From NCBI RefSeq assembly GCF_009753675.1, contig NZ_WQLV01000016.1, positions 1 through 64,000 of the forward strand: 64,000 nt of DNA, given 5' to 3'. The notes beneath the pieces were generated by a model that did no database searches, was not told where the DNA came from, and was given only the letters and a program-made list of their open reading frames with translations. The DNA is from Parasedimentitalea huanghaiensis. GTDB lineage: Bacteria > Pseudomonadota > Alphaproteobacteria > Rhodobacterales > Rhodobacteraceae. The translations under genes and the position numbers were made by a program. This document shows positions 1 to 64,000 of this stretch, piece after piece. Every line of letters begins with the position of its first letter. Position 1 is the stretch's first letter.

Positions 1-14
1 CGCTTCAGTCCCAT
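1..14 (-). CDS. Start of an unidentified gene running off the left edge
   Basis: On the minus strand an ATG at 14-12 follows a good ribosome binding site (AAAGGAGA, 28-21) at six bases spacing, and the frame stays open to the window edge. Only the first residues (M-G-L-K) are visible, so no function can be given. It would read away from the spermidine-synthase remnant on its right. Confidence 0.5.
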
Positions 15-38
15 AGTCAGTCTCCTTTGTTGCAGTAA

Positions 39-320
39 ATGCTATCAAAGGAGCGGCATCAAACCGCGACAGGTCCACAGGTCGTAAATTATCAGATACC
101 AATCCCGTCTTTTGGAGTTTGGGGCTACAACTTGGCCAGCAAACATCCAACATCGGATTTAGGGAACCTGCCTCATGACCTTCGGTTTCTTACACCTGAA
201 GTATTTGCATCGGCACGCGTATTTCCAGCCGACTTACTGCCAGAGCGAGCGCTGAGGGTGAATACGATTTTCAATCCGAGCATCTACCATGAATACGCTC
301 GCGACGTATCGGGCTACTAG
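39..320 (+). pseudogene. Remnant: C-terminal part of a spermidine-synthase-like protein
   Basis: A 93-codon frame preceded directly by a TAA stop (36-38) and without a ribosome binding site. From about residue 12 it reads like the C-terminal end of long polyamine aminopropyltransferases: the PSFGVWGYNLAS stretch, then LRFLTPEV and an FPAD...N motif near the end. The catalytic Rossmann part that should lie upstream is absent; the sequence to its left instead holds the start of an opposite-strand gene. I therefore read it as the leftover 3' end of a gene truncated by deletion or rearrangement. The family assignment is from motif memory, not a search. The alternative is a chance open frame. Confidence 0.5.
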
Positions 321-389
321 ACAGAGAACTGTACACTGTATGGCAAGTCAGAAGTTCACTGGCGCGCAAGCGATCTAAACATTCAGCTG

Positions 390-1262
390 TTAGGAAAATT
401 TGCGGAACAGTCTTGTCATGTCGAACAGTTCATCCAGCCGGTCATAGCGATCTCGGGTTTCACTCCAGCCTTCTTCCTGAGTTGCCGCAATCATCGCCTC
501 AAGCAACATCATGGTAGAGATATTGGAATCCCAGGCTGACGGAATTTCGACCCAACAATTAAAGCTATGCTGCGCCACTGGTGCAATTGGACTGGCCCAT
601 TGATCGGTAATCAGGATGATCTTTACACCGCGATCAGCCGCCAGTTCCGCAAGCCTTTGCAAATTGGTTTCATACCGTCGGACGTCGAACATCAGCAAGG
701 TATCACCTTCGACCATATCCAACACGTAATGCGGCCAGGTAGCTGAGGACGATGTCATATGCGTCACACGCTGCCGGATCGCCTGAAAGTGGGTAAAGGC
801 ATAGTCGGCCAACGCACGGGTGATACGCCCCCCAACCACATATAGCCGCCCTTCTGTGTTGGCCAGTTTCCGTACCGCAGAGTCAAACTGTTCTGGATCA
901 ATATTGAACAATGTCTGGCCAAGGTTATCTGTCACAGCCTGTGCAAATCTGTTCAGAAGATGCCCTTCGGGGGCCTCGGTGATCCATTTGTCACGCCGCT
1001 GAGTCGGCCCCGAAACCTTGGCTTCCAGCTCTTTCAGCAAGGCCTGCTGGAATTGAGGGTAGCCTTTAAAGCCGAGCTTTTGCACCATACGGGCTACAGT
1101 TGGCGTCGACACTTCAGCATTGGCTGCCACAATTGTAATCGATGCCAGCCCCGCAGCCGGATAGTTTTCTAGCAATGAAGTCGCGAACTTACGTTCTGAT
1201 TGGGTCAATGAAGAATAGTGTTCGCGAAGCAGTTCGCGGACGGTGGCGGTTGGATCGGTCAA
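390..1262 (-). CDS. RpiR/MurR-family transcriptional regulator
   Basis: 290 residues, the normal length for the family. Residues 1-80 form the HTH_6 domain typical of RpiR proteins (ATS..E..PAAGLASI, then STPTVARMVQKLGFKGYPQFQ). Residues about 115-250 are a SIS sugar-isomerase fold that usually senses a phosphorylated or small metabolite. The start is a TTG with GGGA about 11 bases upstream; no better ATG is in frame. It is divergent from the operon beginning with the amidohydrolase at 1411, so it probably controls that operon, plausibly through the palindrome at 1378-1393. The effector cannot be predicted from sequence. Confidence 0.85.
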   Translation of the reverse strand: MTDPTATVRELLREHYSSLTQSERKFATSLLENYPAAGLASITIVAANAEVSTPTVARMVQKLGFKGYPQFQQALLKELEAKVSGPTQRRDKWITEAPEGHLLNRFAQAVTDNLGQTLFNIDPEQFDSAVRKLANTEGRLYVVGGRITRALADYAFTHFQAIRQRVTHMTSSSATWPHYVLDMVEGDTLLMFDVRRYETNLQRLAELAADRGVKIILITDQWASPIAPVAQHSFNCWVEIPSAWDSNISTMMLLEAMIAATQEEGWSETRDRYDRLDELFDMTRLFRKFS

Positions 1263-1377
1263 AACTGCTGTCCCATTCTAATTGCCTACCTTTTAAGCAC
1301 TTACCACACCAAAAACAATTCTCCTCTACGTCAGGCGCGGTCGCTCCTGAAAAGATATTGACACACTCAAGCCGCCA

Positions 1378-1393
1378 TGGAAAGATCTTTCCA
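1378..1393. promoter_or_regulatory. 16-bp perfect palindrome, candidate RpiR operator
   Basis: TGGAAAGATCTTTCCA is perfectly self-complementary and lies in the 148-bp divergent region between the RpiR gene and the amidohydrolase start at 1411. GAAA-N4-TTTC-like palindromes are plausible sites for RpiR proteins, but binding by this regulator is inferred from position only. Confidence 0.4.
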
Positions 1394-1410
1394 AAATGGG
1401 AGAGGGCTGT

Positions 1411-2196
1411 ATGTCATTGGGCGATTCCAACGCTTGCGCGAAGGTCGCGGAGATCAACAATCCGGAGGGATCCGGCGTTGCCTTGATTCTCTGTGAGCAT
1501 GCCAGCAACCACATTCCTGAAGCCTATTCGGGCCTGGGATTGTTGTCGGAAGACAGGGGCAGCCACGCGGCTTGGGATCCGGGCGCACGCGCCATAGCAC
1601 TCCATCTAAGCCAGGCTCTGAATTCTCCGATGGTGGCCGGTCGGGTCTCGCGTCTGGTCTATGACTGCAATCGCCCGCCCGAGGCAGCCTCGGCGATGCC
1701 TGAAAAATCAGAATTGGTCGAAGTTCCGGGCAACCGGAACCTGACAGACGCACAGCGTCAGTTACGGGTGGATGAAATCTACCGACCGTTTTGCGATGTC
1801 GTTGGCGATGTCATCACAAGCCGCAAGGCGGCAGGTATGCAGACCGTTCTGATAACGATTCACAGCTTTACTCCGATCTACTTTGGCCAGCAGCGGGCAG
1901 TAGAGATCGGCATTCTTCACGACGATGATCGCGCGATGGCTGACGCCATGCTGGCGAACGCCCATACCCTGCAACATCGTCAGGTAGAACGCAATCAGCC
2001 CTATGGACCCCAGGATGGCGTGACGCATTCACTGCAACTACATGGTCTGGCCAATGGTTTGGCTAATGTAATGATCGAGGTTCGCAACGATCTCCTGCGT
2101 ACACCGGAAGATGAGGTCAAAATGGCCGAAGAATTGTTGGTTCTGATTAAACCCGCTCTTGCCACGTTGGCGCAACAAGGGGGCGACAATGCCTAG
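1411..2196 (+). CDS. N-formylglutamate amidohydrolase family protein
   Basis: 261 residues from ATG 1411, chosen because GGGAGAGGG sits just upstream; an in-frame ATG at 1396 lacks a ribosome binding site. Family hallmarks are LILCEHASNHIP near the N-terminus, LVYDCNRPP around residue 95, and TIHSFTP, with His/Glu residues expected to hold a metal. Known members hydrolyse N-formylglutamate to formate and glutamate in histidine breakdown. No hut genes are nearby. Here it opens an operon with a TRAP transporter and a gamma-glutamyl ligase-like enzyme, so I infer it may release glutamate from a glutamyl intermediate. It overlaps the next gene by 8 bases. Confidence 0.8.
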   Translation: MSLGDSNACAKVAEINNPEGSGVALILCEHASNHIPEAYSGLGLLSEDRGSHAAWDPGARAIALHLSQALNSPMVAGRVSRLVYDCNRPPEAASAMPEKSELVEVPGNRNLTDAQRQLRVDEIYRPFCDVVGDVITSRKAAGMQTVLITIHSFTPIYFGQQRAVEIGILHDDDRAMADAMLANAHTLQHRQVERNQPYGPQDGVTHSLQLHGLANGLANVMIEVRNDLLRTPEDEVKMAEELLVLIKPALATLAQQGGDNA

Positions 2197-2785
2197 AGTG
2201 ATAACCGGATATATCCGTGGCGTGGACGCGATGAACCGCTTTATCGGCCGGATCGCCATGTACCTGATATTTGTGTTGGTTGGCGTGTTGTTGTGGTCGT
2301 CGATTTCCAAGACGTTTTTCTATCCGTCGATCTGGACGCTTGAAACCGCGCAGTTTGTGATGGTTGCCTATTACATCCTTGGTGGCCCCTATTCGATCCA
2401 GATGGGATCAAATGTGCGGATGGACCTGTTTTATGGCGGTTGGTCGACCAAGACCAAGGCCTGGATTGATGCTTTTACTGTGTTGTTCCTGATGTTCTAC
2501 CTCGGCGTACTACTGTACGGGGCGGTTGGATCAACCGCTTATTCCATTGGCTATTTCGGGGTCGAGCCGTTCTCGTTCTTCTGGGATCTGTTTCTGACCC
2601 TGTTCACCGACGGCGTGTCGGGTGTCCAAGAAAAACTAGGTTATCTGGAGCGCAGCCCAACCGCCTGGCGGCCCTATCTGTGGCCAGTAAAAACCCTGCT
2701 TTGCATTGGTGTCATCCTGATGCTGCTGCAAAGCCTTGCAGAACTGTTCCGGGATATCGGACGTCTTCGTGGAGTTGACCTCTGA
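2189..2785 (+). CDS. TRAP transporter small membrane subunit (DctQ type)
   Basis: 198 residues starting at ATG 2189, which has AAGGGGG upstream and overlaps the amidohydrolase stop. An upstream ATG at 2159 would bury the start deeper inside the preceding gene. Hydrophobic segments at about residues 20-45, 60-80, 95-120 and 165-190 match the four-helix DctQ fold. A 25-30 residue insertion between helices 3 and 4 makes it slightly longer than average. It partners the DctM protein encoded next, with a TGATG overlap. TRAP systems take up organic acids and amino compounds using sodium or proton gradients. Confidence 0.85.
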   Translation: MPRVITGYIRGVDAMNRFIGRIAMYLIFVLVGVLLWSSISKTFFYPSIWTLETAQFVMVAYYILGGPYSIQMGSNVRMDLFYGGWSTKTKAWIDAFTVLFLMFYLGVLLYGAVGSTAYSIGYFGVEPFSFFWDLFLTLFTDGVSGVQEKLGYLERSPTAWRPYLWPVKTLLCIGVILMLLQSLAELFRDIGRLRGVDL

Positions 2786-4287
2786 TGTCATATGAATTGA
2801 TCGCAATCCTGATGTTCAGCGGTATGATGCTGATGCTGATGACTGGCCAGCGTGTGTTTGGCGCCATCGGCTTTATCGGAGCCGCCGCTGGTATGGCCCT
2901 CTGGGGTGTCGGCGGGTCGGATATTCCATTTGCCGCAGCGATGAAGCTGATGAAATGGTATCCGATGCTGACGCTGCCGATGTTCATATTCATGGGCTAC
3001 GTACTGTCAGAATCCAAGATCGCTGATGATCTGTACAAAATGTTCCACGTCTGGATGGGGGGCATCAAAGGTGGCTTGGCCATTGGCACCATCGGCTTGA
3101 TGGTTCTGGTGTCGGCGATGAACGGATTGTCGGTGGCCGGTATGGCCATTGGCGCCACCATCGCCCTGCCCGAACTGCTTCGCCGTGGCTATGACAAGGT
3201 TCTGGTGACTGGTGTGGTTCAGGCCGGATCGTCGCTGGGCATTCTGGTGCCGCCGTCTGTGGTGCTGGTGCTATACGCAATGATCGCTCGGCAACCTGTT
3301 GGGCAGCTTTGGCTGGCCGGTGTGCTGCCAGGTCTGATGATGGCCACGATGTTCATCATCTACATCTATCTGCGCGCCCGTATTCAGCCACATCTGGGAC
3401 CTGCAATGAAGCCCGAAGATCTGGCCGAGTTCGAGCAGATCTCTGACCATCCGCTGCGGTTGAACTTCATTGTTCTAGGGGCGCTAATCCTGTTACCATT
3501 GCTGGCCATGACCGGCCTGTCAGATGCTAAAACCACCGCTGGGATAGCTCTGGCTGCTGCGGTTGGGTCTTTTGCCCTGCGTCACAACCCGATGTTCTAC
3601 AAAGACGTGTTCATGAAGGAAAAGCACCGGCTGTTGTTCTCAGGTGTGCTGCCATTGGCGATCTTTGCCGCGATGATGGTACCATTTGTCAACGGCTGGA
3701 CCTCGTTGGTGGAAAGCTCGGCCATTGGCGCGATGACCGCCTTCGTTGCTGCAGTTTTGAAAGGCCGCATGAACAAAGAGGTGTTTGAAACCTCGGTCCG
3801 CTCAACACTTGGCATTTCCTGCATGTTCATGTGGATCATCCTGGCCGCACTTGGCTTTGGTGCGATCTTTGACGGTCTTGGTGCGGTCAACGCAATCAAG
3901 GACCTGTTCACCAGCCAGTTGGGTCTGAGTCCCTGGATGATCCTGATCCTGATGCAGGTCAGCTTCTTGCTGATGGGCACATTCCTGGATGACACCGCAA
4001 TGCTGGTGATCGTTGCACCGCTTTATGTGCCGCTGGTGGGCGAGCTGGGCTTTGATCTGATCTGGTATGGCGTGCTCTACACCATCACCACCCAGATCGC
4101 CTATATGACACCGCCGTTTGGCTACAACCTGTTCCTGATGCGGGCGATGGCGCCACCTGAGATCTCGCTGCGCGATATCTATATCTCGATCATCCCCTTT
4201 GCCCTGATCATGGTTTCAGCGCTGGCATTGGTGATGGTCTTCCCACAGATCGCCACATGGTTACCTGGCTATGTGTACGGAAAATAA
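2785..4287 (+). CDS. TRAP transporter large permease (DctM type)
   Basis: 500 residues with a dozen or so hydrophobic segments. It includes the conserved MNGLSVAGMAIGATIALPELLRR-type region, the GSSLGILVPPSVVLVLYAMI motif and the C-terminal GTFLDDTAMLVIVAPL and TPPFGYNLFLM motifs typical of DctM. It forms the ion-coupled channel with the DctQ subunit. Its ATG overlaps the DctQ stop by one base, indicating coupled translation. The substrate is set by the binding protein encoded downstream. Confidence 0.92.
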   Translation: MSYELIAILMFSGMMLMLMTGQRVFGAIGFIGAAAGMALWGVGGSDIPFAAAMKLMKWYPMLTLPMFIFMGYVLSESKIADDLYKMFHVWMGGIKGGLAIGTIGLMVLVSAMNGLSVAGMAIGATIALPELLRRGYDKVLVTGVVQAGSSLGILVPPSVVLVLYAMIARQPVGQLWLAGVLPGLMMATMFIIYIYLRARIQPHLGPAMKPEDLAEFEQISDHPLRLNFIVLGALILLPLLAMTGLSDAKTTAGIALAAAVGSFALRHNPMFYKDVFMKEKHRLLFSGVLPLAIFAAMMVPFVNGWTSLVESSAIGAMTAFVAAVLKGRMNKEVFETSVRSTLGISCMFMWIILAALGFGAIFDGLGAVNAIKDLFTSQLGLSPWMILILMQVSFLLMGTFLDDTAMLVIVAPLYVPLVGELGFDLIWYGVLYTITTQIAYMTPPFGYNLFLMRAMAPPEISLRDIYISIIPFALIMVSALALVMVFPQIATWLPGYVYGK

Positions 4288-4298
4288 CCTCGAGAAGA

Positions 4299-4313
4299 GC
4301 CCCGCGAGGGGGC
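4299..4313 (+). other. Intercistronic stem-loop before the binding-protein gene
   Basis: GCCCC(gcgag)GGGGC forms a short strong hairpin in the 51-bp gap between the permease and binding-protein genes. There is no T tract, so it is more likely an mRNA processing or stability element than a terminator. The role is inferred. Confidence 0.4.
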
Positions 4314-4338
4314 CGGAATTTCAACAAGGAGAAAAAAT

Positions 4339-5373
4339 ATGACCACAAGACGTAAGTTTTTGGCCGCAGCTGGTGCCGGTGCAGTTGCTGCACCGCTGGC
4401 GACACCTGCCATTGCTCAATCCACCATCAAATGGCGCATGCAGACCTATGCCGGTGCATCGCTGGGTGAGCACGTGATCAAGCCTGCCATCGACATGTTC
4501 AACAAGATCGCGGGCGACCGCATGCAGATCGAACTGTTCTATGCCGATCAGCTGGTCCCAACTGGCGAGCTGTTCCGTGCGATGCAGCGCGGCACCATTG
4601 ATGCGGTTCAGTCCGACGATGACTCGATGGCGTCGCCAACCGAAGTCACCGTATTTGGCGGCTACTTCCCGTTTGGTTCGCGTTACTCGCTCGACGTGCC
4701 TGTGCTGTTCAACCAGTACGGCCTGAACGAGATCTGGGACGAAGAATATTCCAAGGTTGGCGTCAAGCACATCTCGGCTGGTGCATGGGATCCGTGCCAC
4801 TTTGCCACCAAAGACCCAATCCGGTCCTTGGCTGACCTGAAGGGCAAGCGCGTCTTTACCTTCCCAACCGCTGGTCGTTTCCTGAGCCAGTTCGGCGTTG
4901 TCCCTGTGACACTGCCATGGGAAGACATCGAAGTTGCGGTACAGACAGGCGAGCTGGACGGCATTGCATGGTCCGGTATCACCGAAGACTACACCGTTGG
5001 CTGGGCCGACGTGACCAACTACTTCCTGACCAACAACATCTCGGGAGCATGGGCTGGTTCGTTCTTTGCCAACCAGGACCGTTGGAACGAGCTGCCAGAA
5101 GACATGCAGACCCTGTTCCGTGCCTGCTGTGACCAGTCGCACTACTATCGTCAGTGGTGGTACTGGGGTGGCGAAGCTTCCTTGCGGGTCAATGGTCCAA
5201 AAATGGAGCTCACCTCGATCCCTGATGAAGAGTGGAAGACCGTCGAAGACGCAGCGGTCAAATTCTGGGACGAAATCGCTGCCGAGAGCCCAACAAAGGC
5301 CAAGGTTGTCGAGATCTTCAAAAAGTACAACGCCGACATGCAGGCGGCTGGCCGCCCTTACCGTTACGGCTAA
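4339..5373 (+). CDS. TRAP transporter periplasmic substrate-binding protein (DctP family)
   Basis: 344 residues with a Tat-type signal (TTRRKFLAAAGAGAVAAPL, cleavage likely after AIAQ). The mature part has DctP features: a LVPTGELFRAMQRGTIDAV segment, LKGKRVFTFPTAGRFL, and the ETGELDGI-like motif VQTGELDGIAW. A ribosome binding site AAGGAG lies at 4325-4330. It delivers ligand to the Q/M permease. The ligand is not readable from sequence; with the downstream ligase and dehydrogenases I suspect an amine or amino alcohol rather than a dicarboxylate. Confidence 0.88.
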   Translation: MTTRRKFLAAAGAGAVAAPLATPAIAQSTIKWRMQTYAGASLGEHVIKPAIDMFNKIAGDRMQIELFYADQLVPTGELFRAMQRGTIDAVQSDDDSMASPTEVTVFGGYFPFGSRYSLDVPVLFNQYGLNEIWDEEYSKVGVKHISAGAWDPCHFATKDPIRSLADLKGKRVFTFPTAGRFLSQFGVVPVTLPWEDIEVAVQTGELDGIAWSGITEDYTVGWADVTNYFLTNNISGAWAGSFFANQDRWNELPEDMQTLFRACCDQSHYYRQWWYWGGEASLRVNGPKMELTSIPDEEWKTVEDAAVKFWDEIAAESPTKAKVVEIFKKYNADMQAAGRPYRYG

Positions 5374-5391
5374 GACTGACTACATATCATC

Positions 5392-5418
5392 GGAGCTGGC
5401 CCCACGCGGGCCAACTCC
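5392..5418 (+). other. Stem-loop after the TRAP binding-protein gene
   Basis: GGAG-c-TGGCCC, loop cacgc, GGGCCA-a-CTCC forms an interrupted hairpin 18 bases after the binding-protein stop. Such structures often stabilise the upstream message, giving more binding protein than downstream enzymes. No T run follows directly, so full termination is unlikely. Confidence 0.45.
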
Positions 5419-5478
5419 CTTCATTGACAAATTCCGGATGCAAATTGATTGCCCGGCCTAACATTACAAAGGTTGCTC

Positions 5479-6831
5479 ATGCTTTCCTTCGACACGCTTA
5501 AAGAACAGGTTGCCGATGGCACCGTTGATACCGTTCTGGTCTGCCTGGTGGACATGCAGGGCCGCCTGATGGGCAAACGCTTCCACGCTGGTCACTTTGT
5601 GGCAGGCGCATGGGAAGAAACCCATTGCTGCAACTATCTGCTGGCCACCGATCTGCAGATGGCCACACCTGACGGTTATGAATCCACCAGCTGGGAACGC
5701 GGCTATGGCGATTACGTCATGAAGCCCGATCTGGCCACACTGCGCCCGGTGCCTTGGCTCGAAGGCACTGTGATGGTTCTGTGTGACGTTCTGGATCACC
5801 ACACCCACAAAGAAGTCCCCCATTCACCGCGCGCCATCCTGAAGAAACAGGTTCAGCGTTTGCAGGCCATGGGGTACGAGCCGATGACCGCCACCGAACT
5901 GGAGTTTTTCCTGTTCGAGAAGAGCTTTGACGAGATCCGCAAGTCTGGCTACCGCGATCTGGAGCCGATTTCCGGCGTCAACGAAGATTACAACATCATG
6001 CAGACCTCGCGCGAGGAACACGTGATGCGCCCGATCCGCAACCATCTGTGGGATGCGGGCCTGCCGATCGAGAACTCCAAGGGCGAAGCCGAGACTGGTC
6101 AGGAAGAGCTGAACATCAAATACGCCAACGCCCTGAGCACGGCCGAGTACCACACCATTGCCAAGCACGCGATCAAGGAGATCGCGCATCAAGAGGGTCA
6201 CGCGGTGACCTTCCTGCCCAAGTGGAGCCATGACAAGGTTGGCTCGTCCAGCCACGTGCACCAGTCGCTGTGGAAAGACGGCGCGCCTGCGTTCTACGAC
6301 GAAAATGACGCCCTGGGCATGTCGCCGCTGATGAAAAACTATATGGCGGGCCTGCTGAAATATGCGCCCGACTACACCGCTTTCATGGCGCCCTACATCA
6401 ACAGCTACAAACGCTTTATGAAGGGCACCTTTGCCCCAACCCGGATCATCTGGTCGGTGGACAACCGCACCGCCGGTTACCGTCTGTGTGGTGTTGGCTC
6501 CAAGGCGATCCGGGTTGAGTGCCGCATTCCGGGGTCCGACATGAACCCCTATCTGGCAATGGCCGCCATGCTGGCCGCCGGGATTGCGGGCATCGAAGAA
6601 GGTCTGGAGCTGCAAGAACCAACCAAGGGTGATGTCTATCAGGGCAACACCGGCATGATTCCGGGCACCCTGCGCGATGCGGCAGCCACGTTGAAGGGCT
6701 CGGAAATGCTGCGCGCCGCACTGGGTGACGACGTAGTAGACCACTATACCCGCGCAGCCGAGGTCGAGGTCGAAGACTTTGATCGCGTCGTGACCGACTA
6801 TGAAATCGCCCGCGGTTTTGAACAGGTTTGA
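5479..6831 (+). CDS. Glutamine-synthetase-like gamma-glutamyl amide ligase
   Basis: 450 residues from ATG 5479 (an in-frame ATG at 5449 would add ten residues and has no better binding site). GS signatures present are ATELEFFLF, the GEAETGQEELN metal-binding region, SSSHVHQSLW, RIIWSVDNRTAGYRL and VECRIPGSDMNPYLA. It is closer in style to PuuA/IpuC/GlnA4-type ligases, which couple glutamate to polyamines or ethanolamine using ATP, than to the 470-residue ammonia-assimilating GlnA; it lacks the adenylylation-loop context. Neighbours (TRAP uptake, aldehyde and alcohol dehydrogenases) support a role in amine catabolism. The exact amine is unknown. Confidence 0.8.
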   Translation: MLSFDTLKEQVADGTVDTVLVCLVDMQGRLMGKRFHAGHFVAGAWEETHCCNYLLATDLQMATPDGYESTSWERGYGDYVMKPDLATLRPVPWLEGTVMVLCDVLDHHTHKEVPHSPRAILKKQVQRLQAMGYEPMTATELEFFLFEKSFDEIRKSGYRDLEPISGVNEDYNIMQTSREEHVMRPIRNHLWDAGLPIENSKGEAETGQEELNIKYANALSTAEYHTIAKHAIKEIAHQEGHAVTFLPKWSHDKVGSSSHVHQSLWKDGAPAFYDENDALGMSPLMKNYMAGLLKYAPDYTAFMAPYINSYKRFMKGTFAPTRIIWSVDNRTAGYRLCGVGSKAIRVECRIPGSDMNPYLAMAAMLAAGIAGIEEGLELQEPTKGDVYQGNTGMIPGTLRDAAATLKGSEMLRAALGDDVVDHYTRAAEVEVEDFDRVVTDYEIARGFEQV

Positions 6832-6944
6832 TTGAATTCGAATTCCCACTGCCAGCCGTCTACTGACGCGATTGGCGGTGGTTTTGAAAGAACTTTGAAG
6901 AGTGTAACAGGGCAGTTGCTGCCCCTGAAGCTGGAGGTTTGGCA

Positions 6945-8327
6945 ATGGGCCAGACACTGAAGTGTATCTCGCCGATCGATGGATCGGTTTATGCAGAACG
7001 CGAAACCTTGTCGCGGGATGCGGCATTTGCAGCCACTGAGCGTGCTCGCTCGGCACAAGCGGCCTGGGCGGCTCGCCCGCTGGCGGAACGCACCGAACTG
7101 GTGATGGCTGGTGTTGCAGCAGTTGGCGCCATGAACGACGAGATCGTGCTTGAGCTGGCCCATATGATGGGTCGTCCGGTACGATTTGGCGGTGAATTTG
7201 GTGGCTTTAACGAGCGCGCCAGCCATATGGCCAGCATTGCTGAAGAAGCGTTGGCCGACATCGAGGTTGGCGAAGACGCAACGTTCAAGCGTTACATCAA
7301 ACACGTGCCACACGGCGTGGTGCTGGTGGTTGCCCCGTGGAACTACCCCTATATGACCGCAATCAACACCGTGGCCCCTGCCCTGATTGCGGGCAACACC
7401 GTTGTGCTGAAACACGCGACCCAAACCCTGTTGGTGGGTGAGCGGATGGCGGCTGCCTTCCACAGTGCTGGCGTGCCCGAAGACGTGTTCCAGAACGTGT
7501 TCCTGGATCACGACACCACATCTGAGCTGATTGCCAAAAAGGCGTTCAACTTTGTCAACTTCACCGGCTCCGTCGGTGGTGGCAAGGCAATGGAACGCGC
7601 AGCGGCGGGTACATTCACCGGTGTCGGCACCGAGCTGGGCGGCAAAGACCCCGGCTATGTCATGGAAGACGCCGATCTGGATGCTGCAGTGGACACACTG
7701 ATCGACGGTGCGATGTTCAACTCGGGCCAGTGCTGCTGCGGAATCGAGCGTATCTATGTGCACGAAAGCCAGTATGATGCGTTTCTGGCCAAGGCGATTG
7801 ACATCGTCAAAGGCTACACTCTGGGTAGTCCACTGGAAGAAGCCACAACCATTGGCCCAATGGCCAACGTGCGCTTTGCCCAGGAAGTGCGTGATCAGAT
7901 CGCCGAGGCAGTTGAGGCTGGCGCAGTGGCCCATATCGACACCATGGCCGAGGATGATGGCGGTGCCTATCTGACGCCACAGATCCTGACCAACGTGACC
8001 CACGATATGCGCGTCATGCAGGACGAGAGCTTTGGCCCGGTGGTTGGCATCATGAAGGTGTCATCGGACGAGGAAGCCATTGCGCTGATGAATGACAGCC
8101 AGTTTGGCCTGACCGCATCACTGTGGACACAGGATGTCGACCGCGCGCAGGCTGTTGGTGACCAGATTGAAACCGGCACCGTGTTCATGAACCGGGCTGA
8201 CTATCTGGATCCGGGCCTGTGCTGGACTGGCTGCAAAGACACGGGTCGCGGTGGCGGCCTTTCGGTGATCGGGTTCCACAACCTGACACGCCCCAAATCC
8301 TACCATCTAAAGAAGGTGACAAGCTGA
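6945..8327 (+). CDS. NAD(P)-dependent aldehyde dehydrogenase
   Basis: 460 residues from ATG 6945 with a strong GGAGG eight bases upstream; a TTG at 6939 is too close to that site. Conserved ALDH motifs are APWNYPY (cofactor region), FTGSVGGG, ELGGKDPGYV with the general-base Glu, FNSGQCCCG with the catalytic Cys, and ESFGPVVG. It oxidises an aldehyde to the acid. Beside the gamma-glutamyl ligase and the iron alcohol dehydrogenase, the aldehyde is likely a gamma-glutamyl amino aldehyde (inference). It shares a TGATG overlap with the next gene. Confidence 0.9.
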   Translation: MGQTLKCISPIDGSVYAERETLSRDAAFAATERARSAQAAWAARPLAERTELVMAGVAAVGAMNDEIVLELAHMMGRPVRFGGEFGGFNERASHMASIAEEALADIEVGEDATFKRYIKHVPHGVVLVVAPWNYPYMTAINTVAPALIAGNTVVLKHATQTLLVGERMAAAFHSAGVPEDVFQNVFLDHDTTSELIAKKAFNFVNFTGSVGGGKAMERAAAGTFTGVGTELGGKDPGYVMEDADLDAAVDTLIDGAMFNSGQCCCGIERIYVHESQYDAFLAKAIDIVKGYTLGSPLEEATTIGPMANVRFAQEVRDQIAEAVEAGAVAHIDTMAEDDGGAYLTPQILTNVTHDMRVMQDESFGPVVGIMKVSSDEEAIALMNDSQFGLTASLWTQDVDRAQAVGDQIETGTVFMNRADYLDPGLCWTGCKDTGRGGGLSVIGFHNLTRPKSYHLKKVTS

Positions 8328-9472
8328 TGAGCCTTGTTGGAAACTGGTCCTATCCGACCGCAATTAAATTCGGCGCTGGCCGGATCAAGGAACTGGCCGA
8401 GGCCTGTGCGCAGGCTGGCATCAAGAAACCTCTGTTGGTGACAGACAAGGGTCTGGCAAGTCTGCCGGTGACCCTGTCGACACTCGACATCATGGAGGCC
8501 GCAGGTCTGGGCCGCGGCATGTTCTCGGAAGTTGATCCCAACCCAAACGAGAAGAACCTGGAAGCTGGCGTTGCCGCCTATAACGAAGGTGGCCACGACG
8601 GTGTGATCGCATTTGGCGGTGGATCCGGTCTGGATCTGGGTAAAATGGTTGCCTTTATGGCGGGTCAGACCCGTCCGCTGTGGGATTTTGAAGACATTGG
8701 CGACTGGTGGACACGCGCCGATGCCGATGCCATCGCGCCGATCATTGCTGTGCCAACCACTGCTGGCACTGGCTCTGAAGTTGGCCGTGCCTCGGTCATC
8801 ACCGACAGCGTCACGCACGCCAAGAAAATCATTTTCCACCCCAAGGTTCTGCCAACCGTGGTGATCTGTGATCCGGAACTGACCGTGGGCATGCCCAAGT
8901 TCATCACCGCCGGCACCGGTCTCGATGCCTTTGCACACTGTGTCGAGGCGTTCTCGTCGCCGCATTACCACCCGATGTCGCAGGGGATTGCGCTGGAAGG
9001 CATGCGCCTGGTCAAAGACTACCTGCCCCGCGCCTATGCCGATGGCACCGATATCGAAGCGCGCGCGCAGATGATGTCGGCCGCTGCGATGGGCGCCACT
9101 GGTTTCCAAAAAGGGCTGGGCGCTATTCACGCCATGAGCCACCCGATTGGCGCGGTGTTCAACACCCACCACGGCACCACCAATGCGGTCTGTATGCCCG
9201 AAGTGCTGAAATTCAATGCCAGCGCCATTGCTGATCGCTTTGACCAAGCGGCTGCCTATTTGGGCATCGACGGCGGCTTTAACGGCTTCCGCGCCTATGT
9301 GGACGAGCTAAACGACAGCATGGGCATACCACGCAAACTGTCCGAGCTGGGTGTGACCGAGGCCAGCATTCCTGAGTTGGTCAAAGGTGCGATCATCGAC
9401 CCATCCTGCGGCGGCAACCCGGTTGAGCTGACCGAAGCAAACCTGACAGAGCTGTTCAAAGCAGCCCTGTAA
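8327..9472 (+). CDS. Iron-containing alcohol dehydrogenase
   Basis: 381 residues, usual size for group III (Fe-ADH) enzymes. Visible motifs are FGGGSGLDLGK (NAD-binding), PTTAGTGSEV, GLDAFAHCVEAF and HAMSHPIGAVFNTHHGTTNA. The last two carry the His ligands of the metal site. The start ATG 8327 overlaps the ALDH stop. It converts an alcohol to the aldehyde used by the ALDH next to it. Together with the ligase it implies that the imported compound carries both an amine and an alcohol. The operon stops just after it. Confidence 0.9.
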   Translation: MSLVGNWSYPTAIKFGAGRIKELAEACAQAGIKKPLLVTDKGLASLPVTLSTLDIMEAAGLGRGMFSEVDPNPNEKNLEAGVAAYNEGGHDGVIAFGGGSGLDLGKMVAFMAGQTRPLWDFEDIGDWWTRADADAIAPIIAVPTTAGTGSEVGRASVITDSVTHAKKIIFHPKVLPTVVICDPELTVGMPKFITAGTGLDAFAHCVEAFSSPHYHPMSQGIALEGMRLVKDYLPRAYADGTDIEARAQMMSAAAMGATGFQKGLGAIHAMSHPIGAVFNTHHGTTNAVCMPEVLKFNASAIADRFDQAAAYLGIDGGFNGFRAYVDELNDSMGIPRKLSELGVTEASIPELVKGAIIDPSCGGNPVELTEANLTELFKAAL

Positions 9473-9494
9473 GTACCAAGCTATTCATGGCTGA

Positions 9495-9527
9495 AGCTCC
9501 CCAGTCTCAGGCTGGGGGGCTTTTTTG
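9495..9527 (+). terminator. Rho-independent terminator of the TRAP/ligase/dehydrogenase operon
   Basis: AGCTCCCCAG / CTGGGGGGCT form a 10-bp stem (one G-T pair) with a seven-base loop, followed by a run of T (9521-9526). It lies 22 bases after the alcohol dehydrogenase stop. Confidence 0.9.
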
Positions 9528-9620
9528 TTTTGGATAGGTCCGTAAATCGCCCTGTTGATGAACTGGTGCCGACATAGGCGGCTAAACAGCCGCCACTTGT
9601 GAACAGCAAGCGCTGCGAAA

Positions 9621-10493
9621 TTAGGTATCAGTTGGTTTCTTTCCAAAGCCAAATTTGGTCGCTGCCCAACCTGTCGCAGATGTCACTGCTTCAATGGGCG
9701 CGTAGAGAACACGCTTTGTTGCAGCCGTCGTGGAGTTTGTTGCAGCGAACGAAGACACGATTTTTTCGATCGCCAACTCTTCGCTCTCGTCAATTCTCCC
9801 ATCAGCCTCTGCAACTTCGTGAAGAAATTCGGTTAGGCCTTTCTGTATTTTTGAGAAGTCGCAATCTGGATTAGTTCGAGCAAATTCGGCGAGTTCCTCG
9901 GTCATTTCAGAAAGGCGCACACTGCGGACGTTTTCTTCCAGTAGCTCAATGGCGTGAAGGGCATAGTCGTTGGAAATTCCCCACTCTTCCGAGAAGTAAC
10001 TACGGATTGCTGACTTCTCTAAATCGTCAACGTTTCCGTCCATCGATGCCACCTTAAGGGCCAGTGCTCCGACCATATCAACAAGCGTCGCTCCCAAAAC
10101 GTCGATGGGTGTGTTGAAAAATTTGGGGATCTCCTCGACGCGGCTAACTTGGTAGCTACGGAACAATCGACCAACGCCGTAGCTGAGACCGCCTGTCGCC
10201 ACTGCCGCGCCAATAACCCAGCCCACAGGGGTTAAGGCAGACGCACCAGTAATAAGAGCCCAAACCCCAGTTGGAGCAAAAAAGGTGCTCGCGACACCTG
10301 CTGATGCGGCGGCCGCAGCTCCATCTCTTGCAGCGCTACTTACCGCCCACAACTCACTAACTACATTTGCAGTGCGTAATGAAGAGAACGTGGAAGATCC
10401 GGCCCCAATTCGCGCCTTAAACCGCTCTTCGTTTTCAACGACTTTGTTCACGCCATCAAAGCTGGCGATCTGTTCTGCTTTTGTATGTTCCAT
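9621..10493 (-). CDS. TerB-like domain protein with hydrophobic N-terminal region
   Basis: 290 residues from ATG 10493; a TTG 30 bases upstream would overlap the preceding gene. Residues about 45-115 are rich in Ala/Gly with two hydrophobic stretches (ALITGASALTPVGWVIGAAV), suggesting a membrane hairpin. Residues about 150-265 resemble tellurite-resistance TerB domains: an ASMDGNVDDLEKSAI helix and the typical EADGRIDESEELAIEKI repeat. TerB proteins sit near membranes in stress, defence and phage-resistance settings; no molecular activity can be assigned. The ATG is ten bases after the stop of the 150-residue gene, so the two form an operon. No ter genes are nearby. Confidence 0.65.
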   Translation of the reverse strand: MEHTKAEQIASFDGVNKVVENEERFKARIGAGSSTFSSLRTANVVSELWAVSSAARDGAAAAASAGVASTFFAPTGVWALITGASALTPVGWVIGAAVATGGLSYGVGRLFRSYQVSRVEEIPKFFNTPIDVLGATLVDMVGALALKVASMDGNVDDLEKSAIRSYFSEEWGISNDYALHAIELLEENVRSVRLSEMTEELAEFARTNPDCDFSKIQKGLTEFLHEVAEADGRIDESEELAIEKIVSSFAATNSTTAATKRVLYAPIEAVTSATGWAATKFGFGKKPTDT

Positions 10494-10503
10494 GAGTTTC
10501 ACT

Positions 10504-10956
10504 TCAACCTTGCAAAGCCGCAAATTCCATCGCGACCCGCTCCATCGCGTTTTTCATTGCGTTCTGGCGCAGGTCTTCGATCGCACCGGCGGCGATCCCA
10601 AGCAGGAAAATCAGTTTATTGAGGGCTACTGCTAGAGCAGGGATGAGAGCGCCAATTGTTCCTGTGCACAGCGTTGTCAGCACAACAGCAACGATGGCTG
10701 CAAAGGTCGTGTTTGGAAACTTAGTAACCAGCTTGTATGCAATATCAATAATCCGTCGCCCAACTGCTACAACCGTTTCACCAATTTTAACGGTGACTTT
10801 TGCCACATCATACAAAAGCGCTTTGGTGTCTGCAGAAAGCTCTGTGCGATCAAGCATTTCCTTGATTTTGCGGATTGGAGGAGATGTTTGGATATGCTTC
10901 AATGCTTGTTCTAATGAAAGCTGTTCAGAAAATTGTTCGTTATTCGCCATCGTCAT
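10504..10956 (-). CDS. Small membrane protein of unknown function
   Basis: 150 residues, not recognised. A polar, charged helical first half (to about residue 80) is followed by two hydrophobic segments (TTFAAIVAVVLTTLCTGTIG and ALIPALAVALNKLIFLLGIA) and a short charged tail. GAGG lies 11 bases before ATG 10956; a second ATG at 10950 is possible. It precedes the TerB-like gene by ten bases on the same strand, so the pair probably works together at the inner membrane. Confidence 0.6.
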   Translation of the reverse strand: MTMANNEQFSEQLSLEQALKHIQTSPPIRKIKEMLDRTELSADTKALLYDVAKVTVKIGETVVAVGRRIIDIAYKLVTKFPNTTFAAIVAVVLTTLCTGTIGALIPALAVALNKLIFLLGIAAGAIEDLRQNAMKNAMERVAMEFAALQG

Positions 10957-11124
10957 TTTCTATACGTCCTCAAGTTGCAAGAAACAAAACCTCAGCCATT
11001 TGTAAGAGTCAACGCTGAGCATTGTTTAAGCATCGAAAACTGGAACCAACTGACCAAGCAGTGACACTGCCCCCCCATTTAGGACAGACGCGGCCCGAGC
11101 CTTCAATCCGTATGAAAGACCAAC

Positions 11125-12129
11125 CTACAGCGACGCGCCCAGACTGATGGTCGGGCGCAAGACCTCTAGCACTGGACCCATATCGCTCTTGGCTGCGCGC
11201 GCCTGCAAAATAATCTGTGCGGCGCGTTCACCGATCTGGCGGCGGCAGGCATCAGTCGTGGCCATTTCCAGTGGCAGGCCCTTCAGCAATTGAAGATTGT
11301 TGAACCCTGCCAGCGCCACATCACCGGGCACCGACACCCCTTCGGCCAGACAATGCATCAACCCACCCACCGACATCACATCACTGGAGTAGTAGATGCA
11401 CTCTAGATCGGGATTACGCCGCATCATGCTGGAGGTGAGCTGCCGTCCCGTTTCGATCGAGGAATCCCCGGAATAAAGCTCTTGGTCGTGTAGGTTCATC
11501 CCCTGCGCCGCCAAGCCATCGACAAAACCGTCAAACCGTTTTCTGGCGCGAAAATCCTGCGGCATCTTGGTCCCGATAAAGCCGATCTGTTCATAGCCGC
11601 GCGATAGGATTAGCTCTGCCATGTCTCGTCCGGCCTCAAGATGGGAAATGCCAACACAATGCCCCACCGGATCACCATCGACATCCATAACTTCGACCAC
11701 CGGTATATCGGCCTGTTGCAGCATCTTTCTTGTCGCTTCGCTATGCTCCAACCCCGCGACAACTAGCCCCGAAGGCCGCCAGCTGAGCATCTCGCGTATG
11801 ACCTCTTCTTCTTCTTCCACATCATAGCCAGTGATACCCACCACTGGCTTCAGCGGACTATCTTTCAAGATGGCTGAAATTCCCGACAGCACCTCGGGAA
11901 ACACAAAGCTGTTCAAAGAGGGGACCACGACGGCCACCAGATTGACCGATTGCGATGACAAAGAGCCTGCAATTCTATTGGGCACATACCCATGACTGCG
12001 GGCAATTTCTTCAACCCTTATGCGTGTTTTTTGTGACACATCCGGCGCGCCGCGCAAGGCGCGCGAGGCAGTCATTTCACTGACACCCGCCAGCAAAGCC
12101 ACATCTTTCAACAATAATTTTTTCGTCAT
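11125..12129 (-). CDS. LacI/GntR-family sugar-response repressor
   Basis: 334 residues from ATG 12129 (a GTG at 12159 would add ten residues). The N-terminal LacI helix-turn-helix is clear (LLLKDVALLAGVSEMTASRALRG-type, hinge to YVPNRIAGSLSSQ), followed by a periplasmic-binding-type effector domain (VVVPSLNSFVFPEVLSGI to AGFNNLQLLKGLP). It resembles gluconate-type GntR repressors. It is divergent from gap, with two palindromes of the GntR-like form GTTAnCGnTAAC between them; the same motif lies before pgi-zwf-edd-eda. An effector from upper sugar or gluconate metabolism is likely but unproven. Confidence 0.88.
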   Translation of the reverse strand: MTKKLLLKDVALLAGVSEMTASRALRGAPDVSQKTRIRVEEIARSHGYVPNRIAGSLSSQSVNLVAVVVPSLNSFVFPEVLSGISAILKDSPLKPVVGITGYDVEEEEEVIREMLSWRPSGLVVAGLEHSEATRKMLQQADIPVVEVMDVDGDPVGHCVGISHLEAGRDMAELILSRGYEQIGFIGTKMPQDFRARKRFDGFVDGLAAQGMNLHDQELYSGDSSIETGRQLTSSMMRRNPDLECIYYSSDVMSVGGLMHCLAEGVSVPGDVALAGFNNLQLLKGLPLEMATTDACRRQIGERAAQIILQARAAKSDMGPVLEVLRPTISLGASL

Positions 12130-12201
12130 GGCTGCATGGTCACCTACTGCGGCCTCCACCGCAAGGGGGGCGCTACTGATTCAAGACTTGATTTCCATCT
12201 C

Positions 12202-12239
12202 CGTTAGCGATAACGAATAGTCAACCGTTATCGATAACG
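12202..12239. promoter_or_regulatory. Two tandem LacI-type operators between the repressor gene and gap
   Basis: CGTTAGCGATAACG (12202-12215) and the perfect palindrome CGTTATCGATAACG (12226-12239) lie 24 bp apart centre to centre, 45-82 bp before the gap start. Both fit GTTAnCGnTAAC, close to the known E. coli GntR site style. The position explains both autoregulation and control of gap. Confidence 0.75.
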
Positions 12240-12283
12240 ATACATTGGTGACGATCTCGTATAAATTTGGCGGAGTTGGACAT

Positions 12284-13312
12284 ATGACCCTGAAAATCGC
12301 AATCAATGGTTTTGGACGCATCGGCCGAGGCGTGCTGCGGGCGCTTATCGAGAATGACACCAGCGACATTGAAGTTGTGGCGATCAACGATCTGTCACCG
12401 CCAGAGACCCTGGTACACCTGTTGAAATACGACAGTGTGCATGGCCGTCTGCGGGCTCCGATCACCCTGACCGAAGACACGCTGACGGTTGGACGACACA
12501 AAGTACGCCTGTCGGCCATCCGTAATCCGGAAGACCTGCCGTGGCAGGATGTCGATATTGCCTATGAATGCACCGGGTTGTTTACAAGCCGCGAAACTGC
12601 TGGGAAACATCTTAAGAACGGATCCAAGCGTGTCCTCATATCGGCACCAGGCAAAGAAGTTGACCGCACTGTTGTGTTTGGCGTCAATCATCAAGAGCTG
12701 ACCAGCGACGATATCATTGTTTCCAATGCCTCCTGCACCACCAATTGCTTGGCTCCCGTAGCTCAAGTTTTGGACACTGCGTTTGGTATCAAAACTGGCT
12801 ATATGACCACCATCCACGCCTTTACGGGTGATCAGCCAACTCATGACACCAGTCACAAAGATCTGTACCGCGCCCGAGCTGCTTCGGTGTCAATGATCCC
12901 CACTTCAACTGGCGCAGCCAAGGCCATAGCTGAGGTTCTGCCGCATCTGAAAGGTCGGCTTGAAGGTTCTGCGATCCGGGTGCCAACTCCAAATGTATCG
13001 CTCGTTGATCTCAGCTTTGTGCCAGAGCGCCCTGCCACCGTAGACGGTATCAATCTGGCCCTGCGCACCGCTGCCGAGGGAGAACTGGCTGGGATTCTAT
13101 CTTATGAAGAAGACCCAATGGTATCGATCGACTTCAACCACGATCCGCATTCCTCGTGTTTTGCTGCTGCGCAGACCAAAGTAACCGAAGATGGTTTGGT
13201 GCGCATTGTAGCCTGGTATGACAATGAGTGGGGCTTCTCGAATCGCATGATCGACACCGGTCGAAAAATCGGACAGCTGATGCGCGACGAACGGATGGCA
13301 CTGGCCAGCTAG
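12284..13312 (+). CDS. gap: Glyceraldehyde-3-phosphate dehydrogenase
   Basis: 342 residues from ATG 12284 with GGAG upstream. NGFGRIGRG starts the Rossmann fold, ND after the second strand (AINDLSPPE) suggests NAD preference, and SNASCTTNCLAP holds the catalytic Cys. HAFTGDQ, RAAA-like RAASVSMIPTSTGAAKA and WYDNEWGFSNR follow as expected. It oxidises glyceraldehyde 3-phosphate in lower glycolysis / Entner-Doudoroff metabolism. Its placement beside its own LacI repressor, apart from pgk or tkt genes, hints at an inducible isozyme for Entner-Doudoroff flux. Confidence 0.95.
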   Translation: MTLKIAINGFGRIGRGVLRALIENDTSDIEVVAINDLSPPETLVHLLKYDSVHGRLRAPITLTEDTLTVGRHKVRLSAIRNPEDLPWQDVDIAYECTGLFTSRETAGKHLKNGSKRVLISAPGKEVDRTVVFGVNHQELTSDDIIVSNASCTTNCLAPVAQVLDTAFGIKTGYMTTIHAFTGDQPTHDTSHKDLYRARAASVSMIPTSTGAAKAIAEVLPHLKGRLEGSAIRVPTPNVSLVDLSFVPERPATVDGINLALRTAAEGELAGILSYEEDPMVSIDFNHDPHSSCFAAAQTKVTEDGLVRIVAWYDNEWGFSNRMIDTGRKIGQLMRDERMALAS

Positions 13313-13359
13313 ACTCTCGGAATTAGCAGACTTTTCAATACACTCCCCAAGACCCCAAC

Positions 13360-13391
13360 TGCTCGCACGCTCCGGCATGCGAGCAATTTTT
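13360..13391 (+). terminator. Rho-independent terminator after gap
   Basis: TGCTCGCA (13360-13367) pairs perfectly with TGCGAGCA (13378-13385) across a ten-base loop and is followed by ATTTTT. It lies 48 bases after the gap stop. Confidence 0.85.
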
Positions 13392-13470
13392 ATGCGAGAA
13401 TTCAACGAATTAACGTCACGAGACCTCTGTTTGAAAGCAGTTTAAATTTGGCTCGGATTACCCGTTTTTG

Positions 13471-13484
13471 TTGTTCTAGATCAA
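13471..13484. promoter_or_regulatory. FNR/Dnr-type binding site upstream of the nos cluster
   Basis: TTGTTCTAGATCAA matches the FNR-family consensus TTGAT-N4-ATCAA at nine of ten positions. It sits 59 bases before the DUF2946-like gene that begins the nos operon. Oxygen- or NO-sensing CRP/FNR regulators typically control nos genes in this group, so low-oxygen induction is likely. Confidence 0.7.
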
Positions 13485-13542
13485 AGATGTTGGGCGAAAC
13501 TAAAGGGTAGGTTGGCGACGAATTAACAAGTCGGCTTACCTA

Positions 13543-14013
13543 ATGCTCGCCCCTCGCCAAATCTCAACTGCAACGCGTCTCCGCCCCGCTTTCCCAACTT
13601 GGGTTAAAGCGCTGGTGGCGTCTTGTGCGCTGCTGCTGCAATTGGTGTTGCCAGTGGGTTCTCACCCGGCAAACGCGGGCGAATGGATGGTGATCTGCGG
13701 ATCCGAAGGGCCCGCACTGGTGCAGGTCCAGCTGGCAGATGAAGACCAAGAAACTTGCCCCATGTGTGACAGTTGTCAAATGTGCGGAGAGTTCAACTCG
13801 GCCAATGCTTTGCTATCTGGCACCAGTGTTCCTGCTGACTTATCCCATTCATCTAACAAAGCCATCATATGCAATGACGCCGTTGGCGCCAATCCGGCGC
13901 AATTCTGGCCTGCCAGCCGTGGACCCCCTTTGGCTCAAGTGTTCACAGTAGGCCTTTTCAGCCAACGCCCCCATGCCGCAACCCCGAACAAAGGAGGTGC
14001 GTCATGGACTTAA
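13543..14013 (+). CDS. Small secreted or membrane protein with Cys cluster (DUF2946-like)
   Basis: 156 residues. A hydrophobic stretch at 23-45 ending HPANAG looks like a signal peptide or anchor. It is followed by a MVICGSEG segment and a CPMCDSCQMC cluster that could bind copper. This pattern matches DUF2946-type proteins found in copper and nos loci. It overlaps nosR by ten bases, so it is probably the first gene of the nos operon, perhaps aiding copper supply for NosZ (inference). No clear ribosome binding site precedes ATG 13543, so the start is uncertain. Confidence 0.6.
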   Translation: MLAPRQISTATRLRPAFPTWVKALVASCALLLQLVLPVGSHPANAGEWMVICGSEGPALVQVQLADEDQETCPMCDSCQMCGEFNSANALLSGTSVPADLSHSSNKAIICNDAVGANPAQFWPASRGPPLAQVFTVGLFSQRPHAATPNKGGASWT

Positions 14014-16199
14014 GACGCGCGATCCCGAGCCTCGCAAAAACACTTGCCTGCCTCCTCGTAACTACACTTTTCATGGTCGCCTCGAACGCCAAGGCCGATA
14101 GCCTTGCCAGCTTTCTAGCAGACCTGACCCCTGTAGAATTAGCGCCCGGAGCCGAGGCCTTTGGCCCGGTGTCACCGGACACCAAGGTTGCCCCGGTTCT
14201 AAAGGACGGCAAACCCGTCGCCTGGGCGTTCCTGACCTCCGATTTCGTTGGCACCACCGGTTACTCCGGTAAACCCATCCATGTTGTCGCTGCAATTGAC
14301 AGCGATGCGGTGCTGACTGGTGTGAAACTGGTCAAACACTCGGAACCGATCATCCTGATTGGCATCCCGAACTCAAAAATGATCGCTCTGACCGAAGGCT
14401 ATGCCGGTCTTGACCTGAAGGCCGAGGCTGCCACTGGTGGCGAGGCACATGATCTGGACATCATTTCTGGTGCTACCGTCACAATCATGGTGATCGACGA
14501 CAGTCTGGTGCGGGCCGGCATCAAGGTCTCGCGCCTGCTTGGTCTGGGCGGGTTGTCGCCACAGGTTGCCGATGGCCCACGACGTGAAGTCGATATGGCG
14601 CAGGATGCGACTTATGACTGGTCTACCCTGTCCGGTGACGGATCAGTGCGCCGCCTGACTTTGGACATTGGCCAGATCAATACCGCCTTTGCGGCGACTG
14701 GTGACGCACGTGCCGCCAAGCGTCCAGAGCCAGGTGAAGCTGACGACACATATATCGACATGCACATGGCGCTGGTCTCGGTTCCATCCATTGGTCGCAG
14801 CCTGTTGGGCGATGCCGAGTATGAGAACCTGACCGAGTGGTTGGAAGAAGGTGAACAAGCCATTCTGGTGCTGGGTCGTGGAGCCTATAGCTTCAAGGGG
14901 TCCGGCTATGTGCGCGGTGGTATCTTTGACCGTATCCAGCTGATCCAGGGCGACAACTCAGTTCGTTTCTTTGACAAGCAACAGCGTCGTCTGGGTGATC
15001 TGGCCACTGCTGACAGCCCTAGCTTTACTGAGTTGGATGTCTTCAAGATCCCAGCGGATGCCGAGTTTGACCCTGCTGAACCGTTCCGCCTGCAACTGCT
15101 GGCCCAACGGGCGGTTGGCGCAGTTGAAAAGACATTCCTGACTTTTGACCTGGGTTACAAGCTGCCCCAACAGTACCTGCTGCCCGTTGCAGCGCCAGTC
15201 ATCGTCAACAGCGACACAGATGAGGCCGCAGCCAAGACCGCGCTGTGGCAGCGGATCTGGAAAGATAAAACCGTCGAAATTGGCATCCTGGGCGTCATGC
15301 TCTTGGTCTTGACCGGCGTCTTCTTCTTCCAGTTTCAGGCGACCGCCAATGCCCGCGTATTCTACTGGTTCCGCATCGGCTACCTCAGCTTCACTCTGGT
15401 CTTTCTTGGCTGGTATGCAAACGCACAGTTGTCTGTGGTCAACCTGTTGGCCCTGGCTGGCAGTCTGCGCAGTGGCTTCACCTGGGATGCCTTCCTGATG
15501 GATCCGCTGGTGTTCATCCAGTGGTTTGCCATCGCCGCTGCCCTGCTGTTCTGGGGTCGTGGAGCCTATTGCGGCTGGCTGTGCCCCTTTGGCGCCCTGC
15601 AGGAACTGCTGAACAAAGCTGCCCGCGCTCTGAAGGTTCCGCAGTGGACCCTACCCTGGGGCCTGCATGAACGCCTGTGGCCGCTGAAGTACATGATTTT
15701 CCTTGGTCTGTTTGGTCTGTCGATGGTGTCGATGACACTGGCTGAGACCTATGCCGAGGTTGAACCGTTCAAAACCGCCATCATCCTGAAGTTCGTACGC
15801 GAATGGCCCTTTGTTATCTTTGCCGTATCGCTGCTGGTTGCTGGCCTGTTCATCGAACGCTTCTACTGCCGCTATCTGTGCCCGTTGGGTGGCGCACTGG
15901 CGATCCCTGCCCGCATCCGCATGTTTGACTGGCTGCGCCGCTATAAGGAATGCGGCAGCCCCTGTCAGACCTGCGCCAACGAATGCCCCGTTCAGGCCAT
16001 TCACCCAACCGGTGAAATCAACCCGAACGAGTGCGTCGACTGCCTGCACTGTCAGGTTCTCTACCAGTCCGAAAGCAAGTGCCCGGTGGTGATCAAACAG
16101 ATCAAACGCCGTGCCAAAGTCGGCACCACCGACATGAAGATGCCCATCGGACAGCCACCGGCGAACCACCCGAACGCCAAGAAATCCACCGTTTCCTAA
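14004..16199 (+). CDS. nosR: NosR, membrane flavo/iron-sulfur protein for N2O reduction
   Basis: 731 residues after AAAGGAGG. An N-terminal signal is followed by a periplasmic FMN-binding domain with the SGAT flavin-attachment motif (155-158). Several transmembrane segments follow between about 425 and 620, with CGWLCPFGA and CRYLCPLGGA, and then two C-terminal 4Fe-4S motifs (CGSPCQTCANECP, CVDCLHC...CP). NosR passes quinol electrons towards NosZ and supports nosZ expression. NosX, encoded at the end of the cluster, probably attaches the flavin. All expected parts are present. Confidence 0.96.
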   Translation: MDLRRAIPSLAKTLACLLVTTLFMVASNAKADSLASFLADLTPVELAPGAEAFGPVSPDTKVAPVLKDGKPVAWAFLTSDFVGTTGYSGKPIHVVAAIDSDAVLTGVKLVKHSEPIILIGIPNSKMIALTEGYAGLDLKAEAATGGEAHDLDIISGATVTIMVIDDSLVRAGIKVSRLLGLGGLSPQVADGPRREVDMAQDATYDWSTLSGDGSVRRLTLDIGQINTAFAATGDARAAKRPEPGEADDTYIDMHMALVSVPSIGRSLLGDAEYENLTEWLEEGEQAILVLGRGAYSFKGSGYVRGGIFDRIQLIQGDNSVRFFDKQQRRLGDLATADSPSFTELDVFKIPADAEFDPAEPFRLQLLAQRAVGAVEKTFLTFDLGYKLPQQYLLPVAAPVIVNSDTDEAAAKTALWQRIWKDKTVEIGILGVMLLVLTGVFFFQFQATANARVFYWFRIGYLSFTLVFLGWYANAQLSVVNLLALAGSLRSGFTWDAFLMDPLVFIQWFAIAAALLFWGRGAYCGWLCPFGALQELLNKAARALKVPQWTLPWGLHERLWPLKYMIFLGLFGLSMVSMTLAETYAEVEPFKTAIILKFVREWPFVIFAVSLLVAGLFIERFYCRYLCPLGGALAIPARIRMFDWLRRYKECGSPCQTCANECPVQAIHPTGEINPNECVDCLHCQVLYQSESKCPVVIKQIKRRAKVGTTDMKMPIGQPPANHPNAKKSTVS

Positions 16200-16211
16200 A
16201 GGAGAAACACA

Positions 16212-18128
16212 ATGTCAGAACAAGACAACACACTAAACGTCACCCGTCGTGGCCTTTTGGGTGCCACAGCAACTGGCGCCGTCATGGCAACAGCTGGTGT
16301 TGGCGCAACCCTGATGTCCGCCAAAGAGGCTAGCGCCGCCGCCAAGGCCGCATTGGAGCCAGGTGAACTGGATGACTATTATGGTTTCTGGTCCTCGGGT
16401 CAGACCGGCGAGCTGCGTATCATGGGTGTGCCATCCATGCGTGAATTCATGCGCGTTCCAGTGTTCAACCGCTGCTCGGCCACTGGCTGGGGTCAAACCA
16501 ACGAGTCCAAGAAGATCCTGACCGAGGGCCTGCTGCCGGAAACCAAAGAATTCCTGGCGGCCAACGGCAAGGAAACATACGACAACGGTGACCTTCACCA
16601 CCCTCACATGTCGTTCACTGATGGCGTCTATGACGGCCGCTTTATCTTTATGAACGACAAAGCAAACACTCGTGTTGCTCGTGTGCGCTGTGACGTAATG
16701 AAATGCGACAAGATCATCGAGATCCCAAATGCCATGGACATCCACGGCATGCGTCCACAGAAATACCCACGCACCGGTTATGTCTTTGCCAACGGTGAGC
16801 ACGAAGCACCACTGGTCAACGACGGCAAGATCCTGGACGAACCTTCGGAGTACGTGAACATCTTTACCGCCATTGACGGCGACGAGATGGAAGTGTCCTG
16901 GCAGGTGATCGTATCGGGTAACCTCGATAACACTGACTGTGACTATCAGGGCAAATATGCCTTCTCGACTTCGTACAACTCGGAAATGGGTATGACCCTG
17001 GCCGAGATGACCGAAAGCGAAATGGACCACGTTGTTGTGTTCAACATCAAGGCCATCGAAGAAGCCATCGCTGCTGGTAACTACGAAGAGCTGAACGGTG
17101 TGAAAGTGGTTGATGGCCGCAAGAACGCCGGTTCGAACTTCACTCGCTACATTCCGATCCCGAACTCACCACACGGTGTGAACGCAGCACCCGACAAAAA
17201 GCACATCATGATCAACGGTAAGTTGTCGCCAACCGTTTCTGTGATCGATGTTGAAAAAGTCGACGCACTGTTTGCTGACAACGCGGACGAGCGCTCGTGC
17301 ATCGTTGCAGAACCAGAGCTGGGCCTTGGTCCTCTTCACACTGCGTTCGACAACAAGGGCAATGCCTACACCACCCTGTTCCTGGACAGCCAGGTTGTGA
17401 AGTGGGACATCCAGAAGGCAATCGATCTGTATGCTGGCGCGGATGTTGATCCGATCCTCGACAAAGTCGACGTGCAGTATCAGCCGGGTCACAACTCGAC
17501 CTCGATGGGTGAAACCGCCGATGCCGATGGTCAGTGGCTGATTTCGATGAACAAGTTCTCGAAAGATCGGTTCCTGAATGTTGGTCCGCTGAAGCCAGAG
17601 AACGAGCAGCTGATCGACATCTCGGGTGACAAGATGAAGGTTGTCCACGATGGCCCAACCTTTGCCGAGCCACACGACAGCATCATTGTTCGCCGTGATA
17701 TCGTGAACCCGGTCAACGTCTGGGACCGCAACGACCCAATGTGGGAAGATGCGCGCATTCAGGCCGAAGCTGATGGTATCGATCTGGAAGAAGGTGCCGA
17801 GGACATCATCCGCGACAAGGATGATCCAACCAAGGTGCGCGTCTACATGACCAGCCAGGCGCCTATGTTCTCGATGGAGAAATTCACAGTCAACCAGGGT
17901 GACGAAGTAACAATCTATGTCACCAACCTGGATGACGTGGATGATGTGACCCACGGTCTGTGTATGGCCAACTTTGGTGTCGCCATGGAAATCGGCCCAA
18001 TGGCAACCGCATCGGTTACCTTCATTGCTGAACGCCCCGGTGTTCACTGGTTCTACTGCCAGTGGTTCTGCCACGCGCTCCACATGGAGATGCGCGGTCG
18101 GATGATGGTCAAACCTCGCGAGGCTTAA
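16212..18128 (+). CDS. nosZ: Nitrous-oxide reductase (clade I, Tat-exported)
   Basis: 638 residues with a Tat signal (RR at 12-13), marking a typical clade I enzyme. The seven-bladed domain carries the CuZ ligand motif DLHHPHMS (His129, 130, 132). The C-terminal cupredoxin domain carries the CuA motif with Cys616, Trp618, Cys620, His624 and Met627. It reduces N2O to N2 in the periplasm. Ribosome binding site AAAGGAG is at 16198-16204. No residue known to be essential looks changed. Confidence 0.98.
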
Positions 18129-18132
18129 GAAA

Positions 18133-19389
18133 ATGCGTTGGCTCCTACCCATAGTTTCACTGATCTGCTCACCTGCTTTGGCGGCTGAGTGGGACGTGCC
18201 CAACCGGGCGGGAGCCATTGCGGCAACACTGGCGCAGGCGGCGGATGGAGACACCCTCCGCCTCGCCCCCGGTACTTATACCGAAACCATTACATTAGAC
18301 CGGCCCATCACCCTGGATGGGCGCGGCGTTGCCGTGATTGACGGCGGCGGAACCGGAACTGTGATTACCGTCACCGGCCCGGATGTTATTGTCTCCGGCC
18401 TTACAGTTATCGGCTCGGGATCAGATCACGAGACCCTCGACAGTGGGATCAAACTGACCAAGACGGCCAAGGCGCCGCAAGTTCTGAACAATACCCTACG
18501 CGGCAACCTGTACGGAATCGACATTCACGGCGCGCGCGATTCGCTGGTTGCTGGCAACACCGTAGAAGGCCGCCAGGACCGCCACATGAACGCGCGTGGC
18601 AATGGCATCTATGTCTGGAATGCTCCCGGTTCTGTGGTCGAAGACAACTCGGTCCGTTGGGGTCGCGATGGCATCTTTGTCAACAGCTCTAAAAAGAACA
18701 TCTTCCGCAACAACGAATTCCGCGATCTGCGGTTTGCGGTGCACTACATGTATGCCGATGACTCTGAAGTGTCCGGCAATGTCTCAATCGGCAACCATCT
18801 AGGTTATGCCGTGATGTTTTCCACCCGTGTGCGTGTCACCGACAATGTGTCGCTGAATGACCGCGATCACGGGATTATGATGAACTATGCCAACAAAAGC
18901 ATCGTGACCGGGAACTATGTCAAAGACGCATCGGGCAAATGCACGTTTTTGTACAACTCGCACAAGAACGATTTCAGCGGCAACTGGTTCCAGGGCTGCG
19001 ATATCGGCATCCATTTCACCGCCGGATCGGGCAACAACCGCATGGTAGAAAACAGTTTCATCGGCAACCGCACGCAGGTCAAATACGTGTCGTCCAAATG
19101 GGTGGAATGGTCCGAACAGGGCCGTGGCAACTATTGGAGCGACTTTGCCGCCTATGATGTGGACGGCAACGGCATTGCCGATACCCCCTATAGACCCAAC
19201 GATAGCATGGACCACGTCTTGTGGACCCAACCCGCCGCAAAGATGCTGCTTGGCTCACCCGCCGTGCAGCTGGTGCGCTGGTCGCAGGCCGCCTTTCCGG
19301 CACTGTTGCCGGGTGGGGTGATGGACAGCCATGCGCTGATGGCCCCGGTCAAACCGACGGCAAGCAATAAGGTAGCACAGGATGGATAA
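18133..19389 (+). CDS. nosD: NosD, periplasmic beta-helix copper-site maturation protein
   Basis: 418 residues with a signal peptide (LLPIVSLICSPALAAEW) and a right-handed parallel beta-helix made of CASH-type repeats (repeated N-N-x-I and G-N-x-V rungs between 60 and 330). It works with NosF and NosY in forming the CuZ centre. It follows nosZ by four bases and overlaps nosF by eight. Confidence 0.95.
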   Translation: MRWLLPIVSLICSPALAAEWDVPNRAGAIAATLAQAADGDTLRLAPGTYTETITLDRPITLDGRGVAVIDGGGTGTVITVTGPDVIVSGLTVIGSGSDHETLDSGIKLTKTAKAPQVLNNTLRGNLYGIDIHGARDSLVAGNTVEGRQDRHMNARGNGIYVWNAPGSVVEDNSVRWGRDGIFVNSSKKNIFRNNEFRDLRFAVHYMYADDSEVSGNVSIGNHLGYAVMFSTRVRVTDNVSLNDRDHGIMMNYANKSIVTGNYVKDASGKCTFLYNSHKNDFSGNWFQGCDIGIHFTAGSGNNRMVENSFIGNRTQVKYVSSKWVEWSEQGRGNYWSDFAAYDVDGNGIADTPYRPNDSMDHVLWTQPAAKMLLGSPAVQLVRWSQAAFPALLPGGVMDSHALMAPVKPTASNKVAQDG

Positions 19390-20275
19390 CAGCCTGATCA
19401 TCAAATCCGTGAACAAGTTTCGCGGCAAAACACAGGTGCTGGAGGACATTGATCTGTCAGTCGCCCCCGGAGAACGTTTGGCCCTTCTGGGTCACAACGG
19501 CGCAGGCAAGTCGACCCTGATCAAATCAATCCTGGGCCTGACCCCAATCCATGGCGGCAGCATTTCGATCAACGGCGCCGCGCCGGGATCTGCAGCGGCA
19601 CGTAAGGATACCGCGTTTCTACCCGAGGCGGTGAGCTTTCACCCTGCACTGACCGGGCGTGAGCAGCTGAGCCTATTTGCCAACCTGTCGGGTGCTTCGG
19701 CTGATGTCCCTGCCCTATTGGAACGGGTTGGGTTGGCGGATGCTCTGGATCGCCGCATTGGCACCTACTCCAAGGGAATGCGGCAGCGATTGGGGTTGGC
19801 ACAGGTGTTGCTAGGTCGCCCAAAGGTGGCGCTGTTGGATGAGCCAACAAGTGGGTTGGACCCAATCTCACGCCAAGACCTTTATGCCATCATTGATGAG
19901 CTGGCTGAACAAGGTACCGCAGTGTTGATCGCCAGCCACGCCCTGACCGAGGTAGAGGCCCGCACCGACCGCATTGCCATCCTGCGTAAGGGTGTGAAGG
20001 TTGCGGACAATACGCTGGCCGAACTGTCGTCCGAGGCAGCCCTACCGACCCGCCTGCGCATCACCGCGCGCGCCGGTGAGATTGAAAAACTGGCACAGCA
20101 GGTTGGTGGCACGCGTGTCAACGGTGCTTCGGTTGAGCTGTGTTGCAGCGCCGACCAAAAGATGGCCGAGCTGCGCCGGATCGCGGCGCTAGGGGATGTG
20201 GTGGTTGATATCAGTATGACCCCACCCCGTCTTGAAGACCTCTATCGTCATTTTGCCAAGGAGAACCGTCAATGA
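19382..20275 (+). CDS. nosF: NosF, ABC ATPase for NosZ maturation
   Basis: 297 residues. Walker A GHNGAGKSTL, signature YSKGMRQRLGLAQ and Walker B VALLDEPTSGLDP followed by ASHAL identify an ABC ATPase. It powers the NosDFY complex with NosY. The ATG overlaps nosD by eight bases and the stop overlaps nosY by four. Confidence 0.95.
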   Translation: MDNSLIIKSVNKFRGKTQVLEDIDLSVAPGERLALLGHNGAGKSTLIKSILGLTPIHGGSISINGAAPGSAAARKDTAFLPEAVSFHPALTGREQLSLFANLSGASADVPALLERVGLADALDRRIGTYSKGMRQRLGLAQVLLGRPKVALLDEPTSGLDPISRQDLYAIIDELAEQGTAVLIASHALTEVEARTDRIAILRKGVKVADNTLAELSSEAALPTRLRITARAGEIEKLAQQVGGTRVNGASVELCCSADQKMAELRRIAALGDVVVDISMTPPRLEDLYRHFAKENRQ

Positions 20276-21096
20276 CCCCGCGTGCCCTTGCCATTGCCGG
20301 ATCCGAGCTGCGGATCCTGCGTCGTAACCGCTGGCTGTTCATGGCCACACTGATCATGGTGTTGTTTGCGCTGGCGCTGACCTTTGCTGGCAGTGCGCCA
20401 ACCGGTAGCCTCGGTGTCGATATGCTTACGGTTTCAGTGGCCTCAATGACCACACTATCCGTGTACCTCGCGCCACTATTGGCGCTGATGATGTCCTTTG
20501 ATGCCATTTCCGGCGACCGGGATCGCGGTAGCCTTTCGCTGTTGCTGTCCTACCCTGCTGGGCGCGGGGAAATCCTGTTGGGCAAGTTTCTGTCCCACCT
20601 TGCTGCGCTTGCTTTTGCCATGACCGTTGGATTTGGCACCGCTGGTGCCCTTGCCGCGTGGTCGGGCGGAGCTGGGGCTGACAGCCTTCTGGCGCTTGGC
20701 CGTTTGATTGCGACCTCGATCCTGCTAGGGGCAGTGTTTCTGGCCTTGGGTTATGGCGTATCATCGATCTCTAGCAGCTCGACCGCAGCTGCAGGTCTGT
20801 CAGCCGCGATCTGGTTGATCTTCGTGGTGCTGTATGACCTTGGCCTGCTGGGTGCCGTGGTGATGGATGAAGGTGGGTTCTTTACCCAGTCCATTTTCCC
20901 TTGGCTAATGGTCGCCAACCCGGCCGATGCGTTTCGGGTTTGGAACATTGCCGCGTCTGAAACTGTGGCAGTTACCAGCGGCATGACCGGTGCCGCAAGC
21001 GCCCTACCCGCCTGGGCAGCACCTCTGTCTTTGCTGCTCTGGCCAGTGATCGGCTTTGCCCTTGCCCGTCTTGCATTTGGAAGGGTTGAACCGTGA
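20272..21096 (+). CDS. nosY: NosY, ABC permease for NosZ maturation
   Basis: 274 residues with about six hydrophobic segments and the ABC-2 type LMMSFDAISGDRDRGSLSLLLS motif near residue 75. It is the membrane partner of NosF. It is translationally coupled on both sides (four-base overlaps). Confidence 0.95.
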   Translation: MTPRALAIAGSELRILRRNRWLFMATLIMVLFALALTFAGSAPTGSLGVDMLTVSVASMTTLSVYLAPLLALMMSFDAISGDRDRGSLSLLLSYPAGRGEILLGKFLSHLAALAFAMTVGFGTAGALAAWSGGAGADSLLALGRLIATSILLGAVFLALGYGVSSISSSSTAAAGLSAAIWLIFVVLYDLGLLGAVVMDEGGFFTQSIFPWLMVANPADAFRVWNIAASETVAVTSGMTGAASALPAWAAPLSLLLWPVIGFALARLAFGRVEP

Positions 21097-21614
21097 AGCT
21101 TATAATCCCCATTTTGGCTACACTGGCCTTGGCCGCCTGCCAGGAAGAAGAAGCTAAAGCGCCACCGCCGCCAGCAGACTTAACCGTAACTGCGCTTAGC
21201 TTTTTCTGCCAAATGAACATTGCAGATCACGGCGGGCCCAAAGGGCAGGTACACCTCGAAGGATATCCTGCGCCTTTGTTTTTTGCTCAGGTCCGCGATT
21301 TGGTCGCCTACCTCAAAAGCCCTGAACGCGATGCAAACATCACAGCGATTTACGTCAGTGATATGGGCCGCGCCGCGTCTTGGGAGGAACCCGGCATTGG
21401 CAATTGGATCTTGGCCAATGACGCTCTGTTTGTCGTCGGAGCCAATGTCGCCGGTGGCATGGGTGCCCCTGAGATCGTGCCTTTTGCCCAATCAAATGCT
21501 GCGCAGCCATTCATTGATTTATATGGCGGTACGTTGCTGCCCTTGTCCGAAATTCCCGATGACGCCGCACTGGCTCCCATCGACTTCTCCCAACAGCTGG
21601 AGACCCCTTCATGA
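21093..21614 (+). CDS. nosL: NosL, copper chaperone lipoprotein
   Basis: 173 residues. The N-terminus ends in the lipobox LAAC with Cys16, so the protein is lipid-anchored. The NosL copper motif is seen as FFCQMNIADHGGPKGQ (usually CGM...), followed by the conserved SDMGRAASWEEPG-like region. It hands copper(I) to NosZ through NosDFY. Confidence 0.93.
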   Translation: MKLIIPILATLALAACQEEEAKAPPPPADLTVTALSFFCQMNIADHGGPKGQVHLEGYPAPLFFAQVRDLVAYLKSPERDANITAIYVSDMGRAASWEEPGIGNWILANDALFVVGANVAGGMGAPEIVPFAQSNAAQPFIDLYGGTLLPLSEIPDDAALAPIDFSQQLETPS

Positions 21615-22519
21615 CCACACTGACCCGCCGCCGGTTTTTGACCATTTCCGCCGCAGCCGTTGCCCTACCCGTGCAGGCCGCGACTGTGCCCATGGCCAAT
21701 TGGAGCGGCATCGCACTTGGCGCACCTGCCTCGCTGCAAATCGCAGGACTGACCACAGAACAAGCCACTCCGGTTTTTACAAAAATCGAAGGAGAGCTAT
21801 CCCGCCTGGAACAGGTTTTCAGTCTGTACAAAAATGGATCGGAACTCAGCCGTCTAAATTCAAATGGGATTTTAAAGGCTCCGTCCCCGGATATGTTGGC
21901 AGTGCTCAGCTTGACAGGTGCAATCCACGCGGCCACCAACGGTGCATTTGATCCCACAGTCCAGCCACTGTGGCAAAAATCCGTCGGAATGAAATCACCA
22001 GATAGCACAACAGGCTGGCAGCACCTAAGATTTGACAGCAGCGCAGTTACGTTTGCTGCCCCTAATGGGGCTCAAATGGGGCTGACACTAAATGGCATCG
22101 CCCAAGGCTATGTTACTGACCAAATTGCAGCAGTGTTGCATGACGCAGGCCTGCGTGACGTGCTGGTAGACATGGGTGAAGTCCTGGCTAAGGGAAGCCC
22201 AGCACCGGGCCGCGACTGGAACGTGGGCATTGCCGCACCTGAAGGCCAAGTTGTAGAGCGCTTGACCCTATCTGACCGGGCTCTGGCCACATCTGCTCCG
22301 TTTGTGCCCAATGCCGGAGGTCAGATGACAGGGCCACATATTTTACCGCCAACACCACGGCACAAGGTTCAGCAGACATTGGTTTCAATCTCTGCGCCTA
22401 CGGCAGTTCTTGCCGACGGGCTTTCCACGGCGTGCTGTCTACTTAGCGCCTCACAAATCAACCAAGCTCTTTCTCATTTCCCAAACACCCAAATTGAGAC
22501 ACGACAAGAGCTGTCCTAA
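21611..22519 (+). CDS. nosX: NosX, ApbE-like FMN transferase
   Basis: 302 residues with a Tat-like signal (TRRRFLTISAAAVALPVQA). The ApbE fold is recognisable from LEQVFSLYKNGSELSRLN, the G.FDPTVQPLW region, LNGIAQGYVTDQI and DMGEVLAKG. It attaches FMN to NosR in the periplasm. It is the last gene of the nos run and overlaps nosL by four bases. Confidence 0.93.
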   Translation: MTTLTRRRFLTISAAAVALPVQAATVPMANWSGIALGAPASLQIAGLTTEQATPVFTKIEGELSRLEQVFSLYKNGSELSRLNSNGILKAPSPDMLAVLSLTGAIHAATNGAFDPTVQPLWQKSVGMKSPDSTTGWQHLRFDSSAVTFAAPNGAQMGLTLNGIAQGYVTDQIAAVLHDAGLRDVLVDMGEVLAKGSPAPGRDWNVGIAAPEGQVVERLTLSDRALATSAPFVPNAGGQMTGPHILPPTPRHKVQQTLVSISAPTAVLADGLSTACCLLSASQINQALSHFPNTQIETRQELS

Positions 22520-22615
22520 CACCACCACCTCTTGCCTTGCCCCCTGCCGGAATGCCACATTGGCACCAGCACGGGGCGACCATTGGGCCAGCCCGTTGAC
22601 CACGGGAGCCAAAAC

Positions 22616-24580
22616 TTGAAATCCGTCCGGCTCCGCCTTCTTCTTCTTGCCCTGCTGCCGATCAGCGTATTGATGCCATTGCTTCTGGTTCTGGCCATGA
22701 CACGCTGGAATGCCGACTACGACGACATGTTGATCGCCAATGTTGACAGCGACCTACGCATTGCTGAGCAATATCTTGGCCGTATTCTCGCCAGTACAGG
22801 GACCGACATACGCAGCGTTTCTGAGTCGAGCTTGTTCAGTGATGTTTTACTCGCTCCCCCACGGGAACAGGTGCGTTTTCTAGATCAGCGTCGCGCGGAA
22901 CTGCAGCTGGATTTCCTTTATTATATCTCAGGCGACGATTTATCAGGGCCGACCTCCAAATGGCCGGTGATCGCGGCAGCCGCAGCCGGTAGTTTGAGTT
23001 CCCGAATTGATGTCTTCTCCGCCAGCGAACTTGCCAGTTTTTCACCTGAACTCGAACAGCGTGCCCGCATTCCACTTATTGAAACTGAGGCGGCCGTCCC
23101 AACCGCCCGCACCACTGAAGACAGAGGCATGGTGGTTCACGCTGCTTCCCCCGTCACTGTTCTTGGTCACGATGGAGTATTGGTCGGTGGTATCCTATTG
23201 AATCGAAATCTGGATTTCATCGACACCATCAACGCGCTGGTTTATCTCAGCGACAGCGCCGGAGAAAACCGTCAGGGCACCGCTACACTTTTCCTCGATG
23301 ACACCCGAGTATCGACAAACGTACGCTTGTTCGAAGATGTACGCGCCCTGGGGACCCGCGTTTCAGCCAGTGTCCGCCATCGGGTATTAAACCTTGGCCA
23401 AACATGGCTGGACCGCGCTTTTGTGGTCAACGACTGGTATATTTCCGGCTACCTGCCATTGACGGACAGTTTTGGCAGCCGAGTTGGAATGCTCTATGTC
23501 GGCTTTCTTGAAGCCCCCTACCAAGGGGCAAAACGAGCGGCCTACTGGACCATCGTGGCGGTCTTCATTGGCGTTCTGGTAATCTCGGCGCCACTGTTTT
23601 TATGGCTGGCCAAGGGTATCTTCTTTCCACTGGAGCGAATGACGCAAACCATGAAACGGGTTGAGCGAGGTGATCTCGCAGCCCGCAATGGTGAGGTGGG
23701 CAGCCAGGATGAAATTGGTCAGGTGGCGGCTCATTTGGATACCTTGCTGAATCAGGTTCAAGAACGTGACCAGGCCCTGCGCGACTGGGCTGAAGAGCTG
23801 AATGCCCGTGTAGACAAACGAACGACAGAACTGAGCGCAGCCAATGCAAAGCTGGAAGACACTTTCAAACAGCTGGTGATGAGTGAGAAACTGGCCTCTA
23901 TCGGTGAAATTACGGCCGGGGTGGCCCATGAAATCAATAATCCAGTGGCTGTGATCCAGGGCAACGTCGACGTCATCCGTATGACCCTCGACGAACGCTC
24001 AAAAGAAGTAGAAACAGAACTCGCCTTGATCGACAATCAGGTGCTTCGGATTGATGCTATTGTGGGAAAGTTGTTGCAATTTGCCCGTCCAACCGAATTC
24101 GGAGCATTTGAGGAAAGCGTCGATATCGCCCCTCTGGTTGAGGATTGTCTCGTACTCGTGGATCACGTCACGTCAAAGCAAACCATCACCGTAAAGCGGG
24201 TATTTGGCCCTGCGCCACTGGTCAACATCAACCCCGGCGAGTTGCAACAGGTGGTTATCAATCTGGTTATGAATGCAGTGCAAGCGATGAAGGGCTCAGG
24301 CACCCTGATCCTCAATTTACAAAGCCAATCGCGCGATGGCTGTGAAGGTGCACTACTGTCCGTCACCGACAGCGGTCCGGGGATTGATGAAAAGAGCCTA
24401 GGCTCTGTATTTAATCCGTTTTACACCACCAAGCCCGGCGAAGGCACCGGACTAGGGCTCTCAATTAGCCAGACCCTAATTCAACGGGCTGGCGGACTAA
24501 TCTCAGTGCGCAACCTTGCCCAATCAGGCGCCCAATTCATCGTTTGGCTGCCCGCTGACGTCCAAAATAAACGGCACTAG
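22616..24580 (+). CDS. Membrane sensor histidine kinase
   Basis: 654 residues from TTG 22616, preferred because GGGAG lies seven bases upstream; a TTG at 22532 has no ribosome binding site. Order: transmembrane helix about 5-27; a long periplasmic sensor (Cache-like) to about 300; a second helix about 318-340; HAMP; a short coiled coil; HisKA with GVAHEINNP; and an ATPase domain with NLVMNAVQAM, DSGPGI and GEGTGLGLSI. It resembles DctB/NtrB-type kinases. It follows nosX by about 97 bases and is convergent with an NtrC-like regulator, its likely partner. The ligand is unknown. Confidence 0.88.
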   Translation: MKSVRLRLLLLALLPISVLMPLLLVLAMTRWNADYDDMLIANVDSDLRIAEQYLGRILASTGTDIRSVSESSLFSDVLLAPPREQVRFLDQRRAELQLDFLYYISGDDLSGPTSKWPVIAAAAAGSLSSRIDVFSASELASFSPELEQRARIPLIETEAAVPTARTTEDRGMVVHAASPVTVLGHDGVLVGGILLNRNLDFIDTINALVYLSDSAGENRQGTATLFLDDTRVSTNVRLFEDVRALGTRVSASVRHRVLNLGQTWLDRAFVVNDWYISGYLPLTDSFGSRVGMLYVGFLEAPYQGAKRAAYWTIVAVFIGVLVISAPLFLWLAKGIFFPLERMTQTMKRVERGDLAARNGEVGSQDEIGQVAAHLDTLLNQVQERDQALRDWAEELNARVDKRTTELSAANAKLEDTFKQLVMSEKLASIGEITAGVAHEINNPVAVIQGNVDVIRMTLDERSKEVETELALIDNQVLRIDAIVGKLLQFARPTEFGAFEESVDIAPLVEDCLVLVDHVTSKQTITVKRVFGPAPLVNINPGELQQVVINLVMNAVQAMKGSGTLILNLQSQSRDGCEGALLSVTDSGPGIDEKSLGSVFNPFYTTKPGEGTGLGLSISQTLIQRAGGLISVRNLAQSGAQFIVWLPADVQNKRH

Positions 24581-24638
24581 AGCCCGACATATCTAACATA
24601 GTTCCGGCTTCATCTAGCTATAAATATCTTGGGGTGAA

Positions 24639-24671
24639 TTGCCCGTCTGGGCAAGAGGGGCAACGCCCCTC
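24639..24671. terminator. Adjacent hairpins between convergent kinase and regulator genes
   Basis: TTGCCC-GTCT-GGGCAA (24639-24654) and GAGGGGC-AAC-GCCCCTC (24655-24671) are two perfect back-to-back hairpins in the 106-bp gap between the 3' ends. Neither has a long T run, so termination in either direction is likely but not certain. Confidence 0.5.
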
Positions 24672-24686
24672 CCCGCTGTCACCGGA

Positions 24687-26036
24687 TCAAAACCCCCATG
24701 AGGCGCATTTTCGATCGATGGTTTTGCGCGACACACCAAGTCGGCGTGACGCCTCTGCACGGTTGCCCTCACATGCATCCAATACATGCATGATGTGGCG
24801 CTGGGTGACGAGATCAAGCGTTTCAATTGCCGCCGCACCTGTGATTGCGCCTGTGCCGGAAAACTCTTCTGGAATTTCGCCTAAGATCACTGAGCGCTCG
24901 ATCAGATTGCGCAATTCGCGCACATTACCCGGCCAATCGTATCGGCTGAACTTCAGTAATGTTTCTTCATTCAACTCAAGGGCTGGCATGCCCAAGGTGG
25001 TCGAAAATTGCTCCATAAACAGCGCCGCCAGTTCAACGATGTCCTCTACCCGTTCCCTTAATGGGGGCATCACGATCTGCACGACATTGATGCGATGATA
25101 CAGGTCCGCGCGGAACCGGCCATCGGCCACGGCCTGTTTCAGATCAGCATTAGTGGCAAACAAGAACCGCAGATTCAGTGGGATGTCACGCTCTGCACCA
25201 ACTGGACGGATGCGTTGATCCTCCAGCACCCGCAGCAGCGCCGCCTGCACTTGGTCCGGCATTTGCGCCACTTCGTCCAGAAATAGCGTGCCTCCATCAG
25301 CGTGCAGGAACAAACCATCTTTGCGCCGATCCTTGTCGTCAACCATGCCAAACAGCTCGTGCGCAATCCGGTCTGGCGCGATAGCCGCACAATTGACTGC
25401 AACAAAAGGCTTTCCAGCCCGTTCGGACAAAGAATGCAAGGTTCGGGCTGCGATTTCCTTGCCCGTTCCACTGGCCCCCATGAACAAAACCGGAGTGGGC
25501 AGCGGCGCAAGTCGCGTCAGCATATCACGCGCCTGACAGATTGCTGCAGATTTGCCCAGCAAGCGACCCCGACCAGCACTGCCTTCAGCCGACAGTTCGT
25601 GCTTCAACAGGTAGTTTTCGCGCCGCAGATATTTGCGATCTAACGCCCGCGCCACCGAGTTCAGGATCTGATTGGCCCGAAAGGGTTTGAGCACAAAATC
25701 GGCAACCCCGATACGCAGCGCCTGAATGGCCGTCTCTAGATCAGCGTAGGCTGTGACCAAAATTGTATCAGCAAACAACCCTACCCGGCGCTGCTCCTGC
25801 ACCCACTCCAATCCGGTCTTCCCTGGCATGATATTATCCAGAACAACCAGATCAAAATGGGATTGATCCAAGATCGCCGTTGCTTCAGCAGCTGACGCGG
25901 CCTGTTCCACTTTTTTGCAGCGCGGCGTTAGGATCTTGGTCAGGAAATTCCGCATGCCGGGTTCGTCATCAATCACCAGTATCGAGGCCCCGGCCAGGCT
26001 TTCCCCATATTCGTCACGCGCCACAGGGGTCTGCAT
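24687..26036 (-). CDS. NtrC-like response regulator lacking the GAFTGA motif
   Basis: 449 residues from ATG 26036. Receiver 18-130 with DD at 23-24, Asp67 as phosphoacceptor and LKPF. AAA+ domain with Walker A GASGTGKE (187-194), Walker B GGTLFLDE and the arginine-finger region FRADLYHRINV. Fis-type HTH at the C-terminus (NRAEASRRLGVSRKTIDRK). The loop that should read GAFTGA after ELFG (227-230) is deleted: ELFG runs straight into MVDDKDRRKDGLF. That loop contacts sigma-54, so this protein probably acts with the housekeeping sigma factor, as known for R. capsulatus NtrC and HupR. It overlaps a 44-codon ORF by one base. Confidence 0.9.
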   Translation of the reverse strand: MQTPVARDEYGESLAGASILVIDDEPGMRNFLTKILTPRCKKVEQAASAAEATAILDQSHFDLVVLDNIMPGKTGLEWVQEQRRVGLFADTILVTAYADLETAIQALRIGVADFVLKPFRANQILNSVARALDRKYLRRENYLLKHELSAEGSAGRGRLLGKSAAICQARDMLTRLAPLPTPVLFMGASGTGKEIAARTLHSLSERAGKPFVAVNCAAIAPDRIAHELFGMVDDKDRRKDGLFLHADGGTLFLDEVAQMPDQVQAALLRVLEDQRIRPVGAERDIPLNLRFLFATNADLKQAVADGRFRADLYHRINVVQIVMPPLRERVEDIVELAALFMEQFSTTLGMPALELNEETLLKFSRYDWPGNVRELRNLIERSVILGEIPEEFSGTGAITGAAAIETLDLVTQRHIMHVLDACEGNRAEASRRLGVSRKTIDRKCASWGF

Positions 26037-26170
26037 CACTTCACCACATCTAGTCGGACGGACGCCCCAGACAGTTTTTCATGCGAAGCAAAACCTGCCT
26101 GGTTCAACAGCAGATTGGCACCCAAAGCAATCACCGCTACTGCAGTAAACCCGGTCAACATGGCTTTCAT
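26036..26170 (-). CDS. 44-residue hydrophobic small protein coupled to the response regulator
   Basis: ATG at 26170 has GGAG ten bases upstream. The stop TGA overlaps the regulator's ATG (TGATG). Residues 4-22 form one hydrophobic helix (MLTGFTAVAVIALGANLLL), followed by a soluble tail containing ASHEKLSGASV. It lies between the formate dehydrogenase cytochrome gene and the regulator. Function unknown: possibly a small membrane partner of the dehydrogenase or of the two-component system, or a coupling leader. Confidence 0.6.
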   Translation of the reverse strand: MKAMLTGFTAVAVIALGANLLLNQAGFASHEKLSGASVRLDVVK

Positions 26171-26304
26171 CGTTTCAGTTCTCCGGCTGTGGTTAAATGT
26201 ATCAGAATTTCAATCGGGCTGGGCCGCTCTTGCGGTACAACGGTATCAGATCCGGTGCGACTTGACGAACAGCCAAACGGCCGCACCGAAAACGTGAAGG
26301 CGAA

Positions 26305-27498
26305 TTAGTCCGCTGGCGACTGCTTAGTGGGATTACCCTGCGAAGTATCTTGCTTCTGCTGGATATCTTCGAGCCAGATACTATGGTGCTGTTTGGCCCA
26401 GGCCTCGTCGACCTCTCCGCTGCCCATCGCATCGTATGCCCCTTCCATACCAACCGAACCGATATAGATATGCGCAATGACGATCGCCATCAGCACAAAG
26501 GCCAGGATTGCGTGCCACAGCTGAGCCAGTTGCATCTCTTCTTGTGGCGCCAGCGTTTCTGACAATTCTCCAAGTCCCAGCAGGCTCGACAGCCCAATGT
26601 CGTTTACCACGGCAAACGTCTTGGCAAACATCGGTAACTCATATGGAAACAGCAGAGATACACCCGTGATCGAGATGGAGGCACCAAACAGAACAACAGA
26701 CCAGAAGATCACTTTTTGCCCGGCGTTGAACTTCTTAGCTGGAGGGTGCTTGCTGCCGACGATACCGCCAGCCTGTGAAATCCAAACCAAATCCGTGCGA
26801 TCTGGCAGGTTATGTACGACCCACATGACAAAGATAATCACCAATCCAACGATAAAGGCCCAGGCGACGTTGTTGTGCACCCATTTCCCCAACTCCAGAA
26901 ATGTCGCATTTGCTTCTTTCCCAAGATATGGGGCAATCGCCACGCGGCCAAACAATATAATCAATCCGGTAATGCCCAGCAAAATAAACGACCCACCCAA
27001 CAACCAATGGCCAAAGCGTTCAAACGCCTTGAAACGGGTCACTGTGCGGCCTGTTTTTTCACCATCTAAGGGAATTTTACCACGCAACAGATAGAACACG
27101 ACCAGCGATGCGAGCGTTCCCAGCAGTAACCAACCACCATACTCGCGCAGAGGCCCGGCCCGAAAAGCCAGCCATTTCATACCACCATCCTGGACCAGAA
27201 CCGTAGCGACTTCACCGCCAGCCGACACCCGAACGTCGGCCGAACCATAGCGCAATGCGCGCCAAAATTCAGGGTCTGAAACACCTCCCTGTGTCCCCAG
27301 TTGTGGTACGCCCGGCAGACTGGCTGAATCGCCAACGTTTTCACGTCGAAAAGTGTCGTCAACTGCGACACTGTTCTGGCGTGCCATAATGTCAGCAAGC
27401 GTTTGAGCCCCGCCAGTGGCGGAACGATCAGGTGTGGTTTGTGCTGTAGCTGGCAAGGCCATGGTCAGGCATACCAGTAGCCAAAGAAGAACGCGCAT
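26305..27498 (-). CDS. fdhC: Formate dehydrogenase gamma subunit, cytochrome b
   Basis: 397 residues from ATG 27498 (AGGA upstream); an upstream TTG/GTG-type extension would add residues before the clear signal peptide MRVLLWLLVCLTMALPATA. After a roughly 110-residue periplasmic region come four main membrane helices. They carry FERFGHWLLGGSFILLGITG and, near the end, LWHAILAFVLMAIVIAHIYIG, with the His residues that bind two hemes b. The protein anchors the periplasmic dehydrogenase and passes electrons to quinone. It is the last structural gene of the fdh set, followed by the 44-codon ORF after 134 bases. Confidence 0.9.
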   Translation of the reverse strand: MRVLLWLLVCLTMALPATAQTTPDRSATGGAQTLADIMARQNSVAVDDTFRRENVGDSASLPGVPQLGTQGGVSDPEFWRALRYGSADVRVSAGGEVATVLVQDGGMKWLAFRAGPLREYGGWLLLGTLASLVVFYLLRGKIPLDGEKTGRTVTRFKAFERFGHWLLGGSFILLGITGLIILFGRVAIAPYLGKEANATFLELGKWVHNNVAWAFIVGLVIIFVMWVVHNLPDRTDLVWISQAGGIVGSKHPPAKKFNAGQKVIFWSVVLFGASISITGVSLLFPYELPMFAKTFAVVNDIGLSSLLGLGELSETLAPQEEMQLAQLWHAILAFVLMAIVIAHIYIGSVGMEGAYDAMGSGEVDEAWAKQHHSIWLEDIQQKQDTSQGNPTKQSPAD

Positions 27499-27624
27499 TG
27501 GGTCCTCGACATTCTGTAAATTGAAAAGCGTCCCGTCTCCGGACGGACAACGGGCTGGAAGTTCTAACATTCCAATAGGTTTGCTACCGGCGGCCTTCAC
27601 AGCCGCCGACAATACTATAGTGGC

Positions 27625-28218
27625 CTACTCGCCCTTTTGGTCGTAGGCAGTGCCCCAACCCCAAGCACCAGCACCAAAGCCGCGAGAAACGATGCGCTCA
27701 CGGTAGACCGCGGACACGACGTCGCCGTCACCGGCCAGCAGTGCTTTGGTCGAGCACATCTCGGCGCAGATCGGCAGCTTGCCTTCAGCGATCCGGTTGC
27801 GACCATACTTGGCGAACTCAGCAGTGGAGTGGTTTTCTTCCGGTCCACCGGCGCAGAAGGTACACTTGTCCATCTTGCCACGGCTGCCGAAATTGCCGGC
27901 CTGCGGATACTGCGGCGCACCAAATGGGCACGCGTAGAAGCAGTATCCACAGCCGATGCACAGATCCTTGGAGTGCAGCACCACACCGTCGTCGGTCTGG
28001 TAGAAGCAATCCACTGGGCACACGGCCATACAAGGCGCATCCGAACAATGCATACAGGCGACTGAGATCGACCGTTCACCGGGTTTACCATCGTTGATGG
28101 TGACAACACGGCGGCGGTTGATACCCCAGGGCACCTCGTGCTCGTTCTTACAGGCGGTGACGCAGGCGTTGCATTCAATGCAGCGGTCGGCGTCGCAGAG
28201 GAACTTAGCTCTTGCCAT
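27625..28218 (-). CDS. fdhB: Formate dehydrogenase beta subunit, four-cluster ferredoxin
   Basis: 197 residues. Cysteine motifs for four 4Fe-4S clusters are present: CIECNACVTAC, CMHCSDAPCMAVCP, CIGCGYCFYACP and a C-x2-C...C-x3-C set around CTFC and CAEMCS. It relays electrons from the catalytic alpha subunit to cytochrome b. It lies twelve bases after the alpha-subunit stop with GGAG-like GAAAGA before ATG 28218. Confidence 0.95.
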   Translation of the reverse strand: MARAKFLCDADRCIECNACVTACKNEHEVPWGINRRRVVTINDGKPGERSISVACMHCSDAPCMAVCPVDCFYQTDDGVVLHSKDLCIGCGYCFYACPFGAPQYPQAGNFGSRGKMDKCTFCAGGPEENHSTAEFAKYGRNRIAEGKLPICAEMCSTKALLAGDGDVVSAVYRERIVSRGFGAGAWGWGTAYDQKGE

Positions 28219-28230
28219 CTTTCTTTCTCC

Positions 28231-31125
28231 TTATGCTGCGCTGATGCTGCAGAGAGTACATTTTGTCTCCTGCATCTGGGTGACGCTGTCATAGCCATAG
28301 GTCTGAGCAGTGTTTGAGCTTTCGCCCAGCACATAGGGGTCAGCTCCGTCGGGATATTTGTCCCGCAGATCCTTGCCCTGGTAGTGCCCACCAAAGTGGA
28401 ACGGCATAAAGGCTACGCCTTCTCCGACCCGCTCTGTCACCATCGCCATCACTTTGACTTTGCCGCCTTCGGGGCTTTCGACCCAGACCTGAGCCCCATC
28501 ACGCACGCCAATATTGTTGGCGTCTCGGGTGTTGATCTCGACAAACATGTCTTGCTGCAACTCAGCCAACCAAGGGTTGGATCGGCTTTCTTCGCCGCCA
28601 CCCTCATACTCGACCAACCGGCCGGATGTGAGAATGATCGGGAAGTCCTTGGACACGTCTTTCTTCTGGATCGAGGCATACAAAGTTGGCAGACGATAGG
28701 CCTGGCGGTCTTCGTATGTTGGATAGTCTTCGACCAGATCACGACGGTTGGTATACAGCGGCTCGCGGTGAACAGGCACCGGATCCGGGAAAGTCCAGAC
28801 CACAGCACGGGCCTTGGCGTTACCAAACGGAGCACACTCGTGCTTGATCGCAACCCGCTGGATGCCGCCCGACAGGTCGGTTTTCCAGTTGGTCTTTGGA
28901 CCTGCAACGGCATCAATCGATGCGCGTTCCTCATCCGTCAGATCACCGTCCCAGCCAAGATCCATCAGCATCTGCATGGTGAATTCCGGATATCCATCCT
29001 GGATTTCCGAGTTCACCGAGTAAACGCCATCGGCCAGAAGGTTGTCACCGTCCCGTTCAACACCAAAACGGGCACGGAAGGTAAGGCCACCCTCAGAAAC
29101 CGGCTTGGACATGTCGTACAGGTTTGGCGTACCAGGGTGGTTCATCTCGTCCGTACCCCAACACGGCCATGGCAGACCATAATAGTCCCCATCTGCCGGT
29201 CCACCAACAGCCCGCAAGGTGGTGCGGTCGAAGGTGTGCTGGTTGGCCATGTGCTTCTTCAAGCGCTCTGGGCTTTGGCCGGTATAGCCAATGGTCCACA
29301 GACCTTTGTTGAGTTCGCGTGTAACGCTTTCAACATTTGGCGTGTTTTCATCGTCCATTTCGATGTTACGGAAAAAGCGATCGGCCCAGCCAAATTTGTT
29401 AGCAAACAGACCCATGATTTCATGGTCAGTTTTGCTCTCAAACAGCGGATCAAAGATCTTATCCCGCCACTGAAGCGACCGGTTTGATGCTGTAACCGAG
29501 CCATATGTTTCGTACTGCGTACAGGCTGGCAACAAATAGCAACCATCGGTACGGTCATGCAAAACAGCCGAGACGGTGGGATACGGGTCGATCACGACCA
29601 GCATGTCCAGCTTCTCCATCGCTGTCTTCATTTCCGGACCACGGGTCTGCGAGTTTGGCGCGTGTCCCCAAAGAACCATCGCCCGCACGTTGTTGGGCTG
29701 GTCGATATTGTCCTTGTCTTCCAGAACGCCATCAATCCAACGGCTGACTGGGATACCCTTCAGGTTTTGTAGCGATTTATCTTTACCGTCTGCACTCTTC
29801 AACATGTCGAACTGGCTGGTCAGCCATTCGGGATCTTCATCCCAAACGCGTGCCCAATGGCCCCAGGCGCCTTTGGACAGGCCGTAGTAGCCCGGCAAAG
29901 TGTGGCTTAGAACACCAAGGTCGGTGGCACCCTGAACGTTGTCGTGGCCACGGAAAATGTTGGTCCCGCCACCACTTGTGCCCATATTGCCCAGCGCCAA
30001 TTGCAGGATACAATATGCACGGGTGTTGTTGTTGCCAGTGGTGTGTTGCGTACCACCCATACACCAAATCACGGTGCCGGGACGGTTGTTGGCCAATGTC
30101 TTGGCAACCCGGTGCAGCTGCGATCCGGGAACACCCGTTACGCGCTCAACCTCTTCTGGGTTCCACTTTTTGACCTCTTCCCTGATCTGGTCCATGCCCC
30201 AAACACGGGTGCGGATGAACTCTTTGTCTTCCCAGCCATTTTCAAAGATATGGTACAGGATACCCCAAACCAACGCGACGTCGGTGCCAGGACGGAGGCG
30301 GACGTACTCGTCAGCATGGGCCGCAGTTCGCGTGAAACGCGGATCACAAACGATCAGCGGCGCGTTGTTTTGTTCTTTGGCTTTCAGGATGTGCAGCAAG
30401 GAAACCGGGTGTGCCTCGGCTGGGTTGCCGCCAATCACAAAGATGGCTTTAGAGTTGTGGATGTCGTTGTAGCTGTTGGTCATGGCGCCGTAGCCCCATG
30501 TGTTGGCTACGCCAGCCACGGTTGTCGAGTGACAGATCCGCGCCTGGTGGTCGACGTTGTTTGTGCCCCAATAGGCCGCAAACTTGCGGAACAGATAGGC
30601 CTGTTCGTTGCTGTGTTTGGCCGAACCAAGCCAGTAAACACTGTCAGGTCCGCTTTCATCGCGGATATCCATCATACCGCCACCAATCTCGTCGATCGCC
30701 TGTTCCCAGCTGATGCGCTTCCATTCACCACCCTCTTTTTTCATCGGGTACTTCAGGCGACGTTCACCGTGGGCATGTTCGCGAACGGCTGCACCTTTGG
30801 CACAGTGGGCGCCCAAGTTGAACGGGCTGTCCCAACCAGGCTCTTGCCCGACCCAGACACCATTTTGAACTTCGGCAACCACAGTACAGCCGACTGAACA
30901 GTGGGTACAAACGGACTTTACGGTTTCGACAGCGCCCGCAGCAGCAGTTGCTGCATTGGCCCGCGCCACAGAACCGCCAGTGGCGGCAATCGCGGTCAGG
31001 CCACCGATGGCCAGACCAGAACCACGCAGAAATGCGCGGCGGTCAACGGAGCTTTCCGCGACCTTGGAGAGGATACTTGTCCGCTGGGAGCGTCTCGCAA
31101 CCCCGTTGGTCTTTTTCCTAAGCAT
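28231..31125 (-). CDS. fdhA: Formate dehydrogenase alpha subunit, Cys-type Mo/W enzyme
   Basis: 964 residues with a Tat signal (RRAFLRGSG, 29-37) and GGGAGG before ATG 31125. The 4Fe-4S site is Cys73, Cys76, Cys80 and Cys108. The metal ligand expected after HQARI is Cys198 (RICHS), not selenocysteine, and no in-frame TGA occurs. The molybdopterin-binding domains follow, ending in a dinucleotide-binding domain (ILTSGRLVEY, NTRDANNIGVRDG). It oxidises formate to CO2 in the periplasm. The nearby tungstate transporter suggests tungsten may be the metal (inference). Confidence 0.95.
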   Translation of the reverse strand: MLRKKTNGVARRSQRTSILSKVAESSVDRRAFLRGSGLAIGGLTAIAATGGSVARANAATAAAGAVETVKSVCTHCSVGCTVVAEVQNGVWVGQEPGWDSPFNLGAHCAKGAAVREHAHGERRLKYPMKKEGGEWKRISWEQAIDEIGGGMMDIRDESGPDSVYWLGSAKHSNEQAYLFRKFAAYWGTNNVDHQARICHSTTVAGVANTWGYGAMTNSYNDIHNSKAIFVIGGNPAEAHPVSLLHILKAKEQNNAPLIVCDPRFTRTAAHADEYVRLRPGTDVALVWGILYHIFENGWEDKEFIRTRVWGMDQIREEVKKWNPEEVERVTGVPGSQLHRVAKTLANNRPGTVIWCMGGTQHTTGNNNTRAYCILQLALGNMGTSGGGTNIFRGHDNVQGATDLGVLSHTLPGYYGLSKGAWGHWARVWDEDPEWLTSQFDMLKSADGKDKSLQNLKGIPVSRWIDGVLEDKDNIDQPNNVRAMVLWGHAPNSQTRGPEMKTAMEKLDMLVVIDPYPTVSAVLHDRTDGCYLLPACTQYETYGSVTASNRSLQWRDKIFDPLFESKTDHEIMGLFANKFGWADRFFRNIEMDDENTPNVESVTRELNKGLWTIGYTGQSPERLKKHMANQHTFDRTTLRAVGGPADGDYYGLPWPCWGTDEMNHPGTPNLYDMSKPVSEGGLTFRARFGVERDGDNLLADGVYSVNSEIQDGYPEFTMQMLMDLGWDGDLTDEERASIDAVAGPKTNWKTDLSGGIQRVAIKHECAPFGNAKARAVVWTFPDPVPVHREPLYTNRRDLVEDYPTYEDRQAYRLPTLYASIQKKDVSKDFPIILTSGRLVEYEGGGEESRSNPWLAELQQDMFVEINTRDANNIGVRDGAQVWVESPEGGKVKVMAMVTERVGEGVAFMPFHFGGHYQGKDLRDKYPDGADPYVLGESSNTAQTYGYDSVTQMQETKCTLCSISAA

Positions 31126-31235
31126 TATAACCTCCCTTGCTACCCGTTAATTCGGGCTTGCTAGGTTAACAAAAATCAGCAGGCGGTCGGGCGTCTCGCA
31201 ACCAGTTGCCTGCAGTGAATAACGTCGAGCGGTGT

Positions 31236-31427
31236 CTAGAACCGCACGCTGTCGAGGTAAGCGCGGGTATGCGCTGTATCCTGCATCTTGCTTGATGACA
31301 GGTCGGGTTCTGCGGCCTGCGCCTCGCCCCCCGTGGTCGCCACAGCCACCGCAGCCAGCGGTGCCGATGTTGCGGCCATCTTCAGAAAGTCTCGGCGGCT
31401 CGATGCCTCCTCAGTCTTCCTTGTCAT
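31236..31427 (-). CDS. Small Tat-signal protein of the formate dehydrogenase locus
   Basis: 63 residues. The Tat motif SRRDFLKMAATSAPLAAVAV is followed by cleavage at about AQAAE and a tail of roughly 27 residues ending YLDSVRF. GAGGAGG precedes the ATG. Such mini-Tat proteins are regular companions of this type of formate dehydrogenase and may be an extra subunit or an export escort; this is family knowledge, not proven here. The final residues are in a short region before fdhA with no other gene. Confidence 0.75.
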   Translation of the reverse strand: MTRKTEEASSRRDFLKMAATSAPLAAVAVATTGGEAQAAEPDLSSSKMQDTAHTRAYLDSVRF

Positions 31428-31477
31428 GAGTTTTCCTCCTCATTGGTGATAGACGGTTGCCCGCCCGACTATGCGGA

Positions 31478-32104
31478 TCACTCCGCGCTCATCCGAAAAC
31501 CTTCGGACTCGATCTCCATGAACACCCGGCCAACTGCGCCAACCGAGGCATAAAGAACCGAGTTCTTGGCGGCCTCCAGGTCCGAAAAGAAATGCCCAGC
31601 CCAAGGGCCAATGTGCTTATTGAAGAACGTTTTCTGGTCAACCAAGCTCGCCGGTTCTCCAAAACGCCCCACAATCAGAGCGCCCATCATTTCCATCAGT
31701 GAAGCAATATTATCCTCGGGCTCATAAACGTTCTGACCGCGAGTCATGCCACGTGCGGCCATGTCTCGGCGCAAAGCCGCAAGAGGCTTTTCATTCAGGA
31801 AACCCGTCAGATAGTAGCTGGCGTAGGGCAGCAGTTCGCCGCGTCCCAATCCAATGAACAGCTTATTGAATTCACTCTCTACCGTAGCAGCCTTGGACAG
31901 GCTCGCCAGCTTGGCCAGTGCGTTGATCGCGGTTCCAAGATCGCCGTCATCTCCTGACAATACAGCCGTTTGTTCCAACAACATCTGCTCTGGGGGTGTT
32001 GCAAGCAACAGGCCTAAAAAGTTGTATAGATCCGCCCTCAGGCGGTCTTCCTCAGTTACGCGGATTTCGTCGGCCACGGCTGTCATTGGCGTCTCCTCTG
32101 TCAT
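31478..32104 (-). CDS. TorD-family chaperone for formate dehydrogenase maturation
   Basis: 208 residues, all-helical in appearance. TorD/DmsD-like features are RLRADLYNFLGLLLATPP, FNKLFIGLGRGELLPYASYYLTGFLNEKPLA and the E-P-E-DNIASLMEMMG stretch (usually EPxDH). It should bind the Tat signal of the alpha subunit or the small Tat protein until cofactor is inserted. ATGA overlap with the DUF3306 gene upstream. Confidence 0.87.
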   Translation of the reverse strand: MTEETPMTAVADEIRVTEEDRLRADLYNFLGLLLATPPEQMLLEQTAVLSGDDGDLGTAINALAKLASLSKAATVESEFNKLFIGLGRGELLPYASYYLTGFLNEKPLAALRRDMAARGMTRGQNVYEPEDNIASLMEMMGALIVGRFGEPASLVDQKTFFNKHIGPWAGHFFSDLEAAKNSVLYASVGAVGRVFMEIESEGFRMSAE

Positions 32105-32733
32105 GTCTCAGCAGCTCCTTCATCAAACGCAAAGCGCATTCGGCGCGGAGCAGCATAGACGTGCAATTCATCAGCTTCATGTGCAGTATCGGCGGGCGCA
32201 ACATAGGCCACCTGCGCGGCCGCCTCTTGTTCCGGTTGTTCGATGTTGATCTCTTCGATCATCCCGGTCTCGTCTTCCGAAGCCTCGCTAATTTCGGCGA
32301 GTTGCTGTTTAGCAGCTTCAGCCTCTTCTTCTGCTTGGCGCGCCAACTCATCGACGTGAGCGGTCATGCCTTTGCCAACTTGATAGGCCGTCGGAATATT
32401 TTCGATCACACAGGAAGCGTCGGTGAAGTCTTCACCGTAGTCGACCAGCCCGTCAATATTTGCCAACACTGGGTTCGTTAGCCACAAACGGCGCAACGCG
32501 CGCGTTCGAATTCGGGCTGGGATCGTTTCGGTCAGGAACACCTTAAAGTCGTCCCCCTCGCCCAATGTGTTTGGGTCTGGCAGCTCCAAATCAGCCAAAA
32601 TTTCTGCATCACTTTTTTCCGCAACTCTGACATCACGTTCCTGTGCCTGCAGCTGCACCTCAGCCCGCGCATCTTCAACTGCTTCCGCCTCGACGGCGGC
32701 TTTGCGGCGCGCCCAGAAATCAGACCCGCTCAT
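32101..32733 (-). CDS. DUF3306 protein of the formate dehydrogenase operon
   Basis: 210 residues starting MSGSDFWARRKAAVEAE, the usual opening of DUF3306 proteins. A central conserved part (NTLGEGDDFKVFLTETIPARIRTRALRRLWLTNPVLANIDGLVDY) is followed by a very acidic Glu/Ala-rich region likely to be helical or disordered. Soluble; exact role unknown. Four-base overlaps with DUF3305 upstream and TorD downstream point to co-translation and a common job in dehydrogenase assembly. Confidence 0.85.
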   Translation of the reverse strand: MSGSDFWARRKAAVEAEAVEDARAEVQLQAQERDVRVAEKSDAEILADLELPDPNTLGEGDDFKVFLTETIPARIRTRALRRLWLTNPVLANIDGLVDYGEDFTDASCVIENIPTAYQVGKGMTAHVDELARQAEEEAEAAKQQLAEISEASEDETGMIEEINIEQPEQEAAAQVAYVAPADTAHEADELHVYAAPRRMRFAFDEGAAET

Positions 32734-33323
32734 TGCAGTCGTTCCTTCTTGGCCTTCACTGGCGAGCGATAGACATCTGCCAACTGAGAAATCCGTGCAT
32801 CGCCGATACCATCCTCAACAGCACCAATGTCGGTCTTGTCGCGGCGGCGCTTCTTGAAGCGCTCTTCGTGGTGATGCTCCAGCGCAAAGTCCCGCACCCA
32901 GGCAATCAATCCGTCGGGCATCGGAACTTTCTCGATAATTTCTTCGCCAGTATCAGCATAGTCCTGCGCCTCATAGGGCGAGGCAGTGACCAAAGTCACT
33001 TCCAACGAATGTTCTGTCGCATCGCTGTCGCGCAGCACCACATAAACACAAGGCACTTCCGCGCTGAGCCCGTGCAGATAAGACTCTGCATCAGACCCGT
33101 GCAACTCCAGCGATAGGGTTGCAGCATGAAAATCAGAGACACCGTCCTGTTCACGTAACAGCTGCCAATTGGTCTCAGCCGCGCCTGGTAAAACTGCTAT
33201 CGCTTTCCATGCGTACTTCGCCCACTGGGTCACACCCGGTGTGCGGCGCAGAACAACGCCAACTGGCATCACATCAAATTTGTCCGGATTGTGGATCAAG
33301 CGCTGGCAGTCCAATTTTGTCAA
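32730..33323 (-). CDS. DUF3305 protein of the formate dehydrogenase operon
   Basis: 197 residues from TTG 33323 with AGGA five bases upstream; ATG 33269 is in frame but lacks a binding site. The MPVGVVLRRTPGVTQWAKYAW motif is typical for DUF3305, followed by LELHGSDAESYLHGLS and PSPYEAQDY-like ASPYEAQDYAD. Function unknown; it nearly always occurs with DUF3306 and this dehydrogenase type. First gene of the minus-strand fdh run. Confidence 0.83.
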   Translation of the reverse strand: MTKLDCQRLIHNPDKFDVMPVGVVLRRTPGVTQWAKYAWKAIAVLPGAAETNWQLLREQDGVSDFHAATLSLELHGSDAESYLHGLSAEVPCVYVVLRDSDATEHSLEVTLVTASPYEAQDYADTGEEIIEKVPMPDGLIAWVRDFALEHHHEERFKKRRRDKTDIGAVEDGIGDARISQLADVYRSPVKAKKERLQ

Positions 33324-33645
33324 ATTTCCTAGTTAACGTGCCCCAACCAACCGTCTTTTCAAAAGCTGCTTTTTGCAATTAGACGGGGAATTCGTCACAT
33401 CCGGACAATTTGGACAGCGCGGAATACCGCGGCATGCAGGAACGGTCGTTTTGTCTAATTCGACGAAATCACTCGACAATAGGTACAGCTACCAATTCAG
33501 CGAATCATCTGGATTGATTCGCTGAATTCCGGGGTGTCCAGCAGTCTCAAAACTAGTTTACGAAGGCGAGGAATCATGCCTAGTTGGAAGCCAACACAGG
33601 GTGTCTAGCACCCCTTCTGCCAGTCTAAATGCAAGCGAGGAATAC
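33324..33645. promoter_or_regulatory. 322-bp divergent promoter region with a 14-bp-arm inverted repeat
   Basis: The region separates the fdh operon from the Fe-S protein gene. It contains a perfect inverted repeat: AATTCAGCGAATCA (33494-33507), a seven-base spacer, and TGATTCGCTGAATT (33515-33528). It is not followed by a T run and lies about 170 bp from one start and 118 bp from the other, so an operator or activator site is more likely than a terminator. I found no convincing sigma-54 promoter here. The rest of the gap shows nothing else I can name. Confidence 0.55.
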
Positions 33646-35592
33646 ATGGCCAAGCAACTGATTTTATGTGATTGTTCGGGATCACAACAGATCGACGCCA
33701 CCGCCCTTTCTCAGGCCACTGGGGTCAGCTGCTCCAAACTGCATTCGGCACTTTGTACCACCGGAATCGACACCGCAGCAGCCGCCTTGGCAGGGGGCGA
33801 AGCAACTATTTGCTGTGCCCAGGAACAACGTCTTTTTGAAGAACTGGCAGCTGAAATCGATGCCCCTGCCCCCCCCTGCCTCGATCTGCGTGATCGGGCC
33901 GGTTGGACATCGGATGAAGGCAATACACTACCCAAAATGTCCGCATTGATTGCCGAAGCGGGACTTTCCGTCCCTGCCGCGAAAGGTCTGGACGTAGTGT
34001 CTGAGGGGGTCTGTCTGATCCTTGGACCATCTGAGATCGCTTTGGCCGCGGCAGAAAAGCTTCAGGATGTGCTGGCCGTAACTGTCCTACTGGACAAGAC
34101 CGCCGAGCCCCCGATGAGCCGCGCCTTTGACGTGGTTCGAGGTGATCTGCGCCAAGCGTCAGGCGCACTCGGACAATTCGAAATCCGCATCGATGCGCTA
34201 CAGCAACTGGAACCTGTCGGGCGCAACTGGAACTGGAGTGATGCCCGGAATGGTGGCAGATCAAGCTGTGACATTATTCTGGATCTGACTGGTGGCACGT
34301 CACTGTTTCCAGCCCCGGAAAAACGCGAAGGCTATCTGCGTGCCGACCCTGCACATGCGCCTTCGGTAGCCGATGCTCTACTACAGGCATCCCAGATGGT
34401 CGGCACTTTTGAAAAGCCGTTATATGTGCGCAATGAACCGCTACTCTGCGCTCATTCCCGTGCAGGCCAGACCGGTTGCACCAACTGCCTTGATATCTGC
34501 CCGACCGGCGCCATCAGTTCTAGTGGTGACCATGTTAGCATCGATCCGATGATCTGTGCCGGGTGCAGCTCCTGCGCCACCCTGTGTCCTTCCGGTGCGC
34601 TCACCTACGATGCACCTCCTACAGACAGTCTGTTTCGTCGTATTCAGACCCTGGCCAAAGCCTATCTGGCCGCAGGTGGCGTCGCGCCGCGTCTGCTGGT
34701 TGTAAATGGACACGGCGGCGAAATGATCAGTTTGGCGGCGCGTTTTGGCCGTGGCTTGCCCGTTGATGTTGTGCCATTGGAGGTCGAGGCATTGAATACC
34801 TTCGGCCATGCTGAAGTCCTCGCCGCTTTAGCTGCTGGTTTTGCCACAGTCGACATCCTGCTCGCCCCCGGTGCCGAGCGCGACGTAATGGAGCGTGAAC
34901 TGGCATTGGCAAATGCCCTTGGCGGCAACAAGACAACCTTGCTTGACTTAAACGACCCAGATGCGCTGAGCGAAACCTTGTTTGGTGTCGAGGTGCCCGC
35001 AGCCCTGGGCGATGTCATTCGACCAATGGGAACCCGTCGCCAGATCACTCGCCAAGCAACTAAGGCGCTGATGCCTGACGCTGGGGTACTTCCACTGCCC
35101 TCGGATGCTCCCTACGGGGCCGTTTTAGTCGATACCAGCGCCTGCACCCTGTGCCTGTCCTGCGTATCGCTATGTCCTTCGGGTGCGTTGGGCGATAACC
35201 CCGACCTTCCCCAATTGCGGTTCCAGGAAGACGCCTGTCTGCAATGTGGTCTCTGTGCCAATATCTGCCCCGAAAAAGCAATCACGCTTGAACCACGTCT
35301 AAACCTGACCGACAGCGCCCTGTCGCAAACGGTCCTGCATGAGGAAGAACCGTTTGCCTGTGTAGAATGCGGCTCACTCTTTGGGGTTAAGTCCACGGTT
35401 GAAAAAATTGTCGAAAAGCTGGCGGGGAAACATTCGATGTTCCAGAATCCTGGGGCTGCGCGGATGATTCAGATGTGTGACAATTGCAGGGTTGATGCCC
35501 AGTATCATCAGGAGAACAACCCCTTTGGTGGCGGTGACCGGCCGCGCGTACGTACCACCGACGACTACCTCAGCAAGCGTCGCGATCACTGA
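33646..35592 (+). CDS. Multi-cluster 4Fe-4S protein of the formate dehydrogenase locus
   Basis: 648 residues from ATG 33646 (GCGAGGAA upstream); a GTG at 33601 is less likely. A first ferredoxin pair holds Cys268, 278, 281, 285 and Cys304, 307, 310, 314. A second pair lies at about 517-560 (CTLCLSCVSLCPSGAL, CLQCGLCANICPEKAI). A C-terminal part has CVECGSLFG and CDNCR, which may bind zinc or another cluster. The N-terminal 250 residues have further Cys-rich motifs (CDCSGSQQ, TICCAQE). It is a standard neighbour of this dehydrogenase and probably moves electrons in the cytoplasm during formate metabolism or cofactor assembly. Its 3' end overlaps the cytochrome gene by seven bases. Confidence 0.85.
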   Translation: MAKQLILCDCSGSQQIDATALSQATGVSCSKLHSALCTTGIDTAAAALAGGEATICCAQEQRLFEELAAEIDAPAPPCLDLRDRAGWTSDEGNTLPKMSALIAEAGLSVPAAKGLDVVSEGVCLILGPSEIALAAAEKLQDVLAVTVLLDKTAEPPMSRAFDVVRGDLRQASGALGQFEIRIDALQQLEPVGRNWNWSDARNGGRSSCDIILDLTGGTSLFPAPEKREGYLRADPAHAPSVADALLQASQMVGTFEKPLYVRNEPLLCAHSRAGQTGCTNCLDICPTGAISSSGDHVSIDPMICAGCSSCATLCPSGALTYDAPPTDSLFRRIQTLAKAYLAAGGVAPRLLVVNGHGGEMISLAARFGRGLPVDVVPLEVEALNTFGHAEVLAALAAGFATVDILLAPGAERDVMERELALANALGGNKTTLLDLNDPDALSETLFGVEVPAALGDVIRPMGTRRQITRQATKALMPDAGVLPLPSDAPYGAVLVDTSACTLCLSCVSLCPSGALGDNPDLPQLRFQEDACLQCGLCANICPEKAITLEPRLNLTDSALSQTVLHEEEPFACVECGSLFGVKSTVEKIVEKLAGKHSMFQNPGAARMIQMCDNCRVDAQYHQENNPFGGGDRPRVRTTDDYLSKRRDH

Positions 35593-36329
35593 TGTTGCAA
35601 CGGAGCTCCCAGATCTGCAGGCGGCAGATTGGCGACATAGGCAAGGATTGCCTCCAACTGATCGAGGGTCATTTCAACCGGCACAATTGGCGAAGGTCGA
35701 TCCGGTGCAAAAGGCTCAGTCACGCCCTCCACCTGCGTAAAAGATGGATGTGGGTTGAGGACATAGAAAGTCTGGAAACGCTCAACCCAGTTCTCCAGTG
35801 TTCTCAGTACAAAAAACGACGGGGTAGAGCCGATAGCATTCATCCGCTCGTCATCCCGCACCACATGACAACGGCCACACATCCGGCGCGACAGATCCTG
35901 GCCCAGCGCCGCGTCACCGTCAAATACAACACCCGCGTCCAGTGCCTGCTTGGTGAGGGGCAACGTAAACATCTGGACACCACCGGGCGCATAGCTCGTA
36001 ATAGTACGCTGACCAATGTCCGAGTCCAACCAGCTCAGGAAACGCTGCACAGCTTGTTGCTCCGGCGCCAAAACCTGCATGTACCAGGTCGACCGGGGGC
36101 CAACAAAAACCGGTTCACCGGTCGCGCCCAGCGCAATGTCATGTGCCTGACCCGCTGTGACGACCTGAACCCGAATTTGGGTCTTGAGCGAGAACCGCGG
36201 CAACAGGTGCTTCAGCAAGCCACTGTCAACCAGAGCCTGCGGCGCCATCAGCCGCACCAACCTGTCATCAGCCCGTGCAATCGGCGCGAAACTCAGGCAA
36301 ATAGAAATCAGAACAATCAGTCGGGTCAT
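35586..36329 (-). CDS. Periplasmic c-type cytochrome fused to a shortened TupA-like domain
   Basis: 247 residues from ATG 36329 after which a signal peptide (LIVLISICLSFAPIARA) follows. Residues 24-72 line up with the start of mature TupA: R-L/M..., SGL..LLP, V..V..G, LGA.G. Residues about 90-124 line up with the TupA C-terminus (WL.SD, I..Y, G...FT). The roughly 158 residues between are missing, so anion binding is unlikely. Residues 135-240 form a single-heme cytochrome c with CGRCH (151-155) and Met220 as possible axial ligand. It is likely an electron acceptor or donor in the formate dehydrogenase locus (inference). Confidence 0.75.
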   Translation of the reverse strand: MTRLIVLISICLSFAPIARADDRLVRLMAPQALVDSGLLKHLLPRFSLKTQIRVQVVTAGQAHDIALGATGEPVFVGPRSTWYMQVLAPEQQAVQRFLSWLDSDIGQRTITSYAPGGVQMFTLPLTKQALDAGVVFDGDAALGQDLSRRMCGRCHVVRDDERMNAIGSTPSFFVLRTLENWVERFQTFYVLNPHPSFTQVEGVTEPFAPDRPSPIVPVEMTLDQLEAILAYVANLPPADLGAPLQHQ

Positions 36330-36395
36330 GCGAAATGGTAGAAAACCACCGCCCCCTTCGTCAAGCACCCCTACAACCCAAGGAGCAAGACAAAC

Positions 36396-37463
36396 GTGTC
36401 TCTCACCCGTGAATCCGTCCTCGCCGCGCTCAAGTCCATCACTGACCCAATCAGTGGCAGCGATATCGTCAGCGCCGGCGTCATGCGCGCCCTCACAGTC
36501 GAAGGGACTGAGGTCCGCTTCGTCCTCGAAATTGACCCTGCAAGCGCCGAGGCCTATGGCCCGGTGCGCGACGCCGCCGAAAAAGTTGTGACCGATATTG
36601 TCGGTGTCGACAAAGTTTCGGCCCTGCTGACCGGTCATGCCGCCAAGTCCGCCCCACCGGACCTAAAACCATCAAAACCCGCACAGCCGCAGGGCCCGCA
36701 AAAAATTCCCGGTGTTGACCGCATCATCGCTGTTGCCTCAGGCAAGGGCGGCGTGGGAAAATCTACTGTTTCAGCCAATCTGGCCTGTGCTCTGGCAGCT
36801 GAGGGCCGCCGCGTTGGATTGTTGGATGCTGATGTTTATGGCCCGTCACAACCGCGAATGTTGGGGATCTCGGGTCGCCCCGCCAGCCCAGATGGAAAAA
36901 CCATCCTGCCAATGCGCAACCATGGCGTCACAATGATGTCGATCGGGCTGATGACCAACGAGGATCAGGCCGTCGTCTGGCGTGGACCAATGCTGATGGG
37001 GGCGCTGCAACAGATGATGATGCAGGTGCAGTGGGGCGCTCTGGATGTGCTGATCGTCGACCTTCCGCCCGGCACCGGCGACGTACAGATGACCTTGGCG
37101 CAAAAGGCAGAAGTGGACGGTGCTATCGTGGTTTCAACTCCGCAGGATGTGGCTTTGATCGATGCACGCAAAGGCATCGATATGTTCAACCAGCTCCACG
37201 TCCCAATCCTGGGCATGATCGAAAACATGTCGACCCATATCTGTTCCAATTGTGGCCACGAGGAGCATGTCTTTGGCCATGGGGGCGTGGTCGCAGAGGC
37301 AGCCAAGCTGAATGTTCCCCTGTTGGCTGAAGTCCCGCTGCATCTTGACGTTCGTTTGGCCTCTGATGGTGGTGCACCGATTGTTGTCAGCAAACCCGAC
37401 AGCCCGCAGGCGCAGGTGTTCCGAAACGTTGCTCAGGATTTAATCCAACGGGGCGCAGCATGA
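36396..37463 (+). CDS. Mrp/ApbC-family iron-sulfur cluster carrier ATPase
   Basis: 355 residues from GTG 36396 with AGGAG ten bases upstream. An N-terminal MIP18-like (DUF59) domain spans 1-80. The P-loop ATPase follows with the deviant Walker A SGKGGVGKS (about 112-120), DLPPGTGD and the CSNCG motif near residue 283 for a bridging cluster. It transfers Fe-S clusters to target proteins, fitting the Fe-S-rich neighbours. Overlaps the next gene by four bases and is divergent from the cytochrome gene. Confidence 0.92.
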   Translation: MSLTRESVLAALKSITDPISGSDIVSAGVMRALTVEGTEVRFVLEIDPASAEAYGPVRDAAEKVVTDIVGVDKVSALLTGHAAKSAPPDLKPSKPAQPQGPQKIPGVDRIIAVASGKGGVGKSTVSANLACALAAEGRRVGLLDADVYGPSQPRMLGISGRPASPDGKTILPMRNHGVTMMSIGLMTNEDQAVVWRGPMLMGALQQMMMQVQWGALDVLIVDLPPGTGDVQMTLAQKAEVDGAIVVSTPQDVALIDARKGIDMFNQLHVPILGMIENMSTHICSNCGHEEHVFGHGGVVAEAAKLNVPLLAEVPLHLDVRLASDGGAPIVVSKPDSPQAQVFRNVAQDLIQRGAA

Positions 37464-38164
37464 GCGACGTCTCCTTTCCCCCACTTTTGCATGGCCATCA
37501 GGTCAGCGGCGTGGAGGACCCCTTTGATACAGCGTGTAAAAAGGCAATCTTCGGCTGTGATGCCGGCTTGGTAACCTTCAATCTGGCACCGGACATTCTT
37601 CGGGCGGCAATGGTGTTTGCCCCCGAGGTTCCTCTTCGAAAAGCAATGGCAATGATGCCTACCTGCGGCGTAGGGTTTCAAAACGCATTGGGAGCATTGG
37701 CGCCACCTGAAGTCGCGGTTCATTTAGAATGGCAGGGTGCAGTCCGGGTCAACGGTGCCCGTTGTGGTAGCCTGCGAGCCGCCGCCAGTTGCTCGGATCC
37801 TGAGGTAACGCCTGACTGGCTGGTCATCGGGCTAGAATTGCCGTTGTGGCCCGCTTCCGAAGATACCGGTCATTCACCCGATGAAACCGCGCTTTATGCC
37901 GAAGGCTGTGCGGATGTCGAAGCGCCTGCTTTGTTGGAAAGCTGGGCCCGCCATAGTCTACACTGGATCACACGCTGGGAAGACGACAACGGTAGAGCCC
38001 TGCACGCTGAATGGCGCAGCCTCGCCCATGGTATGGGAGAGGACACAGTACAAAATGCGCTATCAGGCAGCTTCTTGGGTATTGATGAAGATTTTGGCAT
38101 GCTCTTGCGTGCTGAAGACACCACCCACATGATCCCCCTGACATCCTTACTGGAGACATCGTGA
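37460..38164 (+). CDS. DUF4444 / biotin-lipoate ligase-like protein
   Basis: 234 residues. The start (FPPLLHGHQVSG...DPFDTACKKA), the APEVPLRKAMAMMPTCGVGFQNALGALAPPEVAVHLEW block and VNGARCGSLR resemble the biotin/lipoate A/B ligase-like proteins with a C-terminal DUF4444. The catalytic Lys of true ligases cannot be confirmed. No signal peptide. It overlaps ApbC (four bases) and the next gene (one base), so the three are co-translated. Actual substrate unknown. Confidence 0.65.
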   Translation: MSDVSFPPLLHGHQVSGVEDPFDTACKKAIFGCDAGLVTFNLAPDILRAAMVFAPEVPLRKAMAMMPTCGVGFQNALGALAPPEVAVHLEWQGAVRVNGARCGSLRAAASCSDPEVTPDWLVIGLELPLWPASEDTGHSPDETALYAEGCADVEAPALLESWARHSLHWITRWEDDNGRALHAEWRSLAHGMGEDTVQNALSGSFLGIDEDFGMLLRAEDTTHMIPLTSLLETS

Positions 38165-38643
38165 TGCAACTTGCCCGCGCCATCCATTTTGACGAGAGCG
38201 ACCAACGTGTCTTTGCCAGCCCAGCCCGCACCGGCGAGTGGTGTGTTTCAGGCGGGTTTGAATTTTCCAACTGGGGTGAGTCCGACCTGAGTGGCAAGCC
38301 AAAGCAGGCCTTTTCCAATGGCTGGATGGGCTTGGAAACTGCTGGTCGAGTAACCTTTGTCGCGGTTACTCAAATCGAGCAGAGTGAGCTCGACACCTTG
38401 ACCGACCTGTTGTCCAAGCATTTTGTAGATTTCTATGGTGCCCCAGACATCAACGCCGCTCGTCCAGTTGCGACCGAAGAACTAGCGCAAATGCTAGATC
38501 TTTGCGCGGAGCATGATGCCAACACCTTGCTAACCGTATCGCGTGAATTGACCAGTTCTGGCGTCAAAGAGGCCTTCCGCACCATCGAGCCGCAAGCTGC
38601 CGGTTTGGAGCAATTTGCAATTCATGGTGATATGGACGCATGA
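38164..38643 (+). CDS. Conserved small protein, DUF6505-like
   Basis: 159 residues; ATG 38164 overlaps the preceding stop (TGATG). It contains RVFASPARTGEWCVSGGFEFSNW and KQAFSNGWMGLE, motifs I associate with a conserved family of Rhodobacterales (DUF6505), and is soluble. No function is known. It is the last gene of the apbC run and ends before a strong bidirectional terminator. Confidence 0.6.
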   Translation: MQLARAIHFDESDQRVFASPARTGEWCVSGGFEFSNWGESDLSGKPKQAFSNGWMGLETAGRVTFVAVTQIEQSELDTLTDLLSKHFVDFYGAPDINAARPVATEELAQMLDLCAEHDANTLLTVSRELTSSGVKEAFRTIEPQAAGLEQFAIHGDMDA

Positions 38644-38686
38644 GTTTTTGCCATAGTGCTATCCCTCGGGTCACCTCAGTGATCAT

Positions 38687-38720
38687 ACAAAAGCCCCCAC
38701 AAATTTGCTGGGGCTTTTGT
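38687..38720. terminator. Bidirectional terminator between the apbC run and tupA
   Basis: ACAAAAGCCCC (38687-38697) pairs with GGGGCTTTTGT (38710-38720) over a 12-base loop. A-rich and T-rich arm ends serve both strands, matching the convergent gene order. Confidence 0.85.
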
Positions 38721-38745
38721 ACCGAATAACGTTTACCAACTAACT

Positions 38746-39546
38746 CTATTTGGCATTGAAAACAAACAACGTCTCACCATTGATCTTGTACTCATTGATC
38801 AATGTTTTGGCGCGGTCTGAAACCAGCCAGTCTTCCAGTTTCATCGCCAGGTCATTCTGAACATGATCATGTTTTTCGGGGTTTACCGGAATATACGCAT
38901 ATTGGTTGAACAGTACCGGATCACCAGAGAACAGCAGCTCTAGGTCGCCCTTGTTGCCAAAGTTCAACCAACTGGCCCGGTCTGCCATAATATATGCCCC
39001 GAGACCTGAAGCGGTATTCAACGCAGCGCCCATCCCGGCACCAACCGCATTGTACCAGTCGCCAAGCTCCAGTGCATTCAAATCGGCGGTTTGCCACAGG
39101 CTCAGCTCTTTTTTGTGGGTACCACTGTCATCGCCACGACTGACAAAGACCGCATGAGTTGTTGCAATTTTCAGCAATGCGTTTGCTGCGGTATCCGCCG
39201 AACTTACGCCAGCGATATCCCCTTTCGGTCCGATGAAAACGAAGTCATTATACATGATCTCGCGACGATGGGTGCCGTTGCCACCAGCCAGAAATTCTTC
39301 CTCGGCCTTTTTTGAGTGCACCAAAATTGCATCGACATCGCCTGCCGCACCCAAGCGCAACGCTTGACCAGTTCCAACAACAACCAGATGTACCTGCAGC
39401 CCCAAATCGGCCTTAATTTCTGGAAGCAGTATGTCTGACAGGCCCGAGTTATGGAACGACGTGGTCACTGCCATCCGCATTTCTTCGGCAAATGAAGCCG
39501 AAGTTAAGGCTAGTGAGGCAATCGCGCCAAAAATTATTTGTTTCAC
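38746..39546 (-). CDS. tupA: Tungstate ABC transporter binding protein
   Basis: 266 residues from GTG 39546, with a signal peptide (GAIASLALTSASFA). The ligand-binding motif VTTS...NSGL, the VVVGTGQALRLGAAGDVDAILVHS block, RGDDSGTHKKEL and the C-terminal INEYKINGETLF motif are typical of TupA/WtpA-type tungstate proteins rather than ModA. It supplies tungstate to TupB/TupC. The gene order B-C-A differs from the common A-B-C. It overlaps tupC by four bases. Confidence 0.9.
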   Translation of the reverse strand: MKQIIFGAIASLALTSASFAEEMRMAVTTSFHNSGLSDILLPEIKADLGLQVHLVVVGTGQALRLGAAGDVDAILVHSKKAEEEFLAGGNGTHRREIMYNDFVFIGPKGDIAGVSSADTAANALLKIATTHAVFVSRGDDSGTHKKELSLWQTADLNALELGDWYNAVGAGMGAALNTASGLGAYIMADRASWLNFGNKGDLELLFSGDPVLFNQYAYIPVNPEKHDHVQNDLAMKLEDWLVSDRAKTLINEYKINGETLFVFNAK

Positions 39547-40253
39547 TCTACAATGTCTCCTCTTAGAAACGCGCGTCCCTGTTTGGTCTCAGCCCCAGCA
39601 AAAAATTGGCTTGCGGGCGTGAATTCGTGGATCCGGCCATGCAGCACAAAAATCACTTCATCGGCCAGTCGTTGGGCTTGGCCCATATTGTGTGTCGACA
39701 TAATCAACCGGGTGCCATCAGCCGCTGCTGTGGTCAAAATTTCTTCGATCTCACGGGTGGCACGGCCGTCCAGTGACGCACAGGGTTCATCCAGGAACAG
39801 TACATCTGGATTACGGATCAATGCCCGTGCCAGTGCCAGTTTTTGCCGCTCGCCGCCGGATAACATGGTCGCTTGTTGCTTTACGGTATGGCCTAGACCA
39901 ACCCGTTCTGCCCAGTCTTGCGCGCGCCGTCTGGCCTCTGCCTTTGTCACGCCGATCAAGCGTAGAGGATAGGCGATATTTTCAATCACAGTGCGTCGCA
40001 TCATAACGGGTGCCTGAAACACAAACCCCTGCCGTTTTTGCGCTTCGTCCTTTGGGCAAGCCCATGTCAAACTGCCGGCATTCATCCGGGCAATACCATG
40101 TAGCATCTTAAGCAAAGTGGTTTTACCGGCTCCATTGGGACCAATGACGATGGTTACACCTTGCCCTTGCAAGGTCAGGTCAATCGGGCCAACCAATACC
40201 TTGCCCTGACGGCGCACCACGGCCTGTTTGGCTTCTAGTGGGAACATCTGCAT
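39543..40253 (-). CDS. tupC: Tungstate ABC transporter ATPase
   Basis: 236 residues from ATG 40253, which overlaps the tupB stop (TGATG). Walker A GPNGAGKTTLLK, signature MLSGGERQKLALARAL, and Walker B VLFLDEPCASLD followed by MSTHNM. It energises tungstate uptake with TupB. Short for an ABC ATPase because it lacks the regulatory TOBE domain of ModC. Confidence 0.9.
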   Translation of the reverse strand: MQMFPLEAKQAVVRRQGKVLVGPIDLTLQGQGVTIVIGPNGAGKTTLLKMLHGIARMNAGSLTWACPKDEAQKRQGFVFQAPVMMRRTVIENIAYPLRLIGVTKAEARRRAQDWAERVGLGHTVKQQATMLSGGERQKLALARALIRNPDVLFLDEPCASLDGRATREIEEILTTAAADGTRLIMSTHNMGQAQRLADEVIFVLHGRIHEFTPASQFFAGAETKQGRAFLRGDIVE

Positions 40254-40957
40254 CACCAGCGGCCCTCACTCTCGGTATGGCTCAATCGGTGGATCAAAAG
40301 GTTCACCGTCACAGCCAAAGCAATCAGAATAAACCCAAGTGCCAATGCCAGGGCAAATTCACCCTTACCAGTTTCGAGCGCGATAGCCGTCGTCAGTACG
40401 CGGGTTGCATGGTCGATATTGCCACCAACAATCATAATCGCGCCGACCTCGCCAATGGCCCGACCGAACCCAGCCAGGGCCGCCGTCAGCAGTGCCCGTC
40501 GCCCATCCCAGAGCAAAGCCTGAATACGTTGAAACTGGGTGGTGTTCATCGAGATCAGCAGGTCATGATAGTCCCCCCAAAGCTCGCGTAGTGACTGATG
40601 CGCAATGGAGGCAATCAGCGGCACGATAATAATCACCTGCGCGATGATCATTGCTGTTGGGGTAAAAAGCAGTCCAAACACCCCAAACGGTCCTGAACGG
40701 GACAAAAACACATAAACCACAAGGCCCACCACAACTGGCGGCAGCCCCATCAAGGCATTTAGCACTGCGATGGTAATCCGGCGAAGACGAAAACGGCGAA
40801 CCGATAAGAAGGCTGCGAATGGAAGAGCTATGGCAGAGGCAATCAGCAGTGCCGTCAGTGTAACACGCAGGGATCGCAAACTGATTTCAACCAGATCAGC
40901 ATCCAACGTCACCAGCAGCCAAAAGGCCTGTGTCAATCCGCTCCACAAGTCAGACAT
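40253..40957 (-). CDS. tupB: Tungstate ABC transporter permease
   Basis: 234 residues from ATG 40957 (AGGAG upstream), which matches the usual TupB start; upstream ATGs would add a 44-residue, Cys-rich unrelated leader. Five or so helices carry the ABC permease EAA-type loop (RALLTAALAGFGRAIGEVGAIMIVGG). It is the channel of the tungstate uptake system. The 264-bp gap to its right holds its likely promoter; nothing else is recognised there. Confidence 0.88.
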   Translation of the reverse strand: MSDLWSGLTQAFWLLVTLDADLVEISLRSLRVTLTALLIASAIALPFAAFLSVRRFRLRRITIAVLNALMGLPPVVVGLVVYVFLSRSGPFGVFGLLFTPTAMIIAQVIIIVPLIASIAHQSLRELWGDYHDLLISMNTTQFQRIQALLWDGRRALLTAALAGFGRAIGEVGAIMIVGGNIDHATRVLTTAIALETGKGEFALALALGFILIALAVTVNLLIHRLSHTESEGRW

Positions 40958-41221
40958 TGCTTCCGGTTTACTCCTCATGGGCCACGGATCGCGGCAGCCT
41001 AACACGGATGTTATAGCTTCCAAATCACAGCTAGGGACGTAGCAATAGACAAAAACGACCAACCCGCCCCAAAAGGACAGATTGGCCATTGAATATCTCC
41101 CCTTGCGTTGAAACAGGGTCAGTTTGCGCAGGCCAAGGGTATTACGAGCGCGGCTATTTAGTTGGCGAAATCATCGCCTACTTCGCACGTTACACTGACT
41201 GTTTTGTCTCAAATAACTCGG

Positions 41222-42175
41222 TCAAAGCTTTAAACCGCAGGCCTCGAAAGCCTCTCGTGTTCGAGCTTTTTCTTCCTCAGTCAGCTGCAACAGTGGGGAT
41301 CGCACTGCGCCGCCAATCTGCCCCAACAGTTCCTGCCAGTACTTGCCGTGCGCCTGTGGCTTACCGCCGGGTTTCGTATCTAAGATTGCTCGCCGCACCG
41401 GGTCCAGACTATCACGCACCTGACGCGCCTCGGTAAAGCGGCCCTGAAACGCCAACTGGGTGTAATCGTGCATCCGGCGGTCGTTCTTAGTCTGCAACTG
41501 ATATGGCGGTGACGAGCACAGATAGAGCTTCCAGTTCAGTTCCTCAATGTTATCCAGCCACTCCACTTCGGACGCGGTCGAAACATGGATTTTGTCCCCA
41601 ACCATATGACTAAGGCGCACATACATCTCGCGCGGTACTGAATATTTGATCGCCACAATGTTTGGCAATTCCGCGATACGGGCACAAAGTTCGGGGCTCA
41701 TCAAATAACCGCTATCCGGGTGGCTCCACATGGCGATACCAATATCAACTTGATCGCAAATTGCCTTATAATAGTTGTACACGGTGTCATCCGGATCAGT
41801 GACAAAATGGAGCATTGGCGCGTGTACCACGATGTAGTCGGCGCCGCAGTCCTGCGCATGACGGGCCAGTTCCAGCACAGTGTCAAAATTCTGATCCGAA
41901 GCCGACATGATGGTGCCTGCCTGTCCGTCGCACTCCTCTACCGCAATCTCAAAATTACGTTTACGCTCCGCCAGGCTCATCGAAAAGAACTCACCCTGTT
42001 TTCCGGCGATAAAGAGCCCCTGAATGTCGAGATCATCTACCCAATGACGAATGTTCGACCGAAGCCCGGCTTCGTTGAAAGACCCATCGTGGTGAAACGG
42101 GTTAAGCGCTGCGGCCCAGATGCCGCGCATATGTTCGCGGGCGTGGTCCTTGGCGTCCAGTTTCGAATACTTCAT
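41222..42175 (-). CDS. Dihydrodipicolinate-synthase-family lyase or aldolase
   Basis: 317 residues from ATG 42175 (AAGGAG upstream). The DHDPS (beta/alpha)8 fold is seen from GIWAAALNPFHHDGS, the GKQGEFFSMS strand (GTTGE in DapA) and IVAIKYS with the Schiff-base lysine. The tyrosine of the usual PYY motif is replaced (APMLHF), so it is not a DapA; it is somewhat like hydratase-aldolases of aromatic catabolism. It is coupled to the molybdenum-hydroxylase gene by a four-base overlap, so it probably acts on a related intermediate. Substrate unknown. Confidence 0.75.
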   Translation of the reverse strand: MKYSKLDAKDHAREHMRGIWAAALNPFHHDGSFNEAGLRSNIRHWVDDLDIQGLFIAGKQGEFFSMSLAERKRNFEIAVEECDGQAGTIMSASDQNFDTVLELARHAQDCGADYIVVHAPMLHFVTDPDDTVYNYYKAICDQVDIGIAMWSHPDSGYLMSPELCARIAELPNIVAIKYSVPREMYVRLSHMVGDKIHVSTASEVEWLDNIEELNWKLYLCSSPPYQLQTKNDRRMHDYTQLAFQGRFTEARQVRDSLDPVRRAILDTKPGGKPQAHGKYWQELLGQIGGAVRSPLLQLTEEEKARTREAFEACGLKL

Positions 42176-44301
42176 GTGGCGGCTCCTTCTTCGGCGGCCT
42201 GAATGGCACGCCACAGGTTTTGACTGGTCAATGGCATTTGCAGATCCTCAACCCCCAATGGGCGTAGAGCATCAATTGCGGCGTTCAGAATTGCGGCAGG
42301 GGCCCCAATTGTCCCGGCTTCCCCCACGCCTTTGGCGCCCAGCGCATTCATTGGACTGGGTGTCTGAAAGGTATGTTGAGACAGGTGAGGCATGTCACCG
42401 GCACGCGGCAGCGCGTAATCCATGAAGGAACCGGTCAACAACTGGCCATCTTCATCATAGATCACCTGCTCCATCAGAGCCTCACCCAAACCTTGAGCAA
42501 ACCCACCCAGGACCTGACCCGCGACCTGCGTTGGGTTGATGATACGGCCGGTGTCATCCACGGCAACTGCCCGCTCGATCAAAGGCACTCCGGTATCACG
42601 ATCAACAGAAAGCAAGACCATATAGGCGCCATTCCCCCATGCCTCACCTTCGTTTTCATATCTCAGGTCAGCAACCAAGGGGGCTGTCTCGCCCTGGTCC
42701 AGCCGAGTGCGGATTTCTTCGCAGGCTCTGAGCACGGCACTGCCGCCAATGGCGGTACTGCGACTGGCTAAGGCTCCGATCCCTTCAGGGCAGGTTTTGG
42801 TATCACCGCAAATGACCGTGATCTGTTTCATCGGAATTTGTAGGGTATCTGCGGCGATCTGGGCAAAGGCAGTCTCACGTCCATGGCCCTGCGTTGAGCT
42901 TCCGCTGGCAACCAACACTCTGCCATCAGCTTGCAGCGTAACCCGCGCCGTTTCCCACCCCGTCCCCGAAGGCTCAAGATAGAACCCGATCCCAAGCCCA
43001 ACCAACTCTCCGCTGGCGCGTCGCACATCGCGCTCTTTTAGGGCCTCATTATACCCGCTTTGGTCCACCAGAACATCCAGAACCCTGGAGTAGTCACCGG
43101 AATCAAGCACATTCCCAGTGCCAGTCCGATACGGAAACGCACTGGCGTCCAGCAGGTTCCGGCGACGAATTTCAACCGAGTCCAGCCCGGTCACAACTGC
43201 GGCTTTATCTACCAGCCTTTCGATCAGACAGTTTGCCTCGGGGCGTCCGGCACCGCGATAAATGCCGGTAGGGGCAAGATTATAGGCCTGTGCGCGGGTC
43301 GAAATATCAAGATTTTCGATTTGGTATCCTGCAGGCAAAATCCGTGCAGCATTCCACACCGTGGTCAGCGCTGAATTAGGCAACCAATGGCCCACTGGTC
43401 CATTTACCTCAGCCTGCAGCGCCTGAAACATTCCATCCTTGTTCACAGCCAAACGTCCGATTGTTGTGAGCCCCCGCCCATGGGTGGCAGACAAGAACTC
43501 TTCAGACCGAGTCGCAGTCCATTTCACATCGCGTTTGTGATGGAACGCAGCCCAGACCGCAAAAACATCCTCCGGATACAACGAGGCCTTCATACCAAAG
43601 GCGCCCCCCACATGGGGGGCAATCACACGAATGCGATCAGCATCAACTCCCAATATACTGGCAAGCGCGCTACGAGAGCGGTGCGGAGTTTGTGTTGAGT
43701 GCCAGACCGTCACTGAATCCCTGTCTTGGTGATATGCCACTGCAATGGCGCGAGGCTCCATCGGAGACGGTGCAAGTCGGGGATGCAAAATTGTGGTTTC
43801 AACAATGTGGTCAGCGGCAGCCAGTCCAGCCGCAGCGTCTCCAGCGCTCCATGCCTGTTCTGCAACTAAGTCTGGTGCTGCGTCCGACCCTGTATCCAAT
43901 GCTTCATTTATGTCAGCATAGACAAGTTCAACCGCGTCCAACGCCAAGGCATTGCTGGTTGCCAATATTGCTGCAACTGGCTGCCCAACCGCATGGACTT
44001 GCCCCTGAGCCAACACCGGAAACTCCCGTTGAACCGAAAGAGGAATAAGTGGATTGACGGTCAGACGCCCCAAGTGGGTAACATCCGCACCAGTATGCAC
44101 TGCCACAACCCCCTCAGCTGCCTGTGCATCTTCAGTTTCCAGCTCAGCAATATCGCCGCGCGCCTCTACGCTGCGCAAGAATGAGACATGCAACGGGTTT
44201 TGGAGTAAAACATCGTCAGTATAGGATCCCTGCCCAGCCACCAGAACCGCATCCTCACGGCGGATCACCCGCTGTCCGATATGGGAGTTCTGATCCTGCA
44301 T
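42172..44301 (-). CDS. Xanthine-dehydrogenase-family molybdenum hydroxylase, large subunit
   Basis: 709 residues from ATG 44301 (a TTG at 44328 is also open). Typical parts are IGQRVIRREDAVLVAGQGSYTDD, HVGGAFGMK, the YRGAGRPEA active-site loop (form-II CoxL-like, not the CO dehydrogenase VAYRCSFR) and the C-terminal GAKGVGEAG with catalytic Glu. It binds molybdopterin and hydroxylates an aromatic heterocycle or aldehyde. The 2Fe-2S and FAD subunits that normally accompany it are not in this window. It is coupled to the DHDPS-family gene. Confidence 0.87.
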   Translation of the reverse strand: MQDQNSHIGQRVIRREDAVLVAGQGSYTDDVLLQNPLHVSFLRSVEARGDIAELETEDAQAAEGVVAVHTGADVTHLGRLTVNPLIPLSVQREFPVLAQGQVHAVGQPVAAILATSNALALDAVELVYADINEALDTGSDAAPDLVAEQAWSAGDAAAGLAAADHIVETTILHPRLAPSPMEPRAIAVAYHQDRDSVTVWHSTQTPHRSRSALASILGVDADRIRVIAPHVGGAFGMKASLYPEDVFAVWAAFHHKRDVKWTATRSEEFLSATHGRGLTTIGRLAVNKDGMFQALQAEVNGPVGHWLPNSALTTVWNAARILPAGYQIENLDISTRAQAYNLAPTGIYRGAGRPEANCLIERLVDKAAVVTGLDSVEIRRRNLLDASAFPYRTGTGNVLDSGDYSRVLDVLVDQSGYNEALKERDVRRASGELVGLGIGFYLEPSGTGWETARVTLQADGRVLVASGSSTQGHGRETAFAQIAADTLQIPMKQITVICGDTKTCPEGIGALASRSTAIGGSAVLRACEEIRTRLDQGETAPLVADLRYENEGEAWGNGAYMVLLSVDRDTGVPLIERAVAVDDTGRIINPTQVAGQVLGGFAQGLGEALMEQVIYDEDGQLLTGSFMDYALPRAGDMPHLSQHTFQTPSPMNALGAKGVGEAGTIGAPAAILNAAIDALRPLGVEDLQMPLTSQNLWRAIQAAEEGAAT

Positions 44302-44459
44302 CCGCCTTTGGCACCCTATTGTTTCCAAAGCAGATATGACTCACGCGCAAGAGCAGTACCAAATACAAAAAACTCAAATCGATATAACTAAAATGGATAG
44401 CAGTAAGCCTTGAGCAAAACTATACTGGCGGTCAGCTAGACTCTTCAAAAGGCCGCCAC
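44302..44459. promoter_or_regulatory. AT-rich divergent promoter region
   Basis: 158 bp between the molybdenum hydroxylase and the aspartate-dehydrogenase-like gene. It is more AT-rich than its surroundings, and a LysR gene lies two genes away, so control by that regulator is plausible. No clear palindrome was identified. Confidence 0.35.
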
Positions 44460-45254
44460 GTGAAAATTGCTCTGCTCGGAAACGGCGCTATCTCGCGCTA
44501 TGTGCAACAAGCCACGCTCAAACAAGGGTTACACATAGAGGCTTTTCTGTTGCGCCCTCAGCGATTGGACGAGAACCACCAAAGCGTGGCGTCGGACTCC
44601 TCAATCGTCAGCTCGGTGACGGCATTGCCGCCAGATGTAACGCACCTAATTGACTGTGCGGGGCACCAGGGGTTGGCCGAACACGGGCCTGCAGCATTGC
44701 GCGCAGGACTGGATGTCATCACAGTGTCGATTGGCGCTCTGGCCGACCCTGATCTTTATGACGACCTCGTTTCTTCGGCAACAGAAGGCGGCAGCCGCCT
44801 GCATTTAGCAAGCGGCGCCATTGGTGCGTTAGATACTCTGCGTGCCGCCCGTAGCGGGCAACTGGACAGTGTCCGCTATACCGGTCGCAAACCGCCACAG
44901 GGCTGGATAGGGTCACCCGCCGAACAGATCCTTGATCTTCAAAGCCCACTGCCCAGCGCCCTGACCCATTTCACAGGGTCAGCCCGCGATGCCGCACTCC
45001 GTTACCCAAAAAATGCCAATGTCGCAGCAGCCGTTGCATTGGCTGGGGTTGGCTTTGACACTACAGAGGTAGAGCTGATCGCAGATCCCACCATTTCATC
45101 TAACATTCACGAAATATGCGCCAGCGGTGACTTTGGCTCATTTACCTTTTCAATCACTGGCAACAGCCTGCCCGACAACCCTCGCAGTTCAGCCCTAGCC
45201 GCAATGAGTGTGGTCGCGGAAATTCTTGCCATCAACAAACCGATCCGCAGCTAG
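44460..45254 (+). CDS. Aspartate-dehydrogenase-like protein (DUF108/NadX type)
   Basis: 264 residues from GTG 44460 with AAAGG upstream. IALLGNGAISRYV is the NAD(P) fold. HLIDCAGHQGLAEHGPAALRAGLDVITVSIGALAD and LASGAIGALDTLRAARSGQLDSVRYTGRKPP match aspartate dehydrogenase, and the KNANVAAAVALAGVGFDTTEVEL stretch is strongly conserved. Known members oxidise aspartate to iminoaspartate for NAD synthesis, or act in catabolism. Here its neighbours suggest catabolism of a nitrogenous compound (inference). LysR follows nine bases later. Confidence 0.82.
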   Translation: MKIALLGNGAISRYVQQATLKQGLHIEAFLLRPQRLDENHQSVASDSSIVSSVTALPPDVTHLIDCAGHQGLAEHGPAALRAGLDVITVSIGALADPDLYDDLVSSATEGGSRLHLASGAIGALDTLRAARSGQLDSVRYTGRKPPQGWIGSPAEQILDLQSPLPSALTHFTGSARDAALRYPKNANVAAAVALAGVGFDTTEVELIADPTISSNIHEICASGDFGSFTFSITGNSLPDNPRSSALAAMSVVAEILAINKPIRS

Positions 45255-45263
45255 GAGCACACT

Positions 45264-46208
45264 ATGGCCGTTCGTCATTCCCGAATTGTCGACCGTGTGT
45301 TGACCCGCCTAAAACTAAAACAGTTGCGGCTGCTGGTTGCCGTGGGCAAACACAACAATATTCAGAACGCCGCCCGCGAATTGAACGTATCCCAGCCAGC
45401 CGCTACCAAGATGATCAAAGATCTGGAGCTGGATTTTGAAGTGCAGCTTTTTGAGCGTACCAATCGGGGCGTCATTCCCACCCCTTACGGTGAAGCCCTG
45501 ATCCGACATGGGAAACTGATATTCGCCCAGGTCTCAAACGCTGCGCAAGAATTGGACGATCTGAACGAGGGCAGCAGTGGTCGTATTGTCATTGGCACAC
45601 TTCTGGCTGCTTCCCCGCAATTGCTGCCAATGGCGATAGAGAAACTTCTGCACAGGCGTCCAAGTGTTTCGATCAAAGTTGTCGAAGGCACCAATGAGGT
45701 TTTGATGCCAGCGCTAAAGTCGGGTGAAATTGATCTGGTTGTTGGTCGCCTCCCTGCTCAGCGCCACCGCAGCGATTTGGAACAATTGCAGTTGTTTGAC
45801 GAAAAAATCCTGTTGGTGGCGCGCCGTGGGCACCCCATTTGCGCCAACCACAAGCTTAGCTTTGACGACCTAAAATCCTGGGGTTGGATCCTTCCACCGA
45901 TCGAAACCACTCTGCGGCGTCAATTGGACCAATTTTTTGTTCGGCAAGGACAGTATGCTCCCGCAGTCGCAATTGAATCAGTCTCTTACCTAACCAACCG
46001 CGCAGTCTTACAAGCCGGTGATTTCATCGGCCTGATGCCCGCACACGTCGCTGCACAGGATATCGCGTCGGGATTGCTGCAAGAAATCCCATGGAGCCTG
46101 CCAATAGATGACGGCCCCGTCGGAGTTTCATTCCGCAGCGCCGATCAGCTCTCCCCAGCCGCTACTGTTTTTTTACAGGCGCTCCAGGATGTGGCCGCTT
46201 CGATGTAA
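45264..46208 (+). CDS. LysR-family transcriptional regulator
   Basis: 314 residues, ATG 45264 with AGGAG eight bases upstream. N-terminal winged helix (LRLLVAVGKHNNIQNAARELNVSQPAATKMIKDLE) and a substrate-binding effector domain (GRIVIGTLLAASPQLLP; LPAQRHRSDLEQLQLFDE). It resembles the GbpR/PcaQ subgroup. It follows the aspartate-dehydrogenase-like gene and probably controls the divergent cluster. Its 3' end faces the dioxygenase gene. Confidence 0.9.
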   Translation: MAVRHSRIVDRVLTRLKLKQLRLLVAVGKHNNIQNAARELNVSQPAATKMIKDLELDFEVQLFERTNRGVIPTPYGEALIRHGKLIFAQVSNAAQELDDLNEGSSGRIVIGTLLAASPQLLPMAIEKLLHRRPSVSIKVVEGTNEVLMPALKSGEIDLVVGRLPAQRHRSDLEQLQLFDEKILLVARRGHPICANHKLSFDDLKSWGWILPPIETTLRRQLDQFFVRQGQYAPAVAIESVSYLTNRAVLQAGDFIGLMPAHVAAQDIASGLLQEIPWSLPIDDGPVGVSFRSADQLSPAATVFLQALQDVAASM

Positions 46209-46209
46209 C

Positions 46210-46806
<597 letters not shown>

Positions 46807-46914
46807 TCAAGGAATAAAATCGAAATCAGGTATCCATTTTTTGAATGACAATTACGGCCCCTGCAATGTGGGTTCAGTTTGAGGGCAACTAATTCCGCGC
46901 TCAGGGCTGAACGG

Positions 46915-48057
46915 CTAAACTAGCTGTCCGCACTGCCAGACTTGCTCGAGTGACAGCGACTCGTTCAGGTGCAGAACATCCGCCCGACATCCCTCAGCCA
47001 ATCGACCAACATGCGCTGTGTTAACCAGATCTGCCGGAACCTCACTTGCCATAGAAAGTGCAGTTTCCAAATCTACGCCACACATCTCCACCAAATTGCT
47101 CACTGCCGTTACCAGCTCCAGATGCGCTCCGGCAAGGGTGCCATCTTCCAGTGTCAGGCGATTGCCACTTCGCCGGATCAGACGATCATTCAGCGTAAAG
47201 CTATCGATTTCGGATCCCGCCGTAGCCATTGCATCGCTGACGAGGAAAATGCGTCCCGGTCCCCGCTTTGATCGCAGTGCCAGAGCCATGCTTTCGGGGT
47301 GTACATGTATCCCGTCGGCGATCAGCCCGGCGCTCAACCCACCCAGAGCAAGTGCGGCCCCGACAGTACCTGGCTCACGGTTGCCGATCTGGCTTTGAGC
47401 ATTGAACAGATGCGTAACACAGCGCGCGCCCGCCGCTGCTGCCGCCTCGCAAGCCTCGAAGCCTGCATTTGTATGGCCTAGCGAGACCAGAACCCCAGCT
47501 TCGTGCAGGGACGAAATCTGGTCATTTGTGACATTTTCCGGGGCAACTGTGATTTTCAGCACCGGCAATCTGGCCGCAGCGTCGAGCAACACCTCCAAAT
47601 CTTCTGAGCTCATAGGGCGAATTAGCGTGGGATCATGTGCGCCCTTGCGCTCCAATGATAGATGCGGCCCTTCGAGATGAAGCCCCAGGATGCCAGGGAC
47701 ACTTTCTGCCACGGCCTGCTCGACCGCCGCGATCGCACCGCGTACATGCGCGGGGGTATCAGTGATCAATGTTGGCAAAATAGAGGTGGCGCCAATGCGC
47801 GCATGAGCCTCAGACATCGTGCGAAGTGTCGCCACATCATTCAACATCACCCCGCCACCGCCGTTGACCTGAAGGTCGACAAAGCCGGGTGCCAGATATC
47901 CGCCTGCCAATTTGATGACACAGGCCTCGGCAGGGACGTCGGTTTGCCCAACGATCCCTGCGATCTGGTGCCCCTTCAACAGCAACGCGCGCCCGGCGTG
48001 AAACTGCCCCTCCTCCAGAATCCGAGCGCCAATCAGGGCCGTAAGCCGATCAGTCAT
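46915..48057 (-). CDS. nagA: N-acetylglucosamine-6-phosphate deacetylase
   Basis: 380 residues. The amidohydrolase pattern is PGFVDLQVNGGGG, GLHLEGPHLSLERKGAHD (metal Glu), GHTNAG and catalytic LVSDAMATAG. It removes acetate from N-acetylglucosamine 6-phosphate to give glucosamine 6-phosphate for the SIS deaminase next to it. Overlaps that gene by four bases; last in a four-gene minus-strand operon. Confidence 0.95.
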   Translation of the reverse strand: MTDRLTALIGARILEEGQFHAGRALLLKGHQIAGIVGQTDVPAEACVIKLAGGYLAPGFVDLQVNGGGGVMLNDVATLRTMSEAHARIGATSILPTLITDTPAHVRGAIAAVEQAVAESVPGILGLHLEGPHLSLERKGAHDPTLIRPMSSEDLEVLLDAAARLPVLKITVAPENVTNDQISSLHEAGVLVSLGHTNAGFEACEAAAAAGARCVTHLFNAQSQIGNREPGTVGAALALGGLSAGLIADGIHVHPESMALALRSKRGPGRIFLVSDAMATAGSEIDSFTLNDRLIRRSGNRLTLEDGTLAGAHLELVTAVSNLVEMCGVDLETALSMASEVPADLVNTAHVGRLAEGCRADVLHLNESLSLEQVWQCGQLV

Positions 48058-49082
48058 ACCGTTTCCGTGACTTTTTTCAGGTGTCTAGGCGCATCAGGAT
48101 CGATCCCTCTGGACGTAGCAAAGGCTTCAACCATGGAATAGAAGGAAACAATCAGGCTCAGTGGATCGGTCAAACCATGATCTGTGCGGATGTGATCAAT
48201 ACATGCCGCGCCCTGCACCCGATTGGTTGTAGCAAACACTTGTGCTCCCTTAGCAGCAATCTGATCCGAGATATCCGCCAGCGCCCCTTCTGCCGCATCA
48301 GCAGCCGCAAACCCCAGCACTGGGAAGCCCTCACCAACGATCGAAACAGGCCCATGCAACACTTCTGCAGAGGAATAACTCTCGGCGTGCAGTTGGCAGG
48401 TTTCTTTAAACTTCAGCGCAGCCTCATTTGATACGGCCAGTGCCTGCCCCCGCCCAAGCGTAAACAGGGATTGATGCGCGCCGATTGCTTCGCGCACTTC
48501 GGGCCAGTTGATCTGCGCAGCCGCCTCTAATTGTTTTGGGAGCGCACGAATAGCAGCCAGCAGCGCAGTATTGCGATCCCATTCAGCCATCAGCCACAAG
48601 CCGGCCACCGCCGAAGTGACAAAAGTCTTAGTGGCAGCGACGCTTAACTCCGGTCCAGCATGAATATTCAAGGTATGGGCACTGGCCTGTGCCAATGGCG
48701 ATCCCGCGTCATTTGTCAGGGCTACCGTCAGCGCACCGTCACGACCTGCATTACCGGCCATTGCAACAATATCCGGGCTTTGTCCCGATTGGGACACTGC
48801 AACGCTCAACCCCTTATTCAACTTCAGGGTGCTGTCATAAATCGACCCTACCGAAGGCCCAACAGAGGCAACGGGAACACCAAGGAGGATCTCAGAAACG
48901 TATTTCAAATAGGTGCAGACGTGATCCGACGATCCACGGGCCACAGTCATGACAAAGGCAGGGTCCAACCCCCGAACAGCATTAGCCACTGAAGCAATAT
49001 CTGCAGCTCCCTGCGTCAAAAGCCGGTCAACCGCAGCTGGGATCTCATCGATTTCGCGACGCATTTTGGTGCTTTGTGTCAT
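48054..49082 (-). CDS. SIS-domain glucosamine-6-phosphate deaminase (NagB-II/AgaS type)
   Basis: 342 residues with two SIS domains (RGSSDHVCTYLKYV; SQSGQSPDIV; TLGRGQALAVSNEAALKFKETCQLHAESYSSAEVLHGP). The last stretch is the glutamine:fructose-6-P amidotransferase-like isomerase signature without the amidotransferase half. Such enzymes replace classical NagB in many marine bacteria and convert glucosamine 6-phosphate to fructose 6-phosphate plus ammonia. Translation is coupled to nagA; no classical nagB is in the window. Confidence 0.87.
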   Translation of the reverse strand: MTQSTKMRREIDEIPAAVDRLLTQGAADIASVANAVRGLDPAFVMTVARGSSDHVCTYLKYVSEILLGVPVASVGPSVGSIYDSTLKLNKGLSVAVSQSGQSPDIVAMAGNAGRDGALTVALTNDAGSPLAQASAHTLNIHAGPELSVAATKTFVTSAVAGLWLMAEWDRNTALLAAIRALPKQLEAAAQINWPEVREAIGAHQSLFTLGRGQALAVSNEAALKFKETCQLHAESYSSAEVLHGPVSIVGEGFPVLGFAAADAAEGALADISDQIAAKGAQVFATTNRVQGAACIDHIRTDHGLTDPLSLIVSFYSMVEAFATSRGIDPDAPRHLKKVTETV

Positions 49083-49093
49083 AGTGTCAGCTC

Positions 49094-49852
49094 CTATTGG
49101 CTGGCCAGCCGCAGTTCGGCTACAAAATCGTAGGCGTCACCGCGATATATAGAGCGGGTGAATTCAACCACCCGCCGATTAGGCAAATATGAAGTACGCA
49201 TAATCCGAAGACCTGCGGCGCCAGGATCGACCCCCAGCAGGGCAGCGTCTTCTGCGTCAAGATTGATCGCTGAAATGCGCTGCAAGGCCCGTACCGGACG
49301 ATTTCCGTCTGCCTCCAGCACCTTGTACAGAGATGTTTCAACCAACAGTGGGTTGGGCAAGATGTCTACAGGTAGCGAGGCGCGTTCAATCGCCATGGGC
49401 ATGTCACTGGCCCGACGCAGGCGTTCAATTCGGGCGACAGAATCCCCTGGGGACAACCCCAGCACCATCACCTCTTCTGGTGAGGGCATGTAAAGACCCC
49501 GGCCCAGCCATTCGCTGGACGAATTGAGACCGCGCCGCACCATGTCTTCGGTAAATGAGGTCAGTCGCGAGAGAGACTGTTCAACTTTGGGTGGCCCGTC
49601 AGAGACAAAACTACCTGACCCCTGTCTTTGCACGATGATGCCACGATCGACCAGATCTTGCATCGCCCGCCGCACCGTTACCCGAGACACCCCACTTAGC
49701 GACGCTATTTCACGCTCTGCAGGAAGCGGCGCGTTTTCCAGCAACAAACCATTGCTGATACCATCTTCAATCCGCTTTCGCAGACGTACATATCGCGGTC
49801 CAGTGGCTTCATCCAGCCAGTCAGCAGGTTTCAGGAAATCTTCGATTGTCAT
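49094..49852 (-). CDS. GntR-family regulator with UTRA domain (NagR/NagQ-like)
   Basis: 252 residues. Winged helix at about 15-85 (APLPAEREIASLSGVSRVTVRRAMQDLVDRGIIVQRQGSGSFV) and a UTRA effector domain. Such regulators sense phosphorylated amino sugars. Likely operators are the inverted 20-bp repeats at 50743-50762 and 50843-50862 between the two amino-sugar operons. Overlaps the kinase gene by four bases. Confidence 0.9.
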   Translation of the reverse strand: MTIEDFLKPADWLDEATGPRYVRLRKRIEDGISNGLLLENAPLPAEREIASLSGVSRVTVRRAMQDLVDRGIIVQRQGSGSFVSDGPPKVEQSLSRLTSFTEDMVRRGLNSSSEWLGRGLYMPSPEEVMVLGLSPGDSVARIERLRRASDMPMAIERASLPVDILPNPLLVETSLYKVLEADGNRPVRALQRISAINLDAEDAALLGVDPGAAGLRIMRTSYLPNRRVVEFTRSIYRGDAYDFVAELRLASQ

Positions 49853-50739
49853 GCCGTTTCCTGCCCCACCTGTCGCGCAAACCGGCGGGAGAGCTCCAAG
49901 GCCCCATCCAGCGCCACGCCTTGGCCTTCTGTCACTGTTGCGGCGATTTCAGCTGGCAGGTAATCCACATAGTGTTCTGCAACACCACCCACTGGGCACA
50001 CAATCTCACCGGGCTGATGACCTAATGCAGTCAACCCGCTGCAAATATAGTCCGCCCCAGCGACCATCAGTTCCTGCCCGACGGTATCGCCGGCCCTGGC
50101 CGCCTGGACCACCCGCGGCGCGTAGCCACCGTAGTCGACAGGCTTGGCTCGAAAAGAAAAATTCATGATTTGCACGACATCGTGCTGGAATTCACTAAGA
50201 CAGCTCTCAACCAAGTCACTCGTCGGCAGGATACCATCCAATACATGCAACGCTCGGCGGAGCAATTCTTTACCCAACCAACACCCCGACGATTCGTCGC
50301 CCAGAATAGAGCCATAGCCTCCGATTAAGCGCATTTCATCTTGGGTTTGTCGCGCCAGAAACGAACCCGTGCCAATCCCCAACAAGCAGCCAGGCCGATC
50401 ACCCAATGCGCCAACCACCGCAGACGGGCGGTCATCTTCGACCAGCACGTGTCGCGACGGCAATTGATCCGCAACAAATTGCGAAACAGCGTCATCTACC
50501 ACTCCAGCCAGACCAGCATAAATAGGGATTTCGCCAAGCCGGGCAGCTTCGAGACCTGCTAATGTGGAAAGTTCGATCAAGCCTTCATTCAAGACCGCAA
50601 TCGCGGCCTGCGGCGCACTTGAAACATTAGCCCCCCCACGCCGCGCATACGTCACGCCAGAAGGTGACTGCAACGCAAACCGACAAGAGGTGCCGCCACC
50701 GTCAATTGCAATAAAGTAAGAATTCACCGAGTCTCTCAT
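49849..50739 (-). CDS. N-acetylglucosamine kinase-like protein (BadF/BcrA ATPase family)
   Basis: 296 residues. The ASKHA nucleotide-binding start FIAIDGGGTSCRFAL, a second phosphate loop LLGIGTGSF and GDESSGCWLGKELLR are typical of N-acetylglucosamine/glucosamine kinases. Phosphorylates the sugar entering through the ABC transporter on the other strand, making substrate for nagA. ATG 50739 begins this divergent operon. Confidence 0.87.
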   Translation of the reverse strand: MRDSVNSYFIAIDGGGTSCRFALQSPSGVTYARRGGANVSSAPQAAIAVLNEGLIELSTLAGLEAARLGEIPIYAGLAGVVDDAVSQFVADQLPSRHVLVEDDRPSAVVGALGDRPGCLLGIGTGSFLARQTQDEMRLIGGYGSILGDESSGCWLGKELLRRALHVLDGILPTSDLVESCLSEFQHDVVQIMNFSFRAKPVDYGGYAPRVVQAARAGDTVGQELMVAGADYICSGLTALGHQPGEIVCPVGGVAEHYVDYLPAEIAATVTEGQGVALDGALELSRRFARQVGQETA

Positions 50740-50742
50740 ATC

Positions 50743-50862
50743 AATACCTATACGATACCTTTACGCAAAATAAAAGACCTTTTGCCACCAGCTATCCTCG
50801 AAAGCAGGACCAAATTAGTTACCTAACAATAAATGGTAGACAAAAGGTATTAGATAGGTATT
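50743..50862. promoter_or_regulatory. Paired inverted 20-bp operators in the amino-sugar divergent promoter
   Basis: AATACCTATACGATACCTTT (50743-50762) is the inverted form of AAAGGTATTAGATAGGTATT (50843-50862); they match at 17 of 20 positions and lie exactly 100 bp apart. Each contains GGTAT twice at 11-bp spacing. They flank the promoters of the kinase operon and the murQ/ABC operon, so joint control by the GntR-type protein, perhaps with DNA looping, is likely. Confidence 0.65.
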
Positions 50863-50892
50863 TAATAGCTACAACTTCCTGGGAGGAATCAC

Positions 50893-51786
50893 ATGACCGC
50901 GACCGCGTCACCACAGACGGAAACACTGCATAGCGACGCTATGGGGCTGGACCTACGTGCTGACAGCGAAGTCTTGTCGCAACTCCTGAACAGTCAGCAA
51001 ATGGCTCTCAAATCGATGAGCAGCGCACTGCCAGAGATCGCAGCTGCTGCAGAGTTGCTAGTCAAATCCATTCGCAACGGTGGCCGCTTGCATTACGCTG
51101 CGGCGGGGTCTTCGGCTCTGATGGGTCTGGCAGATGGCGCAGAACTTCCGGGAACATTTGGCCTGACTGCTGATCGCATCGCGATTCACATGGCTGGCGG
51201 CGTTCCGCTGAACGGCAATATGCCAGGCCATACAGAAGACAACGATAGTGCCGCGCTTGCGGCCGCAGAAACTGTCAAGCCGCAGGATGTTGTCATCGCG
51301 ATCTCAGCCAGCGGCTCAACGCCCTACCCAATGGCGTTTGCGCAGGCTGCACGAGATCACGACGCCGCCATAATTGGCATCGCCAACAACGCAGATGCAC
51401 CACTGTTTGCGCTGGCAGATGTCGCTATCCACCTAAAAACACCACCCGAAGTGATCGCCGGGTCGACCCGCTTGGGTGCAGCCACTGCACAAAAGGTCGC
51501 GCTGAATATGATGTCCACCCTGACGGGTATCCGTTTGGGCCACGTATTCGACGGTATGATGGTCAACCTCGTAGCTGACAACGAAAAACTGCGGGGCCGG
51601 GCTATTGGCATCGTAACCCAGATCACAGGGACCACCGAAATGACCGCCCAGGACTGCCTGCAAAAAGCAAATGGAGCGGTCAAACCCGCCGTACTTCTGG
51701 CCGCCGGGGCTGCGTCAATCCAGCAGGCAAATACAATTATCGAGCAAGCCAACGGAGACCTGCGTGTCGCGCTGCGGCAGCTTTGA
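50893..51786 (+). CDS. murQ: N-acetylmuramic acid 6-phosphate etherase
   Basis: 297 residues after GGGAGGAA. The SIS signature AISASGSTPYPMAFAQAA and the diagnostic EVIAGSTRLGAATAQKVALNMMSTLTGIRLGHV block match MurQ. The acidic residues used in catalysis are in DGAELPGTFG and the TEDNDSA stretch. It cleaves the lactate ether from MurNAc 6-phosphate, giving GlcNAc 6-phosphate, so the cluster can also recycle peptidoglycan sugars. Confidence 0.9.
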   Translation: MTATASPQTETLHSDAMGLDLRADSEVLSQLLNSQQMALKSMSSALPEIAAAAELLVKSIRNGGRLHYAAAGSSALMGLADGAELPGTFGLTADRIAIHMAGGVPLNGNMPGHTEDNDSAALAAAETVKPQDVVIAISASGSTPYPMAFAQAARDHDAAIIGIANNADAPLFALADVAIHLKTPPEVIAGSTRLGAATAQKVALNMMSTLTGIRLGHVFDGMMVNLVADNEKLRGRAIGIVTQITGTTEMTAQDCLQKANGAVKPAVLLAAGAASIQQANTIIEQANGDLRVALRQL

Positions 51787-51830
51787 CCACGGCCATTTGG
51801 CCAACAATTGATTATCTAAGGGAGAAAGAT

Positions 51831-53081
51831 ATGAACCGGAAACTTCTTAGCCTGGCACTTCTGGGCTCGACCATCTTGGGCGGCGCTGCCGCCGCTGATG
51901 TCACTCTGACCATCGAAAGCTGGCGCAATGATGATCTTGTCCTATGGCAGGATACTATCATCCCAGCATTTGAAGCTGCTAACCCCGGCATCAAAGTAAA
52001 GTTCACACCTTCGGCCCCAGCCGAGTACAATGCGGTGCTGAACTCCAAACTGGACGCAGGCAGTGCCGGCGACTTGATCACATGCCGCCCATTCGACGCT
52101 TCATTGGCCCTGTATGACGGAGGCCACCTGGCCGACATCTCCAACCTCGAAGGTATGGCCAACTTCTCTGATGTAGCCAAATCTGCATGGCAGACAGACG
52201 ATGCCTCGGCCTCGTTCTGCATGCCTATGGCATCGGTTATTCACGGTTTCATCTATAACAAAGAAGCCTTTGCCGAGCTGGACATCAAAGTCCCAGAAAC
52301 CGAAGCTGAGTTCTTTGCTGCGCTTGAGACCATCAAAGCAGATGGCAACTATATCCCGATGGCGATGGGCACCAACGACCAGTGGGAAGCCGCAACCATG
52401 GGCTATAACAACATTGGTCCAAACTACTGGAAGGGCGAAGAGGGCCGTTTGGCACTGATCGCTGGCGACCAGAAGTTGACGGATGCGCAGTGGGTTGCAC
52501 CATATGAAGCTCTGGCCAAATGGGGTGAATATCTGGGTGACGGATATGAAGCTCAAACCTATCCAGACAGCCAGAACATCTTTACTCTGGGCCGTGCTGC
52601 AATTTACCCCGCAGGCAGCTGGGAAATCACAGGCTTCAACGCTCAGGCTGATTTTGAAATGGGTGCCTTCAAGGCTCCGGTCCAAAACGCTGGCGACACC
52701 TGCTACATTTCGGATCACACCGACATCGCGCTTGGCATGAATGCTGCATCGCCCAATGCCGAGGCGGCCCAGACCTTCCTTAACTGGATGGGTACGTCTG
52801 AGTTTGCTGGTATCTACGCCAACGCTCTGCCTGGCTTCTTCTCACTGTCCAACCACGAAGTGGCAATGGAAGATCCGCTGGCGCAGGAATTTGTCAGCTG
52901 GCGTGGAGAGTGTGAATCCACAATCCGGTCAACTTACCAGATCCTGTCGCGTGGCACGCCAAATCTGGAAAATGAAACCTGGGGTGCCTCGGTCGCAGCC
53001 ATCAAAGGCAGCAAATCTGGCGCTGATCTGGGCATGGAACTGCAAAGTGGTCTGGCCAGCTGGTACGCACCACACAAGTAA
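51831..53081 (+). CDS. CUT1 ABC transporter sugar-binding protein
   Basis: 416 residues from ATG 51831 (AGGGAGAAAG upstream; an ATG at 51783 lies inside murQ). Signal peptide ALLGSTILGGAAAADV; then the family-1 binding-protein pattern (VTLTIESWRNDD..., PAFEAANPGIKVKF, GAFKAPVQ). Binds an amino sugar or a related oligosaccharide in the periplasm. A GGGCC(n7)GGCCC hairpin at 53108-53124 follows and may raise its expression above the permeases. Confidence 0.88.
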   Translation: MNRKLLSLALLGSTILGGAAAADVTLTIESWRNDDLVLWQDTIIPAFEAANPGIKVKFTPSAPAEYNAVLNSKLDAGSAGDLITCRPFDASLALYDGGHLADISNLEGMANFSDVAKSAWQTDDASASFCMPMASVIHGFIYNKEAFAELDIKVPETEAEFFAALETIKADGNYIPMAMGTNDQWEAATMGYNNIGPNYWKGEEGRLALIAGDQKLTDAQWVAPYEALAKWGEYLGDGYEAQTYPDSQNIFTLGRAAIYPAGSWEITGFNAQADFEMGAFKAPVQNAGDTCYISDHTDIALGMNAASPNAEAAQTFLNWMGTSEFAGIYANALPGFFSLSNHEVAMEDPLAQEFVSWRGECESTIRSTYQILSRGTPNLENETWGASVAAIKGSKSGADLGMELQSGLASWYAPHK

Positions 53082-53107
53082 TACCACCACTCACTTGATA
53101 ACGTTCT

Positions 53108-53124
53108 GGGCCACCTGTTGGCCC
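53108..53124 (+). other. Stem-loop after the ABC binding-protein gene
   Basis: GGGCC (53108-53112), seven-base loop, GGCCC (53120-53124), between the binding-protein and first permease genes. No T run. A typical place for a partial attenuator or mRNA-stability element. Confidence 0.4.
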
Positions 53125-53150
53125 GGAGCACCCATGCGGAAAGGGATGAC

Positions 53151-54065
53151 ATGAAGAATTCAGGCATCAAATGGCACGTCATCGTGTTTCTGGCACCCGC
53201 GGTACTTGTCTATACCGCCATAATGATCTTTCCGCTGTTCAATACCCTGAGATTGGCGCTGTACACAGAGGTGGACCAAGTCCGCCAATTTGTTGGTCTT
53301 GAAAATTTCCGCACCCTGTTTGGTGACCCCTATTGGTCCGGCCAGTTCTGGAATGCCCTGGGTAACAACTTCTGGTTCTTCTTTATTCATATGATCGTGC
53401 AGAACCCAATTGGTATCGCCTTGGCAGCCATCCTGAGCCACCCACGGCTGCGATTTGCAGCTTTGTACCGCACTGCAATTTTTGTTCCAACGATCCTATC
53501 CTTCGTTATCGTTGGATTTGCCTGGAAGCTGATCCTGTCTCCGATCTGGGGCATCACGCCAGATATGCTCAAAGCACTGGGCCTGAAATGGCTATATGCG
53601 CCCTATCTGGGCAAGGAAGAGTATGCGTTGACCACACTCGCGCTAATCTCAGTCTGGCAGTTTGTCGGCATCCCAATGATGTTGATCTATGCCGCGCTTT
53701 TGTCGATCCCCGAAGAGGTGCTGGAGGCTGGAGAGGTTGACGGCATCACCGGTTTTGCATCTTTCTGGAAAATAAAATTGCCGCTGATCCTGCCTTCGAT
53801 CGGCATCATCTCGATCCTGACCTTTGTGGGTAATTTCAACGCATTTGACCTGATCTACACCACCCAAGGCGCGCTTGCCGGGCCTGACTTCTCAACCGAT
53901 ATCTTAGGCACATTCATGTATCGCACCTTCTTTGGCTTCCAACTGCAATTGGGCGACCCGCATATGGGATCGGCTATCGCCAGCGGTATGTTTGGTATCA
54001 TCCTGATTGGTGTGTGCATCTATCTATTTGGCATCCAGACTCGTCTGCGTCGGTATCAATTCTAA
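53151..54065 (+). CDS. CUT1 ABC transporter permease 1
   Basis: 304 residues from ATG 53151. Six helices, starting FLAPAVLVYTAIMIFPLFNTL. The MalF-type EAA loop is PEEVLEAGEVDGITGFASFWKIKLPLILP. Pairs with the second permease encoded eleven bases downstream. The 33 residues upstream in frame are not needed. Confidence 0.9.
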   Translation: MKNSGIKWHVIVFLAPAVLVYTAIMIFPLFNTLRLALYTEVDQVRQFVGLENFRTLFGDPYWSGQFWNALGNNFWFFFIHMIVQNPIGIALAAILSHPRLRFAALYRTAIFVPTILSFVIVGFAWKLILSPIWGITPDMLKALGLKWLYAPYLGKEEYALTTLALISVWQFVGIPMMLIYAALLSIPEEVLEAGEVDGITGFASFWKIKLPLILPSIGIISILTFVGNFNAFDLIYTTQGALAGPDFSTDILGTFMYRTFFGFQLQLGDPHMGSAIASGMFGIILIGVCIYLFGIQTRLRRYQF

Positions 54066-54076
54066 AGGAGGCTGAG

Positions 54077-54916
54077 ATGTCTAAGGCACGCAATAACCCG
54101 CTAAACAGCTTCGCCGCTCACGCCGCGCTGATCGCCTATACTCTGATCGCGCTGTTCCCAGTGTTTGTGATCCTGATCAACAGCTTCAAAACCCGAAAAG
54201 CAATCTTTCGGGATCCATTGGCGCTACCTGAAGCCGATACGTTCACATTGATCGGCTATCAAACTGTGCTGAAGCAAGGTGACTTCTTTCTCTACTTTCA
54301 GAACTCGATGATCGTCACGGTTGTGTCACTGACATTGGTGCTGTTGTTTGGTGCCATGGCGGCCTTTGCGCTGGCCGAATACAAATTCAAAGGCAATATG
54401 CTGATGGGTCTGTATCTGGCGCTTGGCATCATGATTCCAATCCGTATTGGTACCGTCGCTATTCTGGAAATGATGGTCAGCAGCGGCTTGGTAAACACCT
54501 TATGGGCCCTGATTTTAGTCTATACCGCACAAGGCCTGCCACTGGCGGTGTTCATTCTGTCCGAATTCATGCGCCAGGTTTCTGATGACCTCAAAAACGC
54601 AGGCCGAATTGATGGGCTGTCAGAATACACCATCTTCTTCCGGCTGGTTCTGCCACTGGTTCGCCCTGCAATGGCGACTGTGGCCGTTTTCAACATGATC
54701 CCAATCTGGAACGATCTGTGGTTCCCACTGATCCTGGCCCCCGCCGAAGAAACCAAAACGCTGACTTTGGGTAGCCAGGTGTTTATTGGCCAGTTTGTTA
54801 CTGACTGGAATGCCGTCCTGTCGGCCCTGTCGATGGCCATTCTGCCGGTGATGATCCTCTACGTAATCTTCTCACGCCAGTTGATCCGCGGCATCACCTC
54901 AGGAGCTGTTAAATGA
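54077..54916 (+). CDS. CUT1 ABC transporter permease 2
   Basis: 279 residues from ATG 54077 with AAAGGAGG eight bases upstream. MalG-like: six helices and the EAA loop SDDLKNAGRIDGLSEYTIFFRLVLPLVRPA. Overlaps the oxidoreductase gene by four bases. Confidence 0.92.
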   Translation: MSKARNNPLNSFAAHAALIAYTLIALFPVFVILINSFKTRKAIFRDPLALPEADTFTLIGYQTVLKQGDFFLYFQNSMIVTVVSLTLVLLFGAMAAFALAEYKFKGNMLMGLYLALGIMIPIRIGTVAILEMMVSSGLVNTLWALILVYTAQGLPLAVFILSEFMRQVSDDLKNAGRIDGLSEYTIFFRLVLPLVRPAMATVAVFNMIPIWNDLWFPLILAPAEETKTLTLGSQVFIGQFVTDWNAVLSALSMAILPVMILYVIFSRQLIRGITSGAVK

Positions 54917-55941
54917 TCCGCGTCCTAATAGCTGGCCTTGGCAACATGGGCCTGTCCCATGCACTTGCCCACCACAACAATCCAGGCGCCGAGGTTGTCG
55001 GATTGGTCAACCGGTCTGGGGTCGTCGAAAACCCCGATCTACAAGGTTATCCGGTGTTCACCGACTTCGATATCGCGCTCGCCGAAGTGAAACCTGATCT
55101 GGTTGTGGTTGCCACCTATTCCGATAGCCATGCAGGGTATGCAATTGCAGCGATGGAAGCTGGCGCACATGTGTTTGTCGAAAAGCCGCTGGCCACAACT
55201 GTAGAAGACGCACGCCGCGTCACCGCCAAAGCTGTCGAACTGAATCGCAAGCTGGTCGTAGGCTATATCCTGCGCCACCACCCTTCGTGGGTTCGGTTGA
55301 TCGAAGAAGCACGCAACTTGGGCGGCCCCTACGTGTTCCGCATGAACCTGAACCAGCAATCCAGCGGCGATACATGGGAAACCCACAAAGCCCTGATGCA
55401 GACCACTCCGCCCATCGTCGATTGCGGCGTGCACTATGTGGATGTCATGTGCCAGATCACCGACGCCAAACCAGTTCGGGTTAACGGTATGGGTCTGCGC
55501 CTGTCGGATGAGATTGCCAAGGACATGTATAACTACGGCCAGTTCCAGGTGGTGTTCGAGGACAACTCGGTTGCCTGGTATGAAGCTGGTTGGGGACCGA
55601 TGATGTCGGAAACCGCGTTTTTTGTAAAAGACGTAATCTCACCCAACGGTTCTGTGTCGATTACTGAAAAAGACAAAGCTGGGTCCGATGATGTCGACGG
55701 CCACACCGCCGTTGGCGCGCTTTTGGTGCATCGCCCCGATGGGGATCAGCTGATCGACTTGCCGGGTGAGCCCGGCCATCAGCAACTTTGCGACGCAGAG
55801 CAGGCCTATATGCTACGCGCCATTACCGAGAACATCGATCTATCCCGCCATATGCAGGACGCCGTCCTGTCCCTGCACATCTGTCTGGCTGCGGACGAAA
55901 GCATCCGCTCCGGCCACCCAATTGACTTGATTGGAGCCTGA
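54913..55941 (+). CDS. Gfo/Idh/MocA-family oxidoreductase
   Basis: 342 residues. N-terminal Rossmann fold ([18 protein letters not shown]), [13 protein letters not shown], and [11 protein letters not shown] with the family's EKP motif. The C-terminal substrate domain includes [18 protein letters not shown]. Such enzymes oxidise or epimerise sugars with NAD(P). Encoded inside the ABC transporter operon, so it probably converts an imported sugar derivative. Substrate unknown. Confidence 0.87.
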
Positions 55942-55943
55942 TC

Positions 55944-56939
55944 ATGACCGCTCTTTCGCTTACCAATGTTTGTAAATCCTTTGGCCAGGTCGAAGTCCTC
56001 AAAGACATCAATCTGACTGTTGAAGAGGGCGAGTTCGTCGTTTTTGTTGGCCCTTCGGGTTGTGGCAAATCCACTTTGCTCAGAGTTATCTCAGGCCTGG
56101 AAGAAGCCACGTCTGGTGATATCGAAATCAGTGACAACTCAGTGAATGATGTGCCGCCAGCCAAACGTGGCATCGCCATGGTGTTCCAATCTTATGCTCT
56201 TTATCCGCACCTGACAGTACGCGACAACATGTCGTTGGCCCTGAAACAGGAGCGCAAGCCCAAGGACGAGATCGCGACACGGGTTGCTGAAGCAAGCCGG
56301 ATGTTGTCGCTGGGCGACTATCTTGACCGGCGCCCCTCAGAGCTATCGGGCGGGCAACGTCAGCGTGTCGCCATTGGCCGTGCCGTAGTCCGCGAGCCAG
56401 ACCTGTTCCTATTCGATGAACCACTGTCCAATCTGGATGCAGCCTTGCGGATGAACACCCGGTTGGAAATTGCCCGGCTGCACCGCCAGCTCGGCGCCAG
56501 CATGATATATGTTACCCACGACCAGATCGAAGCAATGACACTGGCTGACAAAATCGTGGTGTTGCGAGATGGACGCGTTGAACAGGTCGGCAGCCCGATG
56601 GAAATCTACAACCATCCTGCAAACCGCTTTGTTGCTGAGTTCATTGGCTCACCATCAATGAACTTTGTTCCAGCGGAACGACTCGGCGGGCAAAATGGAC
56701 AATTCGTCGGTATTCGTCCCGAATATGCTCAGGTCACCCCAAATGGTCGCCTGAAGGGCAAGGTCATTCACGTCGAAAAACTGGGCGGTGACACCAACAT
56801 CCTAATCGACCTCGGCGACGATCTGACCTTTACCTCTAGGGTGTTTGGACAGTACGATACTCACGTTGATCAAGAAATCACTCTGGATTTCGACGATACA
56901 AAGTGCCTGTCCTTTGACGCCGAAGGACAACGTATCTGA
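55944..56939 (+). CDS. CUT1 ABC transporter ATPase (MsmX/UgpC type)
   Basis: 331 residues. Walker [42 protein letters not shown] and [18 protein letters not shown]-terminal TOBE domain ([19 protein letters not shown]...). Energises the two permeases. Last gene of the murQ operon. Confidence 0.93.
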
Positions 56940-57027
56940 TCGTATGGCGCCTGAATGGGTCATGCCAATACGTGCTGAGACAATATAGCTCTCGCCATAA
57001 GTGATTTTTGGCGCTACACACCGAGAT

Positions 57028-57039
57028 GTTACCGCTAAC
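57028..57039. promoter_or_regulatory. Third copy of the LacI-type operator, before pgi
   Basis: GTTACCGCTAAC fits GTTAnCGnTAAC, the pattern of the two gap operators at 12203-12238. It lies 53 bp before the pgi start in the 152-bp gap. It suggests the Entner-Doudoroff operon belongs to the regulon of the LacI-family repressor at 11125-12129. Confidence 0.55.
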
Positions 57040-57091
57040 TTCGCAAGAGCGTACGACCCGGTAGCCGCTGTGGCAGCAAGGACATTATGTA

Positions 57092-58717
57092 ATGAGTACC
57101 ATTTGGCAGTTACTAGAGGAACATCGCGCCAAGACCGCCGAGGTTCCAATCTTATCGCTATTTCAGGACGAAGGCCGCTTTGACGATTTTTCAGCCGAGC
57201 AGGACGAGCTTCTGCTCGACTTCTCCAAAACCAGCTTGGACAGCACTGCGCTGGATCTGCTGGTACAGCTCACAGAAAGCGTGCAGCTGGAAGAAAAAAT
57301 TGATGCGTTGTTTCGTGGTGATCCAATCAACACCACCGAAGGCCGCGCCGTACTCCATACTGCACTGCGAGCGCAGGCGGACACGCCGATCCTATTAGAC
57401 GGCAAAGACGTTTTGCTCGGTGTCCGCGATACTTTGGCGCGAATGGAACAATTTGCACAAGACATCCATAGCGGAAGAATTACAGCCGCTGATGGCGGCA
57501 GCTTCACAGATGTAATCAACATCGGTATTGGAGGTTCGGATCTTGGCCCAGCAATGGCAACTTTGGCGCTAGCCCCTTACCACACGGGACCACGCTGCCA
57601 TTTTGTGTCCAATGTGGATGGCGCTCATGTTCATGATACGCTTCAAAACCTGGACCCGCGGCGCACTCTGGTGATCATCGCATCCAAGACGTTTACCACC
57701 ATTGAGACCATGACCAATGGCAACACCGCCCTGGTCTGGCTACGCGAGGCACTAGGGGATAAGGCTACAGAACACCTGACTGCTGTCTCAACTGCTCTGG
57801 ACAAGACCACCGCGTTTGGGATCGCACCGGATCGGGTTTTTGGTTTCGAAAACTGGGTCGGCGGCCGCTACTCTCTCTGGGGACCAATCGGGCTGCCAAT
57901 CCTACTGGCCATTGGCTCAGACAGCTTTCGCCAATTCCTGCAAGGGGCGGCAGCAATGGATGACCATTTTCGCACAGCTCCGATGCGGGTAAACTTACCG
58001 GTATTGATGGGCCTGGTCGGCATCTGGCACAACAATATCTGTGGCTACGGCAGCCGCGCCGTACTGCCCTATGATCAACATCTGCAACGCCTACCCGCCT
58101 ACCTTCAACAGTTGGATATGGAGAGCAACGGCAAGCAGGTGGCTCAGGATGGCACCCCCCTTCCCCGCGCTTCTGGCCCAGTGGTCTGGGGAGAACCCGG
58201 CACCAATGGACAACATGCATTTTATCAATTGCTGCATCAGGGCACTGCTGTGGTGCCGGCTGAGTTCTTAATCGCCGCCGAGGGCCATTCACCGGAACTG
58301 GCGCATCACCATCAATTGCTCAAGGCGAATTGCCTTGCCCAGTCCGAAGCTTTGATGTGTGGTCGTTCCAATGCTGAAGCCACTGTCGTTGCCTCTGAAC
58401 GAGGATTCGAGGGCGATGAACGAGAACGCATGGCCGCCCATCTCAGTTTTCCCGGCAACCGCCCGTCAACAACCATTGCCTATCCCAAACTCACACCTTT
58501 TGTGCTGGGTCAGATTATCGCGCTCTATGAACATCGCGTGTTCACAGAAGGCGCAATCTGGGGCCTCAATTCGTTCGATCAATGGGGGGTAGAGCTTGGC
58601 AAGGAACTTGCTGTTGCGCTGCTGCCAATGGTCGATGGTGCACCATCAGATGGGAAAGACGGCTCAACCAGCGGCTTGCTTGATAAGCTTTCCCAAAACA
58701 CCGCCAAACAGACCTGA
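57092..58717 (+). CDS. pgi: Glucose-6-phosphate isomerase
   Basis: 541 residues, normal for the bacterial enzyme. FTDVINIGIGGSDLGPAMA, IIASKTFTTIETMTN, the VSTALDKTTAFGI region and GGRYSLWGPIGLPI are all conserved; LHQGTAVVPAEFL carries the expected late motif. It interconverts fructose 6-phosphate (from amino sugars) and glucose 6-phosphate, feeding zwf. AAGGA lies before ATG 57092. Start of pgi-zwf-edd-eda. Confidence 0.96.
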   Translation: MSTIWQLLEEHRAKTAEVPILSLFQDEGRFDDFSAEQDELLLDFSKTSLDSTALDLLVQLTESVQLEEKIDALFRGDPINTTEGRAVLHTALRAQADTPILLDGKDVLLGVRDTLARMEQFAQDIHSGRITAADGGSFTDVINIGIGGSDLGPAMATLALAPYHTGPRCHFVSNVDGAHVHDTLQNLDPRRTLVIIASKTFTTIETMTNGNTALVWLREALGDKATEHLTAVSTALDKTTAFGIAPDRVFGFENWVGGRYSLWGPIGLPILLAIGSDSFRQFLQGAAAMDDHFRTAPMRVNLPVLMGLVGIWHNNICGYGSRAVLPYDQHLQRLPAYLQQLDMESNGKQVAQDGTPLPRASGPVVWGEPGTNGQHAFYQLLHQGTAVVPAEFLIAAEGHSPELAHHHQLLKANCLAQSEALMCGRSNAEATVVASERGFEGDERERMAAHLSFPGNRPSTTIAYPKLTPFVLGQIIALYEHRVFTEGAIWGLNSFDQWGVELGKELAVALLPMVDGAPSDGKDGSTSGLLDKLSQNTAKQT

Positions 58718-58745
58718 ACCCCAGCTTAATACGTCAGAGAGAACT

Positions 58746-60197
58746 ATGGTTTCCCGTGTCATACCCGTCCAATCTTTTGATCTTGTGCTGTTCGGCGCCA
58801 CTGGCGATCTTGCCCGACGCAAAATTCTACCCAGCCTGTTTCATCGGTTCCAGCTGGGACAGTTCTGCGACAGCTCCCGCATCATTGGTGCGTCGCGTAG
58901 CGAAATGGATGCGGACAGTTTTCGCGAACTCGTGGCTGATGCCGTTCGTGAGTTTGGCCAAAAAGACGAAGTCAACGACAAGGACATCACCGCGTTTGTG
59001 GCACAGCTCGACTATGTCGCAATTGATGCCAAAGGAGATCAGGGCTGGGAAGAGCTGGGGAAACACATGCGCCCCGATAAGGTGCGTGCTTTTTACCTAT
59101 CGGTCGCCCCTAGCTTGTTTGGCGATATTGCCACTCGGTTGCGCAGCACGGGTATCGCGACGGATGACAGCCGCATCGTGGTTGAAAAACCATTTGGTCA
59201 TGACCTGGCGAGCGCTCAAGCGCTAAATCAGGCGCTGAGGGCCAATTTTGAAGAAAGCCAAATTTACCGGATCGACCACTATCTTGGCAAAGAAACGGTG
59301 CAGAACTTGATGGCGTTGCGCTTTGCCAACTCGTTGTTCGAACCTTTGTGGAATTCCTCTCACATTGACCATGTCCAGATCACCGTTGCCGAAAGCATCG
59401 GAGTGGAAGGCCGAGGCGAATACTATGACCGCTCGGGCGCGATGCGCGACATGGTGCAAAACCACCTGATGCAACTGCTTTGCCTGACCGCGATGGAGCC
59501 ACCGGGTAAGTTTACTCCGGATGCTGTGCGTAACGAAAAGGTCAAGGTGATCGAGGCACTGGAGCCTGTTGAGAATTCCGACATCGCGCGTGGACAATAC
59601 CGCGCCCAAAATAACACCGGCAGTTACCGCGACCATGCAGGCGATCCAAACAGTCAGACCGAGAGCTTTATCGCCATGAAGGTGCAGGTCGCCAACTGGC
59701 GCTGGGCTGGCACACCGTTTTATCTGCGGACCGGAAAACGTCTGCGAGAACGGGTGTCAGAGATCGCAGTGTTTTTTCGTGACCCTCCACATAATATTTT
59801 CCAAGGCAGCGACCCTGCCAAAGGCAATGTTTTGGTCATCCGTTTGCAACCGGATGAAGGCATAACCTTGCATACAACCATCAAGGACCCCGGCCCCGGC
59901 GGCATGCGTCTGACCGAGGCTGCGCTGGACATGACTTTTGCTGACAGTCTTGCCGAAGCCGAACGCCCACAAGACGCGTATGAGCGACTGATCATGGATG
60001 TGATCCGTGGCAACCAGACTCTGTTTATGCGCGGAGACGAAGTCGAAGCGGCTTGGGCTTGGGCCGATCCAATCATATCGGGTTGGGACGACCCGCGACA
60101 CGCACCTCAGCCCTATGACACAGGTGGCTCAGGACCCGAAGACAGCCTGCTCCTGCTGCACCGTGATGGTCGGCGCTGGCGCAGAATCGGCAATTAA
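58746..60197 (+). CDS. zwf: Glucose-6-phosphate 1-dehydrogenase
   Basis: 483 residues from ATG 58746; the open frame reaches further upstream but only inside pgi. [14 protein letters not shown] is the NADP loop; [21 protein letters not shown] holds the catalytic His/Asp; RTGKRL is conserved. It makes 6-phosphogluconolactone plus NADPH. The lactonase gene (pgl) that often follows zwf is absent: edd begins 32 bases later. Confidence 0.96.
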
Positions 60198-60229
60198 TCC
60201 AAGGCACCAAAACAGAAAAGCGGCACCCA

Positions 60230-62041
60230 ATGACCCTGAATACAACCCTGGCCTCGGTAACCGAACGCATCATCACCCGCAGCGCGCCTACACGGGGCGC
60301 CTATCTGGAAAGAATGCGCGCTGCGCAGAGCAACGGCCCAGCGCGCGCGCATCTTTCGTGCAGCGGTCAGGCCCATGCCTATGCTGCAGCCGGTCCTGAT
60401 CAGGCAGCACTGGCTAAAGCATCAGCTGGCCACCTTGGCATCATCACCGCCTATAACGATATGCTGTCTGCGCATCAGCCATTTGAAACCTACCCGCAGA
60501 TCGTCCGCGACGCAGTGCGTAAAGTGGGTGGAACTGCACAGGTTGCCGGTGGCGTTCCGGCGATGTGTGATGGTGTTACGCAGGGCGAGGCTGGTATGGA
60601 GCTCAGCCTGTTTTCGCGCGATGCCATTGCCATGTCGACTGCTGTTGGCCTTAGCCACAACACCTTTGACGCAGCCGTATTTTTGGGCGTCTGCGACAAG
60701 ATCGTGCCAGGGTTGGTGATTGGTGCTCAGGTCTTTGGCCATCTGCCTGCTGTATTCCTGCCGGCCGGGCCAATGGTCAGCGGTTTGGCTAACGATGAAA
60801 AAGCCAAGATCCGTCAAAAATACGCTATGGGTGAAGTCGGTCGCGAAGAGCTGCTGAAAGCGGAAATGTCGGCCTATCACGGGCCCGGAACCTGCACCTT
60901 TTACGGCACAGCTAACACCAACCAGATGCTGATGGAATTCATGGGGCTGCACCTGCCGGGTTCCAGCTTTGTCAATCCGGGCACCGAGCTGCGTGAGGCC
61001 CTTACACAGGAGGGCGCGCGCCGAGCTTTGTCGCTTAGCGCCTTGGGCAATGCCTATACGCCGGTTTGTGATGTCCTGGACGAAAAGGCCTTTGCCAACG
61101 GTATTGCCGGGCTGATGGCCACAGGGGGATCAACCAATTTGCTGATCCACCTTATTGCGATGGCCCGTGCGGGGGGCATTATTCTGGACTGGCAAGATTT
61201 CTCGGATCTGTCCGAAGTGGTGCCGCTGCTGGCGCGCGTTTATCCAAACGGATTGGCTGATGTGAACCACTTCCACGCGGCAGGCGGGCTTGGCTATATG
61301 ATCGGTGAAATGTTGGCCAATGGTTTACTGCACCCGGATACTAAAACCGTTGCTGGCGACGGTCTGTCCAATTATGTCACTGAACCCTTCCTCACCGACG
61401 ATGGATTGGAGTGGCGCAGCGGCACTGGTCAAAGCCTGAATGAGGGAATTTGCAGACCTGTTAGTGACCCGTTCCAGCCTACAGGGGGCTTAAGCCGCCT
61501 GACCGGTTCGCTTGGGACAGCTGTCATGAAGATCTCGGCCGTTGCTGAAGAACACCGTATCGTCGAAGCCCCTGTCCGAATATTCCATGACCAAGATGAT
61601 GCCAAAGCGGCATTCAAGGCTGGTGAGTTCACAGGAGATGTGATCATCGTGGTACGGTTCCAAGGCCCCAAGGCAAATGGCATGCCGGAACTGCACAGTT
61701 TGACACCTATGCTATCGATTATGCAGGGCCGCGGGCAAAAGGTGGCTTTGGTTACCGATGGCCGTATGTCCGGCGCCAGCGGCAAAGTACCCGCTGCCAT
61801 CCACGTGGTGCCCGAAGCACTGGACGGCGGGGCAATCGCCTATATCCAGGACGGTGACATGCTGCGTGTTGATGCTTTGGCCGGAACATTGGACATTCTT
61901 ACGCCTGACGTGACCAAACGCGATCCGGCAACTGCTGACCTTTCTGCCAATGCCTATGGCATGGGCCGCGAACTGTTTTCCCCTTTCCGCCAATTGGTTG
62001 GTTCAGCCGACACCGGCGCCAGCGTATTCGGAGACCTATAG
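60230..62041 (+). CDS. edd: 6-phosphogluconate dehydratase
   Basis: 603 residues, standard for Edd. Cysteines for the 4Fe-4S cluster lie in the [20 protein letters not shown] and [23 protein letters not shown] regions, and GGLGRLTG-like [11 protein letters not shown] and [22 protein letters not shown] follow. It dehydrates 6-phosphogluconate to KDPG for Eda. The stop is immediately followed by the eda ATG. Confidence 0.96.
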
Positions 62042-62689
62042 ATGTCCATTACCCCCCAAGCCGCCAGCGCGCGTAACCGCGAAATCTGCCAGCTGGCCCC
62101 GATTATCCCTGTGCTGGTGGTGCACGACGTGTCGCACGCCCGCCCACTGGCCGAGGCCCTTGTACGCGGCGGATTGCCCGTGCTGGAAGTCACTCTGCGC
62201 ACGCCCGTCGCACTGGATGTCATCCGTGAAATGGCCAAGGTCGAAGGTGGCGTCGTTGGTGCCGGTACTTTGGTGACGCCAGATGATGTGGCCGCCGCTG
62301 TTAATGCCGGTGCCCAATTTGGCGTCTCCCCTGGTGCAACTGATTTACTTCTCGACACCTGCGAAGACATCGGCCTGCCCCTGTTGGCAGGCGCGGCCTC
62401 GGCATCAGAAGCCATGCGACTGCTGGAGCGAGGGTACGACATGCTGAAGTTTTTCCCGGCAGAAGCCTCGGGTGGGGTTCCGACACTAAAAGCCGTCGGC
62501 GCGCCTCTGCCCCAGATTTCGTTCTGCCCAACAGGTGGCGTCAGCCCGTCCAATGCCGCCAGCTATCTCTCGCTCCCCAACGTGGTCTGCGCCGGTGGCA
62601 GCTGGGTAGCCCCCAGCGATCTGGTCAACAGTGGCCAATGGGGCAAGATCGAAGCCCTAGCACGGGCCGCCAGTCAATTGGGTCTCTAA
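62042..62689 (+). CDS. eda: KDPG aldolase
   Basis: 215 residues. IIPVLVV...ALVRGGLPVLEVTLRTP with the catalytic Glu, GAGTLVTPDDV, and KFFPAEASGG with the Schiff-base Lys; CPTGGV holds the phosphate site. It splits KDPG into pyruvate and glyceraldehyde 3-phosphate, the substrate of gap. The start codon abuts the edd stop. Confidence 0.95.
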   Translation: MSITPQAASARNREICQLAPIIPVLVVHDVSHARPLAEALVRGGLPVLEVTLRTPVALDVIREMAKVEGGVVGAGTLVTPDDVAAAVNAGAQFGVSPGATDLLLDTCEDIGLPLLAGAASASEAMRLLERGYDMLKFFPAEASGGVPTLKAVGAPLPQISFCPTGGVSPSNAASYLSLPNVVCAGGSWVAPSDLVNSGQWGKIEALARAASQLGL

Positions 62690-62706
62690 ACCGAGTAGCA
62701 TCGTGC

Positions 62707-62733
62707 CCCTCGCCCTCCGGACAAGGGTGAGGG
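62707..62733. terminator. Hairpin between eda and the convergent HAD-phosphatase gene
   Basis: CCCTCGCCCT (62707-62716) pairs with AGGGTGAGGG (62724-62733), with one G-T pair and a seven-base loop. The T run after it is weak, so termination is likely but not certain. Confidence 0.55.
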
Positions 62734-62741
62734 ACATTTGT

Positions 62742-63398
62742 TCAAGCTGCTTCTACCAGCAGATCTCGGACCAAAGTCGGAAGCGCAGCGAAATCATCAA
62801 AAGCCACGGTATGGGGCATCTCATCTACCGCGCATTTGCGATACCCTAAGGTAAACAGCAAAAACGGCACTCCAGCCCGCTCACCAGTTTCTGCATCCAC
62901 ATCGCTGTCACCTACATATAGCCGAGGCCCCTCTCCCAGTGCCTCAAACGCTGCGTGCAGCGGCGCCGGGTCGGGTTTGTGCACCGGCAGGCTGTCACCT
63001 CCCCACATGGTGTCAAACAAGTGGTCGATTTTCAGATGTTCCAACACTGAACGACAAGGCCGGATTGGTTTGTTGGTGCAGATGCCAAGGCTGTGACCCT
63101 CTGCCTTGAGTGTTTCCAACGCAGCCACAACACCGGGATAGATCACTGTCAGATGAACAGCGTCGTCGTAACGGGCCACAAAATCAGCCAGCAACCGGGC
63201 CTGTTCACTATCCGGTATTCCACGCGCACCGCGCATTCGGCTGACGAAGATAGCAGCCCCATTCCCGATGAAATCACGTGTCTGTTCCAGCGAGATCAAT
63301 TCCAAGCCCTCTTGCGCTAGCACAGTGTTGGCAATGCCATGAATGTCCGGCGCGCTGTCAATCAGTGTGCCATCTAGGTCAAAAACAATACGAGCCAT
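62742..63398 (-). CDS. gph: Phosphoglycolate-phosphatase-like HAD hydrolase
   Basis: 218 residues from ATG 63398, which overlaps the upstream stop (TGATG) and has GGAAGGA before it; ATG 63413 is an alternative. HAD motif I DLDGTLIDSAP, motif II ICTNKP, a conserved Lys/Pro (VHKPDPAPL) and motif IV VGDSDVDAETGERAGVPF. It dephosphorylates 2-phosphoglycolate or a similar small phosphate ester. The symbol follows family resemblance. Confidence 0.82.
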   Translation of the reverse strand: MARIVFDLDGTLIDSAPDIHGIANTVLAQEGLELISLEQTRDFIGNGAAIFVSRMRGARGIPDSEQARLLADFVARYDDAVHLTVIYPGVVAALETLKAEGHSLGICTNKPIRPCRSVLEHLKIDHLFDTMWGGDSLPVHKPDPAPLHAAFEALGEGPRLYVGDSDVDAETGERAGVPFLLFTLGYRKCAVDEMPHTVAFDDFAALPTLVRDLLVEAA

Positions 63399-63952
63399 CA
63401 GGCATCCTTCCATTTGATTGAACAGCCCATCGAGGCAATTTGTTCCGCCGGTCCAATACCGGTTGCGGCCACAAGCTTCATCGCTTCAAACAGATCACGG
63501 CGCAATTCGTCTGCGCCCGCAGCCCGTGTTGAGCCATCTAGGCGGCCCCGGTACTGCAACTCAAGATCACTATTGAAACCAAAGAAGTCCGGCGTGCAGG
63601 CTGCGTCATAGCCACGTGCAATACTTTGATCAGCGTCGTAAAGATAAGGGAATGGGAGCTCTCGGTCCGAGGCCAGTAAAGCCATATTTTCGAAACTATC
63701 CTGCGGATATGCTGCGACGTCGTTTGACGAAATTGCAACAACACCGACCCCAAGCTCCTGCAATTCTGCTGCATCGCGGATAATACGGTCCAGGACAGCC
63801 AGCACATACGGGCAGTGATTGCAGATAAACATCACCAACGTACCTTTGGGGCCTGAGATATCGGCGAGAGATACAGTACGCCCATCAGTGGCAGGCAAAG
63901 TAAAATCCGGCGCTTTCCAGCCAAAATCACAGACAGGGGGAGTTACAGCCAT
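63398..63952 (-). CDS. Thioredoxin-fold AhpC/TSA-family redox protein
   Basis: 184 residues. The thioredoxin-like start FGWKAPDFTLPATDGRTVSLADI is followed by MFICNHCPYV, with CNHC as the likely active-site pair (C-x2-C), and YDADQSIARGYDAACTPDFFGF with the cis-Pro region. No signal peptide, so probably cytoplasmic peroxide or thiol reduction. Coupled to the gph-like gene. The last 48 bases of the window show nothing identifiable. Confidence 0.85.
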   Translation of the reverse strand: MAVTPPVCDFGWKAPDFTLPATDGRTVSLADISGPKGTLVMFICNHCPYVLAVLDRIIRDAAELQELGVGVVAISSNDVAAYPQDSFENMALLASDRELPFPYLYDADQSIARGYDAACTPDFFGFNSDLELQYRGRLDGSTRAAGADELRRDLFEAMKLVAATGIGPAEQIASMGCSIKWKDA

Positions 63953-64000
63953 GGAGGATCCGATCTAAAGGTTCAGGAGGGAAAGGGCTCGATGTAAGTC

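Follow-up and report, generated by a model that had tools for sequence, protein, structure and literature searches.

TupA of the TupABC system (NF041772; PDB 5my5 and 3lr1) is one of the closest described relatives of a protein encoded in the window, by which we mean the whole 64,000-nucleotide stretch of DNA analyzed. The two share the sequence and the predicted fold of lobe A, at both chain ends. Unlike TupA, the protein in the window lacks lobe B with its Arg, Thr, and Asp, lacks the TTS motif, has a lysine where TupA mostly has Asp or Glu, and carries a fused heme domain. The class I cytochromes c of Alphaproteobacteria (L156 to L160) resemble the fusion in their CxxCH motif, Pro-containing loop, and PH motif, but in the fusion the Met is replaced, mostly by Phe, and there is an extra lobe. 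The fusion gene regularly belongs to the locus of the membrane-bound, FDH3-type formate dehydrogenase (public annotation fdh3B; also DUF3305/DUF3306 and TorD), yet it is not among the subunits described for this enzyme in the open-access literature that we found. No description of the fusion architecture itself was found in that literature.

Domain anatomy and genomic setting of the fusion

The fusion consists, in order, of a putative signal peptide (read by eye), about 105 TupA-derived residues, and a cytochrome c domain with a single CxxCH heme motif (Table 1). Its gene is convergent with the polyferredoxin gene, which it overlaps by 7 bases, and divergent from apbC, which lies 66 bases away. 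The coordinates in the original prediction (35586-36329) were correct; the strand, which it did not give, is minus. The heme motif that it placed after the lobe is CGRCH at residues 151 to 155, and C-x-R-C-H occurs near the N terminus of the heme domain in all 73 fusions compared. Its placement of the fusion within a formate dehydrogenase and tungstate-uptake locus also holds, with genes for FdhABC and for TupA, TupB, and TupC all present. Homologues of TupB lie beside TupA in relatives.

Table 1. Coordinates of the fusion gene, its parts, and neighboring genes in the window
Feature	Coordinates	Strand	Remarks
TupA-lobe/cytochrome c fusion gene	35586..36329	-	247 aa + stop
Putative N-terminal signal peptide	36270..36329	-	residues 1-20, read by eye from sequence
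TupA lobe A domain	35952..36266	-	residues 22-126; without lobe B and the central strand
Segment homologous to start of mature TupA	36120..36266	-	residues 22-70 = TupA ~21-70
Segment homologous to TupA C terminus	35952..36068	-	residues 88-126 = TupA ~230-265
Mono-heme cytochrome c domain	35589..35921	-	residues 137-247; weak Pfam/profile matches and CxRCH
CGRCH heme attachment motif	35865..35879	-	residues 151-155
His194, candidate sixth heme ligand	35748..35750	-	invariant, 73/73 fusions
FdhC cytochrome b subunit (Ni_hydr_CYTB)	26305..27612	-	
FdhB iron-sulfur subunit	27625..28218	-	
FdhA, formate dehydrogenase alpha	28231..31125	-	Tat signal read by eye
TorD-family chaperone, DUF3306, DUF3305	31478..33323	-	
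Polyferredoxin (4Fe-4S) protein	33601..35592	+	fusion neighbor, one side
ApbC/Mrp iron-sulfur carrier	36396..37463	+	fusion neighbor, other side; E 2.6e-103, 345.8 bits vs 348-bit cut-off
Biotin/lipoate ligase family protein with DUF4444	37460..38164	+	
DUF6505 protein	38161..38643	+	
Full-length TupA, comparison protein	38746..39546	-	NCBIfam TupA E 6.1e-56, 189.7 bits, below 400-bit curated cut-off
TupC, ABC ATPase	39543..40256	-	name assigned by position and sequence; homologues adjoin TupA in relatives
TupB permease	40253..41089	-	named from position and sequence; true start may be downstream

The heme domain matched known profiles weakly. For the window fusion, the match to Pfam Cytochrom_C (PF00034; E 0.11, 14.2 bits) was under the cut-off of 21.3, and profile matches to cytochrome c chains had E values of 0.009 and above. 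The cytochrome profile aligned the fusions with the class I cytochromes L156 to L160. The position of the heme Met in ordinary relatives (PHxxMP; Met in all five examined) was never Met in the 73 fusions. Met163 was present in 51 of them, 5 had a Met no more than 12 residues from the PH motif, and 4 had none after CxxCH. Judging from its invariance, His194 may be the sixth heme ligand.

TupA origin of the N-terminal lobe and loss of the tungstate site

A direct BLASTP comparison of the window fusion with the window TupA aligned the N-terminal ends across 66 columns with an E value of 2e-4, but the C-terminal ends only with an E value of 49. Homology was established by comparing the sequence families and not by this weak pair. 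An hhalign comparison of 73 fusions with 33 TupA proteins matched the N-terminal part (97.8%; E 6.8e-13), and a lobe-only alignment matched the C-terminal part (97.6%; E 4.8e-12); each run returned one part only. A hidden Markov model (HMM) of the lobe found both parts, collinear, in all 34 TupA proteins searched (at about TupA residues 21 to 70 and 230 to 265), with ~160 residues between them in TupA versus ~17 in the fusion. The weaker TupA cases had E values of up to 0.25 for the single N-terminal stretch. This agrees with the original prediction, which had read 48 plus 34 TupA-matching residues with about 158 lost.

Searched against 19,981 open reading frames (ORFs) drawn from fdh and tup neighborhoods, where other binding-protein families are thin, the lobe profile gave 47 matches, all of them fusions or TupA. 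Nothing outside these classes matched at an E value of ≤1 in this set, and zero reversed decoys matched. On this specificity, together with the lack of decoy matches, we rejected a chance match of the lobe to TupA; the profile search proposed in the original prediction returned TupA similarity above background. In an independent check against the PDB, 3lr1 was the top match for a single fusion protein (E 0.00045), and 3muq and 5my5 ranked top in profile searches. The NCBIfam TupA model gave the window fusion 11.7 bits, under the 400-bit cut-off, and matched 14 of 73 fusions at an E value of ≤0.01 (best, 1.8e-6). Pfam PBP_like_2 left the window fusion unmatched at an E value of ≤10, whereas the full TupA matched at 6.9e-33. 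We conclude that lobe A of the fusion shares common ancestry with TupA. A recent duplication of the neighboring TupA is unlikely, since ten TupA proteins of another type (lobe HMM E values of 6e-16 to 2e-11) outscored the remaining 24, among them close relatives of the window's TupA (2e-10 to 3e-5).

The AlphaFold2 model of the lobe was confident (pLDDT, 94.8), and its best PDB match in Foldseek was TupA 5my5 (TM, 0.68; rmsd, 9.2; E 1.3e-3). With the whole-protein model, 5my5 was again top (best E 4.6e-3; TM, 0.31; rmsd, 9.7). Because neither search gave a match at an E value of ≤0.001, the evidence on fold is that of rank, TM, and sequence taken together. The structure prediction called for by the original prediction therefore yields an N-terminal domain modeled as resembling TupA. 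The full model had a pTM of 0.62, and the relative orientation of its domains is unsure. The two-lobed periplasmic binding fold is not found in the fusion: lobe A stands alone, and ~160 residues are absent.

The missing part corresponds roughly to lobe B, as its extent is defined in a TupA structure paper. The oxyanion residues given there include Arg137, Thr143, and Asp189, all three of which fall within the lobe lost from the fusion. The TTS motif was present in 32 of 33 TupA proteins versus none of 73 fusions, and no fusion among the 73 had TT, TTS, or TSS before SGL. We conclude from these sequences that the lobe no longer has the residues that hold tungstate.

Other residues of the lobe are conserved in the fusions. 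Arg45 and Lys49 were invariant (73/73); at these positions TupA does not conserve Arg or Lys, and at the position of Lys49 it has Asp or Glu in 28 of 33 proteins and Lys in 2. The only two pairs of more than 68% identity gave lobe dN/dS values of about 0.15 and 0.34. The lobe is the more variable half, with pairwise identity averaging 36% as against 54% for the cytochrome. Of the 76 family genomes with this cytochrome, 74 retain the lobe.

Distribution and genomic neighborhood

The fusion was found in 74 of 198 genomes of its bacterial family, to which the marine roseobacters belong. It lay between the polyferredoxin and apbC genes, with the same orientation pattern, in 69 of 75 loci (L001, L002, and the loci of 73 family genomes, the window's own not being counted among the 73); four of the remaining six loci were truncated at the edge of a contig, and two were without apbC alongside. 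Among the 198 genomes, the DUF3305 locus marker was present in 73 of the 74 with the fusion and full TupA in all 74. The marker occurred in 98 of the 198 genomes, 73 of which also have the fusion. Of the 25 marker genomes that lack it, six match DUF3305 weakly, and G004 and G054 carry the cytochrome without the lobe at another site. The fusion was cleanly missing from 10 intact formate dehydrogenase loci that kept both of its neighbors, and it is therefore not needed to keep formate dehydrogenase. Full TupA accompanies all 98 marker genomes, including the 25 without the fusion, so the link to TupA is explained by the enzyme; in 29 of the 75 fusion loci, the stretch fetched contained TupA. We conclude that the fusion is a conserved accessory of the FDH3-type formate dehydrogenase locus. 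The survey of neighbors suggested in the original prediction brought out a widespread family in a conserved slot, although the locus often occurs without the fusion.

One locus (L144), placed among the fusions in the FdhA tree, carries the cytochrome half without the lobe in this slot, and the lobe is therefore dispensable. Outside the family, stand-alone cytochrome relatives had Fdh or Tup genes nearby in 8 of 12 fetched loci (L144 to L147, L149, L150, L152, and L188); in L188 the related cytochrome lies directly before tupBCA. The cytochromes of these eight alphaproteobacterial loci share with the fusion the GSTPSF-or-close motif followed by the PH motif, as well as the locus company, but they have no TupA lobe by the lobe profile. 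No fdh or tup gene was present in the fetched stretch around the stand-alone cytochromes of L148, L151, L153, and L189 or around those of L107 and L108, which are within the family.

In a phylum survey of 398 genomes, which include an unstated share outside Alphaproteobacteria and in which at most six candidates per genome were scored, all 10 genomes matching at an E value of 1e-10 were from Alphaproteobacteria. None of the phage records matched the fusion. It was found in five plasmid records, annotated as a hypothetical protein in four and as a c-type cytochrome in one.

Possible function of the fusion

On balance, and as only slightly more likely than not, we favor the reading that the fusion is a periplasmic electron carrier for the FDH3-type FdhABC, with lobe A of TupA reused for docking. 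An ancestral TupA would have had its lobe B excised, with loss of the tungstate site, and its lobe A fused to a cytochrome c. The protein would be exported and would bind heme; the lobe would act as a small folded docking module that brings the heme close to a partner, the likeliest being the dehydrogenase itself or its cytochrome b subunit; and the cytochrome would accept or hand on electrons in a side branch alongside the quinone route. The original prediction had raised a captured domain used for binding a partner. The confident fold, the dN/dS values below 1 (two pairs), and the invariant Arg45 and Lys49 are consistent with this, and the binding itself we infer. It is unlikely that the lobe is a role-less spacer left from gene fusion, with only the cytochrome half at work. 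The cytochrome alone in the same slot of L144, the stand-alone cytochromes in other families, and the greater variability of the lobe would fit a spacer, but the lobe is predicted to fold with high confidence, carries residues that are invariant among the fusions yet not conserved in TupA, gave dN/dS values below 1 for the two pairs tested, and persists in 74 of 76 genomes.

The original prediction had also proposed that the fusion reports tungsten status, and a half-lobe that still contacts the oxyanion, TupA, or TupB, with the heme either reporting on this contact or helping to load the enzyme, would suit the presence of full TupA in every fusion genome, its proximity in 29 of 75 fetched loci, and the position of the L188 cytochrome. 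The loss of lobe B, of the TTS motif, and of the oxyanion residues named in the structure paper argues against a sensor or carrier of tungsten or molybdenum, as does TupA in all 98 marker genomes with or without the fusion; we therefore rejected a tungsten sensor as the leading reading and regard this role as improbable. We give similarly poor prospects to a role in maturing the dehydrogenase or keeping its redox balance, for example as the heme-bearing partner of the assembly proteins encoded on either side (ApbC and the polyferredoxin): the fusion adjoins both genes in 69 of the 71 loci uncut by a contig end, but it is presumably periplasmic, ApbC and the polyferredoxin show no export signal by eye, and the 10 fusion-free loci retain both neighbors. 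Very improbable is a five-coordinate or weakly His-ligated heme in a protein that senses or binds a small molecule instead of carrying electrons. The usual Met is never found at its position, and 4 of 73 fusions have no Met after CxxCH; against this, the invariant His194 may serve as the sixth ligand, 51 fusions have Met163, and 5 have a Met near the PH motif.

The fusion of a TupA lobe to a cytochrome seems not to have been described as a domain architecture; it is present in 73 of 98 marker-carrying family genomes. It is a clear case of one lobe of a two-lobed binding protein persisting as a separate folded domain. The FdhABC of roseobacters and their relatives is probably tungsten dependent, and the fusion is a specific candidate for the electron partner of this tungsten-linked formate dehydrogenase. 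Strains that naturally lack the fusion gene, or have only the cytochrome half, are ready-made comparisons. More tentatively, and with rather less than an even chance of being right, the TupA lobe as a docking module would make a cytochrome c without Met ligation a dedicated periplasmic partner of tungsten formate dehydrogenase, which would open a quinone-free branch of formate oxidation.

TupA ancestry of the lobe

Compared directly with the TupA encoded in the window, the fusion gave only weak similarity (N-terminal end, E 2e-4; C-terminal end, E 49). Pfam matched only the cytochrome part, below threshold, with no binding-protein family at E ≤10; the NCBIfam TupA model scored 11.7 bits (E 0.13), and a PDB search with the fusion alone ranked TupA 3lr1 first (E 0.00045). 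Because these single-sequence matches to TupA were weak, we gathered relatives and aligned 73 full fusions and, separately, 33 TupA proteins. The fusion alignment excluded a near copy of the window (L001), two proteins cut by contig ends (L076 and L103), and two consisting of the cytochrome only (L107 and L108); the TupA alignment excluded L001 and L078. Profile-profile comparison gave 97.8% (E 6.8e-13) for the N-terminal part in one run and 97.6% (E 4.8e-12) for the C-terminal part in the other, which supports a relationship of both ends of the lobe (fusion residues ~22 to 126) to TupA. The lobe profile matched 34 of 34 TupA proteins, in two stretches each and in order. Among 19,981 open reading frames, it matched all 47 TupA frames (42 below 1e-3, 5 below 0.05) and 79 fusion frames, mostly the profile's own building blocks; it matched nothing else at E ≤1, and nothing in the reversed set. 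Against 177,635 PDB sequences, the same profile ranked 3muq first (E 9.5e-7), followed by 5my5 (1.8e-5), 3cvg (1.4e-4), and 3lr1 (0.0056). The fold and sequence listings name 5my5 and 3lr1 as tungstate binding; 3muq was deposited as uncharacterized and 3cvg as putatively metal binding. Individually, just 14 of the 73 fusions matched the NCBIfam TupA model at E ≤0.01. The original prediction had rested the TupA origin on the pair within the window; that comparison is weak, whereas the family profiles recover TupA above background and match no decoys.

The full fusion model had a mean pLDDT of 90.8 (96 to 98 across residues 31 to 120) and a pTM of 0.62; values for the lobe modeled alone were 94.8 and 0.84. 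In Foldseek searches with either model, TupA 5my5 came top, and no match reached an E-value of <0.001. The lobe aligned to 5my5 with a query-normalized TM of 0.68 and an rmsd of 9.2, over an alignment spanning 248 TupA columns, and the remaining TM values were at most 0.45 among the 50 matches listed. Rank and TM, taken together with the sequence evidence, support the predicted resemblance to TupA. As described in a 2017 structure paper (PMC5517513), TupA lobe A comprises A2-R76 and Y201-E251, the central strand T77-P89, and lobe B A91-Q200; the TTTS motif sits in lobe A, with R118, T124, and D170 opposite. By these limits, the fusion retains most of lobe A, without the central strand and lobe B.

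Tungstate site, constraint, and candidate heme ligands

TTS precedes the SGL motif in 32 of 33 TupA proteins; TT, TTS, or TSS does so in none of the 73 fusions. His77, Arg137, Thr143, and Asp189 of TupA, each invariant (33/33), map in or beside the part missing from the fusion; judging by sequence context, they probably correspond to H59, R118, T124, and D170 of PMC5517513. Without the site motif and with these residues lost or at the edge of the deletion, the lobe would be unable to work in the manner of TupA, which argues against the reading proposed earlier in which it tells tungsten status. Arg45 and Lys49 of the fusion are invariant (73/73); the TupA position matching Lys49 is Asp or Glu in 28 of 33 proteins and Lys in 2. 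In the only two pairs exceeding 68% identity, lobe dN was 0.23 with a dS of 1.5, near saturation, and 0.24 with a dS of 0.70.

CxRCH is invariant in the fusions. Five ordinary cytochromes matched by the cytochrome profile carry a Met in PHPxMP (PHASMP in one); the fusions have mostly Phe at that position and never Met. In 5 of 73 fusions some Met lies no more than 12 residues from the PH motif, and 4 have no Met whatsoever after CxxCH. His194 is present in all 73 and Met163 in 51. Since the usual Met is absent and His194 is invariant, the simplest guess is that the putative heme is His/His ligated.

Locus, distribution, and loss

The fusion gene overlaps the polyferredoxin gene by 7 bases at its 3′ end and starts 66 bases away from apbC; this gap holds a single promoter-like match on the minus strand, no proof by itself. 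We counted 75 fusion loci: L001, L002, and those of 73 family genomes, not counting that of the window. FdhA falls within the fetched stretch in 71 of them, and TupA does so in 29. The polyferredoxin-fusion-apbC order, with the same orientation pattern, is kept in 69; of the other six, four are truncated by a contig end and two have no apbC at that place. Neighbors are FdhABC (whose beta subunit is called fdh3B in a public Sagittula plasmid record), TorD, DUF3306, DUF3305, a biotin/lipoate ligase with DUF4444, and DUF6505. The formate dehydrogenase setting described originally for the window also holds among relatives. The DUF3305/DUF3306 pair has been noted with dmsD-fdhGHI operons (PMC4464133).

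Features of the window and of fetched loci
Feature	Sequence	Position	Strand
Fusion gene (247 residues; open frame, apparent signal peptide)	window	35586-36329	minus
Polyferredoxin gene	window	33601-35592	plus
apbC (start)	window	36396	plus
torD/fdhA gap	window	31126-31477	
Cytochrome half alone	L144	9642-10109	
Cytochrome, tupB, tupC, tupA	L188	9765-12440	
Cytochrome-to-TupA row	L145	9030-12786	
Cytochrome-to-TupA row	L146	6406-10139	
Two TupA copies, tupBC	L161	7500-12411	
DUF6494 gene	L191	8741-8932	
DUF6494 gene	L190	8706-8897	
Clean fusion absence	L168, L169, L170, L172, L173, L175, L176, L180, L182, L183		

Some roseobacters carry the fusion on large plasmids. In Sagittula (L191) it is accompanied by the formate dehydrogenase genes; in Sulfitobacter (L190) its companions, located where the record begins, are genes for a tup-like transporter, DUF3305, and DUF3306. 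In L191 a small DUF6494 gene separates the fusion from apbC, a gap of just 66 bases in the window; in L190 such a gene sits beside the fusion, and the gene table shows no apbC. The L191 counterpart of the torD/fdhA gap is a gene for a small twin-arginine signal protein.

Among 198 family genomes, 92 had some match: 74 carried the fusion, two (G004 and G054) the cytochrome half alone, and the leftover matches were to the start of TupA. DUF3305 was found in 98 genomes (six weak, E 5e-33 to 1e-12) and TupA in 138. All but one of the 74 fusion genomes had DUF3305, the exception being G008 (82% complete), a strong association (Fisher p 4e-31) among genomes that are related, not independent. TupA was present in 74/74 fusion genomes and in 98/98 DUF3305 genomes, versus 40/100 without the marker, which suggests that the DUF3305-linked formate dehydrogenase uses tungsten across the family.

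Twenty-five DUF3305 genomes lacked the fusion, including the six weak hits and the two in which the cytochrome stands alone. The polyferredoxin gene directly adjoins apbC, without the fusion, in 10 fetched formate dehydrogenase loci. In an FdhA tree of 92 sequences (built by a quick method without bootstrap and midpoint rooted only for drawing; L112, the same locus as L168, and loci with FdhA at ≤900 bits left out), the fusion label must change at least 10 times on strongly supported branches. L144 has the cytochrome half alone in the exact fusion slot, with its own apparent signal peptide; because it falls among fusion bearers in this tree (nearest fork support 89, drawn open), it most likely lost its lobe.

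A search of 385 genomes of the class, scoring at most 7 candidates per genome, gave some match in 129, mostly to one half only among the matches listed. Matches over the full length came from the window's family (five genomes) and from a second family, f80 (two genomes). Of the 12 loci fetched outside the family that hold a stand-alone cytochrome, 8 have Fdh or Tup genes nearby; L148, L151, L153, and L189 have neither in the fetched stretch. The simplest history, its rooting unproven, is a stand-alone cytochrome first, one fusion towards the window's family, and then repeated loss.

In L188, one of these eight, the stand-alone relative of the cytochrome immediately precedes tupB, tupC, and tupA in the same orientation, an arrangement that suggests a single operon. 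L145 and L146 share a row of stand-alone cytochrome, a ~100-residue unknown protein, a ModE-like regulator, and TupA, beside a multicopper-oxidase-like gene whose product bears a Tat signal (regulator and oxidase named by eye). A formate dehydrogenase neighborhood in L161 contains a single tupBC pair with two TupA copies close to it.

Proposed role of the fusion

Open-access paper searches found no published description of the fusion. The passages of PMC6147048 that list cytochrome fusions to molybdoenzymes name none with TupA, and the main text of PMC13197769, on tungsten maturation in Methylorubrum, nowhere has the word cytochrome.

Judging by its locus company and apparent export signal, the fusion would act on the periplasmic side of FdhABC. 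The predicted fold of this half-domain, its constraint, and its invariant basic residues make a docking module, which would keep the heme near a partner, the best reading of the lobe; both that partner and the direction of electron flow are putative. The fusion may provide an accessory electron route, which we favor over a required assembly factor because of its repeated clean absence.
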